Source: a virus. Taken from it: DNA of 44,790 nt. The notes below the pieces were generated by a model. That model searched no databases. It saw only the letters and a program-made list of their open reading frames with translations, and was not told where the DNA came from. A program made the position numbers and the translations under genes. Shown here one piece after another: positions 1 to 44,790 of the stretch (positions within the stretch are counted from its first letter, which is position 1; every line of letters begins with the position of its first letter). The stretch is from positions 1 through 44,790 of the IMG/VR virus record IMGVR_UViG_3300047440_000261; one strand, written 5' to 3'.

Positions 1-555
1 ATTCTTTAACTTCGGATAGGAAGCATTATTTAGGACAGCTTTCTTACCAATAGCACTATCACCCATATCACCATCAACAACTTTCTTTGGCATGAGTGAA
101 CTATCACTATCAATGATCATTAGCTTAATCTCCCCTGTTTTAATCAAATCTATAGCTATTTGGAAGCCTTCTTCTCCACTGTTTGGCTGAGCAATCAACA
201 TTTTAGTAGTATCAACACCTAGGGCTTCAAAATAGTGCTTATCTACAGCATGTTCTGCATCTATATAAGCAACCACTCCCCCTTTCTTTTGACATTCTGC
301 TGCAGCATGTCCACATATAGTAGATTTTCCTGTTCCTTCCCAACCCATGAGTTCATAAACCTTACCTTCGACAAATCCACCTGTTCCTAGAGCTATATAA
401 TCAAATCCTATAGATCCAGTACTAATCACATCATAATTTCCTGTTGTTTTATCATCAAGAGTGAGGATTGTTCCTTGGCCATAGGCTTTATTTAATTTCT
501 CCATAGCCTCAGCTAGTTTGCTTTGTCCCTCTACTGCAGGTTTTTTTGCTGCCAT
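1..555 (-). CDS. recA: RecA/UvsX-type recombinase, 3' end beyond window
   Basis: Homologous-recombination ATPase that would coat ssDNA and drive strand exchange during phage DNA repair and recombination-dependent replication. The 185 visible residues start MAAKKPAVEG. They show a RecA Walker A (GWEGTGKST, about residues 71-79), the IDAEHA segment with the conserved catalytic Glu (about 98-103), and Walker B LMIIDSDSSLMPK (about 145-157), all in RecA order and spacing. The C-terminal half, with the DNA-binding loops, lies to the left of base 1. Its start lies 25 bases inside the end of the preceding small gene, so it is probably translated from the same message. The P-loop departs from the usual GPESSGKTT, but the key Lys and Thr/Ser are present. 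The identification is secure as a RecA-family protein. Confidence 0.93.
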   Translation of the reverse strand, partial: MAAKKPAVEGQSKLAEAMEKLNKAYGQGTILTLDDKTTGNYDVISTGSIGFDYIALGTGGFVEGKVYELMGWEGTGKSTICGHAAAECQKKGGVVAYIDAEHAVDKHYFEALGVDTTKMLIAQPNSGEEGFQIAIDLIKTGEIKLMIIDSDSSLMPKKVVDGDMGDSAIGKKAVLNNASYPKLKN

Positions 556-785
556 ATTTTCTTCTGTTTTACAATTGTTCTTTCATCTTCTAGTATATAT
601 CTGTATTTAGGATCCTTATATGCTTCTTCAACAAAAAAATCCTTCTTTAGGACTCTAAAGAATTTGCCAACTTCCTTAGTTTCTACAGCAAGAATAAAGT
701 GTCCTTCTGTATAACCACAAACCACACCCTGATACTTGTCATGTACTATCAGGGTTCCTTTTAGTTCTTCATAAATCTCTTCCAT
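531..785 (-). CDS. Small unknown protein upstream of recA
   Basis: I do not recognise this 84-residue protein (starts MEEIYEELKG). It has an acidic start, a central beta-rich stretch and a charged, Gln-rich C-terminus (KQKKIWQQKNLQ). No signal peptide or membrane segment is visible. The gene touches the preceding 183-residue gene at base 785 and runs 25 bases into recA, so it belongs to the same tight operon. Coding is supported by the spacing and by the lack of any other frame that fills the gap. Confidence 0.7.
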   Translation of the reverse strand: MEEIYEELKGTLIVHDKYQGVVCGYTEGHFILAVETKEVGKFFRVLKKDFFVEEAYKDPKYRYILEDERTIVKQKKIWQQKNLQ

Positions 786-1336
786 TAGACAAGTTCCTCA
801 AGTTTCTTATAGGTTAATGTTTCTTTTTCCTCATTAAACTCATACCAAACCTCTTGGGAATCATCAAATTTTACATTTATTTTTTGTTCCCAAAAGTCTT
901 TTAAATCAGCTGTCTTATTAAAAATTCTAAATTGGATAGAAATCTCTTCTTTATAAGAGAGTCCATTAGGAATCTTAATAGTTTTAGGAAACTCTGATTG
1001 GAAACTCTTTGAGGTGTGAGAATACTGTCCTCTTCTAATTAAATCAAAATCTTTTTTATATCTAGGATTTAATCTATAAACCACAACAACAAAACCTCCA
1101 CCATAATCATAATCTTCAATAATATTACTCGTTCTTTCATATTCCTCCTCCAGGAATTGTCTAAAGTCTCTTAAGTTCTCTGGTTTGAACAAGAGATAGA
1201 CACAATCCTCATATTGTATGTCTTTATTATCATCTTTAAAATAGGCATTGATATACCCTGATTTTAATAGATTGTCTTTGTTTATCTTCAAAGAAGGAAC
1301 AAAGAAGGTCGAAGAAATTGTTTTTTTAGGTTCCAT
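785..1336 (-). CDS. Unknown protein between PD-(D/E)XK nuclease and recA
   Basis: 183 residues, start MEPKKTISST. I cannot assign a family with confidence. The segment YEDCVYLLFKP with a following DFRQFLEEEYERT looks like a small alpha/beta fold, and the rest is rich in aromatic and charged residues. I see no known catalytic motif. It overlaps the end of the nuclease gene by 11 bases and abuts the next small gene, and its neighbours are both recombination genes. A role next to RecA is only inferred from position. Confidence 0.75.
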   Translation of the reverse strand: MEPKKTISSTFFVPSLKINKDNLLKSGYINAYFKDDNKDIQYEDCVYLLFKPENLRDFRQFLEEEYERTSNIIEDYDYGGGFVVVVYRLNPRYKKDFDLIRRGQYSHTSKSFQSEFPKTIKIPNGLSYKEEISIQFRIFNKTADLKDFWEQKINVKFDDSQEVWYEFNEEKETLTYKKLEELV

Positions 1337-2396
1337 TTGGCTTGATATTTACAAATCCTTTGTTTTCATAGTTACTTTTGCTGATATTCCAAATATCATT
1401 CTCCTGGGCCCATTTCAGTTCTTCAATAAGTGATTTTACTCCTGGATATATTTTATCATTCCATGTAAAACCAAAATAAGCTTCTGCCATATCCTTATTA
1501 TCCATAGCAAAGATCAAAGGACTGTAATAATTTATACTATCACAGACAATAAACTTTAGAAACTCAACATTATATCCAAACAGTATACTATCTTCTTGTT
1601 GTGAAAGATAATTTACTGCTCTAAAGTATAATAGTCCTTGGATGTATGCTCTTCTATAGAGATAATAGTCATTAAAGAAGTTTTCTACAGACCAAACACA
1701 CTTAAGGTCATAGATATAGGCTTTATTTTCCTCCTTATCTAGGATAACTTTATCTAGCATAGATTTGAACTCATGGCCATCAACATAGTAACTTTCAATT
1801 TTGAATTGATTCAGTACAGTATATCTATCATCTGACACTCTATTGATAATGTCACTAGTGAACTCGTTATTCCGTAGTTCCTCAACAATTTTCTCTGCAT
1901 TAGTAATATCCTGAGAAGTAATTACAATTAGATTCTTGGATCTAACTTCTCTTATTTCCCTGTAGTAAATCTCAGCACTGCTACCTAGAAACTTGCCAAC
2001 GACCTGCTCCTTGCTTATTTTGAAGCCAGAAGCTTTATATGCCTCATCAACCATTTCTTCCATGGGTCTAGCTACAACACCAAATCCATCTGCAGCAGCA
2101 TCTGTAATCTTATACAATGCTTCAACAAATTCTAACATTAGTCCTGTAGGAACTGAGACAGTTGAGGACATATAGAATCTGTTGTCGAACTCTTCTGGCT
2201 CGAGGAGTAATGTCTCTACCAGCTTACCCATATTAGTGGCTAGATTCTCTTTTTCTTCCACTTTTTCTCTTAGATAGTGCTTCTTGTAATACTTTCTTCT
2301 GTCCATACTGAAATCTTTCAAGCTGGATGAAGAATCTACAGGAATAGCTCTATACTTCGCTTCTTCCTTGGTTTTGTTTACTCCTTTAATCATCAT
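1326..2396 (-). CDS. PD-(D/E)XK nuclease (RecB/Cas4/RecE-like)
   Basis: Probable DNA exonuclease for recombination or host-DNA processing. The C-terminal half has the family's signature: a metal-binding Asp in FKSMLDKV, then about 15 residues later D-x-K in IYDLKCV, followed by a helix with QGLLY, which fits the RecB-family QxxxY motif. The N-terminal 130 residues are helical and charged. I chose the ATGATG at 2396/2393 because it overlaps the previous stop by only a few bases. A longer frame to 2462 would add a hydrophobic stretch that is really the other gene read out of frame. The protein is about 356 residues. With RecA two genes downstream, a recombination role is likely. It could also be a Cas4-like or RecE-like enzyme; I cannot separate these. 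Confidence 0.82.
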   Translation of the reverse strand: MMIKGVNKTKEEAKYRAIPVDSSSSLKDFSMDRRKYYKKHYLREKVEEKENLATNMGKLVETLLLEPEEFDNRFYMSSTVSVPTGLMLEFVEALYKITDAAADGFGVVARPMEEMVDEAYKASGFKISKEQVVGKFLGSSAEIYYREIREVRSKNLIVITSQDITNAEKIVEELRNNEFTSDIINRVSDDRYTVLNQFKIESYYVDGHEFKSMLDKVILDKEENKAYIYDLKCVWSVENFFNDYYLYRRAYIQGLLYFRAVNYLSQQEDSILFGYNVEFLKFIVCDSINYYSPLIFAMDNKDMAEAYFGFTWNDKIYPGVKSLIEELKWAQENDIWNISKSNYENKGFVNIKPNGT

Positions 2397-2637
2397 ACTC
2401 AATATTAGGATCCCACTTGTAAGTATGCAACATATAACCTTTACCTCCAGTCTTACTGGCAAAAGGACCTGAAGTCTTCAGAATCTTGTTCTCAAGACTT
2501 GATGGATCCATTGTCATAACTTTGTCTTCAAAATGAATGTGCATAGCATCATTCTTTCTGACACATTCTTCAACTTCATAGTCTCTTATGGACACCATAG
2601 TGTCATTCATGAAGAGAGTTTTTACTGTCTTTTTCAT
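2386..2637 (-). CDS. Small unknown protein
   Basis: 83 residues starting MKKTVKTLFM. It is mixed charge, mostly predicted beta, with no membrane segment or recognised motif. Its start lies inside the end of the zinc-ribbon peptide gene and its stop overlaps the start of the PD-(D/E)XK nuclease by about 11 bases, so it is probably translationally coupled to both. Confidence 0.7.
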   Translation of the reverse strand: MKKTVKTLFMNDTMVSIRDYEVEECVRKNDAMHIHFEDKVMTMDPSSLENKILKTSGPFASKTGGKGYMLHTYKWDPNIEYDD

Positions 2638-2734
2638 TGGTTTTTGATTTATTACAGGTTAAACACTTCATTGTTTCGGGATTGAAATTTTTGGTTGTTT
2701 TACAACTATTGCAATATTGGTATAGAGTTGTCAT
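2603..2734 (-). CDS. 43-residue zinc-ribbon peptide
   Basis: Reads MTTLYQYCNSCKTT and later MKCLTCNKSK, giving two CxxC pairs (about residues 8-11 and 24-27), which is the layout of a minimal zinc ribbon. The start ATG overlaps the stop of the HNH gene in an ATGA junction, a sign of coupled translation, and the end overlaps the next gene by 35 bases. The partner (DNA, RNA or protein) is unknown. Confidence 0.65.
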   Translation of the reverse strand: MTTLYQYCNSCKTTKNFNPETMKCLTCNKSKTNEKDSKNSLHE

Positions 2735-3132
2735 TTACTTCTAGTATTCTGATTATCAATTAAACTCTTTGCACTGTGGCAGTTAGAACATATACACTGA
2801 AGATTGTCTATCTCACAAAATAACCCTTCCACAAAGTTAGGAAGATCTTGTGCATTATTCAGTGCTCCAACAGGCTTAATATGATCCACAGATATTTCTG
2901 TACTCTTAAACCACTTCTTACATACATTACATTGGTATTCCCATTTTTGTCTGACACTAGTACCAACATAAGGGCGCTTAGCTCTTTCTCTAGCTAAACT
3001 AATTGGTTTCCACACAATACTTCTTCTCCTCAAGGAATTACGAATAAAAGTCCAAAATGATGCCTCAGTGAATGTACCAGCATTTCTGTTCTTAATTACT
3101 TTACTCGCTCTTTTATATGCCTTCTTCTTCAT
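2731..3132 (-). CDS. HNH endonuclease
   Basis: A 133-residue HNH nuclease, probably a free-standing homing enzyme. The C-terminal half shows CNVCKKWF, then the catalytic VDHIKPVG, then NLQCICSNCHSAKS: the two Cys pairs that hold the ββα-metal fold and the His/Asn residues. The basic N-terminal half (RNSLRRRSIVWKP) is probably the DNA-contact region. I start at MKKKAYK rather than at the upstream MLLLICL, which lies near the terminator hairpin. It sits between the rIIB terminator and a zinc-ribbon peptide. A packaging-type HNH is possible but no terminase lies nearby. Confidence 0.87.
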   Translation of the reverse strand: MKKKAYKRASKVIKNRNAGTFTEASFWTFIRNSLRRRSIVWKPISLARERAKRPYVGTSVRQKWEYQCNVCKKWFKSTEISVDHIKPVGALNNAQDLPNFVEGLFCEIDNLQCICSNCHSAKSLIDNQNTRSK

Positions 3133-3148
3133 AATTAAACAGATTAAT

Positions 3149-3184
3149 AAGAGCATTAAAGTTACGAAAAACTCTAATGCTCTT
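3149..3184 (-). terminator. Probable terminator after rIIB
   Basis: A perfect 10-bp stem (AAGAGCATTA paired with TAATGCTCTT) follows the rIIB stop at 3194. The U-tract after the stem is weak and broken, so it may pause or process rather than fully terminate. Confidence 0.6.
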
Positions 3185-3193
3185 GATTAAAAA

Positions 3194-4567
3194 CTAGTCT
3201 ATAACACTAACTCTTTTAGTTATTTTGTCTTTCATTTCTCCTAGAGAGAGAACTATACTGTTGATCTCAGCACTAGATATGCTTGGTATATTGAACTCAT
3301 ACTTAGAAGCTTCCACTACAAAACCTTCCTTAGCTTTAGTGGCTAAATCTTCAAGTTCCTTGATAGCATACTCTTCATCTATTTGAAGAAAATCAAAAGA
3401 TCTAGAGTTCATAATTGCATTAGCTTCTTTGACATTAGTTGTCATGAATGGCAAATACTCCCAACATCTTCCTTTCTCACTTCCAATACCTACAACTTTC
3501 ATAGGATTATGTAAAGTGAACACAGTTGTATCACCACACAATACATATGGTGCTGTGTGACCAGCAAAATGTAACCCAGCAGTAGCACAATCCTGAGTAC
3601 TCCAGTTACATTTCTCACTAGGCATACTTACCACTTGACCAATTCTAATGTCAAAGCTATGTGTCCAGTTATCAGTGTATCTGTTCTCATCAAGAGTAGG
3701 CATATCTAGGTAAAGTTGTTTAAGATTACCTATTAAATGATATTTACTAATACAGGATGTTACATTTAATACATGATATTTATCATCATCATCCTTAACA
3801 AGATTAAAATCAGCTGGATTTTTCTTCCACACAGCTTTTACTTTGTTATAGCCATTACTAATAGCATCTATCAAAGTAGTATCTGTTTTATCTTTTTTAA
3901 CAACCACTACATTTCTAAGAGCTACAAAGAAACCTTGTTTGGTAATTTTCATACCATTTTTCTCTAAGAATCCATATAAACTTGCAGCTACTTCAGCTCT
4001 AGGATTTAAACAACACCACATGAAGAAGTTCTTCAACCCTTGGTATTCATCATCTTCCTTTAGGTTATATTCAAGTTCTTGAAAGTCAGTATACTTATGT
4101 GCACCTACAACTTGAGCAAATTTGTTTATTAACAAAGGAGGTATAGACCTTTTTGTTCCTGTTAAATACAAAGTACTTCCATCAGAAGTAAAATCCACCA
4201 ATTGTTCAAGTAACTTGAACCCATCAGCCATCTCTGTTAACTTAACAGCTTCTTTTCTATCCTCTTTTACTTGTGTTGCAACTACTACATCCTCAATAAC
4301 AGAAAGAATTTCTTCTGCAGACTTAGCATTTTGAACTGTCAAGTAATCCTTTTCAGTTGCATTAGGCTTAGTATATACTATACCATCATTTAAGACTACT
4401 GTTAAAGTTTCATTAACCAGCTTTAAGATCATATAGGGTCTTCCTTCTCTAGGAGTTGGTACTAACTCTGTTAATGAATCTATTCTTTCTTCTACTGCTT
4501 TATCAATAGCTTGACCTACTCTCTCCTTGAACCTCTCCAAGGAGAGAAATTCTTCTTTGTTTTCCAT
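3194..4567 (-). CDS. rIIB: rIIB-like protein
   Basis: 457 residues. The C-terminal third carries a typical rIIB block: IGQVVSMPSEKCNW, then GLHFAGH, then VVGIGSEKGRCWEYLPF, as in T4 rIIB (a His-containing Hedgehog/intein-like fold). In T4, rIIA and rIIB are membrane-associated partners that govern rapid lysis and counter RexAB exclusion; their chemistry is unknown. Here rIIB follows rIIA after four bases, the same gene order as in T4, which strengthens the call. The N-terminal 200 residues are helical and divergent. A terminator-like hairpin follows. The family call is firm; the function in this phage is inferred. Confidence 0.85.
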   Translation of the reverse strand: MENKEEFLSLERFKERVGQAIDKAVEERIDSLTELVPTPREGRPYMILKLVNETLTVVLNDGIVYTKPNATEKDYLTVQNAKSAEEILSVIEDVVVATQVKEDRKEAVKLTEMADGFKLLEQLVDFTSDGSTLYLTGTKRSIPPLLINKFAQVVGAHKYTDFQELEYNLKEDDEYQGLKNFFMWCCLNPRAEVAASLYGFLEKNGMKITKQGFFVALRNVVVVKKDKTDTTLIDAISNGYNKVKAVWKKNPADFNLVKDDDDKYHVLNVTSCISKYHLIGNLKQLYLDMPTLDENRYTDNWTHSFDIRIGQVVSMPSEKCNWSTQDCATAGLHFAGHTAPYVLCGDTTVFTLHNPMKVVGIGSEKGRCWEYLPFMTTNVKEANAIMNSRSFDFLQIDEEYAIKELEDLATKAKEGFVVEASKYEFNIPSISSAEINSIVLSLGEMKDKITKRVSVID

Positions 4568-4571
4568 TTTT

Positions 4572-6893
4572 CTAGTTGTTTTGTGTTAATTCTTCAATGG
4601 TTTCCTCTGTAAGAGGTTCTATAATGTCTTCATTAAGAACCAATTTGTAGTTCGTGTAATCAATCCTGATTCTGTAATACTTAAACAAATCTGAAAGAAT
4701 GTTTTTGTGTTCATCTTTGATTGGATTATAATGAGAATAAGGGAAAATCTCCATAGTTGTTTCTATGAAAGGAAAGTTATCCAGTAAATCTTTGACCTTC
4801 TTATACTCAGTATAGATTGTTTCATCAAAGAGTTTGTGTTCCTCTGCAATGACCAACATAGCTTCGTAAACATCATAATCTCCAAGTCTATGATAATTAG
4901 CATTATGATAAGCTGTTAATCTAATTAACTCATCATAAAGAGGTTTACTAATTGTTTTTAATACTTCTTTTTTGGAAAAAGTATCATTATACTTCTCCTG
5001 TAGGACATGAATCAAATACCCAGTAATGATTCTTTTGAATGGTTTGTTCTTGCCTTCCATAAACTTTTCAATTGAGATAAAATTGTGAAAATCCAGTGTT
5101 TGTGCTACTTTGTGTTCTCTATCTGATAGAATAAGATATATTACCTTTTGACTACAAGACACAGAATAAAGTTGATCTGCTAGAGACTCATGTTCTTGTT
5201 TACCATAGACAATTAGACATTTAGAAGATTCTATATTCTCTACTTTCATTACTCTAGGAACTAGTTTACTACTCTTACCACTAACATATCTTTGAAGGTC
5301 TGTAGCTTGTTTACAATTGATTTCTCCTTGAAGTTTTAATCTCTTAGTTCCACTTCCCATAGAAACTCTTTTCTTTTTTCTAGCGTCTAACCAAGCTTGA
5401 GGAATTGCTATATCATCCACAAATTCTATCTTGGAAGTAAGTTCCTTAACAATAGCTTGAAATTCAATAATGCGAGCTCTCCAGGATGACTTAGGATGAC
5501 GTTTTAGATCTAAAATATCTATATAACCACCATAAGCAGTATTTCTATCCTTATTTCTAAGAGTTAATGTTTTGGATTTTTTTACAAACTTAATAGTATC
5601 ATAAGAATTAACTGGAAGTAATGTTTTTATATATGATTTTTTGTTGCCTACAAACAACTCATCATACTCATAGATTTTCTTTTGATTAATTATATCATTA
5701 TATCCTAAGTTACCACTATGATAACCTTTTACCTGTCTGAACATACCTCTATAAAATTCCAAGCTCAACCTATATTCATAGAACATATAGTCTTTGTGTC
5801 TATAAAGAAGTTGGAAATCAGTTAGAGGAAACTTTTTATACTCAGGTTTTTTGAATTTCTTACCAATAGTCATAGGGAACTTACTCACATCTATTACTGT
5901 ATTTCCAATAGTTACATTTCTGTTACTACTACTATAATACTCAAAGATGCTTTTTACACTATCACAGTCAATATTATGCTCATTGTACTTATCTACAAAA
6001 TAGTCAGATACTATTTCAAGTTTCTTAAGAATTGTAGCCTTTGCTTGAGAAGAATAAATCAATTGCTCTCTGTTAGGAGTTGGATAAAGACCATCAGTCA
6101 AACTGAATCTTAGTCCTATAGGTAAAGAGATAATTGGAATACCTAGTTTTGCAAAGTCTAATGGATAGTAAACATTATCTAGACAGATATGAATACTCAG
6201 ATCAGTATTCATCTCAGAAATTTGGAAGTGCTCTGATCTATGAATATTGAATTCATTAGTAACAATCTCATTCTGTACATTCACATCAAAATAAACACTC
6301 TCAAAATAAGCCAATTGTTCATTGATTTTTCTCTTGAATGTAAATCTATCTGCAAACTTAACTGGAACAATAACCTTCACTCCATTTCTTTCCTCTGTAG
6401 GAGTTTCATAAAGCAGATCAATGGTATTCACGTCCTCACCTTCGTACATCATATACTTACGTTCTATTCCATCCTTTCTACAAGTAAAATAGAAACTTGA
6501 ACAATATGCTAAGGGAGACTTGAAACCTAATCCCATCATACCTATCTCAGTATTGCTTTCTCTCTTAGTAGACTTACCATATTTACTAATAATGTTTTCT
6601 ACATCATCAGCATCCAGGCCAGTACCAAAATCTTCAACACAGAACTCATAGTTATTTTGGGTATTCACTTTTAGAGAGACAACAATAGCTTCTGCCACTC
6701 CTGCTCTTCTATGACTATCTAGTGCATTTGATGCGCACTCTCTTACAGTTGATCCAATAGGATCTGAATACAGGTTCTTACTTAACATTTGCATGAGCAC
6801 TTGCGCACTCTCCATGTCTAATGTCATTCCTATACTCGCTTGTGATTGTCCCTCCTCCAATACTTTGTTTAAAATCTGTTTCTCATTTATCAT
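4572..6893 (-). CDS. rIIA: rIIA-like protein with GHKL ATPase domain
   Basis: 773 residues. The N-terminus has the Bergerat ATP-binding fold in order: TVRECASNALDSH (N-box with the catalytic Glu and Mg-binding Asn, about residues 48-60), FCVEDFGTGLD (G1 box DxGxG), and EIGMMGLGFKSP (G2 box). This matches the HSP90/MutL-like GHKL architecture of rIIA. The rest is long, beta- and helix-rich, and unassigned. The gene starts in an ATGA overlap with the preceding gene and is followed by rIIB four bases later. Its likely role is early membrane-associated control of lysis or exclusion, as in T4, together with rIIB. Confidence 0.88.
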   Translation of the reverse strand: MINEKQILNKVLEEGQSQASIGMTLDMESAQVLMQMLSKNLYSDPIGSTVRECASNALDSHRRAGVAEAIVVSLKVNTQNNYEFCVEDFGTGLDADDVENIISKYGKSTKRESNTEIGMMGLGFKSPLAYCSSFYFTCRKDGIERKYMMYEGEDVNTIDLLYETPTEERNGVKVIVPVKFADRFTFKRKINEQLAYFESVYFDVNVQNEIVTNEFNIHRSEHFQISEMNTDLSIHICLDNVYYPLDFAKLGIPIISLPIGLRFSLTDGLYPTPNREQLIYSSQAKATILKKLEIVSDYFVDKYNEHNIDCDSVKSIFEYYSSSNRNVTIGNTVIDVSKFPMTIGKKFKKPEYKKFPLTDFQLLYRHKDYMFYEYRLSLEFYRGMFRQVKGYHSGNLGYNDIINQKKIYEYDELFVGNKKSYIKTLLPVNSYDTIKFVKKSKTLTLRNKDRNTAYGGYIDILDLKRHPKSSWRARIIEFQAIVKELTSKIEFVDDIAIPQAWLDARKKKRVSMGSGTKRLKLQGEINCKQATDLQRYVSGKSSKLVPRVMKVENIESSKCLIVYGKQEHESLADQLYSVSCSQKVIYLILSDREHKVAQTLDFHNFISIEKFMEGKNKPFKRIITGYLIHVLQEKYNDTFSKKEVLKTISKPLYDELIRLTAYHNANYHRLGDYDVYEAMLVIAEEHKLFDETIYTEYKKVKDLLDNFPFIETTMEIFPYSHYNPIKDEHKNILSDLFKYYRIRIDYTNYKLVLNEDIIEPLTEETIEELTQNN

Positions 6894-7282
6894 TTTGCTG
6901 GAAATTTTATACTGTTTAACACTTCTCTACCTACTCGATAATTAGTTTCTGTAATACCTGCATCTTTAAAGAATTCCTCTGGATTAGCTATTTTAAAAGC
7001 TCTATTGCCTGTACCTCCAAAAGTTATAACATAATCTTTGGAGAGACTTTTATATGATAATCCTTTAGCAAATCTTTTTGCTGTATAAGCACCTATAGCT
7101 TTTCCAGCTGTGTAATCATCATAATACTTTTTTACAGACACTACATGTGTAAAGGACATATACTTTAATGATCCACTTCCTCCTGGTTCCACAAACCATC
7201 CAAAGGCTATATAGTTGTTATAGGCTATACCTACAACATCCCCTGTTTCTAATTCTCCTCCAATATTTAGTCTGAGTTTCAT
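6890..7282 (-). CDS. Small unknown protein, possible beta-barrel domain
   Basis: 130 residues from MKLRLNIGG; this start overlaps the previous stop in an ATGA junction and is preferred to one 24 bases upstream. The segment ELETGDVVGIAYNNYIAFGWFVE looks like a small SH3-like barrel, and the following part is Lys-rich. The upstream neighbour also begins with a GDVV segment, so the two may be distant paralogues. No function can be given. Confidence 0.72.
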   Translation of the reverse strand: MKLRLNIGGELETGDVVGIAYNNYIAFGWFVEPGGSGSLKYMSFTHVVSVKKYYDDYTAGKAIGAYTAKRFAKGLSYKSLSKDYVITFGGTGNRAFKIANPEEFFKDAGITETNYRVGREVLNSIKFPAK

Positions 7283-7590
7283 ATTTCTCTTTTTATGATC
7301 CAACAAGTTTTAAAAGTAAAATCTATTCTTCTTTCTCGGGTATAATCTTTACCATCAGCTACAACAGACTTTGTAATTTTCCAAGGTCTTCCTCCTGTAG
7401 AAGTTCCTGTTATTGTTTCCTCCCTACAAGCACATAGGACAGATGTCCATCTAGGAACACCATACCAATTTACTTTATTACCTCTTTTGGCTAAACAAGG
7501 TTGTCTTAATATTTTTAATTCTGCTAGGTTATTACCTAGCGCCACAAGGACTACATCTCCTTTTCTAAGATCTTCTATTCTTGCGTGCAT
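7279..7590 (-). CDS. Small unknown protein, possible SH3-like fold
   Basis: 103 residues starting MHARIEDLRKGDVVLVALGNN. The GDVVLVA stretch suggests a beta-barrel start like the next gene. The C-terminal half is basic (Lys/Arg rich). It overlaps the preceding gene by 16 bases and the next by four. No recognised family. Confidence 0.68.
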   Translation of the reverse strand: MHARIEDLRKGDVVLVALGNNLAELKILRQPCLAKRGNKVNWYGVPRWTSVLCACREETITGTSTGGRPWKITKSVVADGKDYTRERRIDFTFKTCWIIKREI

Positions 7591-7775
7591 GATTGTTCGT
7601 TTGAGTTATTCATTCTTCTCTTACGTTCATTATACATTGCTTCTGCTATATCAAAAGATTTTCTAGCTACTAGTTCAGGAGTCTCTAAAAAACTTCCTCT
7701 TGATTGTACTCCAATTAAGGCTACTGCTGCAAATAAATCAATGATAGTTAAATCTTGTTCTTCTAATTCTTCCAT
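7575..7775 (-). CDS. Small helical phage protein
   Basis: 66 residues, starts MEELEEQDLTIIDLF. The run FAAVALIGVQSRG followed by ELVARKSFDIAEAMYNERKRR resembles a small helical protein common in phages, in which a short 'ALQGLLA' helix precedes an 'A..IADAML..R' helix. The function of that group is unknown to me. The start is preceded by an A/C-rich leader (TTTTAAAACAAACACC before ATG). Confidence 0.68.
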   Translation of the reverse strand: MEELEEQDLTIIDLFAAVALIGVQSRGSFLETPELVARKSFDIAEAMYNERKRRMNNSNEQSCTQE

Positions 7776-7785
7776 GGTGTTTGTT

Positions 7786-8520
7786 TTAAAATGGTGGATC
7801 CACTAAAAGCCACATAATGGTCTCTTCGTTACTCTCCCAAATGTTTTTATTGATTTTTGTAAATACTCCTTCAGTTTCCCATGGTCTTCCTGTATATGCT
7901 GAGGAAGCTGGATGAGACAGAGTATAAGTTGGATTGGTTCCTGCTAGAAGCAGTTCAAATCTAGAGGCTTCTTTACCTACAAAGAGTACTGGTACTCCTG
8001 TAGTGGAGATAACTTCCTGTAGGAGAAACTTAGTGAAAGGTTCCCAAATGTCCATATGACTATTAGGTTTATCCTTTTCCACAGTTAAAGCTGCATTGAG
8101 TAGTAATACTCCTTGTGCACTCAAATAACTTAAATCATAATCTTGAACATAATTTAAGTTTAGACCATCAAATAGCTCTTTCTCTAAACCAGAATAGAAA
8201 TTCTGTAAACTAGGTTGTACTCTTGCTGTTATTGAACAATCGAGAGCAACTCCAGAGGCTATTGGACTTCCATTTACAAACTTGAAGTAAGGATCCTGAC
8301 ATACAATAACACACTTTAGCTCCTCAAAAGGAGTTTCTACAAAAGCACGATAGGTATGCATGGATGCTGGACAAATTTGTTTTCCAGCTTGAGATTGTGC
8401 CCTTAGAAATGAATAAACAGGATCAAACCCTCCACTAGCCCAAAAAGGACGTATTTTCTTCCACCATGTTCCAAATCTTGGAGCGAGAGAATCTTCTTTT
8501 AGTTTTGTTTGTACTTCCAT
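7786..8520 (-). CDS. ung: Uracil-DNA glycosylase, family 1
   Basis: Cuts uracil from DNA by hydrolysing the N-glycosidic bond. The 244-residue length suits the family. Motifs in order: the water-activating loop CQDPYF (about residues 74-79; the catalytic Asp and the stacking Tyr are kept, the final His of the usual GQDPYH is Phe), LLLNAALTVE (about 139-148), and the minor-groove loop HPASSA (about 203-208; His kept). UNG is an established member of the crAss-like replication set. The first 22 bases are shared with the end of the GIY-YIG gene upstream. It could act in repair or in processing uracil-containing DNA. Confidence 0.93.
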   Translation of the reverse strand: MEVQTKLKEDSLAPRFGTWWKKIRPFWASGGFDPVYSFLRAQSQAGKQICPASMHTYRAFVETPFEELKCVIVCQDPYFKFVNGSPIASGVALDCSITARVQPSLQNFYSGLEKELFDGLNLNYVQDYDLSYLSAQGVLLLNAALTVEKDKPNSHMDIWEPFTKFLLQEVISTTGVPVLFVGKEASRFELLLAGTNPTYTLSHPASSAYTGRPWETEGVFTKINKNIWESNEETIMWLLVDPPF

Positions 8521-9191
8521 ATAAATCCTCCTGCTGTTTTTCTAATTATACCTTTCTTACTGTTGCTTATACCAGCGTATTGTCTACATACCATAGATAT
8601 TTCACTAGCTATACATCCTAGGGCTTTACTTGCTTCAGAAGCAGAAGTCCATTCTCTTATGAAATTATTATTTTTATCATATTGAGTAATTGGTATCCTT
8701 TTATCTCCTGTAGTTGTTTTACCTTTTCTTTCTAAACTCATTTTAAGTTTTAGCTCTTCTGACATTATTCTTCCTGTTGATGAAACTCTACATTTTTCTT
8801 TAGTTTCCTCAGAGTGTTTTTTACCTAGATTTGCCCTCCTTAATTTATCTTTAGTTTCAGCAGATCTTGCTACTCTAAAATTTATTGGAGAAGTGTTATC
8901 AATATTAAAGCCAAACTCTCTATTTAAACTATTCAAAATAGTAACCCAATAATGTTCTTCTGAACATAGTAATGACTCGTCACATAGAATTAATTCCTCA
9001 AAAGAGAACTTATCTATACCATATTTATTTACGGAAGATTGTAAGTAAATATTTGGATGCTTATTTGTTAATAATTTTTGTTTATGTTTGGTCAATCTTT
9101 GTTTAATATTAATAGATTGACCAACATAAACTTTATTATTAACTAAGCAAGTAATGGTATAAATTCCTGACTTAGGCTGTGTCTTTGACAT
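8499..9191 (-). CDS. Free-standing GIY-YIG homing endonuclease with NUMOD motifs
   Basis: 230 residues. N-terminal GIY-YIG nuclease: SGIYTITCLVNNKVYVGQS (GIY and YVG, residues about 8-27), then RLTKHK with the catalytic-type Arg, and E in LCSEEHYW. The middle has two NUMOD3-like segments (KLRRANLGKKHSEET; KMSLERKGK) and the C-terminus a NUMOD1-like helix-turn-helix (EWTSASEASKALGCIASEIS), all usual DNA-binding modules of phage homing enzymes. Its start lies inside the previous gene's end and its last codons overlap the start of ung, so the element fits between two genes without breaking either. Confidence 0.93.
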   Translation of the reverse strand: MSKTQPKSGIYTITCLVNNKVYVGQSINIKQRLTKHKQKLLTNKHPNIYLQSSVNKYGIDKFSFEELILCDESLLCSEEHYWVTILNSLNREFGFNIDNTSPINFRVARSAETKDKLRRANLGKKHSEETKEKCRVSSTGRIMSEELKLKMSLERKGKTTTGDKRIPITQYDKNNNFIREWTSASEASKALGCIASEISMVCRQYAGISNSKKGIIRKTAGGFIWKYKQN

Positions 9192-9354
9192 TTTCTAAAA
9201 TCTTTTTTAAGTCCTTAATAACGTCCTCATATACAGATTTCTTAGCTCCAAGTCTTACCTTAGACAAATTATCATTTGCTTGTTCGTTGAGAATATCTAA
9301 AGCTCTTATTCTACGATCATAATCATCTATTAATCCTTTTATTCTATCCTTCAT
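9172..9354 (-). CDS. Small coiled-coil protein
   Basis: 60 residues from MKDRIKGLIDDYDRR, almost wholly helical with heptad-like spacing and high charge. I start at 9354, which overlaps the preceding stop, rather than at 9381. Similar short coiled coils are common in phage early regions, but I know no function. The last 20 bases are shared with the GIY-YIG gene. Confidence 0.68.
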   Translation of the reverse strand: MKDRIKGLIDDYDRRIRALDILNEQANDNLSKVRLGAKKSVYEDVIKDLKKILENVKDTA

Positions 9355-9589
9355 TATAAATACTGTTTTCGTTATATCCAATCATCCAATGTACATGATG
9401 TGCTTCATTCTCTTCAGGCCCAGTAAAAGGATTAGCATTAAATCCTAATGTATCTGCAAGGTAGAGAGACTTTCGTTCTAGTATATCATAGTCATAATCA
9501 GAAATTTCTGGTGTGTTCTGTACATAGTACAGAAATTTGTGCCTTAATAGCTCTTTCTGTAATTCTATAAATTTTTTAGTTTCTTTCAT
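9344..9589 (-). CDS. Stand-alone domain Ia of NAD-dependent DNA ligase
   Basis: 81 residues. The segment LRHKFLYYVQNTPEISDYDYDILER matches domain Ia of LigA, the part that binds the NMN half of NAD (consensus around YYV, PEISDxxYD). The adenylation, OB, HhH and BRCT domains and the KxDG active site are absent from this gene and I do not find them elsewhere in the window. It could be one subunit of a split ligase whose catalytic part is elsewhere in the genome, or a reused fold. The gene overlaps the HNH gene upstream by 14 bases and the coiled-coil gene downstream by 11. Confidence 0.72.
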   Translation of the reverse strand: MKETKKFIELQKELLRHKFLYYVQNTPEISDYDYDILERKSLYLADTLGFNANPFTGPEENEAHHVHWMIGYNENSIYNEG

Positions 9590-10310
9590 AATAATCCTTT
9601 TTATTAATATTTCCTATATAAGTAATACCATTTATTGTTTGTGTAACAGCAAATAAAGGTTGAAGATTAGTATAATGAAAACATTTTTCCTGTTCTTCTT
9701 TTTTACTTAAATTAAAGCTAGAACAAGGAATTATATGATCAATATGCCAATATCTGCCATAGTTTTCCCAAGTCATAGTTGGAAGAAATTTTGATTGTAA
9801 ATAATCCTTAAGAAAAGGAATTGAACATCCTAATATATGAATAGTTTTATTAGCCTTAGCATTATTATTAAGAGCATATTTCATTCTGCTTCTTAGGTTT
9901 CTTGTTAGTCTAAAATTTATATCAGTCCTACATTTTTCTTTTTGATATTCTTGATTATGAGTAGGATTATTTAATCTAAACTGTTTAGATGCTTCTCTCC
10001 TTTTTTCAGGATCTTTCCAATACTGTGTCTTATTATAATTTGGATTATCAATATAGTACTTATCCCTATATTGTTTGTGATAATCTGGATTTTTATCTAT
10101 CCATTTTTGTTTGGTTACTTTTCTCTTTTCTTTATTTTCTTGTTGCCATATTTTAGCTTTTTGAATTAAACTTTCTTTATTTTTTTGAGAGTATTCCTTA
10201 TAGTAATCTTTATGACAAAGTTTACATATAGAAGAGGTAAGACCTGATTTTCTAGTATAAAAATCATCTTTAGACTTGGTTAATTTACATTTTGTACATT
10301 GCTTTTCCAT
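9576..10310 (-). CDS. Free-standing HNH homing endonuclease with Cys-rich N-terminus
   Basis: 244 residues from MEKQCTKCKL. The N-terminus has CTKC and CKLC pairs (a zinc finger), a long Lys/Asn-rich middle of repeated 'KNP-Y-K-YR' type follows (DNA binding), and the C-terminus has the HNH core WHIDHIIPCSSFNL with FHYTNLQPL, a usual phage HNH ending. The start at 10310 sits just downstream of a TATATTTG box, so the transcript could have an almost leaderless start. Its last codons overlap the start of the ligase-Ia gene. It lies directly after primase. Confidence 0.9.
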   Translation of the reverse strand: MEKQCTKCKLTKSKDDFYTRKSGLTSSICKLCHKDYYKEYSQKNKESLIQKAKIWQQENKEKRKVTKQKWIDKNPDYHKQYRDKYYIDNPNYNKTQYWKDPEKRREASKQFRLNNPTHNQEYQKEKCRTDINFRLTRNLRSRMKYALNNNAKANKTIHILGCSIPFLKDYLQSKFLPTMTWENYGRYWHIDHIIPCSSFNLSKKEEQEKCFHYTNLQPLFAVTQTINGITYIGNINKKDYYERN

Positions 10311-10325
10311 GATATAAATTTTAAA

Positions 10326-10333
10326 CAAATATA
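10326..10333 (-). promoter_or_regulatory. -7 box (TATATTTG) before HNH gene
   Basis: Exact match to the Bacteroidota sigma-A -7 consensus TAnnTTTG, 15 bases before the HNH start. No clear TTTG is seen at the -33 position, so it may be weak. Similar TATnTTTR boxes stand before several other homing endonuclease genes here. Confidence 0.5.
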
Positions 10334-10339
10334 CTATTT

Positions 10340-11350
10340 TTAACCATATAATCCTTTTTTCTCTAACAGAATTTTTACAAACTCTAATCCTTTAGATTTT
10401 GCTAAATCAGCGTAGTCGTTAATTCCTTCTTTAAGAAATTCTCTTGGAACATTGATATAATCAAAATCATATAATTTTGTAATCTGTTGAGAATTTGTAA
10501 CTCCTGGAATATCACTATCAAAATTTAAAATCTGTCTAGAAGAGTTTTCTTTTATAAAAGTAATGTTCTCCTGTGTGAAACATCCTGCTCCTTCATTTTG
10601 AACAGCGCATACATGAGGATATATTTTCTTTAAAACCATTAAATCCTTCTTAGATTTTGTAATTATTGCTGTTTGAGTTTTATTTAGGTTTCCTTGTCCT
10701 TCCATCATGGAAATAGGAACATTATTGGGTAACCACTTACTTTTCTTCTCAGCGTGTGGTCTATAGATTTTCCAATGACCATTGTAATAATACCCAAATT
10801 TTAGTTCTGTAGGTTTGAAACTGAATAATTGTTTGTTGAGGTACACCTTGCTTAGAGAGAAGACATTATTATCTCTCAGATCTTGTATATCTTGGTGAAA
10901 CTCATTCCAATAAGCCAGTTCTTCGCTAGTAAACTTCTTTGGTACTACTTGAATGTTAGTATATCTCTTACCTAATTCCTCTGGTTGCTTATACTCAGCA
11001 GTAATTACTTTGTATACACCAGTATTTGTAGACTTACCTGATAATCCTAATCCAAAATCTTTGTCAATCATAGATAAAACAGCATCCATTGAGTTCATGC
11101 CAAATAGCATTTTGACAAAAGTAAAACAATCTCCTCTAGTATTTAAATCTACATAATCAACAAAGAGTAGAGATCCACTTCTATTGCCTATTATGAATGA
11201 AGGATTAGTGTCTTTTCTGAATGGTGAATGTGTTGATTGATTGATACTCCAATCTTTGTTTGGCATATAAAACTTAAATATGTCATAGGGAGTGAGTCTT
11301 TGGAGGATTACATCAGGAGTAATTAGTGTTTTTTTAGCGCCTCCTATCAT
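10340..11350 (-). CDS. dnaG: DnaG-like primase
   Basis: Makes RNA primers for the phage replisome. 336 residues. The N-terminus has the CHC2-like context HSPFRKDTNPSF (about residues 41-52) but lacks the zinc-binding Cys residues. The TOPRIM core follows: TAIITKSKKDLMVLKK (about 225-240; position of the usual catalytic Glu is not obvious), then QILNFDSDIPG (DxD, about 275-285). Such Lys/Ser-type TOPRIM segments occur in phage primases. No DnaB-interaction domain is visible at the short C-terminus. It lies near the DnaB-like helicase, polymerase and a candidate ssDNA-binding protein. A terminator stands just upstream, so it may need its own promoter or read-through. Confidence 0.82.
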   Translation of the reverse strand: MIGGAKKTLITPDVILQRLTPYDIFKFYMPNKDWSINQSTHSPFRKDTNPSFIIGNRSGSLLFVDYVDLNTRGDCFTFVKMLFGMNSMDAVLSMIDKDFGLGLSGKSTNTGVYKVITAEYKQPEELGKRYTNIQVVPKKFTSEELAYWNEFHQDIQDLRDNNVFSLSKVYLNKQLFSFKPTELKFGYYYNGHWKIYRPHAEKKSKWLPNNVPISMMEGQGNLNKTQTAIITKSKKDLMVLKKIYPHVCAVQNEGAGCFTQENITFIKENSSRQILNFDSDIPGVTNSQQITKLYDFDYINVPREFLKEGINDYADLAKSKGLEFVKILLEKKGLYG

Positions 11351-11354
11351 TGTG

Positions 11355-11391
11355 GAAAAATAAAAGCCCCTAACTTTTATATCAGGGGCTT
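11355..11391 (-). terminator. Rho-independent terminator after the ssDNA-binding-like gene
   Basis: Perfect 8-bp GC-rich stem AAGCCCCT/AGGGGCTT with a 12-base loop, followed on the minus strand by TTTTATTTTT. It lies 8 bases after the stop of the gene ending at 11399 and before primase. Confidence 0.88.
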
Positions 11392-11398
11392 GTTACTA

Positions 11399-12277
11399 TT
11401 AGTAATCAGCTCCCCCTTCTGTTAGTGGCGCATTGGTTGCCACAGGGTTTTCTTTAGAGTCATAGTCTCTAATGTCCTTAAGGACAAAGAAATCTTTACA
11501 ACCATATTCTCCAGTTATTCTAAGAACAAATCTCTCATAGACTTTTAGATCTTTGGAAGCTTTGGTAGCAAGAGCTTTTTGAACATTATCATTGTCATAA
11601 TCAATAAGTCTGAATTGTTTCATACTATAAGTTGGCAAGAAAGCTCTATTATAAACTCCTTGATACTCTTTAGGTTCTCCATCAACTTCTTTAACAATTA
11701 CTGTGGCCAAACAGCCAACTTCTCCAGTCCATTCTCCTCCTACTTGCTCTTTAATATCAGATACATTACCTTTCATCAGTTTTTTCCAATCTAACTCAAG
11801 TTCTGTTACCTCATCTCTATAGTCAAGTTTATTTAACCAAGATCTCATGAATTCAAATAAATCTTCTTCCCCAGGATGAGCTGTTCTATAATCTCTCTTG
11901 ATAAACCAAGAAGGAAGATTCTCTTCAACATCTGCCCAAGCACAAACACCAATATTGTTAATATATTGTGTCTTGGTATCATCCTTGTTAGTTCTGATTT
12001 TGTCCTCTAGGAAAAATGATAGTTTATAAGGTTTATCCTTACTACCATCAACTCCTACTGCTGTATTCTCAAGCCAGAAATCAATTCTAACTACAGAATT
12101 ACCATCTCGTTCACTTACGTACTCCGCTGCTTTGCTGTCCTCTTTTAGTTCCATACCAAGAATCTCTTTGAATTCCTTCTCAGTAGGATTAACAGTTAAC
12201 ACTGTTGCACTAAAAAGTCCTACTCGTTTTGCTCCAAAACCTTCTTGACCTGTTCTTTCTTTACCTCCGATTGCCAT
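11399..12277 (-). CDS. Candidate ssDNA-binding protein of the crAss-like replication module
   Basis: 292 residues starting MAIGGKERTGQ. The N-terminal part is beta-rich (KRVGLFSATVLTVNPT; VVRIDFWLENT; KLSFFLED), consistent with an OB-like fold, and the last 15 residues are loose and mildly acidic. In crAss-like phages a protein of this size next to the Sak4-like ATPase and primase is taken to bind ssDNA, and I call this one by that position and fold impression, not by a diagnostic motif. A strong terminator follows the gene. A single-strand annealing role is an alternative. Confidence 0.55.
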   Translation of the reverse strand: MAIGGKERTGQEGFGAKRVGLFSATVLTVNPTEKEFKEILGMELKEDSKAAEYVSERDGNSVVRIDFWLENTAVGVDGSKDKPYKLSFFLEDKIRTNKDDTKTQYINNIGVCAWADVEENLPSWFIKRDYRTAHPGEEDLFEFMRSWLNKLDYRDEVTELELDWKKLMKGNVSDIKEQVGGEWTGEVGCLATVIVKEVDGEPKEYQGVYNRAFLPTYSMKQFRLIDYDNDNVQKALATKASKDLKVYERFVLRITGEYGCKDFFVLKDIRDYDSKENPVATNAPLTEGGADY

Positions 12278-12303
12278 AACGCTTAAATTTAGTTGTTAAT
12301 TAA

Positions 12304-12561
12304 TTAATTATTATCTGATTCATTAAAAATTTTATTCCACTTATCTATAGAAGCTATAGGATTATTAATGTATTCATTTATTGCATCCATTCCCTCTTTA
12401 ATAGAATTAAAAGGAATAGATTTACATCCAATTTTCACTAACATACCAATACTGAGAAATGAAATATTAAGATCATAATTACGTAATACTTCTCCTTTAG
12501 GAGGTTTATATTCAGATATTCTTTCTTGGCGTTGTTCACCATTAAACATGTCTTCAGTCAT
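12304..12561 (-). CDS. Small unknown protein
   Basis: 85 residues, starts MTEDMFNGEQ. After a polar, Pro-containing start comes a compact alpha/beta part (NISFLSIGMLVKIGCKSIPF, then a helix GMDAINEYINN). No known motif. It lies between the Sak4-like ATPase and the ssDNA-binding-like protein, so it may belong to the recombination or replication group. Confidence 0.7.
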   Translation of the reverse strand: MTEDMFNGEQRQERISEYKPPKGEVLRNYDLNISFLSIGMLVKIGCKSIPFNSIKEGMDAINEYINNPIASIDKWNKIFNESDNN

Positions 12562-12575
12562 CTTTTAAAATTTAA

Positions 12576-13397
12576 TTATTTATAAATATTATTCCAATAC
12601 ACAGTAATAGTTCCATCTTTCTCCTTTTTAGAGATTAAGATTTTACCTGATAATGCAGCTAATCTTGAACCAGCGATAATACTATCATTCTGAACTTCAA
12701 AATTTATAAACCTTTCATCACCATCAACAATAAGTTTCCCTAATGCAGTAACTCTTGATGCAAAGATGGATTTTAGTTTTCCTGTTAAGGAGATTTCACT
12801 TCCAATAACTTCTTCCTTCCCATTGTCCTTAATATACTTATCAGCAACGTGTGCTGCATAAATTCTATAAGGAGAAATTTGTCTGAAGAAATCAATTTGT
12901 TGCATGAACCAATCTCTGGTATAACGATAACCAGCACCCTCAGGAAGAGTTAATACAGATTTCCAATTAGGATCTGTGACCTCATAAACAGGTGCTCCTG
13001 GAGTTGCTCTATTAAAGTTTTTACCAATAATTGAATTTTGATAAATAAGAGTGCCTCCAATCTCAGATAAACTATCCAAGTCTGATAATCCATCTATAAT
13101 CAAGAAATCATACTTACCTTTCTGTTCTAATAAGGCATTTCTGTACTTGATGTAATTTTTAAAACTCTCCCATTCTGTTGTTTCATTTGTAGTATAAGTA
13201 GAAATCTTTCTGGCTGAGATGAACTCATATCCTCCAGCTTCTAAGTCTAATACAATAGCATTCTTTTCTCTTGTTAGTGCCCCTAAAATAGTTCCTTTTC
13301 CGATTTTGGGCTGTCCGATAATTACAAGATCCCTTGGTGAATTAGCCTGTGCTTGTGTGATTTCATCTGGTAGTTCCATTTCTTTTGTTGTGCTCAT
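12576..13397 (-). CDS. Sak4-like RecA-fold ATPase (AAA_24 type)
   Basis: 273 residues. Walker A GQPKIGKGT (about residues 28-36), Walker B FLIIDGLSDL (about 96-105), and a later HVADKY with sensor-like position. This is the single-domain RecA fold seen in phage Sak4 recombinases and in crAss-like replication modules, where it is thought to load or remodel the annealing or ssDNA-binding protein. Its neighbours (SF2 helicase upstream, ssDNA-binding candidate downstream) fit. The P-loop ends GKGT instead of GKT/S. A TATATTTA box lies 30 bases before the start. Confidence 0.82.
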   Translation of the reverse strand: MSTTKEMELPDEITQAQANSPRDLVIIGQPKIGKGTILGALTREKNAIVLDLEAGGYEFISARKISTYTTNETTEWESFKNYIKYRNALLEQKGKYDFLIIDGLSDLDSLSEIGGTLIYQNSIIGKNFNRATPGAPVYEVTDPNWKSVLTLPEGAGYRYTRDWFMQQIDFFRQISPYRIYAAHVADKYIKDNGKEEVIGSEISLTGKLKSIFASRVTALGKLIVDGDERFINFEVQNDSIIAGSRLAALSGKILISKKEKDGTITVYWNNIYK

Positions 13398-13427
13398 TTT
13401 CTAATTGTTTTAATTATTGTTGGACTA

Positions 13428-13435
13428 TAAATATA
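13428..13435 (-). promoter_or_regulatory. -7-like box (TATATTTA) before Sak4-like gene
   Basis: TTG immediately precedes TATATTTA, 30 bases before the ATG at 13397, in a 44-base gap. It matches the TATnTTTA form found before several homing endonuclease genes in the window. No -33 TTTG is evident at normal spacing. Confidence 0.42.
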
Positions 13436-13441
13436 CAACAT

Positions 13442-14545
13442 TTAAGTGGTTTTCTCAGCATTTACAGGCTTTAATAACCAAATAATTTTCTCATCAGGAA
13501 TGTTAGAAAGTGCTGAACTTAACCAATTCAATTGAAATTGCTTGTTCGTGGTGAAGATATGGACATCGGAATGTTCTGTGTCAATAAGCAAACTTCTACC
13601 CAACATTTGTTCAAGTGTTTCTCCATTAGAATTGATTGCAGTAATGAGGATATTGTCAAGATTAGGATACGTTATTCCTGCAGAGCCCTTCTTAATGAGA
13701 AGAAGTTGATTTATACTTCCATCCTGGAATTGCTTTAAAACACTATCATCTTTACTCTTGCTGTTGAACATAGGAATACCAAACTTCAAACCAAATACTT
13801 CATTCTCTGTAAACATAATGAACCTCTTATCAGGATTATCTTTTATCCACTTGTTTATAACATCAAGTAGACTACCATTTGAATTAATAAATCTCATCCT
13901 GGAGAGAGAAGCTAGCATCTTTTTCTCCCCATGTCTAGTCTCTACAGCTTTGGTTAATCTAGCAAGTTCCTTTACATCTGTACTCCACCATTTTTTAACA
14001 CTACCAAACTGTCTCTTTTGAATAGGATCTAGTTCATACTGATGAATATACACAGTATAATCACTAATAATACCATCTTCAATAGCATCCTCAGTTGAAT
14101 AATTTACAATTTGAGGTAAGCTAGTGTTGATAACAATATCAGCTAGAGTATTCATGGAATAGGTTCCAGAAGCAAAGATTACATGCTTATACTTCTTGGC
14201 CATGTATCCAGCAATAGGTAACTTGTGCTCTTCAGGAATAAGATGAGCTTCATCAAAGACAACATAATCCCAATCTCCATCCATAACCTTCTCCATACTA
14301 ACAAAAGTACTGTAGGTAATATTCATAGGACACCCTATCTTCTCACACTCATCAATCCAAGAGTTCTTAATATCAATGTTGGGATATAGAACAAGTACCT
14401 TAGGATAACCCTTAGTATGTTCCTTAATAGCAGTGAGTAGAATTCTAGTCTTACCTGATCTCACACTTGATAGTACTATACCTCTGAAGTCAGCCTCCAG
14501 GATACTAGTTACTATCTCTTTCTGAACTTGCTCTTTCGTTCTCAT
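13442..14545 (-). CDS. SF2 DEAH-box helicase (SNF2/RAD3-like)
   Basis: 367 residues with a two-domain SF2 layout: motif I VRSGKTR (about residues 28-34), Ia VLVLYPN, motif II DEAH (about 98-101), motif III FASGTYS, then IV IMFTENE, V KGSAGITYP, and VI EQMLGRSLL (near 315). It should unwind or translocate on DNA with ATP. An SNF2-like helicase is one of the standard crAss-like replication genes. It is short, with no added domains, and its start overlaps the possible amber-interrupted gene by about 40 bases. Either repair or replication-fork roles are possible. Confidence 0.88.
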   Translation of the reverse strand: MRTKEQVQKEIVTSILEADFRGIVLSSVRSGKTRILLTAIKEHTKGYPKVLVLYPNIDIKNSWIDECEKIGCPMNITYSTFVSMEKVMDGDWDYVVFDEAHLIPEEHKLPIAGYMAKKYKHVIFASGTYSMNTLADIVINTSLPQIVNYSTEDAIEDGIISDYTVYIHQYELDPIQKRQFGSVKKWWSTDVKELARLTKAVETRHGEKKMLASLSRMRFINSNGSLLDVINKWIKDNPDKRFIMFTENEVFGLKFGIPMFNSKSKDDSVLKQFQDGSINQLLLIKKGSAGITYPNLDNILITAINSNGETLEQMLGRSLLIDTEHSDVHIFTTNKQFQLNWLSSALSNIPDEKIIWLLKPVNAEKTT

Positions 14546-14819
14546 TTACTTGATCATAATATTTGATAAAATCTTTGGCCTCATCACTTAATCTACTAAT
14601 TAACTGTGCTCTAAGAACAGGATGAAATCTAGCTAAAGCAAACATAACATCTGCTCCCTAATTTTTAAGGTCATCATTAAAAGCTAATTTACCTTTAATA
14701 TACTTATCAGTATCATTACTACCATCAAACATGCACAACCATGCTGAATTACATACACCAATAATCTCATCGAATATCACATCTCTAGGAGGTAAATATC
14801 CATCTTTTTCAGTTCCCAT
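14505..14819 (-). CDS. Small protein interrupted by an in-frame amber codon
   Basis: From ATG 14819 (TAATG junction with the DnaB-like stop) a frame runs 53 codons, meets TAG at 14658-14660, then continues in the same frame for another 50 codons to a TAG at 14505. Both halves read as protein: MGTEKDGYLPPRDVIFDEII and, after the TAG, GADVMFALARFHPVLRAQ. A second ATG follows at 14645. It may be one gene with a suppressed amber codon, a gene recently broken, or two small genes in one frame. The second half overlaps the SF2 helicase start by 41 bases. The product has no recognised function. Confidence 0.55.
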
Positions 14820-15880
14820 TAGCGTATAAACCAGGTTTTGTTAAGGACACTAGCATAATCTTCATCTGTCATATCTTTCTTCTTATTCAGCTCTTTAAAC
14901 ATTCCTATTTCACCATAAAAGGCTAATCCAATCCTAATATCATCTGATCCATAGCTATTTTTTATAACTCTGGCAGATCTAAAGAATTTAGCTCCTGTAC
15001 TATCAATAAGTTTATTCAAATCATAACCTGATGGATCAGGCACCTTGTATCTCATTGGATCAAATAAAGCTAGTACTACATCAGCATCATTCTGAGTCTG
15101 ACTACTATCAGCAAAATCTTCCAATTGAGGCTCCAAATCACCATTTTTTATTCTGGCAATATTGGCTATGTCTCTATTAAATTGACTCACAACCACAGGA
15201 CTAAATCCATAAAAATCCCTTGCATATCGCAGTTCGTCTGACATCTTGTCAATTAGGGCTTTTTTAGTTGGATAATCCTTGATTGGTTTCAACAAACCAA
15301 TATGGTCAATAACTACAAGAGTGATAACATTCTCATCATTGGGAATATACTTTTTATTGTATCTATCAATCTGTACTACTGTACCATTCTCAAGAGCGTA
15401 TTCCTTGAGTTCTTTAGCTATACCTACTGGATTTTCAGGGCCATCAATAATTGTGACAATCTCCTCCACCTGTTTGATATAATCAGCATAGGATTCAAAT
15501 AGTGCAAACTCTTCATCAGTCATTCTATCATTCCATCCAAGAAGTTTTGGTACAGGTATGCTAATTCCATGGTCTATAAAAATCTTCCTAGATACCCACT
15601 TAGCTAACTTGTATGTTCTACTTCTCTCCATAGAGCGATAGATGATTTTGAGCTTGATATTTGACTTCCCTTTCTGAGCAATATACCAATCTACAGGATT
15701 TAGAACAAAAGCATCATCTATGAAGGAGGTCTTTCCAGATCCTGTTAGACCACCTACTAGATAATACATGCTTTTTCTTATCCCAATGTAATGATTAAGC
15801 CTATTGAAACCCATGGGTATTCCACCATTTCTTCCTTCACGCCCTTTCTTAACTTCATCACTTAAGTCACTGAAACTCAT
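14819..15880 (-). CDS. dnaB: DnaB-like replicative helicase, RecA-fold domain only
   Basis: 353 residues. Begins IPMGFNRLNHYIGI, a DnaB C-terminal domain start, then Walker A GGLTGSGKTS (about residues 43-52), a long insert, Walker B TLVVIDHIGLL (about 188-198), and the H3/H4 region VVVSQFNRD followed by FADSSQTQNDADVVLAL, which is typical of DnaB. The N-terminal primase-binding domain of bacterial DnaB is missing, as in several phage helicases. It should be the ring helicase at the fork, working with the primase and polymerase in this window. Confidence 0.88.
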   Translation of the reverse strand: MSFSDLSDEVKKGREGRNGGIPMGFNRLNHYIGIRKSMYYLVGGLTGSGKTSFIDDAFVLNPVDWYIAQKGKSNIKLKIIYRSMERSRTYKLAKWVSRKIFIDHGISIPVPKLLGWNDRMTDEEFALFESYADYIKQVEEIVTIIDGPENPVGIAKELKEYALENGTVVQIDRYNKKYIPNDENVITLVVIDHIGLLKPIKDYPTKKALIDKMSDELRYARDFYGFSPVVVSQFNRDIANIARIKNGDLEPQLEDFADSSQTQNDADVVLALFDPMRYKVPDPSGYDLNKLIDSTGAKFFRSARVIKNSYGSDDIRIGLAFYGEIGMFKELNKKKDMTDEDYASVLNKTWFIR

Positions 15881-16208
15881 CTTCTAGTTTTTTTAAATCT
15901 GATTCAAGTCTTTCTAAGAAAGTTTCCTCACTGTCATCACTAGATAACATCCAGTCAAGTCTCTGTACATAAATCTGAGCCTTTTTTATAGCATAAATAG
16001 CCTCTCTAAAGATTTTGAGATGCTCATCAGAGTAAGTATAGTGATTTTTATCCTCAGGATACTTCTCATACCATTCAGAATCTCTCCAAGGTGTTTCTTT
16101 AAGCTCTTCTTTAGTCTTAGGTTTACCATTTTTAAGGATCATGCCCTCAACTTCCTCATATACGTCAGTAAATCTATGCTGTACGTATTCCCAGTGCCCA
16201 CCACTCAT
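15867..16208 (-). CDS. Conserved-type phage protein starting MSGGHWEY
   Basis: 113 residues. The start MSGGHWEYVQ resembles the 'MSGGHFDY' group of small helical phage proteins, whose function is unknown to me. The middle is Trp/Tyr rich (WRDSEWYEKYPEDKNHYTYSDEHL) and the C-terminus is an acidic coiled coil. It overlaps the zinc-finger gene in an ATGA junction and DnaB by 14 bases. Confidence 0.75.
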   Translation of the reverse strand: MSGGHWEYVQHRFTDVYEEVEGMILKNGKPKTKEELKETPWRDSEWYEKYPEDKNHYTYSDEHLKIFREAIYAIKKAQIYVQRLDWMLSSDDSEETFLERLESDLKKLEDEFQ

Positions 16209-16366
16209 AGTAAACCTAAGTCTTTAAGTTTCTGTCTAGCTTCTTCAATCATTCTTTTATCTCTATACATCTTATTACCTAGACAGTAAGGACATCCTCC
16301 ATGACTTCTACATTGCTTATCAGTCCTTTTAGATTTGGTATAAGGTTTTTTCTTAGTTCTACTCAT
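16205..16366 (-). CDS. 53-residue Cys-rich peptide
   Basis: Reads MSRTKKKPYTKSKR then CRSHGGCPYCLGNKM: Cys/His spacing C-x2-H-x2-C-x2-C, which could bind one zinc ion. A basic N-terminus suggests nucleic-acid contact. Small phage proteins with a 'C..HG.CPYC..N+' core are familiar, but their role is not known. It is joined by ATGA overlaps to the genes on both sides, which argues strongly that it is translated. Confidence 0.75.
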   Translation of the reverse strand: MSRTKKKPYTKSKRTDKQCRSHGGCPYCLGNKMYRDKRMIEEARQKLKDLGLL

Positions 16367-16947
16367 GGTATGTAAAGATTTGTAGGATTATCCTTATGCA
16401 ACTCTATATAAGAAAATTTTTCTCTGAACACTTGTGTGTTAAAAGCAGTTGTTATCAGGTGAAAACCATTCTTGCTAGGAATTGTTTCTATGACTTTTAT
16501 TCCTGCAGGTTCAATGTTATTGATATGTTCAATTACTGCTGGGAGAACTGATTCTCCAGAATTACAGTCAATGTCAACTATCCACTTCTTTATTGGATCA
16601 TTATGTCCTAGGCCACAGGCTCTGTCATATGATTTCATTAAGAATTTATATTCTCTGTTCTTCATAGTGTTAGCTACATTCTCTAAAGCTTGAAAGCCTA
16701 CCTTTTCAAAAGATCTTTTATTGAGTCTTATCATTGCTCGTGCATTAGTACTATCACATAGAGCTTTAATTTCATCATACCTATCTAATAGATATTGTTG
16801 AGACTTTATGTAATAACTCCTAATTACTCTGCTGTTACTTCCCAGTTGTGGATTCTCTTTCTTACGCTGTAATAATTGCAGATAATAAAAATCATCTGGT
16901 GTATCAAAATGTAAAAAAGGCAATACTTTACTTAAGTTATCTATCAT
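16363..16947 (-). CDS. Unknown protein with AEP-like motif pattern
   Basis: 194 residues. A helical N-terminal half (RAMIRLNKRSFEKVGFQALENVA) is followed by KKWIVDIDCNSG and then IETIPSKNGFHLITTAFN. The order 'hhhDhD ... s-x-H' is like the archaeo-eukaryotic primase (AEP) core, so a primase-, polymerase- or RNA-ligase-like activity is conceivable. The third AEP Asp is not evident and the protein is short. It sits just before the DnaB-like helicase. I regard this as an unknown with a suggestive motif. Confidence 0.6.
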   Translation of the reverse strand: MIDNLSKVLPFLHFDTPDDFYYLQLLQRKKENPQLGSNSRVIRSYYIKSQQYLLDRYDEIKALCDSTNARAMIRLNKRSFEKVGFQALENVANTMKNREYKFLMKSYDRACGLGHNDPIKKWIVDIDCNSGESVLPAVIEHINNIEPAGIKVIETIPSKNGFHLITTAFNTQVFREKFSYIELHKDNPTNLYIP

Positions 16948-17128
16948 CTTTTGGTTTTTTATTTGTTAATACTCCCCAACTAGCTCCACAAGGAATTGTT
17001 TCTATACCATACTCTTTAAGTTGTTTTGCTACCCATTCCTGTATTTCTTCTAAGCTTTTTTCTGCAAACCAAGGAGTTTGTAGCATAGCAGTAATTTCAA
17101 AGACTAAGTCAACTTCTTTCTGTGTCAT
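16937..17128 (-). CDS. Small unknown protein
   Basis: 63 residues, starts MTQKEVDLVFEITAML. Mostly helical, with one short Cys/Gly segment (IPCGASWGVLTNKK). It overlaps the metallophosphoesterase stop by four bases and the AEP-like gene start by 11, so it is part of the same message. Confidence 0.68.
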   Translation of the reverse strand: MTQKEVDLVFEITAMLQTPWFAEKSLEEIQEWVAKQLKEYGIETIPCGASWGVLTNKKPKDDR

Positions 17129-17820
17129 ATCTCTATTATATTACCATTACTACTTAGTTTTCCAAATTTTCCATCAGTCACTACACTACCATTACTGAAA
17201 ATGGTATCATAAGCTGATAGCTTTACTACTCCTGCATTTATAATATCCTCATTGTTATGCAAGTGGCCAAAACAAACAAGTTTAGGTTTAATTCTTTCCA
17301 AAACATGTCTTTTTAAGGATACATCTCCAGCAGGTTTTATATAATTATTAAAATCTACTGTAGCATCTAAAATGCCTTTAGGAGGGCCATGGGATATAAT
17401 AATGTCAGTATCTGTATCTACTTCCTTCCAGATTTCATTCATATTGTGTCTGGCCTTATTGAATACCCAGTCACCAAATGTTGGTGTATATGGAGATCCA
17501 AAAATCTTAAGGTCTTCTACATAGGCATACTCATCTTCCAAATAAGTAACACCCCTTGCTATAAAATCATTTCTACTGTACAGCTTGTAAAAAATAGATG
17601 TGTCATGATTCCCAGCCACAAAGATTTTGTGTTTAATTGGGAGATTGGCAAACCAGAGCATAAATTCTCTGACTTCAGGTTCATTCTTATACCTATCTCT
17701 AGGATTACTGCAGTCGCCACTGAAGATCACAAGATCTATGTTCTTTGGCACCTTTAATAATCTATGATAAGTATGAGTATCTCCTATGTGCCATATCTTA
17801 ACTTTTTTTCTTCTAGGCAT
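17125..17820 (-). CDS. Calcineurin-like metallophosphoesterase
   Basis: 231 residues with the complete di-metal signature: IGDTHTYH (D-x-H, about residues 12-19), FSGDCSN (GD), VAGNHD (GNHD, about 68-73), IISHGPP (H), and CFGHLHN (GHxH, about 190-196). It should hydrolyse phosphodiester or phosphomonoester bonds with two metal ions. Size suits a single-domain YfcE/MPPED-like enzyme rather than SbcD. A second, distinct metallophosphoesterase lies immediately upstream; the substrate of neither is known. Confidence 0.9.
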   Translation of the reverse strand: MPRRKKVKIWHIGDTHTYHRLLKVPKNIDLVIFSGDCSNPRDRYKNEPEVREFMLWFANLPIKHKIFVAGNHDTSIFYKLYSRNDFIARGVTYLEDEYAYVEDLKIFGSPYTPTFGDWVFNKARHNMNEIWKEVDTDTDIIISHGPPKGILDATVDFNNYIKPAGDVSLKRHVLERIKPKLVCFGHLHNNEDIINAGVVKLSAYDTIFSNGSVVTDGKFGKLSSNGNIIEI

Positions 17821-17831
17821 ACTCTTTGGTT

Positions 17832-18461
17832 TTATGCTCTTTCATGAGAGGGAAGGACTTCTGATGCCTTACCTTCCAGACTTTGCTTAGTTATTTGTTC
17901 TTTAACTTGTTGATAGGAAATAGGATAGTAGTTGTGACTATCTACTCCAGCATCCATTGCAGTAACAGGATGTTTTATAACACCTTTATTACTTAGGCCT
18001 CCATGGACATGTCCAAACAATTGCCATGATCCTCTATGTGAACCATTCCATACTATCATCGGATAATGGCACATTACAATATGTTGTTCTCCATAGGTAA
18101 TTTCATCATCTGGAATGAAGATTTCAGCCACATCATAGATTCCTGCCCAAGTCTCTCTGATGTCTTGTTTACTAAGAGCATCATTCTCATGGTTACCAAT
18201 GATGAGATACTTAGTTCCATTCAATCTATCCAGTAAGCTTTTTAGTGCTTTTGGACTAGCTGTCAAGGATACATCTCCCAGGTGAAATACTACACCATCT
18301 TTAGGAACAACTGAGTTCCAATTCTCTACTATTTGTTCATTCATCTCTTCTACACTAGTAAAAGGTCGATCACAATACTTTATAATGTTCTTGTGAAAGA
18401 AGTGTGTATCTGAAGTAAAGAACAATTTTTCTTTATCAAATATTACATTTTTAATTTTCAT
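17832..18461 (-). CDS. Metallophosphoesterase, second copy
   Basis: 209 residues with SDTHFFHKN (D-x-H, about residues 17-25), HLGDVSL (GD), IIGNHEND (GNHE), MCHYPM (H) and FGHVHGG (GHxH). This 'DTHFxHxNII' type is common in phages and bacteria and differs in detail from the other enzyme downstream, so it is not a recent duplicate. Its start overlaps the winged-helix gene in an ATGA junction. Probable nuclease or phosphatase in nucleotide metabolism. Confidence 0.9.
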   Translation of the reverse strand: MKIKNVIFDKEKLFFTSDTHFFHKNIIKYCDRPFTSVEEMNEQIVENWNSVVPKDGVVFHLGDVSLTASPKALKSLLDRLNGTKYLIIGNHENDALSKQDIRETWAGIYDVAEIFIPDDEITYGEQHIVMCHYPMIVWNGSHRGSWQLFGHVHGGLSNKGVIKHPVTAMDAGVDSHNYYPISYQQVKEQITKQSLEGKASEVLPSHERA

Positions 18462-19087
18462 ATGTCTACTCCCCCTCCTATGGGTTTTTCTTCTGTTTGT
18501 ACTATTACTGCTCCTTTACTTAACATCTCTATAAAAGGGACATAGTGATCCTTATCTAAAAACGTGTAACTGTTTTGTAGATAAGTAAGCTCATTAGATC
18601 TCTTCTTTATTGATGCATTCTTCTTAAGGAGTACAACAAGTTTTGTTGCTTCTATTATTTGTTTTGCAGTGTAAATTCCCTCATTAATTATAGAATTAAA
18701 TTTAAGTTTACACTTTTCCTTCTGTACTCTCATTCCTCGACTACCTGTAAAGATTCTTCCTTGAAATTCAAAGTGATCTGTAGATGGAAATGCTTCCCAC
18801 CACGAGTCAAACTCTTGAGTAGAGGCTTTCTTCTTTACAATAGGAACAGCTATCTTGGTAGCCATAAAGTCCAGTAATTCTTGTCCTATAGGAGTAAGTT
18901 TATAATCCTCTGAGAGGAGAACCTTTCTCTCTAAACTCTGAAGCATTGCTTCCAGCTTTATATTATCCTTATAAAGAGAGGCCACATCATGACCCTCCTT
19001 AACTAACATTAAGAGAAAAACATAATCAAGACTTAGTCCTTTCTTCTGTAACTCCTCGAAATGTTCTTTTGTTAGTTTGATTATCAT
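18458..19087 (-). CDS. Winged-helix-like protein, possible replication accessory
   Basis: 209 residues from MIIKLTKEHFEEL. The first 75 residues look like a winged helix (LDYVFLLMLVKEGHDVASL, then a helix-turn part and KLTPIGQELLDFM). The second half has FDSWWEAFPSTDHFEFQGR and GSRGMRVQKEKCKLKF, a layout seen in phage DnaD-like or helicase-loader proteins. A loader role for the DnaB-like helicase is an inference. The first 60 bases overlap a small frame upstream. Confidence 0.62.
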   Translation of the reverse strand: MIIKLTKEHFEELQKKGLSLDYVFLLMLVKEGHDVASLYKDNIKLEAMLQSLERKVLLSEDYKLTPIGQELLDFMATKIAVPIVKKKASTQEFDSWWEAFPSTDHFEFQGRIFTGSRGMRVQKEKCKLKFNSIINEGIYTAKQIIEATKLVVLLKKNASIKKRSNELTYLQNSYTFLDKDHYVPFIEMLSKGAVIVQTEEKPIGGGVDI

Positions 19088-19220
19088 CTCTCTCAATTTT
19101 AATGGTTATTAAAGCTGGTTTTCTGAGTTCTGGTATTCCTTCCAGAAGCTTTTGTTCATGCACGTCTGACTCTTTTTGCCAATCAAACATATCTACGAAG
19201 GTTATATCATCACTTGGCAT
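19026..19220 (-). CDS. Small acidic/basic unknown protein, overlapping
   Basis: 64 residues starting MPSDDITFVDMFDWQKE. It fills an otherwise empty 105 bases and its ATG overlaps the preceding stop by 19 bases, but about 60 bases of its end overlap the winged-helix gene in another frame. The Arg/Thr-rich end (the overlapped part) looks less protein-like. I think it is real but am not sure. Confidence 0.5.
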   Translation of the reverse strand: MPSDDITFVDMFDWQKESDVHEQKLLEGIPELRKPALITIKIERDDNQTNKRTFRGVTEERTKS

Positions 19221-19495
19221 CTTCTTAGTTTAAAATGATCCTCATCCTTTTGAAAAACATCATATACTCCAATATAATCATCTATATCTTCATCTCTAGG
19301 AGTACAGGTGAACACTTTATTCTTAGCAGAATAAACTCTCTCACTATCAAGAGTAGGTCTTTTTATACTCAACTTCTTCAAGTTAAATACAACCTCTGTT
19401 CCAATAAGTTTGTTCAAATTCTTGCATAAATAAACCCTTAAACTCTTCTTTTGAGAGTCTCTGTAAATCTTAATTGTTCCTACTATATCTTTCAT
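19202..19495 (-). CDS. Small beta-rich unknown protein
   Basis: 97 residues from MKDIVGTIKIYRDSQKKS; the ATG at 19495 comes two bases after the previous stop. It has alternating strands (LRVYLCKNLNKLIGTEVVFNL) like a small barrel, then a charged tail. No membrane segment or catalytic motif is seen. Confidence 0.7.
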   Translation of the reverse strand: MKDIVGTIKIYRDSQKKSLRVYLCKNLNKLIGTEVVFNLKKLSIKRPTLDSERVYSAKNKVFTCTPRDEDIDDYIGVYDVFQKDEDHFKLRRCQVMI

Positions 19496-19497
19496 AT

Positions 19498-19761
19498 TTA
19501 TCCTTTTATACGTAATCCAAACTGCAGATCCCACCATGAGAATATACTCTCTGCTTTCTTAGAATTAACTTTAAACACTTTTTTAATAAGAGCTATAGAA
19601 TATTTCTTAAACTCTTCGTGTTGTTCTTTGGTCATGGTAATGTTAGTATACCATTCCATATCATCTAGTGTGTCCATCATAGTTTTACCTACTATTTCAA
19701 GTTCTTTCTCTATCAGATGCCTGGCACAATTTTCCCTAGTTACTTTAACTTTTTGTTCCAT
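19498..19761 (-). CDS. Small helical unknown protein
   Basis: 87 residues starting MEQKVKVTRENCARHL, helical, ending in IFSWWDLQFGLRIKG. A 'WW-L-FGL' ending with preceding 'F..NSKKAE' is familiar from crAss-like phage early proteins, but no function is known to me. It abuts both neighbours. Confidence 0.7.
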   Translation of the reverse strand: MEQKVKVTRENCARHLIEKELEIVGKTMMDTLDDMEWYTNITMTKEQHEEFKKYSIALIKKVFKVNSKKAESIFSWWDLQFGLRIKG

Positions 19762-19988
19762 TAGTAGTCCATATGAATTAATATTGTCTCTCCTTCTGCC
19801 TCAGGATAATTATCTATTATCCAGTTATCAAGATCAAAATCATCATCATACTCTTTTTGTTTGTCTTTAGGTGTTATTGTATGCTCAATATAACTATCAC
19901 AGGGTGCTTCACTAGTTATATCATCTTTTTCAGTTATTTCTCTGGGTATTTCACAGTATGATAATACCTTCCATGTTTGTTCTTTCAT
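19761..19988 (-). CDS. Small acidic unknown protein
   Basis: 75 residues from MKEQTWKVLSYCEIP. The ATG at 19988 is three bases after the LAGLIDADG stop; a start 18 bases upstream would lie inside that gene. Rich in Asp and Glu (KEYDDDFDLDNW) with one conserved-looking Trp segment. Function unknown. Confidence 0.68.
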   Translation of the reverse strand: MKEQTWKVLSYCEIPREITEKDDITSEAPCDSYIEHTITPKDKQKEYDDDFDLDNWIIDNYPEAEGETILIHMDY

Positions 19989-19990
19989 GA

Positions 19991-20761
19991 TTATTTGTTT
20001 TTCCAAATGTTACTAAATTTTTCCTTTTTTCTTTTTAGATAACTTCCTTTACTACTGTAAATTAAATTAAAGAAAGCTTTCTTATCATCTATGTTATGAA
20101 TACATAAATAATATAAAACCTTTCCTTCTCTTGTCACTTTTCTCATTTTGCTATAAATGCTGTTATCTTTTAGAAACTGTTGTATTTGTTCTAAAAAAAC
20201 AAGAGAGCCTCCACAAAAAGATATTAATGGTATTTTGGTTTTTTCTGTAAACACTACACAACCATCTCCATCAAATACCCCTCTAATAAAATCTTTTGTT
20301 AAGGGAAATTTCCAAAAAAGAGTTAATGACTTATTCTCAGTTAATCCATACTTTTCTAAATTTTCTTTTAATCCTTTAGATCTCACCTGGACTCTATACA
20401 GAGTGTTCCCTTTCTTAGGTTGAGTTACATTTAAGTTTATTCTAGGATTTAAGAAATTTTTATAGTCTTCCATCCAGTCTTTGTCTTTGGTTTCTACAAC
20501 TAGTTTTCCAGAAGTTAAACATCCATCAGAAGCTATTACTCCTAACCAATATTGTACTTCTTTATCTGTATAATCATCAAAAACTGTTGGAGGAATAGCT
20601 CTAAGTCTTTCTGATAGACTTACTATGGATATACCATTTCTCATTAAAACTCTTCTTATGGAGGTATTGAATGTTTGAAAATGAGCGGCTATTTCTTTTT
20701 GATTTTTACCACTTAAATACATAGAAACAATCTGTTTTTCTTTTTCTTCTGAAAATTTCAT
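19991..20761 (-). CDS. Free-standing LAGLIDADG homing endonuclease
   Basis: 256 residues. The N-terminus is a helix-turn-helix like those of resolvases (KQIVSMYLSGKNQKEIAAHF). Two LAGLIDADG helices follow: YWLGVIASDGCLT (about residues 71-83) and FIRGVFDGDGCV (about 157-168), each ending in the catalytic Asp (as D-G). Two motifs in one chain indicate a monomeric enzyme. It sits directly after DNA polymerase and ends three bases before the next start. A full -33/-7 promoter stands in front of it. Its likely target is an allele of the region around the polymerase 3' end. Confidence 0.9.
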   Translation of the reverse strand: MKFSEEKEKQIVSMYLSGKNQKEIAAHFQTFNTSIRRVLMRNGISIVSLSERLRAIPPTVFDDYTDKEVQYWLGVIASDGCLTSGKLVVETKDKDWMEDYKNFLNPRINLNVTQPKKGNTLYRVQVRSKGLKENLEKYGLTENKSLTLFWKFPLTKDFIRGVFDGDGCVVFTEKTKIPLISFCGGSLVFLEQIQQFLKDNSIYSKMRKVTREGKVLYYLCIHNIDDKKAFFNLIYSSKGSYLKRKKEKFSNIWKNK

Positions 20762-20779
20762 AACTTAAAGATTTAGATA

Positions 20780-20811
20780 TAAATATACAGATTATTCTGG
20801 ACATATACAAA
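20780..20811 (-). promoter_or_regulatory. Bacteroidota-type promoter of the LAGLIDADG gene
   Basis: TTTG (20811-20808), 20 bases, then TATATTTA (20787-20780), close to the -33 TTTG / -7 TAnnTTTG consensus. It lies in the 50-base gap after the polymerase stop and 19 bases before the endonuclease ATG, so the endonuclease can be transcribed on its own. Confidence 0.65.
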
Positions 20812-22827
20812 TTATTTTGCTTGTCCCCAAGATTCTCCAATATTTGCTTGGGCATTGAGTTTAAACTCATCTAAGTAAAAGTTTCCTCCTTCTTTCATTG
20901 AAACTTCTACCTGTAATCTAGTTTCTTCAGCTAATTCTTTAGGACACTCAATAACCAATTCATCATGTACAGAATTACAGATCAGAACTTTCCACTGATA
21001 ATTGTTTTCAATTATCCAATCAAAAAGAATACAAGTAGATAGTTTAATCATGTGGCTTCCAACGCTTTGTATTGGATTATTTAAAGCCAAACGTTGATAT
21101 TCAGACTTTAATTTAAAAAAGGATTGAATATCTTTCTTTTTAGAATTATAAAAGTTTACGCTTTCAGGAAACTGATAAGTATATTCTCTTCCTTGTTCAT
21201 ATTCCTCAAACTTCTTTTTAAAGTCAATTTTACCAATTTTGTATTTTGTCCATTCTTCTCTAGTAATAGCTTCTACTTTTGTTTTTGTTTCTAAAAACTC
21301 ATCATATCTGGGTAACTTTAATTTCCAGCCTCCAGCAGACTCAATATATCCCTTTTTAACAGACTCTTGATAGATTCTTTCTCCCCATTCATACACTCCC
21401 TTGTGTAGATTTTTAAAGGCATCTTCTATTGTAATTGCCTCTTTTAAAGGAAATCCTTCATTCATGTGTAACGTAAACGCATTGCCCCCATAAGAGAATA
21501 AAAACCTAACTACTTTACATATATCTCTTTTTGGTTTATGTTTTTCTTTTATTTCATTGTCAGATAGATCTGCAAGTTCAGGAAAAACAGCTTTAGTCAG
21601 TAAACAGTGCAAATCTTGCCCTTCTAGCACTGATTTTTTCATGGCCTCATCTTTGGATCTATCTGTTAAGATAATTCCTTCTTGGGCTTCATAATCACAA
21701 ACTACCATTACATTGCCTTGGTTGGCCTTGAAGCAATATCTTGTAGTTTTATCTGCAGGAAAGTTTAAGAAGTTAATACTACCTCTCCTAGAGGAGAGTC
21801 TAGCTGTATCTACCATTGGATTGAAGTTGGTATATAACCTTTCATTCTCAATCTGCTGATAGATCTTATCACCAAAGGTTGTTACCCTGTGATTAGCCAC
21901 TTGATAGTTAATCCACATTTCAACAAACTCATGTTTAGACTTACTAATGACATTTTCATTAATACTATCTTTATCATCCTTGTCCTTTGTAGGTATACCA
22001 AAATCATTAAATACCTTAAGCATTTGGTGTGGAGAATTAACTGAAACAGTTATTTTCTTCAGACCATCCTCAAATAAATTAAGTTGATTATTGGCATATC
22101 TAGGGAGATGATCAAAGATATAAGCCTCAATTGTTTGCTTCCATTTAAAGGAGTTAACAACATCCTCTTCCATTTTAGCTGCCCATTTCTCACTTGAGAT
22201 AGGAAGGCCACACTGCTCCATGTAGGCTAATGCCCTGACATACCTGTAATGAAGTCTATAGGTATCGAGACTACCCCGCTCATCAAGTTTACTATAGAGT
22301 ACACTATGTAAATCAAGCAACCTATCCACATCATTAAAAGAATAAGTAATAGTGCTGCTTTGACTAAGCTTGACCAAGTGAATGTTTTTCTGTTCATATT
22401 TATCTAGTTTTATGCCCATTTCCCTTTCCATCAAACTACCAAGATCATGTCGCTTAGTTGGGTCACCATTGTACAAAATCCTAGAGGCTATCATAGTATC
22501 CCTAACTTCTTTAGGCCAGAAGTCGTGTTTATAGAAAAAACCTAGATCAAAAGTTATATTTTGACCAACTAAAATTTTACCATCTAAATAAGGAATTACA
22601 TCTTGAAATGTATAGTGATCATCACTTGTATAAAAATCAATAATATAGTTATTTACACCTGAACCAACCTGTAAACAAAACATATCATGATGTCTGGAGT
22701 CTAAACCTGTTGTCTCAGAATCTATACTTATAATTTCTGGTAAAAGTATTTCTTCAAGACTACAATAGTTATAATCACCTACTTTTTCAAAATATTCTCT
22801 GTTTTTAGTAATTATATAATCCGCCAT
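20812..22827 (-). CDS. polA: Family A DNA polymerase with 3'-5' exonuclease
   Basis: The phage replicative polymerase, 671 residues. Proofreading domain first: Exo I DSETTGLD (about residues 36-43), Exo II GQNITFDLGFF, Exo III YSFNDVD. Polymerase domain: motif A VCDYEAQEGII, motif B R-x3-K-x3-F-x3-YG in KRDICKVVRFLFSYGG (the Phe at the O-helix site discriminates against ddNTPs in related enzymes), motif C SVHDELVIE. There is no 5'-3' exonuclease domain, as in T7 and other phage enzymes. It is flanked by two homing endonuclease genes but is itself unbroken. It starts two bases after the stop of the AP2-type endonuclease. Confidence 0.95.
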   Translation of the reverse strand: MADYIITKNREYFEKVGDYNYCSLEEILLPEIISIDSETTGLDSRHHDMFCLQVGSGVNNYIIDFYTSDDHYTFQDVIPYLDGKILVGQNITFDLGFFYKHDFWPKEVRDTMIASRILYNGDPTKRHDLGSLMEREMGIKLDKYEQKNIHLVKLSQSSTITYSFNDVDRLLDLHSVLYSKLDERGSLDTYRLHYRYVRALAYMEQCGLPISSEKWAAKMEEDVVNSFKWKQTIEAYIFDHLPRYANNQLNLFEDGLKKITVSVNSPHQMLKVFNDFGIPTKDKDDKDSINENVISKSKHEFVEMWINYQVANHRVTTFGDKIYQQIENERLYTNFNPMVDTARLSSRRGSINFLNFPADKTTRYCFKANQGNVMVVCDYEAQEGIILTDRSKDEAMKKSVLEGQDLHCLLTKAVFPELADLSDNEIKEKHKPKRDICKVVRFLFSYGGNAFTLHMNEGFPLKEAITIEDAFKNLHKGVYEWGERIYQESVKKGYIESAGGWKLKLPRYDEFLETKTKVEAITREEWTKYKIGKIDFKKKFEEYEQGREYTYQFPESVNFYNSKKKDIQSFFKLKSEYQRLALNNPIQSVGSHMIKLSTCILFDWIIENNYQWKVLICNSVHDELVIECPKELAEETRLQVEVSMKEGGNFYLDEFKLNAQANIGESWGQAK

Positions 22828-22828
22828 A

Positions 22829-23569
22829 TTAATCAGTTATTTCAACAGTATAGTTAAACAATGAAACAAAAGCACTTAATGGTATTTTATCCTTCCACCT
22901 ATAAGCCATAAATTTTAAGTATTCTTCTTTTTTCTTTTTATAAAAAAGAAAGGCTTTTTCAGGAGTAGAAGCTATACCTAAATAAGTAGTTTTGCCATTT
23001 AAACAAATCTGAGCTCTAAATTTTCCTTTATGTTCAACAACACCTAGAGGAAGAGTTCTTTTTAATTTGTTAGTACCTGATAGTAAGATATTTATTTCAT
23101 TGGGAACAAAACAACAAGTTTCTTTACTATAAACTTTATTATTTTTAAACAAAATATCTTTATCTATACAAAATCCCTCTATATAATTTTCTTCAAACCA
23201 TTTGGCAAAATTTTGAAAATTATGCCATTCTGCACTAACAGTGCACTCTTGATAAGAAGGCCTAGAGACTTGTGTATTTGCATCATAGCATCTTCTTAAA
23301 ATATCAGACCAAACTAAGTAACTTTTAGTCCTTACTTTATTTTCTTTAGTTCTATACTCTCCATCACCTAAAAATCCAACGCCATAAACATTAGGATTAT
23401 AAGGATTTTTTACTTTACCATTTTTAATATCAAAAAAGTTTTTATTTTTTAAGATAAAACCATCTTTATATCTAATGGTACAATCTAGAGCATTAGTATA
23501 CTCAATTATTTCTACCTCTAATCCTTCATTTGTTATATATTTTTCTCCCAATCTACTTAATTTTTCCAT
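22829..23569 (-). CDS. Homing-endonuclease-like protein with AP2-type DNA-binding end
   Basis: 246 residues. The middle has LVWSDILRRCYDAN, then CTVSAEWHNFQNFAKWF, IDKDILFKNNKVYS and CCFVPNEINILL: the layout of a widespread phage nuclease-like family related to HNH/His-Me enzymes. The C-terminus LGVVEHKGKFRAQICLNGKT followed by YLGIASTPEKAF is AP2-like, a three-strand DNA-binding fold common in homing enzymes. I cannot point to a firm catalytic His. It sits immediately upstream of the DNA polymerase start, a usual place for such elements, with its own TATTTTTA box. Confidence 0.75.
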   Translation of the reverse strand: MEKLSRLGEKYITNEGLEVEIIEYTNALDCTIRYKDGFILKNKNFFDIKNGKVKNPYNPNVYGVGFLGDGEYRTKENKVRTKSYLVWSDILRRCYDANTQVSRPSYQECTVSAEWHNFQNFAKWFEENYIEGFCIDKDILFKNNKVYSKETCCFVPNEINILLSGTNKLKRTLPLGVVEHKGKFRAQICLNGKTTYLGIASTPEKAFLFYKKKKEEYLKFMAYRWKDKIPLSAFVSLFNYTVEITD

Positions 23570-23592
23570 TCTACTTATGATTAATACGTAGA

Positions 23593-23600
23593 TAAAAATA
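23593..23600 (-). promoter_or_regulatory. -7-like box (TATTTTTA) before AP2-type gene
   Basis: TTTTTTG runs straight into TATTTTTA, 24 bases before the ATG at 23569. The same TTTG+TATnTTTA block precedes the intron GIY-YIG and the gene at 39405. It lies next to a terminator hairpin. Confidence 0.45.
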
Positions 23601-23604
23601 CAAA

Positions 23605-23639
23605 AAATATCTCTAACTATAGAATAATTAGAGATATTT
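23605..23639 (-). terminator. Terminator after the small membrane protein gene
   Basis: Perfect 12-bp stem AAATATCTCTAA/TTAGAGATATTT with an 11-base loop and T runs on both flanks, nine bases after the stop at 23649. It could work in either direction, though nothing reads towards it on the plus strand. Confidence 0.75.
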
Positions 23640-23648
23640 TTTTATAAT

Positions 23649-23852
23649 TCACCAGTATTTAGCAGTTAAAACTCCTATTGTCACTATAGCCATTGCTATA
23701 TGTATAAAAAACCACATAACAGCTATAGCATGACATGGATCAGACCAATCATATGACCCTGTTTTCCATTTTACTCTCCTAAGTTCTTTAATAGACCAGT
23801 AACTCCAATATAAATAGCCAATAATCAAGATTGACAAGACTACATATCTCAT
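23649..23852 (-). CDS. Small protein with two membrane segments
   Basis: 67 residues. Segment one VVLSILIIGYLYWSYWSI (about 4-21) and segment two AVMWFFIHIAMAIVTIGVL (about 44-62), joined by a basic loop (KELRRVKWKTGSYDW). It should sit in the inner membrane. The start overlaps the previous stop in an ATGA junction and a terminator follows. Function unknown. Confidence 0.72.
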   Translation of the reverse strand: MRYVVLSILIIGYLYWSYWSIKELRRVKWKTGSYDWSDPCHAIAVMWFFIHIAMAIVTIGVLTAKYW

Positions 23853-23998
23853 GGCTCATCCTCCTCATCTGCTATAGCTCTTTCAACATCCATTAGTGTT
23901 AAGACAAACTCAGCTGTTTCTCCCTCTGTTTTTGCATACATTACTGCATACTGTAGAGCATCTCTAACAATTTTCAACTTGTGTTTTCTGATTTCCAT
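23849..23998 (-). CDS. Small helical unknown protein
   Basis: 49 residues from MEIRKHKLKIVRDALQ: a basic then neutral helix, with an acidic end (ADEEDEP). I start at 23998 just after the previous stop; a frame 102 bases longer would overlap that gene. No known function. Confidence 0.62.
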   Translation of the reverse strand: MEIRKHKLKIVRDALQYAVMYAKTEGETAEFVLTLMDVERAIADEEDEP

Positions 23999-24008
23999 AT
24001 CTCTATAA

Positions 24009-24512
24009 TTAAAGGTTTTCTTCTTCAGAAGTATGATCTCTGTATTCTCTATCATCAATAGCTTGTTGATTATCTTCTTCCTCACTTTCAAGAGATACAA
24101 GGTACGAAATAATTACTTTTCCATCATAAAGAATAGGATCTCCTGTTTTATCACATTCAATATTCATTACTCCATCATACTGATTTATAATGACATTGAT
24201 TTCATGATCAGTGATATTTCTAAGATCTCCATTCCCATCAAATAAACCTATTTCATCCTGCAGGGCAATAATCTCTCCATCTTTACCAGTAGTGATTATG
24301 TTGAGAGTTACTGGAGCTCCATTAATAGCCATAAAAGCATACTTATCAACATTATCATCCCATAAGGTAAAGAATAATAACTCAGGTTCTGGTAATCCAG
24401 CTACAACTTTAGTTACAAATGTCATACCTTTTAACAACTTTGGAGGATCATAACTACTCATTATGAACTCTCCTTCTACTAAAAACTTTTCTTCTTCTTT
24501 GTTTGATTCCAT
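24009..24512 (-). CDS. Acidic unknown protein
   Basis: 167 residues starting MESNKEEEKF. Beta-rich centre (PELLFFTLWDDNVDKYAFMAI; VTLNIITTGKDGEIIAL), then a strongly acidic tail (SLESEEEDNQQ and later SEEENL). The ATG follows a TATACACACA leader. No recognised family; the acidic tail might contact a basic partner. Confidence 0.7.
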   Translation of the reverse strand: MESNKEEEKFLVEGEFIMSSYDPPKLLKGMTFVTKVVAGLPEPELLFFTLWDDNVDKYAFMAINGAPVTLNIITTGKDGEIIALQDEIGLFDGNGDLRNITDHEINVIINQYDGVMNIECDKTGDPILYDGKVIISYLVSLESEEEDNQQAIDDREYRDHTSEEENL

Positions 24513-24528
24513 TGTGTGTATATTAAGA

Positions 24529-24741
24529 TTAAATTTTTTCGTAAAACAAAGGGTTTTTTAGAAACATTCTTCTTTTTCTGTTGAAGAATTTCTTAGAACC
24601 AACACTTAATTTGTGAGATAATACAGCTTTAAATATATGTTCATATCTTTCTTTTTCCTTTTTCTTCCAAGTATTTACTCCTGACATCTTATCTGCTCTA
24701 GAGCTAGCACTCTCTCCATAGTGACTATTTTTTGTTTTCAT
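24529..24741 (-). CDS. Small basic unknown protein
   Basis: 70 residues, Lys/Arg rich (WKKKEKERYEHIF; KKFFNRKRRMFLKN), starting MKTKNSHYGESASSRADK. Basic character suggests nucleic-acid binding, but this is only an impression. The start overlaps the previous stop in an ATGA junction. Confidence 0.68.
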   Translation of the reverse strand: MKTKNSHYGESASSRADKMSGVNTWKKKEKERYEHIFKAVLSHKLSVGSKKFFNRKRRMFLKNPLFYEKI

Positions 24742-24980
24742 GGTAATTCAGTTAAAAATTTCTTGATTTGCATTACTACATTATCAAAGTTCTTTCCATC
24801 AAATCTTTGAGTTCCTCTAGTATTATCCTTCTTAAATTCAAGTATACCATAAGCATACCATTCTCCAGAATAAGGGTTCTTCTTATATGTAACATCTACT
24901 CTCTCAATATAAGCTCCATTAAAAGGGTTTTGCAACACTGGATTTAAACAGTTGTCTCCTAAATTATTTATATCACTCAT
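24738..24980 (-). CDS. Small beta-rich unknown protein
   Basis: 80 residues starting MSDINNLGDNC. Strands such as YIERVDVTYKK and EWYAYGILEFKK are followed by a helix (FDNVVMQIKKFL). No motif is recognised. It is linked to its neighbours by overlap or a two-base gap. Confidence 0.68.
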   Translation of the reverse strand: MSDINNLGDNCLNPVLQNPFNGAYIERVDVTYKKNPYSGEWYAYGILEFKKDNTRGTQRFDGKNFDNVVMQIKKFLTELP

Positions 24981-24982
24981 AG

Positions 24983-25363
24983 CTATTTTATATAAAATTT
25001 TTCTCTAAATTCATCAACAATTTCCCCAACATCCTTATCTGGCTCTCTTCTGAGTTTACCCATACAGTATCCAGCAAATAGAATCATCTGATTCCTAGTA
25101 TATACCTCCTTATTTTTATGATTATTAATAACATTCTTTATTCCTTCCATCTTTTTATCATTCCAAATAGCATCTGGATGAATTTCTCTTAGATCTCCAG
25201 GAAGAGGAGAACCATCTTCATCAAATCCTGTAGGCCTTTTAGGAAGAGGATAAGCAGAGAGATCACAAGTCATTAATTCATGTCTCAAACATTCATTACA
25301 TTGAGTAGCACACTCTTTGTCTGGGATATATGATTCCCAATTGTAGCATTTAAAGTTCTTCAT
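24983..25363 (-). CDS. Cys-rich unknown protein
   Basis: 126 residues. N-terminal cysteines CYNWESYIPDKECATQC and NECLRHELMTC give several possible metal ligands (about residues 5-33). The C-terminal half is a helical segment (YTRNQMILFAGYCMGKLRRE). Similar proteins may be zinc-binding phage accessories; I cannot name the family. Confidence 0.7.
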   Translation of the reverse strand: MKNFKCYNWESYIPDKECATQCNECLRHELMTCDLSAYPLPKRPTGFDEDGSPLPGDLREIHPDAIWNDKKMEGIKNVINNHKNKEVYTRNQMILFAGYCMGKLRREPDKDVGEIVDEFREKFYIK

Positions 25364-25368
25364 ATTTA

Positions 25369-25653
25369 TTAAGGTTTAAATTCAAGATTCTGTTTTAACC
25401 ATAAGGGTAAATATAATACCATATCTTTTAAGAAAAATCTAACTTTACTCTTAGGAACCCAAGCTTTACCCTGCAAGAATTCAAGTAAAAAAGCTTTTTC
25501 TGTCTCAATTACAACTTTCTTTACATGCATTGCATGATGTTTAAATAAAGGATTGTCATATCTTACATAAGTAGATTTTTTTCTTCTACTATAACCACCA
25601 CCATCCCAGTCATCTGGAGGGATGTCATGCCCAAATTCTTCTGCGAAGCTCAT
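25369..25653 (-). CDS. Small basic unknown protein
   Basis: 94 residues from MSFAEEFGHDIPPDDWDGGG. I choose the ATG at 25653 because the 57 bases before it form the GC-rich hairpin at 25681-25701, and the codons there (MVFVGDRFPHSHK) are an artefact of that hairpin. The KVVIETEKAFLLEFLQGKAWVPKS segment, with a beta-strand pattern and 'AWVPKS', is frequent in phage proteins of unknown role. Confidence 0.68.
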   Translation of the reverse strand: MSFAEEFGHDIPPDDWDGGGYSRRKKSTYVRYDNPLFKHHAMHVKKVVIETEKAFLLEFLQGKAWVPKSKVRFFLKDMVLYLPLWLKQNLEFKP

Positions 25654-25680
25654 AATTATTAGTTTTAATTGTTTGTGAGA

Positions 25681-25701
25681 GTGGGGGAAACGATCCCCCA
25701 C
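25681..25701 (-). terminator. GC-rich hairpin after the AAA+ ATPase gene
   Basis: Stem GTGGGGG/CCCCCAC (7-8 bp) between the ATPase stop and the next start, in an otherwise AT-rich setting. There is no U-tract, so it may be an RNA end-protector or processing signal rather than a classic terminator. Confidence 0.5.
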
Positions 25702-25715
25702 AAATACCATACTCT

Positions 25716-28039
25716 CTAGTTGTTATAAACATCTTGAACAACTTCTCTAACATCTTCAAAATAACCTGCATCATGCAACACAGCTTTAAGAGATTTAACT
25801 AAAGCTTGTTCATTAGAAACATAGTTGTCTTTAGTTTGAGCTAAAGAAACTTGAGTTAAATAAGAATCAATACAAGTGTCAAATTCTGAAGCATGAAGAG
25901 TATTATCTCCTCTGATAACCATTGTTGATTTAACATTTTCAATGATTTCAGCCATGAAAGCTGGAGCAATGTTACTTACACCAATTTTTTCATAGATAGG
26001 ATTCATATCACCTTTAAGATTGATACCAGTACAGAAAGCTGTAACATATTGTTCAGCTGTAAAGGCATCCAAATACCCCATAGAGATGATAGTACCAATT
26101 CTTTTTCCTCTTAGGAAAGTTGGATCGATAGAAGTAAGGTGATTTGTTGTGAACAAAGCAATTACATTCATATCTTTAGTGTCACCACCATCCAATGTGT
26201 TCAAGATGTCCTGTAGGGCAGCATCTCTTTCACCTGAAGTTACCTGGTCAATATCTTCAGTAAATACAATGATACCAGAACCATTGTTATCCAAGGTTTT
26301 AGCCATACGAAGAGTATCAGCCAATAACTCTGGAGATTTTAGGTAAATAGAAGCAAAGTTGTTCTCATTACCCATTTTTGCTAATTTGAAAGCTAATAAA
26401 GTCTTTCCAGTTCCATAAGGGCCCTCTAGGATGGCACCATACTTAATTGGAACTTTCGCAGCTCTACATCTTTCAGCAAATTTCAATCTGGCATACAATG
26501 GAGACAATGCTTTTTCTGTTTTCTCAGAAAGAATCATGATCTCTTTATCAATATTTGACATATCAATAAGCTGAGGCTGACCCATTTCAACATCAGAATT
26601 GATCTCAAATGTTTGATTTTTGTAAATACTGTCTGTATTCAACAAGAATTTAGTTTTCTCAATGATTCTGTCGATCAAACTGTTGAATTTGAATTGACAT
26701 TTACCTCTGATATACAATTTTCTCTCATTGAAATCATATTGAATACGAATTTGAGCACCTTCTCCCATATCAGGTAATTCTATGTCCTTTATATTCCTAT
26801 AGGTACGTTAATCCTATAGCGTTCTCAGAGATCGCATCTCATGAACTGCTTAATGTCACCATTAAGAATTGACTATATCTCACTCTTATTTCTAAGAGAA
26901 TTTCCATTTCGAGTCCACTTGGCTCTACTCCTATTTCAAGGATAGTCGATGAAGGTTCTCCATTTTAAAGGAGCTTCCCTGCTGATTTTCTTATAATGTA
27001 ATATTTTCAAACATTCACGCTTACCTTTTCAAGTTACGTTGTAGTTATTACACCTTCAAGACGTTCCAGCAATTAAGAAATTATGCCTTACTTAATCACT
27101 TAAATAAGGGGCTTTTTTATTCTTAAAAATATTTGGCATTTTGTCTAGTTTTAGTAAAGAGAATTGGTTTTTTCTAGTAGATTTTTTTCTACCAGAAAGA
27201 ACCCTAGAAATAGTATGAGGATTTAAACTTAAAAATTTAGCTGTATCTTTTACAGAAGGAAACTCTTCTATAAACTCCCCTTCAAGAGAATACATATAAA
27301 CTTTTTTAGATTTAAGATTTTGAGCAGATTTTTTTCCTTTACCTACAAATTTACCTAAGTCTAAACAGTTTAATAATTTATGTTTATCTCTATACTTTTC
27401 TATTAATTCATTCTCTAGTTTTTCAGCTTCATATCTAGAAGTACATACATGTATTCTTCTAATACAAATTTCTGACTCTTCTGCTAACATTTTTCTAATC
27501 CACTTACATTTATGAGGGTTACTCCTCATGTATAAAGCATCATTTAAATGTCCTTTCAAACGAAGTCCTAAACTAGTTTCTGTTATTCCAATATATCTTA
27601 TTTTTAAAGAGACACTGTCATACAAAACATAAACACTAACTTTTTTCATTTTATTACTTTTTAAAGTAAAGATACAAAAAAGTTCTAAATATTTTAATAA
27701 TTAAGAATTTTACAAACCATAAGGTACTTTTTTACGAATACCTCCTGCCAATATAACATCAACAGTGTTCATAGGGCGCTCTCCACCTGAAGGTCCCATA
27801 TTCTTACCAACAGTTGTTACTCCAATGATGTCTTCAATCGCTCTGTTCAATTGATAAACTCCATCACTCATAAAGCAAGGTAGTCTATAATCGAAGTTGG
27901 TCATTCGACTAGCATTGGCAATTTCATTTTCCAGGTAAGCTAACACCTCTGGATAAGGTTTTAAACTGTTTCCCAATTTTACTAGTTCCGCTTTTTTCTC
28001 TAATTCCCAGCTTGCTTGCACATTTTTGATAGTTTCCAT
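25716..28039 (-). CDS. CDC48-like AAA+ ATPase, gene split by a group I intron (join 28039-27719, 26786-25716)
   Basis: Exon 1 encodes 107 residues and ends VDVILAGGIRKKVPY; exon 2 resumes DIELPDMGEGAQIRIQYD and runs to the stop, giving a 463-residue protein. The ATPase core is in exon 2: Walker A GPYGTGKT (about 229-236 of the joined protein), Walker B IIVFTEDID, sensor 1 FTTNHLTSIDP, and the Arg-rich LRGKRIG. This is the AAA+ pattern of CDC48/FtsH-like unfoldases and remodellers and is a known member of the crAss-like set. Read without splicing, exon 1 would end after two extra codons and exon 2 would start at the ATG at 26768, losing the N-terminal domain. Exon 1 overlaps the upstream gene by 40 bases. 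The substrate is unknown. Confidence 0.85.
27092..27649 (-). CDS. Intron-encoded GIY-YIG homing endonuclease
   Basis: 185 residues. VYVLYDSVSLKIRYIGIT (GIY-YIG form VYVLY/YIG, residues about 5-22), RLKGHLNDAL with the catalytic-type Arg, and E in AEKLENELIEKY. The C-terminus SLEGEFIEEFPSVKDTAKFL and the following helix is a NUMOD1-like DNA-binding unit. The ORF is wholly within the intron, and its stop codon abuts the intron's internal guide. It lies behind a TTTTTTGTATCTTTA promoter-like block. The enzyme should cut an intronless copy of the AAA+ gene near the insertion site. Confidence 0.92.
   Translation of the reverse strand: MKKVSVYVLYDSVSLKIRYIGITETSLGLRLKGHLNDALYMRSNPHKCKWIRKMLAEESEICIRRIHVCTSRYEAEKLENELIEKYRDKHKLLNCLDLGKFVGKGKKSAQNLKSKKVYMYSLEGEFIEEFPSVKDTAKFLSLNPHTISRVLSGRKKSTRKNQFSLLKLDKMPNIFKNKKAPYLSD
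27667..27680 (-). promoter_or_regulatory. TTTTTTG+TATCTTTA box before intron ORF
   Basis: The block lies 18 bases before the ATG of the GIY-YIG ORF, inside the intron. The TATCTTTA part is one base from the -7 consensus. The same core precedes the endonuclease at 39405-40235. Confidence 0.45.
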
Positions 28040-28272
28040 ACTTGTTTATATAATTGATTAAATTTTACTTTTGTTATTTCGAGGCAGCCAAAGGTTACAA
28101 AGCCTCCACTGGTCTCATAATCTAGATTTTCTGTTAAAGGATATGTATTGCAATTACTTTCTACAGCTGATTTAATCAAGGAAAATGGTACTCTATTATC
28201 CTTGTAGATTAACTCAGCAGAGTCCTCATCATATATGATGGGTAGACCCTCCTGACTATAATCCAAAATCAT
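28000..28272 (-). CDS. Small unknown protein
   Basis: 90 residues starting MILDYSQEGLPIIYDED. A compact alpha/beta pattern (IYKDNRVPFSLIKSAVESN; GGFVTFGCLEITKVKFNQL) with no known motif. Its end overlaps exon 1 of the AAA+ ATPase by 40 bases, a longer overlap than most here. Confidence 0.65.
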   Translation of the reverse strand: MILDYSQEGLPIIYDEDSAELIYKDNRVPFSLIKSAVESNCNTYPLTENLDYETSGGFVTFGCLEITKVKFNQLYKQVWKLSKMCKQAGN

Positions 28273-28276
28273 GGCT

Positions 28277-28570
28277 CTAGAATCTTACATCTAAGATGTG
28301 TTGAGCAAATACTAACCCCTCTTCTAAAGAATCAACTTCCTGTTGAACTTTAAGTTCTTCTTGTACACAATAGGGAATAGATCTTTGTACTACTACTAGT
28401 TTTTGTCTAGCACTTGCTAAATCAAACTTAGTCTGGGCTATATCCATTTCTAACTTGGATTTTGCTTTCTGCACATTTAACTCCACTAGCTCTGATTGGT
28501 TCTGACTCTCTGATAATGAGATTAGATCTCTGTACTTTGATGGAGTCTCCTTTGTTTTCTTGTCGCTCAT
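28277..28570 (-). CDS. Coiled-coil protein
   Basis: 97 residues starting MSDKKTKETPSKYRDL. From about residue 20 on it is a long heptad-bearing helix pair (LVELNVQKAKSKLEMDIAQ, then QKLVVVQRS and EVDSLEEGLV). The type resembles small crAss-like coiled-coil proteins that follow the 'LISLSESQNQSELVELN' start. Its first 143 bases overlap the end of the 323-residue gene in another frame, which is unusual; see findings. Confidence 0.7.
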   Translation of the reverse strand: MSDKKTKETPSKYRDLISLSESQNQSELVELNVQKAKSKLEMDIAQTKFDLASARQKLVVVQRSIPYCVQEELKVQQEVDSLEEGLVFAQHILDVRF

Positions 28571-29399
28571 TTTCTTTGTTGTTTAAATTATCATTTAATT
28601 GTTTATGTTTAAGAACGTGTGATACTAATGCTTCAGTAGTAATTTTGGTATAACCAGGAGGAACTACTGTATCTGATCCTCCATAGGATCCTGGACTTGC
28701 TTGTGGATAAAAAAATGTACATCCTATATGGGGATGCCATGAAGTATGATACCTAACATATTCATCTTTTTTCCATAATAGAAAATCATTAACAAGCATG
28801 ATATTTTCAGAATTCACATTGATATACCATTTAGGTGGTAGAAAACATTCTTCTGAAGTTAAAGGTGTCAAAGCTACTTCATGAGGTTTAGGAAGAAATG
28901 GTTTAAGCTCAGCAAGTCTATACTCTGTTTGATTACTATAACCTAATACTGCCCAAGAACCTTTACTATTCCAAGCTATTCCTTTATAACCTTTTACATT
29001 TAAGTTAGCATTTACATGAGTATCTTTTCTTCTTGTTATATATTTAACAAGACTCTCATCAAAATCCCAACATACTCCTGAAGAGGGAAAATCTCTAAGG
29101 CTTTGCTTAGGTAAACTTACTGAATGATAGGCTACAATTTCTGCCCATCTATTCTCTTGTCTATTATACACTACTCCTCCCCATTTTATACTAGTTTCAG
29201 CATCTTTAAAAGAAACGCTAAAATTGTGTCTAAGATATAGATCACCTCTCTCATCTCTAAAATATAAGTCAGCTCCTTCAGGAATAAGTAACACTGGATG
29301 ATGTTCTGTTACCATAGTGGAAAGATGAGCAGGTCTAATTCTGGATGCTCTAAGATAGCCTCTCTGTATTGCTTCTTGAATAATTTCATTATTTGTCAT
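28428..29399 (-). CDS. Unknown 323-residue protein
   Basis: Starts MTNNEIIQEAIQRGYLR, which resembles the helical start of small DNA-associated phage proteins. The body has several Trp/Gly motifs (GGVVYNRQENRWAEI; KGIAWNSKGSWAVLGYS) and ends in a polar, Asn-rich tail that overlaps the coiled-coil gene. No signal peptide or membrane segment. A similar pattern in some phage early proteins has no known role. The last 45 residues might be a by-product of the overlap. Confidence 0.7.
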   Translation of the reverse strand: MTNNEIIQEAIQRGYLRASRIRPAHLSTMVTEHHPVLLIPEGADLYFRDERGDLYLRHNFSVSFKDAETSIKWGGVVYNRQENRWAEIVAYHSVSLPKQSLRDFPSSGVCWDFDESLVKYITRRKDTHVNANLNVKGYKGIAWNSKGSWAVLGYSNQTEYRLAELKPFLPKPHEVALTPLTSEECFLPPKWYINVNSENIMLVNDFLLWKKDEYVRYHTSWHPHIGCTFFYPQASPGSYGGSDTVVPPGYTKITTEALVSHVLKHKQLNDNLNNKENERQENKGDSIKVQRSNLIIRESEPIRASGVKCAESKIQVRNGYSPD

Positions 29400-29411
29400 A
29401 ATTTCTAAGTA

Positions 29412-30119
29412 TTATTCTTTAAATCTCCACCTAAAACCTTTTGATGTAGCTCCTTTGTAATATAAATTACAAGCTTTCCAAATAGCCTTATAAGTGACTC
29501 CATAATGATCTGCAGCTTCTCTAGTTACATGCCATTCTTTAATGAAGTTACCATCAAGATCTTCTTGAATGACTCTTTTACAAAGTTTATCTACCCGTTG
29601 AGCCTTAAGTGTTTTTTGTTGTTCTAAACTTAGGGTTCTACCTTTAGCATAAGTATTACCTTTCATTCTAATTGAGGTATTCTGACATCGTTGTTTGATA
29701 CTCTCTAAATCAGTTTCAGAGGGATTTTTAAATCTCTCTTTTTGACCTTTAGACATTTTATCTAGTTCCTCTTTAGAATAAACTTTCCCTAGTAAACCAT
29801 CTCCTCCATCTGTAAGATTACAGAGAGTTCCTTTCTTTTGGTCTCTTCTTCCAAACTTGTTAATGAAATAAATTTCTTGTTGTTTGATATATCCATAATC
29901 AGTAGATTCTACGAGAATCTCAACTGTATAACCATATTTAGCAACAATTTTTTTCCAAAAGTTAGTTCTTCCTCCTAGGGAATAGGCTCTTCCATATTTA
30001 ACTTTAGGACTTTGATGATCACCGTACTGTTTAGTACCAATACCTATGTAAAAAGGTATACCCCCACTTGTTCTGTGGAGGTATACATAATGTGGACTAT
30101 ATTTTTCCTTGTTTTCCAT
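29412..30119 (-). CDS. Free-standing GIY-YIG homing endonuclease
   Basis: 235 residues. The nuclease core YVYLHRTSGGIPFYIGIG is a GIY-YIG variant (YVYL and YIG, residues about 12-29), with RTNFWKKIV carrying Arg and E in KQQEIYFINKFG. The C-terminal third carries NUMOD-like segments (GLLGKVYSKEELDKMSKGQK) and a helix-turn-helix (EWHVTREAADHYGVTYKAI), used for DNA recognition. A TATGTTTA box lies 11 bases before the start. An 11-bp hairpin occupies codons 11-21. The gene ends 12 bases before the next start. Confidence 0.9.
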   Translation of the reverse strand: MENKEKYSPHYVYLHRTSGGIPFYIGIGTKQYGDHQSPKVKYGRAYSLGGRTNFWKKIVAKYGYTVEILVESTDYGYIKQQEIYFINKFGRRDQKKGTLCNLTDGGDGLLGKVYSKEELDKMSKGQKERFKNPSETDLESIKQRCQNTSIRMKGNTYAKGRTLSLEQQKTLKAQRVDKLCKRVIQEDLDGNFIKEWHVTREAADHYGVTYKAIWKACNLYYKGATSKGFRWRFKE

Positions 30120-30129
30120 AAAACAAAGT

Positions 30130-30137
30130 TAAACATA
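30130..30137 (-). promoter_or_regulatory. -7-like box (TATGTTTA) before GIY-YIG gene
   Basis: TATGTTTA lies 11 bases before the ATG at 30119, with a TTTG about 14 bases further up, shorter than the usual -33/-7 spacing. It matches the TATnTTTA form seen before other endonuclease genes. Confidence 0.42.
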
Positions 30138-30156
30138 GTACATGGATCTACCAAAC

Positions 30157-30768
30157 TTATTTTAAAGAATACTTGACCTTATTAATGATAAGATAGAGAA
30201 TTGTACGAGGATCTACCTGTCTGCTTCTTGTATCATAATCTTTGGTAGGATCACGCTTAATCTCCATATCAATGAAGTTAACTCTACCCAAATCATCCAC
30301 ATGACCATAATGACGACCTTTTATCACTCTTTCCTTTCCAGGAATAACTTTTGTGATTGGATTTTCAATCAAGTCACTTAACAGCGTTGCAGCTGTTTTA
30401 AGACTTGCATTGGTAATCTCTGCAATTTTAGCTGACTTCTCATTATCAAACTCTTTTTTGGTTTTTTCTGATGCTTTAGTAATAAAACATGCAGTCATAG
30501 CCATACGAGGACTGTTGATGAAAAGTTCTGCTAACTCAGTCATTGTTTTTTGCTCTTCTTTCTCATAGAAGTCAGCACATGTAAGTATCTCTTTAACATA
30601 AGGCATACCCATAGTGATTTCATGGCCAAACTCATCTGTTACAATGATTTTGGCTTGTTGAACTTCTTTTACTACATAAAAGGAGTTTTCTGATAAGATA
30701 GTTCCTGGCTCAATAACCAATACTCTTGCTGCTACATTAGCAGGCGCTTTTTTTGTTGCTGTACTCAT
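30157..30768 (-). CDS. Conserved-type unknown protein of crAss-like early region
   Basis: 203 residues from MSTATKKAPANVAARV. A beta-rich N-terminal domain (ARVLVIEPGTILSENSFYVV; KIIVTDEFGHEITMGMPYVKEIL) is followed by a helical part (SPRMAMTACFITKASE). The 'GMPYVKEILTCADFYE' region is a pattern I associate with crAss-like early proteins without known function. It lies right after the vWA gene, so a shared complex is possible but not shown. Confidence 0.75.
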   Translation of the reverse strand: MSTATKKAPANVAARVLVIEPGTILSENSFYVVKEVQQAKIIVTDEFGHEITMGMPYVKEILTCADFYEKEEQKTMTELAELFINSPRMAMTACFITKASEKTKKEFDNEKSAKIAEITNASLKTAATLLSDLIENPITKVIPGKERVIKGRHYGHVDDLGRVNFIDMEIKRDPTKDYDTRSRQVDPRTILYLIINKVKYSLK

Positions 30769-30793
30769 TTTGTGTGAAATATTTAAAGGGTTA

Positions 30794-31627
30794 TTATTTA
30801 ATATCTTTGTAGAATCCTGTACTTACATCCTCACCAGCTACCACTTTAGAAGAATATGCAGATCTGGCAACACTATTAACATGCATGCCTCTGGCCATAC
30901 TAGCAGGAGTGTTATCATGAACTAAAGTATTGGATTCATGAAACTTAAGATTTCTTTGAGCATAAGCTACATCTCCAGCAGTACCAATAAAAGTAAATGT
31001 CCAGCCACATTCAGATAATTGTTCAATAAGTTGAGCAATTTGATTTGCACTAAACTTTCTTGAAGAATTTTCTTGACCATCAGTATAAATATTAACCAGC
31101 ACTTTATCAGAATCTTGTTTAGATTCTTTGATAAGATCAATAGTCTTTCCAATAGCATCATATAAGGCAGTACTATTTCGAGTACCTTCTCTTAAGGGTG
31201 TTATCTGGTCAAGTTTACACATTGTGTTTCTGAAGACAATATTATCTGAGAAATCACACAAAGTATAAGTATAATCAACTTCAGCAGTATCTTCTCTCAA
31301 GGCTTTAACTCCCATATTGATACCTTTTACAGCTGCTTGATCTTTTCCTCCAGACATAGATCCACTTTTATCGATTACATCTACAATATGGATAACTGGT
31401 CTTTCTCCAATTACCTTAGTTTTAATAGCACTAGATTTATTAGGAGCTAATGCTACTCCAGGACTTGAATAAGTATTAGAGCCAAATCCTAGTAATACTT
31501 GATTACCTAGATAAAAAATAAAGTCAGCAGCTGAATTAAAGCCTTCTTTTTTTGCTTTTACCTCTCTGTCAGTCTTGTTGTACTGTTTGATTGATTTTAG
31601 CATTTCTGCATTGGTTTTTGTTTTCAT
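30794..31627 (-). CDS. von Willebrand factor A (vWA) domain protein
   Basis: 277 residues. A complete MIDAS metal site: DKSGSMSGGK (DxSxS, about residues 85-94), T in EGTRNSTALYD (about 149-159), and D in VNIYTDGQENSS (about 176-187). It should bind partner proteins through a divalent metal. The protein has a helical N-terminal part (LKSIKQYNKTDREVKAKKEG) and no signal peptide, so it is cytoplasmic. Phage vWA proteins are often near AAA+ ATPases; a CDC48-like AAA+ lies 3 kb downstream here. Function unknown. Confidence 0.88.
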   Translation of the reverse strand: MKTKTNAEMLKSIKQYNKTDREVKAKKEGFNSAADFIFYLGNQVLLGFGSNTYSSPGVALAPNKSSAIKTKVIGERPVIHIVDVIDKSGSMSGGKDQAAVKGINMGVKALREDTAEVDYTYTLCDFSDNIVFRNTMCKLDQITPLREGTRNSTALYDAIGKTIDLIKESKQDSDKVLVNIYTDGQENSSRKFSANQIAQLIEQLSECGWTFTFIGTAGDVAYAQRNLKFHESNTLVHDNTPASMARGMHVNSVARSAYSSKVVAGEDVSTGFYKDIK

Positions 31628-31645
31628 AAAATGTTGATTTAATTG

Positions 31646-31942
31646 TTATTTTCTTAAATTATTGAAAAACTCCTCAAAACCTGAAGATGTCATAGGTTTA
31701 CCACCCATCTTCGTATTAACCTCCATAAGCATGTTTTTAAACTTCTCAGCAATATGGTTAGCTGTGAGAAAAGCTAATTCATCATGGGTAAATCTCTCAC
31801 TTATATTATGAAATAATATATATGCCTCATCAGGAGAAGGTAATTGTACAATTTCCATCATACTAATTACAACCTTATCATTCATTGATTTAAAATCAAT
31901 ATTGTTAAACTGTTTCTTTGCTTCCTCGCTGGTCATCTTCAT
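31646..31942 (-). CDS. Small helical protein, tandem paralogue B
   Basis: 98 residues, starts MKMTSEEAKKQFNN. The part VISMMEIVQLPSPDEAYILF, then RFTHDELAFLTANHIAEKF, aligns with the gene upstream (MMVKSNGGDDQFELF, then NFSKEEMAFIVTIHSAKS), so the two come from a tandem duplication. Helical, no motif, function unknown. It overlaps its partner by 38 bases. Confidence 0.75.
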   Translation of the reverse strand: MKMTSEEAKKQFNNIDFKSMNDKVVISMMEIVQLPSPDEAYILFHNISERFTHDELAFLTANHIAEKFKNMLMEVNTKMGGKPMTSSGFEEFFNNLRK

Positions 31943-32222
31943 CTATTTTATCTTCCATAGCTTGTAACATGTTGATAGCTCCAATCATACCATTTAATTC
32001 AGGCATTTGACTAATAGCTTCTTCTATTGACTTAGCACTATGTATTGTAACTATAAAAGCCATTTCCTCCTTACTAAAATTCTCCATAACATGAGCAAAT
32101 AATTCAAATTGATCATCACCTCCATTAGACTTGACCATCATAAGCATAAGCGCAGCCATTTTGTGAGACACTGCTTCACGATCAAGTGCCTCAAATCCTT
32201 TTTTGATTTCTTTTTCTTCCAT
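31905..32222 (-). CDS. Small helical protein, tandem paralogue A
   Basis: 105 residues, starts MEEKEIKKGFEALD. Shares the 'S-K-EE-(A/L)-AF' helical core with the gene downstream. Its acidic tail (EDKIDEDDQRG) is different. The ATG follows the A/C-rich leader TTTTAAACACAAACAACA. Together with the vWA gene downstream, the pair may make a multiprotein unit, which is only a guess. Confidence 0.75.
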   Translation of the reverse strand: MEEKEIKKGFEALDREAVSHKMAALMLMMVKSNGGDDQFELFAHVMENFSKEEMAFIVTIHSAKSIEEAISQMPELNGMIGAINMLQAMEDKIDEDDQRGSKETV

Positions 32223-32248
32223 TGTTGTTTGTGTTTAAAATTAATAGT

Positions 32249-32287
32249 GGGAATGCAAGAATCGAACTTGCATTAACCATTTTTCCC
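32249..32287 (-). other. tRNA-like minihelix (T-arm plus acceptor-like stem)
   Basis: On the minus strand GGGAA (32287-32283) pairs with TTCCC (32253-32249), and between them lies GCAAG-TTCGATT-CTTGC, a perfect five-bp T-stem with the canonical 7-base T-loop. The D-arm and anticodon arm are absent, so it is a tRNA remnant or a minihelix, not a working tRNA. It starts six bases after a stop codon. It could also be an att site carried from a host tRNA gene, though no integrase is seen. Confidence 0.5.
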
Positions 32288-32292
32288 TTACC

Positions 32293-32505
32293 TCATCTAT
32301 CAAAAAATACTATATATGCCATTACTGCCAAATAAGCTATAACGACTAGCATTACTCCAATAGAATCAATTCTTCTTTTTGTAGGATATGGTCTTCTCCA
32401 TATGTCTACATATAGCTTAACCAGCCATAATGGTTTATTTCTTAAAATCTGGGTACAACAAAATATTATACCAAATGCTACAAGTATTACTATTAGAAAT
32501 TTCAT
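32293..32505 (-). CDS. Small protein with two membrane segments
   Basis: 70 residues: FLIVILVAFGIIFCCTQIL (about 3-21) and IGVMLVVIAYLAVMAYIVFF (about 49-68), with a basic loop (RRPYPTKRRID). It should sit in the inner membrane with the loop inside. It starts in an ATGA overlap with the gene before it; the tRNA-like element follows the stop. Confidence 0.72.
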   Translation of the reverse strand: MKFLIVILVAFGIIFCCTQILRNKPLWLVKLYVDIWRRPYPTKRRIDSIGVMLVVIAYLAVMAYIVFFDR

Positions 32506-32894
32506 AAGCCTTCTTGTTTTATTACCCAGTCATAGTACTTCTTGATTGTCTTGTATATATACTCCACAAAATAAGCTTCATGCTCATCATTGGTGACATC
32601 ATTTTTCACACCATGGGTCTGGAAGATTTTGTTTTTAACATGAACTGCCTCATGTACTATAATTGTATCATCTATAATCCCATATATATTCTTAGGATTA
32701 AGTACCACAACTACAGAGCGCTTTTTAAGAGTATCTTCTGGTTTAAGCAAGAAATTATGCCTAAATACAGTAGCATACCAGTCTTTCTCTTTACCCTTAA
32801 ACTCTTTGTTTATGGCTTTAACATCATCTGAGATAACAATATCTAACCAGATATCATTATATACTTCTACTCTATCTCTTTGTCTGTAAAACAT
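32502..32894 (-). CDS. Putative zinc metallopeptidase-like protein
   Basis: 130 residues. Contains TIIVHEAVHVKNKIF (an HExxH zinc site, about residues 79-93) and further on NDEHEAYFVEYIYKTI, in which the Glu of 'HEAYF' may be the third zinc ligand. This is the minigluzincin layout. A family of phage proteins with the same 'VHE-VH ... EA-A' core exists, with no proven target. The start follows two small membrane peptides and its stop overlaps a membrane gene, but the protein itself has no signal peptide. Confidence 0.72.
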   Translation of the reverse strand: MFYRQRDRVEVYNDIWLDIVISDDVKAINKEFKGKEKDWYATVFRHNFLLKPEDTLKKRSVVVVLNPKNIYGIIDDTIIVHEAVHVKNKIFQTHGVKNDVTNDEHEAYFVEYIYKTIKKYYDWVIKQEGL

Positions 32895-32896
32895 AG

Positions 32897-32989
32897 TTAT
32901 GAAGTATAATAATCATCAACATCCTCATCCTGAAATTTTTCATATAGCCAAGCTATAAATAGGCAAATAATCATAAGTGGTAATTTCAT
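32897..32989 (-). CDS. 30-residue membrane peptide with acidic tail
   Basis: Reads MKLPLMIICLFIAWLYEKF, then a short acidic tail (QDEDVDDYYTS). One membrane segment (about 3-16). It lies two bases before the metallopeptidase-like gene. Two other peptides of the same build are at 33001 and 38229. Confidence 0.6.
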   Translation of the reverse strand: MKLPLMIICLFIAWLYEKFQDEDVDDYYTS

Positions 32990-33000
32990 AGTTTTAAGTT

Positions 33001-33120
33001 TTAGTCAAAGTAAAAATCGTCTTCATCATCTTCATCTTCAAATGTTTCAAGCATCTGTTCTATTAAATATACTATATATCCAATAGCAATGAAGGTTATA
33101 ATTGTATTAGGATTAAACAT
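33001..33120 (-). CDS. 39-residue membrane peptide with acidic tail
   Basis: Reads MFNPNTIITFIAIGYIVYLI, then an Asp/Glu-only stretch (EDEDDEDD) and FYFD. One membrane segment (about 5-21). The gap to the next small gene is 11 bases. The unbroken acidic tail on the cytoplasmic side suggests binding to a basic partner or mimicry of nucleic acid. Confidence 0.62.
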   Translation of the reverse strand: MFNPNTIITFIAIGYIVYLIEQMLETFEDEDDEDDFYFD

Positions 33121-33123
33121 ATT

Positions 33124-33354
33124 TTAAGTTTTAGGTTCATCATCAGATTCCCATAACACTAAACGTAGTGTAGCCCACCCTATATTCTTAACAATCTTGC
33201 TTTCTCCAGTTCTTATAAGATTGATTCCTAATTTAAGTAATTTCCACTTACGTTGAAACCAATCTGTGAATCTAAAGTATGCTACATAGACCTCCAGGAG
33301 AAGAAATCCTATTCCTATTAGTATAAGGAACCATATAAAAGGATCATTTGTCAT
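33124..33354 (-). CDS. Small membrane-anchored protein
   Basis: 76 residues. One membrane segment FIWFLILIGIGFLLLEVYVAYF (about 6-27), then a basic region (WFQRKWKLLKLGINLI) and an acidic end (WESDDEPKT). It starts in an ATGA overlap with the gene upstream. No motif. Confidence 0.72.
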   Translation of the reverse strand: MTNDPFIWFLILIGIGFLLLEVYVAYFRFTDWFQRKWKLLKLGINLIRTGESKIVKNIGWATLRLVLWESDDEPKT

Positions 33355-33722
33355 TGTTTTATAAGTTTAAGTCCTTGTAATAATCCTTCCTCTAAAGCTT
33401 TTTCAAAAGTTTTGTAATGAAATCCAGCAGAAGCTCCATTATAATGCCCTTCTTCCATACTGTAAGCTTGTTGTCTCCAACCTGATGTTAAGTGTAAAGG
33501 AGATACATTAACATGTATATTATGAATCTCTCTTAACCAACGTTGTAATAATCCCTGTGTTGGTCTTGTACAACAATTAATCCACTGTGAGTTTCTTGAG
33601 CCAATCTTACCTCTTCCTCCAAAGGATTCTTCATCACATCCAAAATGATGATAACAAATCTCATTGAACCCTTTTTCTTTAGCCAGCTTAGCTACCTCTA
33701 ATTCTACTAATTGTTCTTCCAT
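33351..33722 (-). CDS. Conserved-type phage protein (PTQxLLQRWLRE group)
   Basis: 123 residues. The segment TRPTQGLLQRWLREIHNIHV is the hallmark of a small phage/prophage protein group found in many Bacteroidota genomes, of unknown function. The start MEEQLVELEVAKLAKEKGF is also typical. There are several Cys and His residues (CYHHFGCDEE; NCC) but no clear metal site. The ATG follows a TTTAAACACACACAT leader. Confidence 0.78.
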   Translation of the reverse strand: MEEQLVELEVAKLAKEKGFNEICYHHFGCDEESFGGRGKIGSRNSQWINCCTRPTQGLLQRWLREIHNIHVNVSPLHLTSGWRQQAYSMEEGHYNGASAGFHYKTFEKALEEGLLQGLKLIKQ

Positions 33723-33738
33723 ATGTGTGTGTTTAAAT

Positions 33739-33766
33739 GAAAAAGCCCTCCTATCTCTAAGAGGGC
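33739..33766 (-). terminator. Rho-independent terminator after outer-membrane-like gene
   Basis: Stem GCCCTC/GAGGGC with a 10-base loop followed by TTTTTC on the minus strand, 21 bases after the stop at 33788. It closes the secreted-protein cassette. Confidence 0.88.
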
Positions 33767-33787
33767 CAGGAATTAAAATTAACTAAT

Positions 33788-34375
33788 CTACTTGTATGAA
33801 ACACCAATTGCAAAAGTGGTAGTTTCAGGGTTGAACTTAATCTTAGGTATAAAGAACCATCTATTATACTTAATTACTTTCTGTAATCCAGCATCAATAT
33901 AAAGTGTTCTATACTCTGTGAAGTCTTCCTTATTCATTGTTATAATGTGCTGGTAACTAGATATACCAGAGAGTAAATACCATCCTTTATAAATCTCTAT
34001 CCCTGCATTTATAGAAACTGCTCTTACCTTATGCTTAAAAGTTTGTGTTTGAGTGCTTTCTCCTTCAGGATTAACTGATTCTGTTGTACAATTACAGCTT
34101 TCTACAGGAGGGGGAGATCCAGGACTAACAAAAGTATAGACCATATCCTTAGAAATCATTTCAGAATGTTCAAACCCAATTAATGCTCTATTAGCATATA
34201 CTCTCTGATTTTTACTTTGTCTCTCAGCTTGAAATAAATCTAAATATAGATTTCCTCCCACTAAAGCACTAAACTTTAGATTACTGTCCTTGGCTTCCAC
34301 TCCTCCTGTGTAAAGCTCTAGAATTTGTCCATAAGAAAACAGAGGAAACAATATTAAGATTATTAGCTTTTTCAT
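33788..34375 (-). CDS. Secreted, beta-rich outer-membrane-like protein
   Basis: 195 residues. Signal peptide MKKLIILILFPLFSYGQ, with cleavage after YG-Q as is usual in Bacteroidota. The mature part has alternating strands with aromatic ends (FSALVGGNLYLDLF; AGIEIYKGWYLLSGIS; FFIPKIKFNPETTTFAIGVSY), which suggests a small outer-membrane barrel. The last residues FAIGVSYK look like a barrel C-terminal strand. It probably acts in the host envelope; exclusion of other phages or a change of surface are possible. It is last in a cassette and is followed by a terminator. Confidence 0.72.
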   Translation of the reverse strand: MKKLIILILFPLFSYGQILELYTGGVEAKDSNLKFSALVGGNLYLDLFQAERQSKNQRVYANRALIGFEHSEMISKDMVYTFVSPGSPPPVESCNCTTESVNPEGESTQTQTFKHKVRAVSINAGIEIYKGWYLLSGISSYQHIITMNKEDFTEYRTLYIDAGLQKVIKYNRWFFIPKIKFNPETTTFAIGVSYK

Positions 34376-34385
34376 TTTTAGTTTT

Positions 34386-34778
34386 TTAAAATTCTTCTAC
34401 TCCACCAACACCTATAACAGACCATGGAATATCTCCTTCATTTTGTACTACTCTCATAAAATGAACGTATATATTACCTGACTTCTTGTCTTTAGTAAAT
34501 ACAAAATTCTGGCTTTCTGACCATATACCTCCAGCATTTTGCCAAGCATATGTGGTTGTTGTACCATGTAACATAGTCTGATTAACAGATGTTTCTTCAA
34601 TAGTCTTGTTAACATCTACCATTCTTACATAATTATTACTATTTACATAGAAATAATACCAATAGGTTTTATCACTATCAGTTGTAATTTTTGCTTTGTA
34701 ATATGTTGAAGGTTTTAGTGCTTGTGCAAAGCCTTGTATGCCTATGGCCAATAAAATTATTAGGATTAACTTTCTCAT
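34386..34778 (-). CDS. Secreted unknown protein
   Basis: 130 residues from MRKLILIILLAIGIQGFAQ, a Sec signal peptide ending FAQ. The mature part is beta-rich and aromatic (YWYYFYVNSNNYVRMVDV; WSESQNFVFTKD), and may be a small beta-sandwich. I chose the ATG at 34778, one base after the previous stop; the longer frame at 34814 would add a charged extension before the signal. Partner unknown. Confidence 0.7.
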   Translation of the reverse strand: MRKLILIILLAIGIQGFAQALKPSTYYKAKITTDSDKTYWYYFYVNSNNYVRMVDVNKTIEETSVNQTMLHGTTTTYAWQNAGGIWSESQNFVFTKDKKSGNIYVHFMRVVQNEGDIPWSVIGVGGVEEF

Positions 34779-34779
34779 T

Positions 34780-35076
34780 TCATTTAATTTTTTCTTTGTT
34801 AATAACTGATACATTTCCTTTAATTCGGATAGTGTATCTTATATGTACTGTAGGATATTCGATTATCCAAATTTTTACTCCTGTAGGAGACTCAAATGTC
34901 TGTTTAATAACTTTTTTGAATCTACCTTTTTCACTATCTGCATAATCTCCATAGAGAACTCTGCCTTGAACAGTCCAGCATACTTTTTCTGGAAACAAAG
35001 TTGCATGTTCAAACTTAGCTTGGCCAAACATAAACCCACTAATCAATAGTAGGATTATAAAGAATAACTTTTTCAT
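34780..35076 (-). CDS. Secreted unknown protein
   Basis: 98 residues from MKKLFFIILLLISGFMFGQ, a signal peptide with a FGQ end. The mature part has one Cys (VCWTVQGRVLYGDYAD) and beta strands (VKIWIIEYPTVHIRYTIRIKG), with a Lys-rich end. A longer frame from 35151 would cross a terminator, so I reject it. A -7 box TACATTTG lies 22 bases upstream. Function unknown. Confidence 0.72.
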   Translation of the reverse strand: MKKLFFIILLLISGFMFGQAKFEHATLFPEKVCWTVQGRVLYGDYADSEKGRFKKVIKQTFESPTGVKIWIIEYPTVHIRYTIRIKGNVSVINKEKIK

Positions 35077-35098
35077 AATAAGCATTTTAAGTGTTATA

Positions 35099-35106
35099 CA
35101 AATGTA
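35099..35106 (-). promoter_or_regulatory. -7 box (TACATTTG) of secreted-protein genes
   Basis: Exact TAnnTTTG, 22 bases before the ATG at 35076, directly after the terminator at 35106-35136. Together they imply a separate message for the secreted-protein genes. The -33 region would fall inside the terminator stem. Confidence 0.55.
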
Positions 35107-35136
35107 TAAAAAAAGACCCTGATTTCTCAGGGTCTT
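35106..35136 (-). terminator. Rho-independent terminator after the lipoprotein gene
   Basis: Ten-bp stem AAGACCCTGA/TCAGGGTCTT with a four-base loop, followed by a run of T on the minus strand, 24 bases past the stop at 35160. This is a textbook terminator. Confidence 0.92.
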
Positions 35137-35159
35137 AATTAATATAATCAATTTAATTA

Positions 35160-36191
35160 TTAGTTAGCACAGTCATTCGCACCACCATTTCCAGGATTTT
35201 CATCTTGGTTAGCGTTATAGAATGAGTTTGGCCCTCTGTGCCATCCACATCTGTTGAAACCTTGACGATTGTAACCTTCTCTATCTCTACCATTACAGTC
35301 ATATCCTTCTACATCTAAAGGACATGGAGCTTCTTCGATTGTTGGAAAAGTAATTGTAATACCTCCATTTTCAATGTTTTCATGAACATCAAGGTTAGTT
35401 ACAGTATACTCACAAGAAATTGATTTAGCTTTTTGAACAGTAATAGATTTAGTAATAGTTTTCAACACAGGTTTGTTAATACCAGCTTCAGAGATTAGAA
35501 TCTCAAAGTTAACAACTGCACCATCAACAGCATCTTCATTACTCCACTCAAATGCAATATGTCTTCCTGAAGTTGTAGGTGTAACAACAGCAACTGGAGA
35601 TGACCAAGCACCTGAATTGATTTGATATCTAACAGAAATTGTATAGTTATCAGCTTCTGGAGCGGCAACTCCAAATAATGCTAATACTCTACCATTGTTA
35701 GTTCCCATAATCAAAGGAATTGGTGCATTAGTACCTGCAATAATAGTTCTAAGTGGGTTATTCGTAGATGCAGTAACAATATATGGTACATGCGCTTTTT
35801 GAATAACTAAATCAGTAGCAGAAGTACGTACTAATGAAAGTCTTTTGTTAGCTGCAGCACTTGTACTAGTAGCAGAGAACGTATTGTCTCCTAAAGCTAC
35901 ATTGTCCAAAGTTAATGCAGGTGCAAGAGCATTAAGTACACCTGTAAAATCAAATGTTTCTGAAGCTACAAATGGTAATGGAATGGCAGTACTAATAGCC
36001 TTAATAGTCAAGTTTTCCACATAATATGGAATGTTGCCTCGATCAATTGTTCTGGCTGTTGAAGGCGCTTGAGCAACGTTAAAGGCTACTGCTGTTTTTT
36101 GTACTGCTGAAGCATCAGCAGCATTGTTGTCATCTTTCGTGCATGAGAATGTGAGGACTACAATAGCCAAAAGTCCTAATAATCTTTTCAT
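35160..36191 (-). CDS. Lipoprotein with beta-sandwich body and Gly-Asp pentad tail
   Basis: 343 residues. Signal MKRLLGLLAIVVLTFSC with a lipobox, so it should be lipidated at the Cys (residue 17) and held in the host envelope. The body is Thr/Ser/Ala-rich with Ig-like strand pattern (NYTISVRYQINSGAWSSPVA; VVNFEILISEAGIN). Near residues 296-320 are five Gly-led pentads (GYDCN, GRDRE, GYNRQ, GFNRC, GWHRG), then a Gly/Asn-rich end. The body resembles virion or surface adhesion domains. It has its own promoter (36289) and terminator. Its place next to three secreted proteins suggests a host-surface role, such as receptor masking. Confidence 0.75.
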   Translation of the reverse strand: MKRLLGLLAIVVLTFSCTKDDNNAADASAVQKTAVAFNVAQAPSTARTIDRGNIPYYVENLTIKAISTAIPLPFVASETFDFTGVLNALAPALTLDNVALGDNTFSATSTSAAANKRLSLVRTSATDLVIQKAHVPYIVTASTNNPLRTIIAGTNAPIPLIMGTNNGRVLALFGVAAPEADNYTISVRYQINSGAWSSPVAVVTPTTSGRHIAFEWSNEDAVDGAVVNFEILISEAGINKPVLKTITKSITVQKAKSISCEYTVTNLDVHENIENGGITITFPTIEEAPCPLDVEGYDCNGRDREGYNRQGFNRCGWHRGPNSFYNANQDENPGNGGANDCAN

Positions 36192-36288
36192 AATAATTGA
36201 TTTTTTGTTTGTCTGAGTACTCTAAGTCCAGTTTTCCTCGTACCTGGTTCCTCTCCCTGTGGAGACCCCTATCAGATTTTCAAGACCG

Positions 36289-36296
36289 CAAAGGTA
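36289..36296 (-). promoter_or_regulatory. -7 box (TACCTTTG) of the lipoprotein gene
   Basis: Exact TAnnTTTG at 36296-36289. It would start transcription near 36282 and give a 90-base leader with hairpins, such as TCTCC/GGAGA (about 36266-36253) and CCAG/CTGG. There is no good TTTG at -33. The leader is unusually structured for this genome. Confidence 0.55.
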
Positions 36297-36299
36297 TGA

Positions 36300-36974
36300 A
36301 AATTTAGCTCATATCGTAAAATTATGTTAATTTTTTAGCGCCCTCAAATGTAGGGCCAAGCTGAGAACTCATTTGTGTTGAATAGGTTCCGTGCCCTATC
36401 ACGATCCATACGGTATCATTCCTTTCTCAAGTGGAACAACACATCCAACATTACTGCTGGTATCTTTATGTAATTTCACCATCCCTACACATTTTCTTCA
36501 GACTATTGTTCAATCTGCTTCAGCGGTGACCAGCAAGGAATTACAAAGGGTCAATGTTTAGCCTGTCGAGAGTTTTTCATTGCCACTCACAAGTGTTCCC
36601 TGTTCCTCAGAGACCAATCCAAGTCTAGTTTATAGTCATATCTTGCGAGGACTAACTGCCCAGCCATTTCTAAGTGGCCTACTTTTTGTTTGCAAGCAGT
36701 GACACAGATTGATTTATTCCTATATCTGACTAGTAGCTTACAAGAGTTTACACTATCTTAGCATAGCTAGGGGTTGATAGGACTCAGTCCTGGGGTACCA
36801 CCCGTGTTTAATACCTTCTCTCATTCAGTGAGCAGTTTAAAAGTGAGCAGGGTCCTATCTGTAAAGTGCTAAATTTTACAGAAGAGATGTAAGCGTTTAA
36901 TCCAAATTCATGGCAGATAGCACCTACTGACTACGCTAATCAGACCCCTCTTGTCAGGCTTACTCACTTTTTTC
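36300..36974 (-). ncRNA. Gene-free, GC-richer region, candidate large structured RNA
   Basis: About 675 bases with no frame longer than 60 codons on either strand, clearly richer in G and C than the flanks. On the minus strand I can fold AGGAC/GTCCT (36790-36778), TCTGTAAA/TTTACAGA (36881-36857), GCCA/TGGC (36678-36663), ATAGG/CCTAT (36399-36382) and GCCCT/AGGGC (36356-36340). Longer-range complements are AAAAGTGAG (36970-36962) with CTCACTTTT (36846-36838), and TGCTGGT with ACCAGCA (36534 and 36462). The orientation is inferred from its neighbours. Candidates are a large ornate RNA of the GOLLD/ROOL kind, known from phages, or a class not yet described. Confidence 0.65.
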
Positions 36975-37214
36975 TTAAATATCTCCTAGTTCACATTCTT
37001 TAGGTCTAATATATCCTGTAGCCTTTAGAAACTCACGTATTCCCTCAACAATCTCCATATCATTGGCAGCTAATCTACCATGAATAAAGACATCACCATT
37101 AGGCATGAATTTGAGCATTTCTTTACCTTGAGCTCCATTCATCTGTAATATACTTGATGGGATATGTCCACTAACAGATAAAGATTTTCCTGGATATGAT
37201 TCTGCCTCTTCCAT
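36975..37214 (-). CDS. Conserved-type small phage protein
   Basis: 79 residues, starts MEEAESYPGKSLSVSGH. The segment FMPNGDVFIHGRLAANDMEIVEGIREFL matches small phage proteins with a 'F-P-GDI-V-GK---ND-E-V-G-R-FL' core, function unknown. Its stop lies at the edge of the structured region, and its start overlaps the basic protein gene in a TAATG junction. Confidence 0.78.
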   Translation of the reverse strand: MEEAESYPGKSLSVSGHIPSSILQMNGAQGKEMLKFMPNGDVFIHGRLAANDMEIVEGIREFLKATGYIRPKECELGDI

Positions 37215-37393
37215 TACGATGGATCATTAAGGTGTAACTGAGACACAAACTGACTGTTTCTGACAGCTTTGTGTTTTCTTACTTTTTTACTAAACCTACC
37301 ACCAGAGACATTTCTCACATCTAAATCTGGTTTCAATCCTCTTCCACCTACTGTGAAATACACTTTGCGCTTACCTTTTGCATCATTTGCCAT
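37214..37393 (-). CDS. Small basic protein, possible RNA/DNA binder
   Basis: 59 residues: MANDAKGKRKVYFTVGG at the start and GGRFSKKVRKHKAVRNSQ in the middle. Net charge is strongly positive. No other frame of this stretch is open. It overlaps both neighbours by 1-11 bases. A nucleic-acid-binding role is suggested by composition only. Confidence 0.7.
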   Translation of the reverse strand: MANDAKGKRKVYFTVGGRGLKPDLDVRNVSGGRFSKKVRKHKAVRNSQFVSQLHLNDPS

Positions 37394-37787
37394 ATTCTAA
37401 AGTTGTTAAAGTTAATGATTCTATTAATGATTCCAACCTCTCATAGGTTGTAACATGCCAAGCTATTGGTTGATGTAATTCTTCACATACAATTGTATGC
37501 TCATCAGCTCTTTTCTGGTCTTCTTCAGTCCATTCCTCTTTTTCCCAAAGATCTGGTGGTATAGAAGATATTGTTTCTTCTGGTGAATAAATGGAAACTA
37601 TACCACTATTTGGATTACTATCTGGATAGTGAGGATTAAGTACTACTCTAATATCGAAATGATACTGACCATATTTAGTTACAGGTTTTGTAAGGCTATA
37701 AATAGGACTTCCTACAATATCTGTTTCTTCTAATTCTACAAACCCATGAGTCAGTAAAATTTCTGGAGTTAATCTAGTTTTTATCAT
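37383..37787 (-). CDS. Unknown protein, crAss-like type
   Basis: 134 residues, starts MIKTRLTPEILLTHGF. The parts LNPHYPDSNPNSGIVSIYSP and IAWHVTTYERLESLIESLTL resemble small crAss-like early proteins that carry the 'LTPEIL---GF' start. Function unknown. It overlaps the next and the previous genes. Confidence 0.7.
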   Translation of the reverse strand: MIKTRLTPEILLTHGFVELEETDIVGSPIYSLTKPVTKYGQYHFDIRVVLNPHYPDSNPNSGIVSIYSPEETISSIPPDLWEKEEWTEEDQKRADEHTIVCEELHQPIAWHVTTYERLESLIESLTLTTLEYGK

Positions 37788-38232
37788 TTTCTATTTCTTC
37801 AAATTCAATATCCTCAATAGTTGGCTTATAGCCATAATGGTCAGCTATCTTTTTCAAGATATAGTCCTTATTGTCCAGGAGGCTCTCATCAAATGATAGC
37901 TCCATGTGATCAAAGAATTGATCATCTATCACCCAAATCCATGTCTTAATACATAGGAATCCTTTGATAATACTAACAGTATCTTCAGTTCCTACAATCT
38001 TATGCATTTCAGGAAAGAACTTCATTAACTGTTCCTTAGGGTCTATATCTTCAATCCATAACTCATCTTCAGGAAGAGAACCTTTCTCAGCTTCTTCTAC
38101 ATAACCTGGATCCAAGAATGGTTTAGCCATTTTAAATGGTAATAGGGTCATTAATACTGTTCTTTGTGCATTAAAAAAGTCTCTTGATGCTGGAGAGAGA
38201 TATCTTTCTAAAATCTGTTCGGGTGTTTTCAT
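37774..38232 (-). CDS. Unknown acidic protein
   Basis: 152 residues starting MKTPEQILERYLSPASRDF. Helical, with an acidic middle (ELWIEDIDPKEQLMKFF) and tail (IEDIEFEEIENDKN). No recognised motif. The start is in an ATGA overlap with the membrane peptide upstream and the end overlaps the next gene by 14 bases. Confidence 0.72.
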   Translation of the reverse strand: MKTPEQILERYLSPASRDFFNAQRTVLMTLLPFKMAKPFLDPGYVEEAEKGSLPEDELWIEDIDPKEQLMKFFPEMHKIVGTEDTVSIIKGFLCIKTWIWVIDDQFFDHMELSFDESLLDNKDYILKKIADHYGYKPTIEDIEFEEIENDKN

Positions 38233-38384
38233 AAATGGTAATATGGTTTATTTTCATCATCTTCTTCATCATCATCGATATCAGAAGGATCGTTGTTTGT
38301 GTTTAATAAATAAGAAACGTAAATAGTGAAAGCTACTACAGCCAGTACTACAATCCAAAGGTAATCTTCTATTAAATTAGTCAT
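38229..38384 (-). CDS. 51-residue membrane peptide with acidic tail
   Basis: Reads MTNLIEDYLWIVVLAVVAF and TIYVSYLLN, then DPSDIDDDEEDDENKPYY. One membrane segment (about 8-27) and a near-pure Asp/Glu stretch. It overlaps neighbours at both ends. It has the same build as the peptides at 32897 and 33001. Confidence 0.65.
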   Translation of the reverse strand: MTNLIEDYLWIVVLAVVAFTIYVSYLLNTNNDPSDIDDDEEDDENKPYYHL

Positions 38385-38622
38385 TGTGTCTTTCTTTTTT
38401 TGCTAAATTAAACAATTCTTCAAAAGTAATATTACCAAGACATCTGTCCAACAGTTCTAGAGTACCATCTAAGTGAAGATAATACCAGCCTCCTTGTGAT
38501 TTCAGTAGACAGTTCCTAATGCCATTAGCACAACAGAAAGAAGTTAACTTTCTTGTTGAGCTAATACCATCAGAGGGTTTAATTGTTATTCTAGTATTAT
38601 AAACCCATAGTTTTGTTTCCAC
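38377..38622 (-). CDS. Small Cys-containing unknown protein
   Basis: 81 residues, starts METKLWVYNTRITIKP. Four Cys residues (FCCANGIRNCLLKS; LDRCLGN) and a beta-alpha pattern. No metal motif is clear. It touches both neighbours (38622 junction). Confidence 0.7.
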   Translation of the reverse strand: METKLWVYNTRITIKPSDGISSTRKLTSFCCANGIRNCLLKSQGGWYYLHLDGTLELLDRCLGNITFEELFNLAKKERHND

Positions 38623-39005
38623 TATTCATCTAATAATGCAAGCTCTTTTTCAAGCTCTTCAATAGATTTCTCTTCTTGAGCACTACGCAATTTCTTCTCA
38701 ATTAACTCTTTCAATTGAGCACGTTTCTCAGATCTCTCTTTGGCAAGTTTCTTCTTACTAACTTCAGCCATTTTAACAGTGATAACATGAAGTATCACAT
38801 CAAATCTAAGGTTTTCAATAGTATTTTCCTTAGATCTAGTAGTAATAAAGCTTTCCTCATCTGCAGCTTTAAGCTGTCTATTGATTCCTTTAGCAATATT
38901 GTCCAGATCTTCCAAGGATAAATCCCATAAATCCTCTACATTCATTGTTCCTTTAGGAACTGAAAATCTTAGCTTCTTTCTTGAAGCTTCTTCAAATATA
39001 TTCAT
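38622..39005 (-). CDS. Helical protein with charged coiled-coil end
   Basis: 127 residues, starts MNIFEEASRKKLRFSVP. N-terminal segment KGTMNVEDLWDLSLEDLDNIAKGI, then a long charged helix in the second half (KLAKERSEKRAQLKELIEKK). This kind of short N-terminal 'LWDLSLEDLD' domain with a coiled coil is common in phage early proteins, function unknown. Confidence 0.75.
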   Translation of the reverse strand: MNIFEEASRKKLRFSVPKGTMNVEDLWDLSLEDLDNIAKGINRQLKAADEESFITTRSKENTIENLRFDVILHVITVKMAEVSKKKLAKERSEKRAQLKELIEKKLRSAQEEKSIEELEKELALLDE

Positions 39006-39021
39006 AATGTTTAGTATTAAA

Positions 39022-39246
39022 TTAATCTCTCCAACCTTTGTTTAAATCCCTACAATCAGTCATTGCTGATGTAAAATCTTCATAGTGATCCCATTCACCA
39101 CCACAATTGTACACTACCCTAACAGAAGACACTGTAAATTCAGGAATCACCTTAACAATTCCATTCTCCCATCTATCCTCCTTTAGGTAATGAGAAGGCT
39201 GGTAATGAACATGATCACCAACCTTCAAATCTTCCTTTCTCAACAT
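39022..39246 (-). CDS. Small SH3-like phage protein
   Basis: 74 residues, starts MLRKEDLKVGDHVHYQPSH. The part ENGIVKVI and VVYNCGGEWDHYEDFTSA matches a widespread small phage protein with a 'GDHVHY-P ... ENGIVK ... VVYNCGGDW ... GW' core, probably an SH3-like barrel, of unknown function. Its start forms a TAATG junction with the zinc-ribbon gene. Confidence 0.78.
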   Translation of the reverse strand: MLRKEDLKVGDHVHYQPSHYLKEDRWENGIVKVIPEFTVSSVRVVYNCGGEWDHYEDFTSAMTDCRDLNKGWRD

Positions 39247-39383
39247 TAGTACGACCCAAAGTTATCCCAATCACAATCATTACACCAGGCAGCCATATTA
39301 TCACCATCTAAGTTACTGCTACCACAATTAGGACAACCTCCACCACTTCCAAATAATTTCTTGAAAAATCTTATTATTTTCAT
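39246..39383 (-). CDS. 45-residue zinc-ribbon peptide
   Basis: Reads MKIIRFFKKLFGSGGGCPNC then AAWCNDCDWDNFGSY: two CxxC pairs (about residues 17-20 and 34-37), a minimal zinc ribbon, with an amphipathic basic N-terminus. The TAATG junction with the next gene supports translation. The homing endonuclease gene ends 21 bases upstream. Confidence 0.7.
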   Translation of the reverse strand: MKIIRFFKKLFGSGGGCPNCGSSNLDGDNMAAWCNDCDWDNFGSY

Positions 39384-39404
39384 AAACTGTAATTTTAAAT
39401 TGTT

Positions 39405-40235
39405 TTATATAAAGCATTCATGTTTACCACAAAAATTATGTTTAGTGGTATATAGTGCTCCTCTTAGTTTAATAATTGATTTAAATTTCTTTTCTAAAGC
39501 AAAACAATATCTAACAGTACTAGTAATAAGTCTAATCACTGTTATTTTATATTGATGATTTGTTTGTCTATTAAGAGATTCTAATCTTTTTGGTAAATTT
39601 ACTGTAACTCCAAACTTTTTAAATATCTCAAATTCATTTTCAAACTTTAAAATATAAAAAGAAGAATATTTTTCTTGATTATTTATATTCTTATACCAGT
39701 ATCCTTGTAAATTTTCTCTACCACACTTTATACAACCCATTCCCTTTAGATGGGTAAAAGGATCTTGCTTAAACTCTCCATGTTTTTTACATATTATAGA
39801 GAGTTTTGTTAAGCCATTTTTAAAGATTGTATTAGTATAATCATAAGTGTCTTGATGTATCTCTTTTGCTTTATTTATAAAGTATTGAGATTTATTAACA
39901 GCAGTCTCAATACAAGGAATTTGTCTTAAGACATGTCCTGGAAGAACCTCACAAACTCCATACTTATCTTTTATTAACACTTTTGTTCGTGCATTTTTAT
40001 AATCACTTATTAAAGTTAAGTTAGTATTAACTTCTTTTAATTGATTACTAAAATAAGAGTTCTTATCAAGAGCAGTAGCTATAGTAGGTTTATTACCTAC
40101 TAATAAAGGATAAACTTGAACTTTACAGATACCATAATTATCTTCAACATCTAAGAATCTACCATTAATATTAAGAATCTTTAAATATGGATGTAAACTC
40201 CTAATTTTTTCTAATTTTTCATTTGTTACTATCAT
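39405..40235 (-). CDS. Homing endonuclease with DUF723-like zinc finger and T5orf172/GIY-YIG end
   Basis: 276 residues. Middle part KAKEIHQDTYDYTNTIF, then IICKKHGEFKQDPFTHLKG and GCIKCGRE, the 'C--HGEF-Q-P--H--G-GC-KC' zinc region seen in phage VSR- or GIY-YIG-like homing enzymes. The C-terminus SSFYILKFENEFEIFKKFGVT and LPKRLESLN is like the T5orf172/GIY-YIG nuclease, with YIL, FGV and an Arg, and a Glu in FALEKKF. The N-terminal 100 residues carry 'K-L---YG-C-V-P---L' repeats for DNA contact. It has its own TATCTTTA box and ends 22 bases before the next gene. Confidence 0.72.
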   Translation of the reverse strand: MIVTNEKLEKIRSLHPYLKILNINGRFLDVEDNYGICKVQVYPLLVGNKPTIATALDKNSYFSNQLKEVNTNLTLISDYKNARTKVLIKDKYGVCEVLPGHVLRQIPCIETAVNKSQYFINKAKEIHQDTYDYTNTIFKNGLTKLSIICKKHGEFKQDPFTHLKGMGCIKCGRENLQGYWYKNINNQEKYSSFYILKFENEFEIFKKFGVTVNLPKRLESLNRQTNHQYKITVIRLITSTVRYCFALEKKFKSIIKLRGALYTTKHNFCGKHECFI

Positions 40236-40255
40236 TGTCAGTATTATTTATATCA

Positions 40256-40263
40256 TAAAGATA
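40256..40263 (-). promoter_or_regulatory. -7-like box (TATCTTTA) before the gene at 39405-40235
   Basis: TTTG immediately followed by TATCTTTA, 21 bases before the ATG at 40235 and in a 54-base gap. The same block stands in front of the intron GIY-YIG gene, so it is likely an endonuclease-linked promoter. Confidence 0.45.
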
Positions 40264-40289
40264 CAAATAATACCACAATGTATAGAACT

Positions 40290-42287
40290 TTAAAAGTTAA
40301 TTTTTAATACTCTTTTGAAAGTACCATCTACTCGACAGATGATAGCATTTCTCTGAGTGGTAGAGAAGCCAACACCTGTAAGCTGTTTGTCACTAGGCTC
40401 TACTTTTAGTTTAGATCCTAGTACCTCAAACACCTTTCTATTTTTGGTGAGTTCATCCTTAAGGAATTCATTGAAGAATCCTCTAGGAGACTCATCATTT
40501 TTGGCACCTTCAATAACAAAGAATACATGTTTGTTACCAACCTGCCCTTCCCAATGATTAGGACTGTTCATAATCATAGATACCTTCTGGAATTTGTTGG
40601 TATTAATACCCCATTTCTGAACAGATTTAACTGTTGAACTGGCACCACCATCAAATACAAGACCATGCGCCTTAGTGTATGTGAAACCACAGATGAGAGT
40701 TTTACCAGACATCTTTTGAGGTTGTTCAAAAGTAAATACTTCACCTTTGTGCTCAATCTCCACAACACAACCAATATCTTGAACTTCTCTCATGGCATAT
40801 TGATTCACATAAACTTCATAGTGACCTTCGAGCATTTTCTTCTCATCAGTCCAAGTAATATTCTCAACACCACTTCTAGTTTGACCAGTACCAGCATTCA
40901 TATCAACATCAAGCTGACCTGAAGTGGATGATATGGCTGGTTTTCTACAGTTTTGGAAGAATATCTCATTACCATTAGGTTCTTTGACATGTAAATCCAA
41001 ATCATCATAGTTATACCATGATAGTGATACCCTAACAATACCATTTACATTACCACCTGCAGCTTTAACTCTTTCTTTAATCAAAGAGTCTGTTAATGCA
41101 TTCACATACGACCATGAGAATGGGTTGTTCCATTTAAATAGACTAGGTGCAGCAGGCTCTTTAGGAGCTATAACTGAAACTAGATTTGCTAAGTGGCTGT
41201 TTTCAACAAGCACTTCTACGCCAATAGATGTTGGAAGAATATCATTGATAAATTTATCAATAGTTACTTCTTCCACTTTACTAAAAGATTTAGCTGACAC
41301 AACTACATCTTCTTTCATTTCCTCAAATACATTCGCAGCCACTTTAGCATCTCTATTCACAAACAACACATTATTCACACTTATGTCTTCTGCTACTGCA
41401 AATCTTCTTCCTAGAGATTCTGCTATACCTAGAACAGCAATCTCTTTCTCAGCTTGTTCAATCATTCCTTTTGTAACTATAGCAGAAGGTCTCTTATAAT
41501 TTGTTGGAGCCATAACTTTCTCCCATGCTGTTACAGCAGCATCTAAATCCATACCTTCAGATAGATTGACAAGCAATGTACCAATAGCTGTATTACGAAT
41601 AGCTATTGTAGCAGGATGAGATACTTCACCTGAAATTCTCCAAGTATAGTTATCTCTTTCAGAGGTATCTAGAGTATTATATGTTTTTCGACAGGCTAAG
41701 AAGAATCTAACATTTTTCTCAAACTCACTTCCTCTATATAATGATCCTTGACCTATTAAATCAAGAACAATTTCAGCAGCCTCAATAGTTATCTCATCAA
41801 GAGATCGTTTAAATACAGCTCTGGCCTGTCTAAAATCAGACATAATAGTATCTTTTTTATCTTTCTTAACCTTAATACTAGCAGGTGCCTCAATATAGAA
41901 ATGCTCCCATGTAACCTGATTATCAATATCAAAATTAGAATTTGTTCCCAACTTGGTAAAATCATTAACAAAGATATCTCTGATGTTTGACATACCTACA
42001 ATAACTTGTAACATTTCTACTGATGTTTTATATTCAGGATCTTCAGATACAAAGTCCCATACAGTACTCAATTTGTTGTCAACAATGACAACAATATTAC
42101 CATAATGTCTAATAAATTGCTTACAACAATTACAATTATGTCCCTGTCGTTCTTCATCAGAGAACCCTTCAAGATAAGAATCCCACATGAGTTCCTTACT
42201 TGCATCTGTAATAAATAATTTTCCACCAGTTGCTACCATAAAGTCGAACTGATCTAACACTTGTTTTTTAATCTGTTTGAATGACAT
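40290..42287 (-). CDS. Large protein with C-terminal YfaP/DUF2135-like domain
   Basis: 665 residues. The N-terminal 400 are helical with a Cys/His cluster (GHNCNCCKQFIRH, about residues 49-61) that could bind a metal. From about residue 415 comes GIVRVSLSWYNYDDLDLHVK, EPNGNEIFFQN, GQLDVDMNAGTG, ENITW: the 'LSW---DLDLHV--P-G--I' core of YfaP/DUF2135-type beta-sandwich domains. There is no signal peptide, so it is cytoplasmic. Proteins of this kind occur in large phages, sometimes near vWA or AAA+ genes; the function is unknown. The largest gene in this part, and likely abundant early. Confidence 0.78.
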   Translation of the reverse strand: MSFKQIKKQVLDQFDFMVATGGKLFITDASKELMWDSYLEGFSDEERQGHNCNCCKQFIRHYGNIVVIVDNKLSTVWDFVSEDPEYKTSVEMLQVIVGMSNIRDIFVNDFTKLGTNSNFDIDNQVTWEHFYIEAPASIKVKKDKKDTIMSDFRQARAVFKRSLDEITIEAAEIVLDLIGQGSLYRGSEFEKNVRFFLACRKTYNTLDTSERDNYTWRISGEVSHPATIAIRNTAIGTLLVNLSEGMDLDAAVTAWEKVMAPTNYKRPSAIVTKGMIEQAEKEIAVLGIAESLGRRFAVAEDISVNNVLFVNRDAKVAANVFEEMKEDVVVSAKSFSKVEEVTIDKFINDILPTSIGVEVLVENSHLANLVSVIAPKEPAAPSLFKWNNPFSWSYVNALTDSLIKERVKAAGGNVNGIVRVSLSWYNYDDLDLHVKEPNGNEIFFQNCRKPAISSTSGQLDVDMNAGTGQTRSGVENITWTDEKKMLEGHYEVYVNQYAMREVQDIGCVVEIEHKGEVFTFEQPQKMSGKTLICGFTYTKAHGLVFDGGASSTVKSVQKWGINTNKFQKVSMIMNSPNHWEGQVGNKHVFFVIEGAKNDESPRGFFNEFLKDELTKNRKVFEVLGSKLKVEPSDKQLTGVGFSTTQRNAIICRVDGTFKRVLKINF

Positions 42288-42298
42288 AGTTATTTGAT

Positions 42299-42574
42299 TT
42301 ATTTGTTTAAATACGTTTTAAGTGCAATATATAAATCAACAATCCCCTGGTCACTAAAACCAAGAGATGTTGTTTTAATTTTACCATTAGAAGATACATC
42401 ACTCCTAGCACCAGCTAAAGGGCCTGTATTAGAAGTTAATCCTACAAATGTTAGAATATTTGCAGCATGAAATTCTATATCAGGATGTGTCTCAACTATA
42501 ACTGTTCTTCTATTCTTGGATCTAACTATTACACCATTTTTGTGAATAGATACTTGATTTTCTTTCTTTCCCAT
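42299..42574 (-). CDS. Small unknown protein
   Basis: 91 residues, starts MGKKENQVSIHKNGVIVR. Basic start, beta strands (NGVIVRSKNRRTVIVET) and a Gly/Ser-rich loop (GLTSNTGPLAGARSDVSS), ending in a helix. No motif recognised. It abuts the gene upstream at 42574. Confidence 0.7.
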   Translation of the reverse strand: MGKKENQVSIHKNGVIVRSKNRRTVIVETHPDIEFHAANILTFVGLTSNTGPLAGARSDVSSNGKIKTTSLGFSDQGIVDLYIALKTYLNK

Positions 42575-42804
42575 TATATTAAACTTGCTTCAGTGTCAAT
42601 ATATCCAGTTAATAACTTCCAGGTTCTTTCTAACCTATTGTAAACTTGAACCATCTCAAGAGTTAATCTTGGATGGTGAAATAACTCTTTCATGTGAAAT
42701 TCAACATCTCCACGAGTTATATTAGGGTCGTATGAAGCTAGCTTTGCTTCTGGTAAAATCTTATAAGATCTCTTATAATTTTGAATAATTTCGTTATCGC
42801 TCAT
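42574..42804 (-). CDS. Small helical unknown protein
   Basis: 76 residues, starts MSDNEIIQNYKRSYKIL; helical with a Trp/Leu core (LEMVQVYNRLERTWKLL). The ATG follows an A/C-rich leader with TACACACA. Function unknown. Confidence 0.7.
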   Translation of the reverse strand: MSDNEIIQNYKRSYKILPEAKLASYDPNITRGDVEFHMKELFHHPRLTLEMVQVYNRLERTWKLLTGYIDTEASLI

Positions 42805-42811
42805 TGTGTGT

Positions 42812-42847
42812 AGGTTTTTAGAAGAGCCCCTCTATTCCTAGAGGAGC
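42812..42847 (-). terminator. Terminator-like hairpin after the gene ending at 42862
   Basis: Nine-bp stem GCTCCTCTA/TAGAGGGGC with one G-U pair and a four-base loop. The following tract on the minus strand (TCTTCTAAAAA) is not a clean U-run. Confidence 0.7.
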
Positions 42848-42861
42848 AATTCAGGGTTTAA

Positions 42862-43524
42862 CTAATTTAATTTTTCTGGTTTAATCGATTTAACAGCTCT
42901 ATTAGCAACAGCATCATTTAATACATCTTCAGCAGATTTACCATTATCCATAGCTTCTTTAGCATTTTTAGCTGACATTAAAGCAGATACAAACTCTTCA
43001 GTAGAATCATAATCTTGAGGATTTAAGGCAAATTCATTAGCATCAACACGAGTGACTTTAACAGAAACATCCTTCATTCCTTTTTTTCTTAATATTCCTT
43101 GAAGTGCATTAGTAATAGATTTTATTTCTTCTGGAGCATCTTCAGGTACTTCAAGTTCAACATCTCTCATTTTCTTTTTACCTGTTTTCTCTTTTACAGA
43201 AAGTCTACCACTACTTCTTAATGCTTTTACTTCTTCTTTAATAGCATCCATATCAATTTCCTCATCAAATAACATCTCATACATTTTACATGCTTCAGAT
43301 GTAATACCTTGATAATCAGACATAACTTCTAAATGCACCTCTATATTACACAGAGTACATTTATTTTTCTTCTTACACTTAGTGTTATACTTTTCAGATC
43401 CAAGTAAATCATAAGCATCTTTTTGAGCCATTACATACTTAGTAACATTTTTAATAACAATAGCTTTAAGAGCTTCTTTAGCCACTTCTTCATCGTGACC
43501 ATTGTACTTTTTAAATAAATTCAT
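42862..43524 (-). CDS. Unknown protein
   Basis: 220 residues, starts MNLFKKYNGHDEEVAKE. Helical, charged. A CKKKNKCTLCNIEVH stretch (about residues 51-65) could bind one metal. Later parts have a KALRSSGRLSVKEKTGKKKM segment and a loose end. I do not recognise a family. The ATG follows the ATTAAACACAAACAC leader. Confidence 0.75.
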   Translation of the reverse strand: MNLFKKYNGHDEEVAKEALKAIVIKNVTKYVMAQKDAYDLLGSEKYNTKCKKKNKCTLCNIEVHLEVMSDYQGITSEACKMYEMLFDEEIDMDAIKEEVKALRSSGRLSVKEKTGKKKMRDVELEVPEDAPEEIKSITNALQGILRKKGMKDVSVKVTRVDANEFALNPQDYDSTEEFVSALMSAKNAKEAMDNGKSAEDVLNDAVANRAVKSIKPEKLN

Positions 43525-43534
43525 GTGTTTGTGT

Positions 43535-43798
43535 TTAATTGTTTATAATTTGTTTTCCATAGTAATATTTTTCCTGTATGGATCCAGGTTTAGTTGCTAG
43601 AGAGAAGTATAAATAATTGTTATACTTAAACCAAGTAACATTATCCTCTGAGTGATAAGTATTCCTGAAGGACAAAGATCTACCATGATAATCCATTTTC
43701 TTTAATCTGCTAAAGTATAGTGTTTTAGTTATCCTAAACTCCTCAAGAGTAATCCTCTCATGAGAATGAATGTTTATTGTATTAGTAAGATATATCAT
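43535..43798 (-). CDS. Small unknown protein
   Basis: 87 residues, starts MIYLTNTINIHSHERITL. Tyr/Phe-rich beta protein (WFKYNNYLYFSLATKPG) with a short helix. No motif. It follows RepL after 18 bases, so it may be expressed with it. Confidence 0.68.
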   Translation of the reverse strand: MIYLTNTINIHSHERITLEEFRITKTLYFSRLKKMDYHGRSLSFRNTYHSEDNVTWFKYNNYLYFSLATKPGSIQEKYYYGKQIINN

Positions 43799-43816
43799 AA
43801 CTAATCAATTTAGTTA

Positions 43817-44266
43817 TTAACAATCTTTACATCCTAATTCTATAAGAGCTTTTAATTCATTATTACGAGTGGATGTGGACCCTCTAAATACATGTCTAGG
43901 ATTTACTTTATACAACTGAGTATTGATTCTAACAATAACATTGTTTTTAACCAATTCTGTAAAAGCACTATCTAAAGACCTAGGTTTACACCCAGTTTCA
44001 CTTGCTATAATCTCTTTTAAACCTTTAGACATAGAAAACTCCTGTCCTTGTGAATATCTTTCTAAGAGAGCAGCAAACAGTTTCATTTTAACATCTGTAG
44101 AGCCTTTGAGTATTAAAACCATAGAAGAATACATTAAGTAAAAGTCTTCTTTGGTATTAGCTAGATAAGAAGTTTTATTAATAGTTACATCAAGAATTTC
44201 TCCTGTTTCTTTATCAATAACTGTAGCAACCTCTGAATAAGAGGTTTTTAAAAATGATTTTTTCAT
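43817..44266 (-). CDS. repL: RepL-like replication initiator
   Basis: 149 residues. Typical RepL features: VATVIDKETGEILDVTIN near the N-terminus, a winged-helix centre (SKGLKEIIASETGCKPRSLD, then AFTELVKNNVIVRI) and the end LYKVNPRHVFRGS with a following Arg. RepL initiates plasmid-type replication from an origin near its gene and is a known feature of crAss-like phages. The upstream region has iteron-like repeats and a hairpin. Confidence 0.87.
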   Translation of the reverse strand: MKKSFLKTSYSEVATVIDKETGEILDVTINKTSYLANTKEDFYLMYSSMVLILKGSTDVKMKLFAALLERYSQGQEFSMSKGLKEIIASETGCKPRSLDSAFTELVKNNVIVRINTQLYKVNPRHVFRGSTSTRNNELKALIELGCKDC

Positions 44267-44282
44267 AGTACTTAAATTTATG

Positions 44283-44404
44283 TTTACGTAAATTTAGCGT
44301 AAATAAGCAATATAATTGCCTTATTTTTACGTTTTTTTATTGTAATACGCTTAATAGTGTGTATGTATACACTTTTAAGCGTGTACCAATACACTTTTAA
44401 GCGT
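44283..44404. other. Candidate origin: iterons, palindrome and hairpin
   Basis: Two direct copies of TACACTTTTAAGCGT (44368-44382 and 44390-44404), 22 bases apart (two helical turns), plus an inverted near-copy ACGCTTAATAGTGTG (44347-44361). A palindrome TTTACGTAAA (44283-44292) and an imperfect hairpin CGTAAATAAG...CTTATTTTTACG (44298-44331) lie between them and repL. This is the type of site an initiator such as RepL would bind; that link is inferred. Confidence 0.6.
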
Positions 44405-44479
44405 ACGAAAACAGAGTTAAGTGTCTGAAATACAAGAGCATAAAGAGCAATTTCTCTCTATCTATTATACGAGAAAAAA

Positions 44480-44743
44480 CTACTCTCTTTCTTTTCTCTC
44501 TCTATATAAGAAAGCATCTAGTCCTTTAGCAAGCACTATTATCCCTATAAAGAGAATAGCACTACATACAGATGTTTTACCAAGATCATACTGTTCTAAG
44601 AATGGCCACATAACTCCATACTTAGCAAAATAAGTATAACTCCATGTTATAAGACAGAGTAATGCTAATAGCCATACAGTATATCCTATCAATAACAAAC
44701 TAACTATTGCGTCACCAAATGTGACATCTTTAATTGTTCTCAT
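44480..44743 (-). CDS. Small membrane protein near window end
   Basis: About 87 residues from MRTIKDVTFGDAIVSLLL. Two membrane segments: AIVSLLLIGYTVWLLALLCLITW (about 12-34) and SVCSAILFIGIIVLAKGLDAF. A basic start and an Arg/Glu-rich end (YRERKERE). A start at 44785 would add 14 basic residues and cannot be excluded. The stretch 44405-44479 after it (before the iterons) holds no gene. Confidence 0.62.
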   Translation of the reverse strand: MRTIKDVTFGDAIVSLLLIGYTVWLLALLCLITWSYTYFAKYGVMWPFLEQYDLGKTSVCSAILFIGIIVLAKGLDAFLYRERKERE

Positions 44744-44790
44744 CCTTTTATTCGTTTTACAATTCTGATTAGTTCTTTTAAGCATTCTAT

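Follow-up and report, generated by a model that had tools for sequence, protein, structure and literature searches.

The question raised by this locus is whether the largest gap in the window (the whole stretch of DNA analysed, a virus record of 44.8 kb with nearly all genes on the minus strand) encodes a structured RNA, and what such an RNA might do. The first-pass annotation had described the stretch as gene-free, GC-richer and hairpin-dense. The first two attributes hold. The ORF list and codon scoring in six frames gave no credible gene in the 783 nt between positions 36192 and 36974, where nearly all 120-nt stretches, in the six frames, scored below the first percentile of the phage's own genes. 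The GC content of about 0.40 is the maximum of the window, against 0.25-0.38 elsewhere. A simple gene caller likewise placed its largest gap here, although that gap also took in two small genes at 36975-37393.

The density of hairpins did not survive examination. The minimum free energy of the gap is at chance level (z = -0.93 for the minus strand and -0.66 for the plus strand), 120-nt pieces of it fold no more stably than pieces from elsewhere in the window, and it contains two perfect inverted repeats of at least 9 nt against 1.0 +/- 1.5 after shuffling, a count as high being obtained in 77 of 300 shuffles. Since this count is at chance, the nine-base complement AAAAGTGAG/CTCACTTTT, which had been offered as a sign of structure, proves nothing alone. 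The case for a structured RNA is made by its homologues and not by the density of hairpins.

The neighbouring genes and the relatives of the gap

The lipoprotein gene that follows the gap has no Pfam or PHROG match, and the C-terminus of its product has a repeat-like GYNRQGFNRCGWHRG stretch. As the first-pass annotation had noticed, its promoter lies at the 3' edge of the RNA region; the reading of 36296-36289 as a promoter is based on the -7 box consensus TAnnTTTG, which we take to be of the Bacteroidota type. In the window no such box was found immediately 5' of the RNA, and the type A copies described below have one upstream in 28 of 99 cases, a modest enrichment over a background of 17%. 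A structured leader had been proposed, and the position of the RNA, upstream of the lipoprotein gene on the same strand, would suit a riboswitch-like leader of the lipoprotein mRNA. This is now very improbable because the gene has its own box between itself and the RNA. Moreover, no homologue of the RNA is tied to a lipoprotein gene: in the relative G017 a terminator-like hairpin at the end of the M domain (described below) precedes another gene, and in G018 and G019 a tmRNA comes after the core. No tRNA gene was found in the window. Homing-endonuclease-like genes are scattered through it (8499-9191, 9576-10328, 27092-27649, 29412-30119 and 39405-40235), the last with a PHROG match and the remaining four called by reading the sequence.

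A search of IMG/VR with the DNA polymerase (20812-22827) gave relatives at 61-67% identity, and a DNA search of their whole records revealed two separate homologous blocks in the gap. The first (query 134-321) matches G017 at the syntenic position with E = 1e-18, and the second (query 503-625) matches G018 and G019 with E of about 5e-11 and includes the 18-base core motif CACAAATGAGTTCTCAGC. This motif was present in 115 IMG/VR contigs, 95 of them distinct, by exact-motif searches, which favour copies close to the consensus. Of about 85,000 GTDB genomes a single one had it, on a contig of a Sphingobacteriales MAG. Among annotated phages the core was found on the plus strand of Cellulophaga phage phi14:2 (Crassvirales; KC821624) at 3108-3209. 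Judging by this phage, the one MAG and the promoter type, the carrier contigs look like phages of Bacteroidota. A single match was obtained in 36 of the 40 positive records, mostly picked for holding the motif, while two others have a second, marginal match and two carry two clear copies.

Other routes to relatives were less productive. Comparing the entire gap at the DNA level with phage and plasmid records gave nothing above chance, no relatives were found via the flanking small protein or the lipoprotein, and those reached via the 40290-42287 protein had RNA matches at chance only. A phage search in which the query included a tRNA returned tRNA matches only, and a query with the compact type B form gave no convincing relative among annotated phages. 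A match in G022 (75% over 45 nt) lies within an ORF and was rejected as chance. In phi14:2 three tiny antisense CDS, gp007-gp009, are annotated in the RNA region (L173:3106-3431; KC821624), two of them under the match. These are probably not real genes, and in the RefSeq copy two features beneath the core match are marked as removed.

Fold and covariation of the core RNA

The comparison of copies shows the conserved core (E1) to be a three-way junction in which the loop of the first hairpin, H5, pairs with a downstream strand, with further hairpins on either side. Across the copies it consists, from the 5' end, of H1 with the loop TAAACATTGA, a variable arm, ACATAAAGATA, H3 (CTATC-AGTAAT-GGTAG), the P1 strand TGTGTTG, H5 with the loop CTTGAGAAA, the variable arm H6, the returning P1 strand CAACACA, AAATGAGTTCTCAGC and the arm H7, and it ends with ACCCTACTCTTA, an arm and TAAGAAAGAGGGTGCTAA. 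The copy in the window has no H7 but contains the junction with the loop-tail pseudoknot, as indicated by the conserved pairs and by its match to model R1 (87 bits, E = 9e-19), although this copy is itself one of the 51 sequences of the model. The features of the locus are collected in Table 1.

Table 1. Features of the RNA locus and of its flanks; all positions refer to the window
Feature	Position	Strand	Basis or remark
Lipoprotein gene, 3' of the RNA	35160..36191	-	ORF list; signal peptide, lipobox-like LTFSC
Bacteroidota-type -7 box TACCTTTG	36289..36296	-	Promoter of lipoprotein gene, 3' of the RNA
Core RNA E1, type A, H1 to closing H8	36335..36564	-	Conserved blocks; about 230 nt; motif CACAAATGAGTTCTCAGC
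H8, 3' hairpin GCCCTACATTTGAGGGC	36340..36356	-	Short form of the relatives' arm ACCCTACTCTTA..TAAGAAAGAGGGTGCTAA
Pseudoknot 3' strand TTCTCA	36362..36367	-	Covariation alignment and compensatory variants
P1 3' strand CAACACA	36374..36380	-	Covariation alignment
H6, variable arm of the junction	36381..36418	-	Hairpin ATAGG/CCTAT 36399-36382; varies, exchanged between phages
H5 TTCC-ACTTGAGAAA-GGAA	36419..36436	-	Loop makes pseudoknot; 4/4 pairs changed on both sides
Pseudoknot 5' strand TGAGAA, H5 loop	36424..36429	-	Pairs with TTCTCA; compensatory variants L183, L242
P1 5' strand TGTGTTG	36437..36443	-	Pairs with 36374-36380, closes three-way junction; 99.7% paired, nearly invariant
H3 CCAGC-AGTAAT-GTTGG	36445..36460	-	Loop conserved; stem covaries; 98.8% paired, 51 sequences
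H1, conserved loop TAAACATTGA	36541..36564	-	Own versus swapped arms 0/2000
E2 upstream domain, directly 5' of H1	36568..36617	-	Block common to seven other copies
M domain	36654..36838	-	Closed by AAACTGC/GCAGTT; contains GGGTGGTACCCC
5' part, closed by AAAAGTGAG/CTCACTTTT	36839..36973	-	Sequence only; match at chance level
Small gene directly upstream	36975..37214	-	Stop codon abuts RNA region; PHROG 16927 match

Collecting homologues and checking them for covariation, as the first-pass annotation had suggested, gave a strong signal. In an alignment of 51 distinct sequences, the window copy among them, 97.1% of the cells are paired against 86.1% after shuffling, and 98 cells are changed on both sides against 21.5. 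The covariation score is 0.308 compared with 0.100 for shuffled alignments and at most 0.066 after sliding. Changes on both sides occur at 5/5 pairs of the H3 stem and at 4/4 pairs of the H5 stem, and in H1, H3, H7 and H8 pairing with the own arm beats pairing with arms swapped between copies (0/2000 permutations). In this alignment P1 and the pseudoknot tail hardly vary, which partly reflects the exact motif used to select the sequences. A further search in which the pseudoknot strands were unconstrained recovered compensatory pairs (TTGGAA/TTCCAA in L183 and TTAGAA/TTCTAG in L242) as well as some single mismatches. In L179 and L193 the pseudoknot tail is replaced by a hairpin (CAAGTATCCGTGAGGACTTG and GAGTATCCGTAAGGACTC, respectively); these are natural variants that lack the usual pairing of the loop.

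From these comparisons we conclude, with a probability of about 0.96, that the gap encodes a conserved structured RNA on the strand of the genes (minus), which upholds the earlier proposal of a structured non-coding RNA. A decayed gene or plain spacer DNA would account for the folding energy at chance level. Next to no credence is left for it given the covarying structure over 51 distinct sequences and a codon score that is negative in almost all frames. For the core this explanation is refuted, and it still applies as a candidate to 36839-36973, where no relatives were found. The "large ornate RNA" of the first reading is structured, but a single molecule of 675 nt as such is not supported; the region is made up of a core of about 230 nt, the upstream domains E2 and M, and a 5' domain without relatives.

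Upstream domains and exchange of arms

The E2 block recurs in L060, L069, L075, L082, L117, L160 and L201/L250, and its motif lies mostly 22-28 nt from AACATTGA. E2 adjoins E1 in the window, the two sharing about 280 nt of continuous homology with L201 and L075. The M domain shares 69% identity over 203 nt with G017 at the same genome position, where it adjoins homologues of the window genes at 37214-37393 and 37774-38232. Its closing stem reads AACTGC/GCAGTT here and AACTGT/ACAGTT in G017. A wider search left G017 as the sole relative of M, and the four new matches were coding sequences matched by chance. The M domain (36838-36654) also contains GGGTGGTACC, which resembles a T-box antiterminator motif and has no T-box model match, and the complements CTAAG/CTTAG, a possible second pseudoknot with G017 as the one relative.

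Two more blocks were observed upstream of the core. Eight core copies (L060, L079, L080, L082, L093, L117, L131 and L137) have E3 (TAGCTAAGCTGTGTAAAGC..GAAGCTA) at a distance of exactly 41 nt upstream of AACATTGA, and E4, a non-coding block extending from GTGTTATGTTTGTTGAGTATGAT to CCAATCTTGATGGATGTGT, is found in some phages (L068, L069, L080, L093, L127 and others).

Among 75 copies, 11 pairs agree in H6 and differ in the arm that follows H1, eight pairs agree in the latter and differ in H6, and none agrees in both. Since the two never coincide, the arms seem to move separately, and on the basis of the sequences the variable arms appear to be exchanged between phages. Such swapping between otherwise different copies is an unusual mode of evolution for an RNA gene, and it points to possible diversifying selection on the arms. 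The RNA might also be a decoy, its variable arms mimicking host RNA targets (e.g. anticodon stem-loops) and absorbing defence nucleases or toxins. Hypervariable arms that are swapped between phages would suit such a decoy, as would the tRNA-like arrays nearby and the T-arm-like hairpins in a few arms. We consider it improbable, given that hairpins resembling anticodon stem-loops number 14 in the arms against 10.1 +/- 2.6 after shuffling, which is no clear enrichment.

Known RNA families, genomic setting and possible function

The class is absent from Rfam 15. Scans of the window, also with permissive settings, and of its relatives gave no family matching the RNA; this covers GOLLD, ROOL, group I/II introns, HEARO, OLE, RNase P and T-box models, and the first-pass annotation, which could not match the RNA to GOLLD or ROOL and thought that it might be a new class, is right in that it matches neither. 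No match to RF02032 or RF03087 was obtained in the window even with permissive filters and E up to 10. RF03087 (ROOL) matched 0 of 45 records, the positive-control genomes being silent as well, and RF02032 (GOLLD) matched 4 of 38 with 262-326 bits, always away from E1. A true GOLLD is found as a separate gene in four phages with E1 (L192:1293-1710; G038, G051, G052 and G056). No description of the core RNA was found in the open-access literature that the search covered, and an earlier description in subscription journals is possible.

GOLLD and ROOL are cage-forming phage RNAs encoded near tRNA islands, with function unknown, and GOLLD has a conserved 3' region and a variable 5' region (PMC12286853). 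Like GOLLD, E1 is a single large structured RNA encoded by phages, at some loci near tRNA or tmRNA genes, with a conserved 3' and a variable 5' part, but its conserved blocks are others and the core of most copies measures only some 200-500 nt, less than GOLLD. With ROOL, an RNA of phages and prophages near tRNA islands, it has in common kissing loops and a variable linker; it is nevertheless smaller and has no match to the ROOL model. Despite the same niche and layout (PMC12286853), membership of GOLLD or ROOL, or a divergent relationship to them, is hardly credible in view of the missing match in the window and of GOLLD standing at other loci, so that one phage has both.

The search with free pseudoknot strands also revealed a compact form of about 100 nt, type B, with the same junction. 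Here the loop of a short hairpin (GAGG-ACTTCTCAT-CCTC) holds the TTCTCA strand; the two sides of the hairpin stem change together, and the loop pairing is a kissing loop. Type B stands about 10 nt 5' of tRNA or tRNA-like genes: a T-arm follows within 400 nt in 86% of cases against a background of 6%, and a tRNA-like D-arm motif follows the element by about 10 nt in 18/29. With ARAGORN, a tRNA or tmRNA was detected within 2.5 kb of 32/106 type A and 14/29 type B loci, all on the same strand as the core. Ten type A copies lie 6-150 nt before tmRNA or tRNA genes. A tmRNA is downstream in 13/106 type A loci, sometimes less than 50 nt away. The tmRNA (RF00023) is likewise a pseudoknotted stable RNA, on the same strand as the core in these loci, but it is a separate gene directly 3' of it (e.g. 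L056, L068 and L080). A few compact variants have a terminator-like hairpin and a T run after the junction.

Because the core occurs in such varied settings, alone, before tRNA-like, tRNA or tmRNA genes, or before an intrinsic terminator, a self-contained RNA can be argued for. By analogy with GOLLD and ROOL, the core RNA may well act in trans as a free RNA, which we hold to be slightly the better bet. It would be co-transcribed with the genes upstream or have a separate start, be released as a stable molecule, and then act as a structured RNA in the niche of GOLLD and ROOL, with the loop pairing either locking the fold or joining copies and the swappable arms serving as variable contact surfaces. 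As no promoter box lies directly 5' of it, the RNA of the window may be a processed piece of a longer mRNA, and processing from the upstream operon is possible. A particle or scaffold role for the core is conceivable but rather unlikely. More tentatively than the action in trans, and with the odds somewhat against it, we propose a new category of phage RNA in which a knotted three-way-junction core is joined to recombining, cassette-like arms and 5' domains (E2, E3, E4, M), giving each phage its own combination of RNA surfaces for the assembly of RNA particles or for evading or titrating RNA-targeting defences of the host. RNAs of the GOLLD and ROOL type are abundant and structurally startling and have no known function. 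Since the present class, a further and independent one, is compact, widespread and carried by a sequenced phage whose host is named (Cellulophaga phage phi14:2), the question of function can be addressed by deletion and probing.

The proximity to tRNA genes might instead be explained by a cis-acting element for processing or protection in the stable-RNA operons of phages, located in the leaders of tRNA, tRNA-like and tmRNA genes or in 3' UTRs, with the knotted junction setting the RNA ends and possibly being a self-cleaving ribozyme. The T-arms and D-arm motifs behind type B, the ten type A copies close to tmRNA or tRNA genes and the compact variants directly before a terminator all speak for such an element, and the compact form, close to tRNA-like genes, is as compatible with a cis-acting leader as with a free RNA. 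Theta ribozymes fold as a nested double pseudoknot, whereas E1 has a three-way junction. These HDV-like ribozymes are associated with phage tRNAs, a similar niche, and like E1 they are compact and structured with a pseudoknot (PMC10879173), but they cleave at tRNA 3' ends while the spacing of E1 is fixed to the 5' end of the next gene. In addition, 74 of the 106 type A copies, including that of the window, have no detected tRNA or tmRNA within 2.5 kb, the bases flanking the fold include no conserved one that would mark a cleavage site, and no ribozyme family of Rfam matches, the scan for HDV-like ribozymes having covered the HDV-family models. The cis-acting explanation, which suits type B better than type A, is on the whole unlikely, and a free RNA acting in trans is preferred.

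Two very long intron-option calls of ARAGORN span the element and would suggest tRNA genes interrupted by it; they were judged to be artefacts. Tandem tRNA-like arrays were observed in L174, L176, L192, L230, L231, L233 and L243. Their units have an acceptor stem GTCAGG..CCTGAC, a D-arm TGGCGGAATGGTAGACGC and a T-arm ACAGGTTCGAATCCTGT, with unrelated hairpins of 40-120 nt in place of the anticodon arm, and most are missed by ARAGORN. One hairpin block (TCACAGATGAGTGTT..AGATGAGTTTGAATCTCAG) is found within a tRNA-like unit of L230 and again in one of the core RNA's arms in L068/L087.
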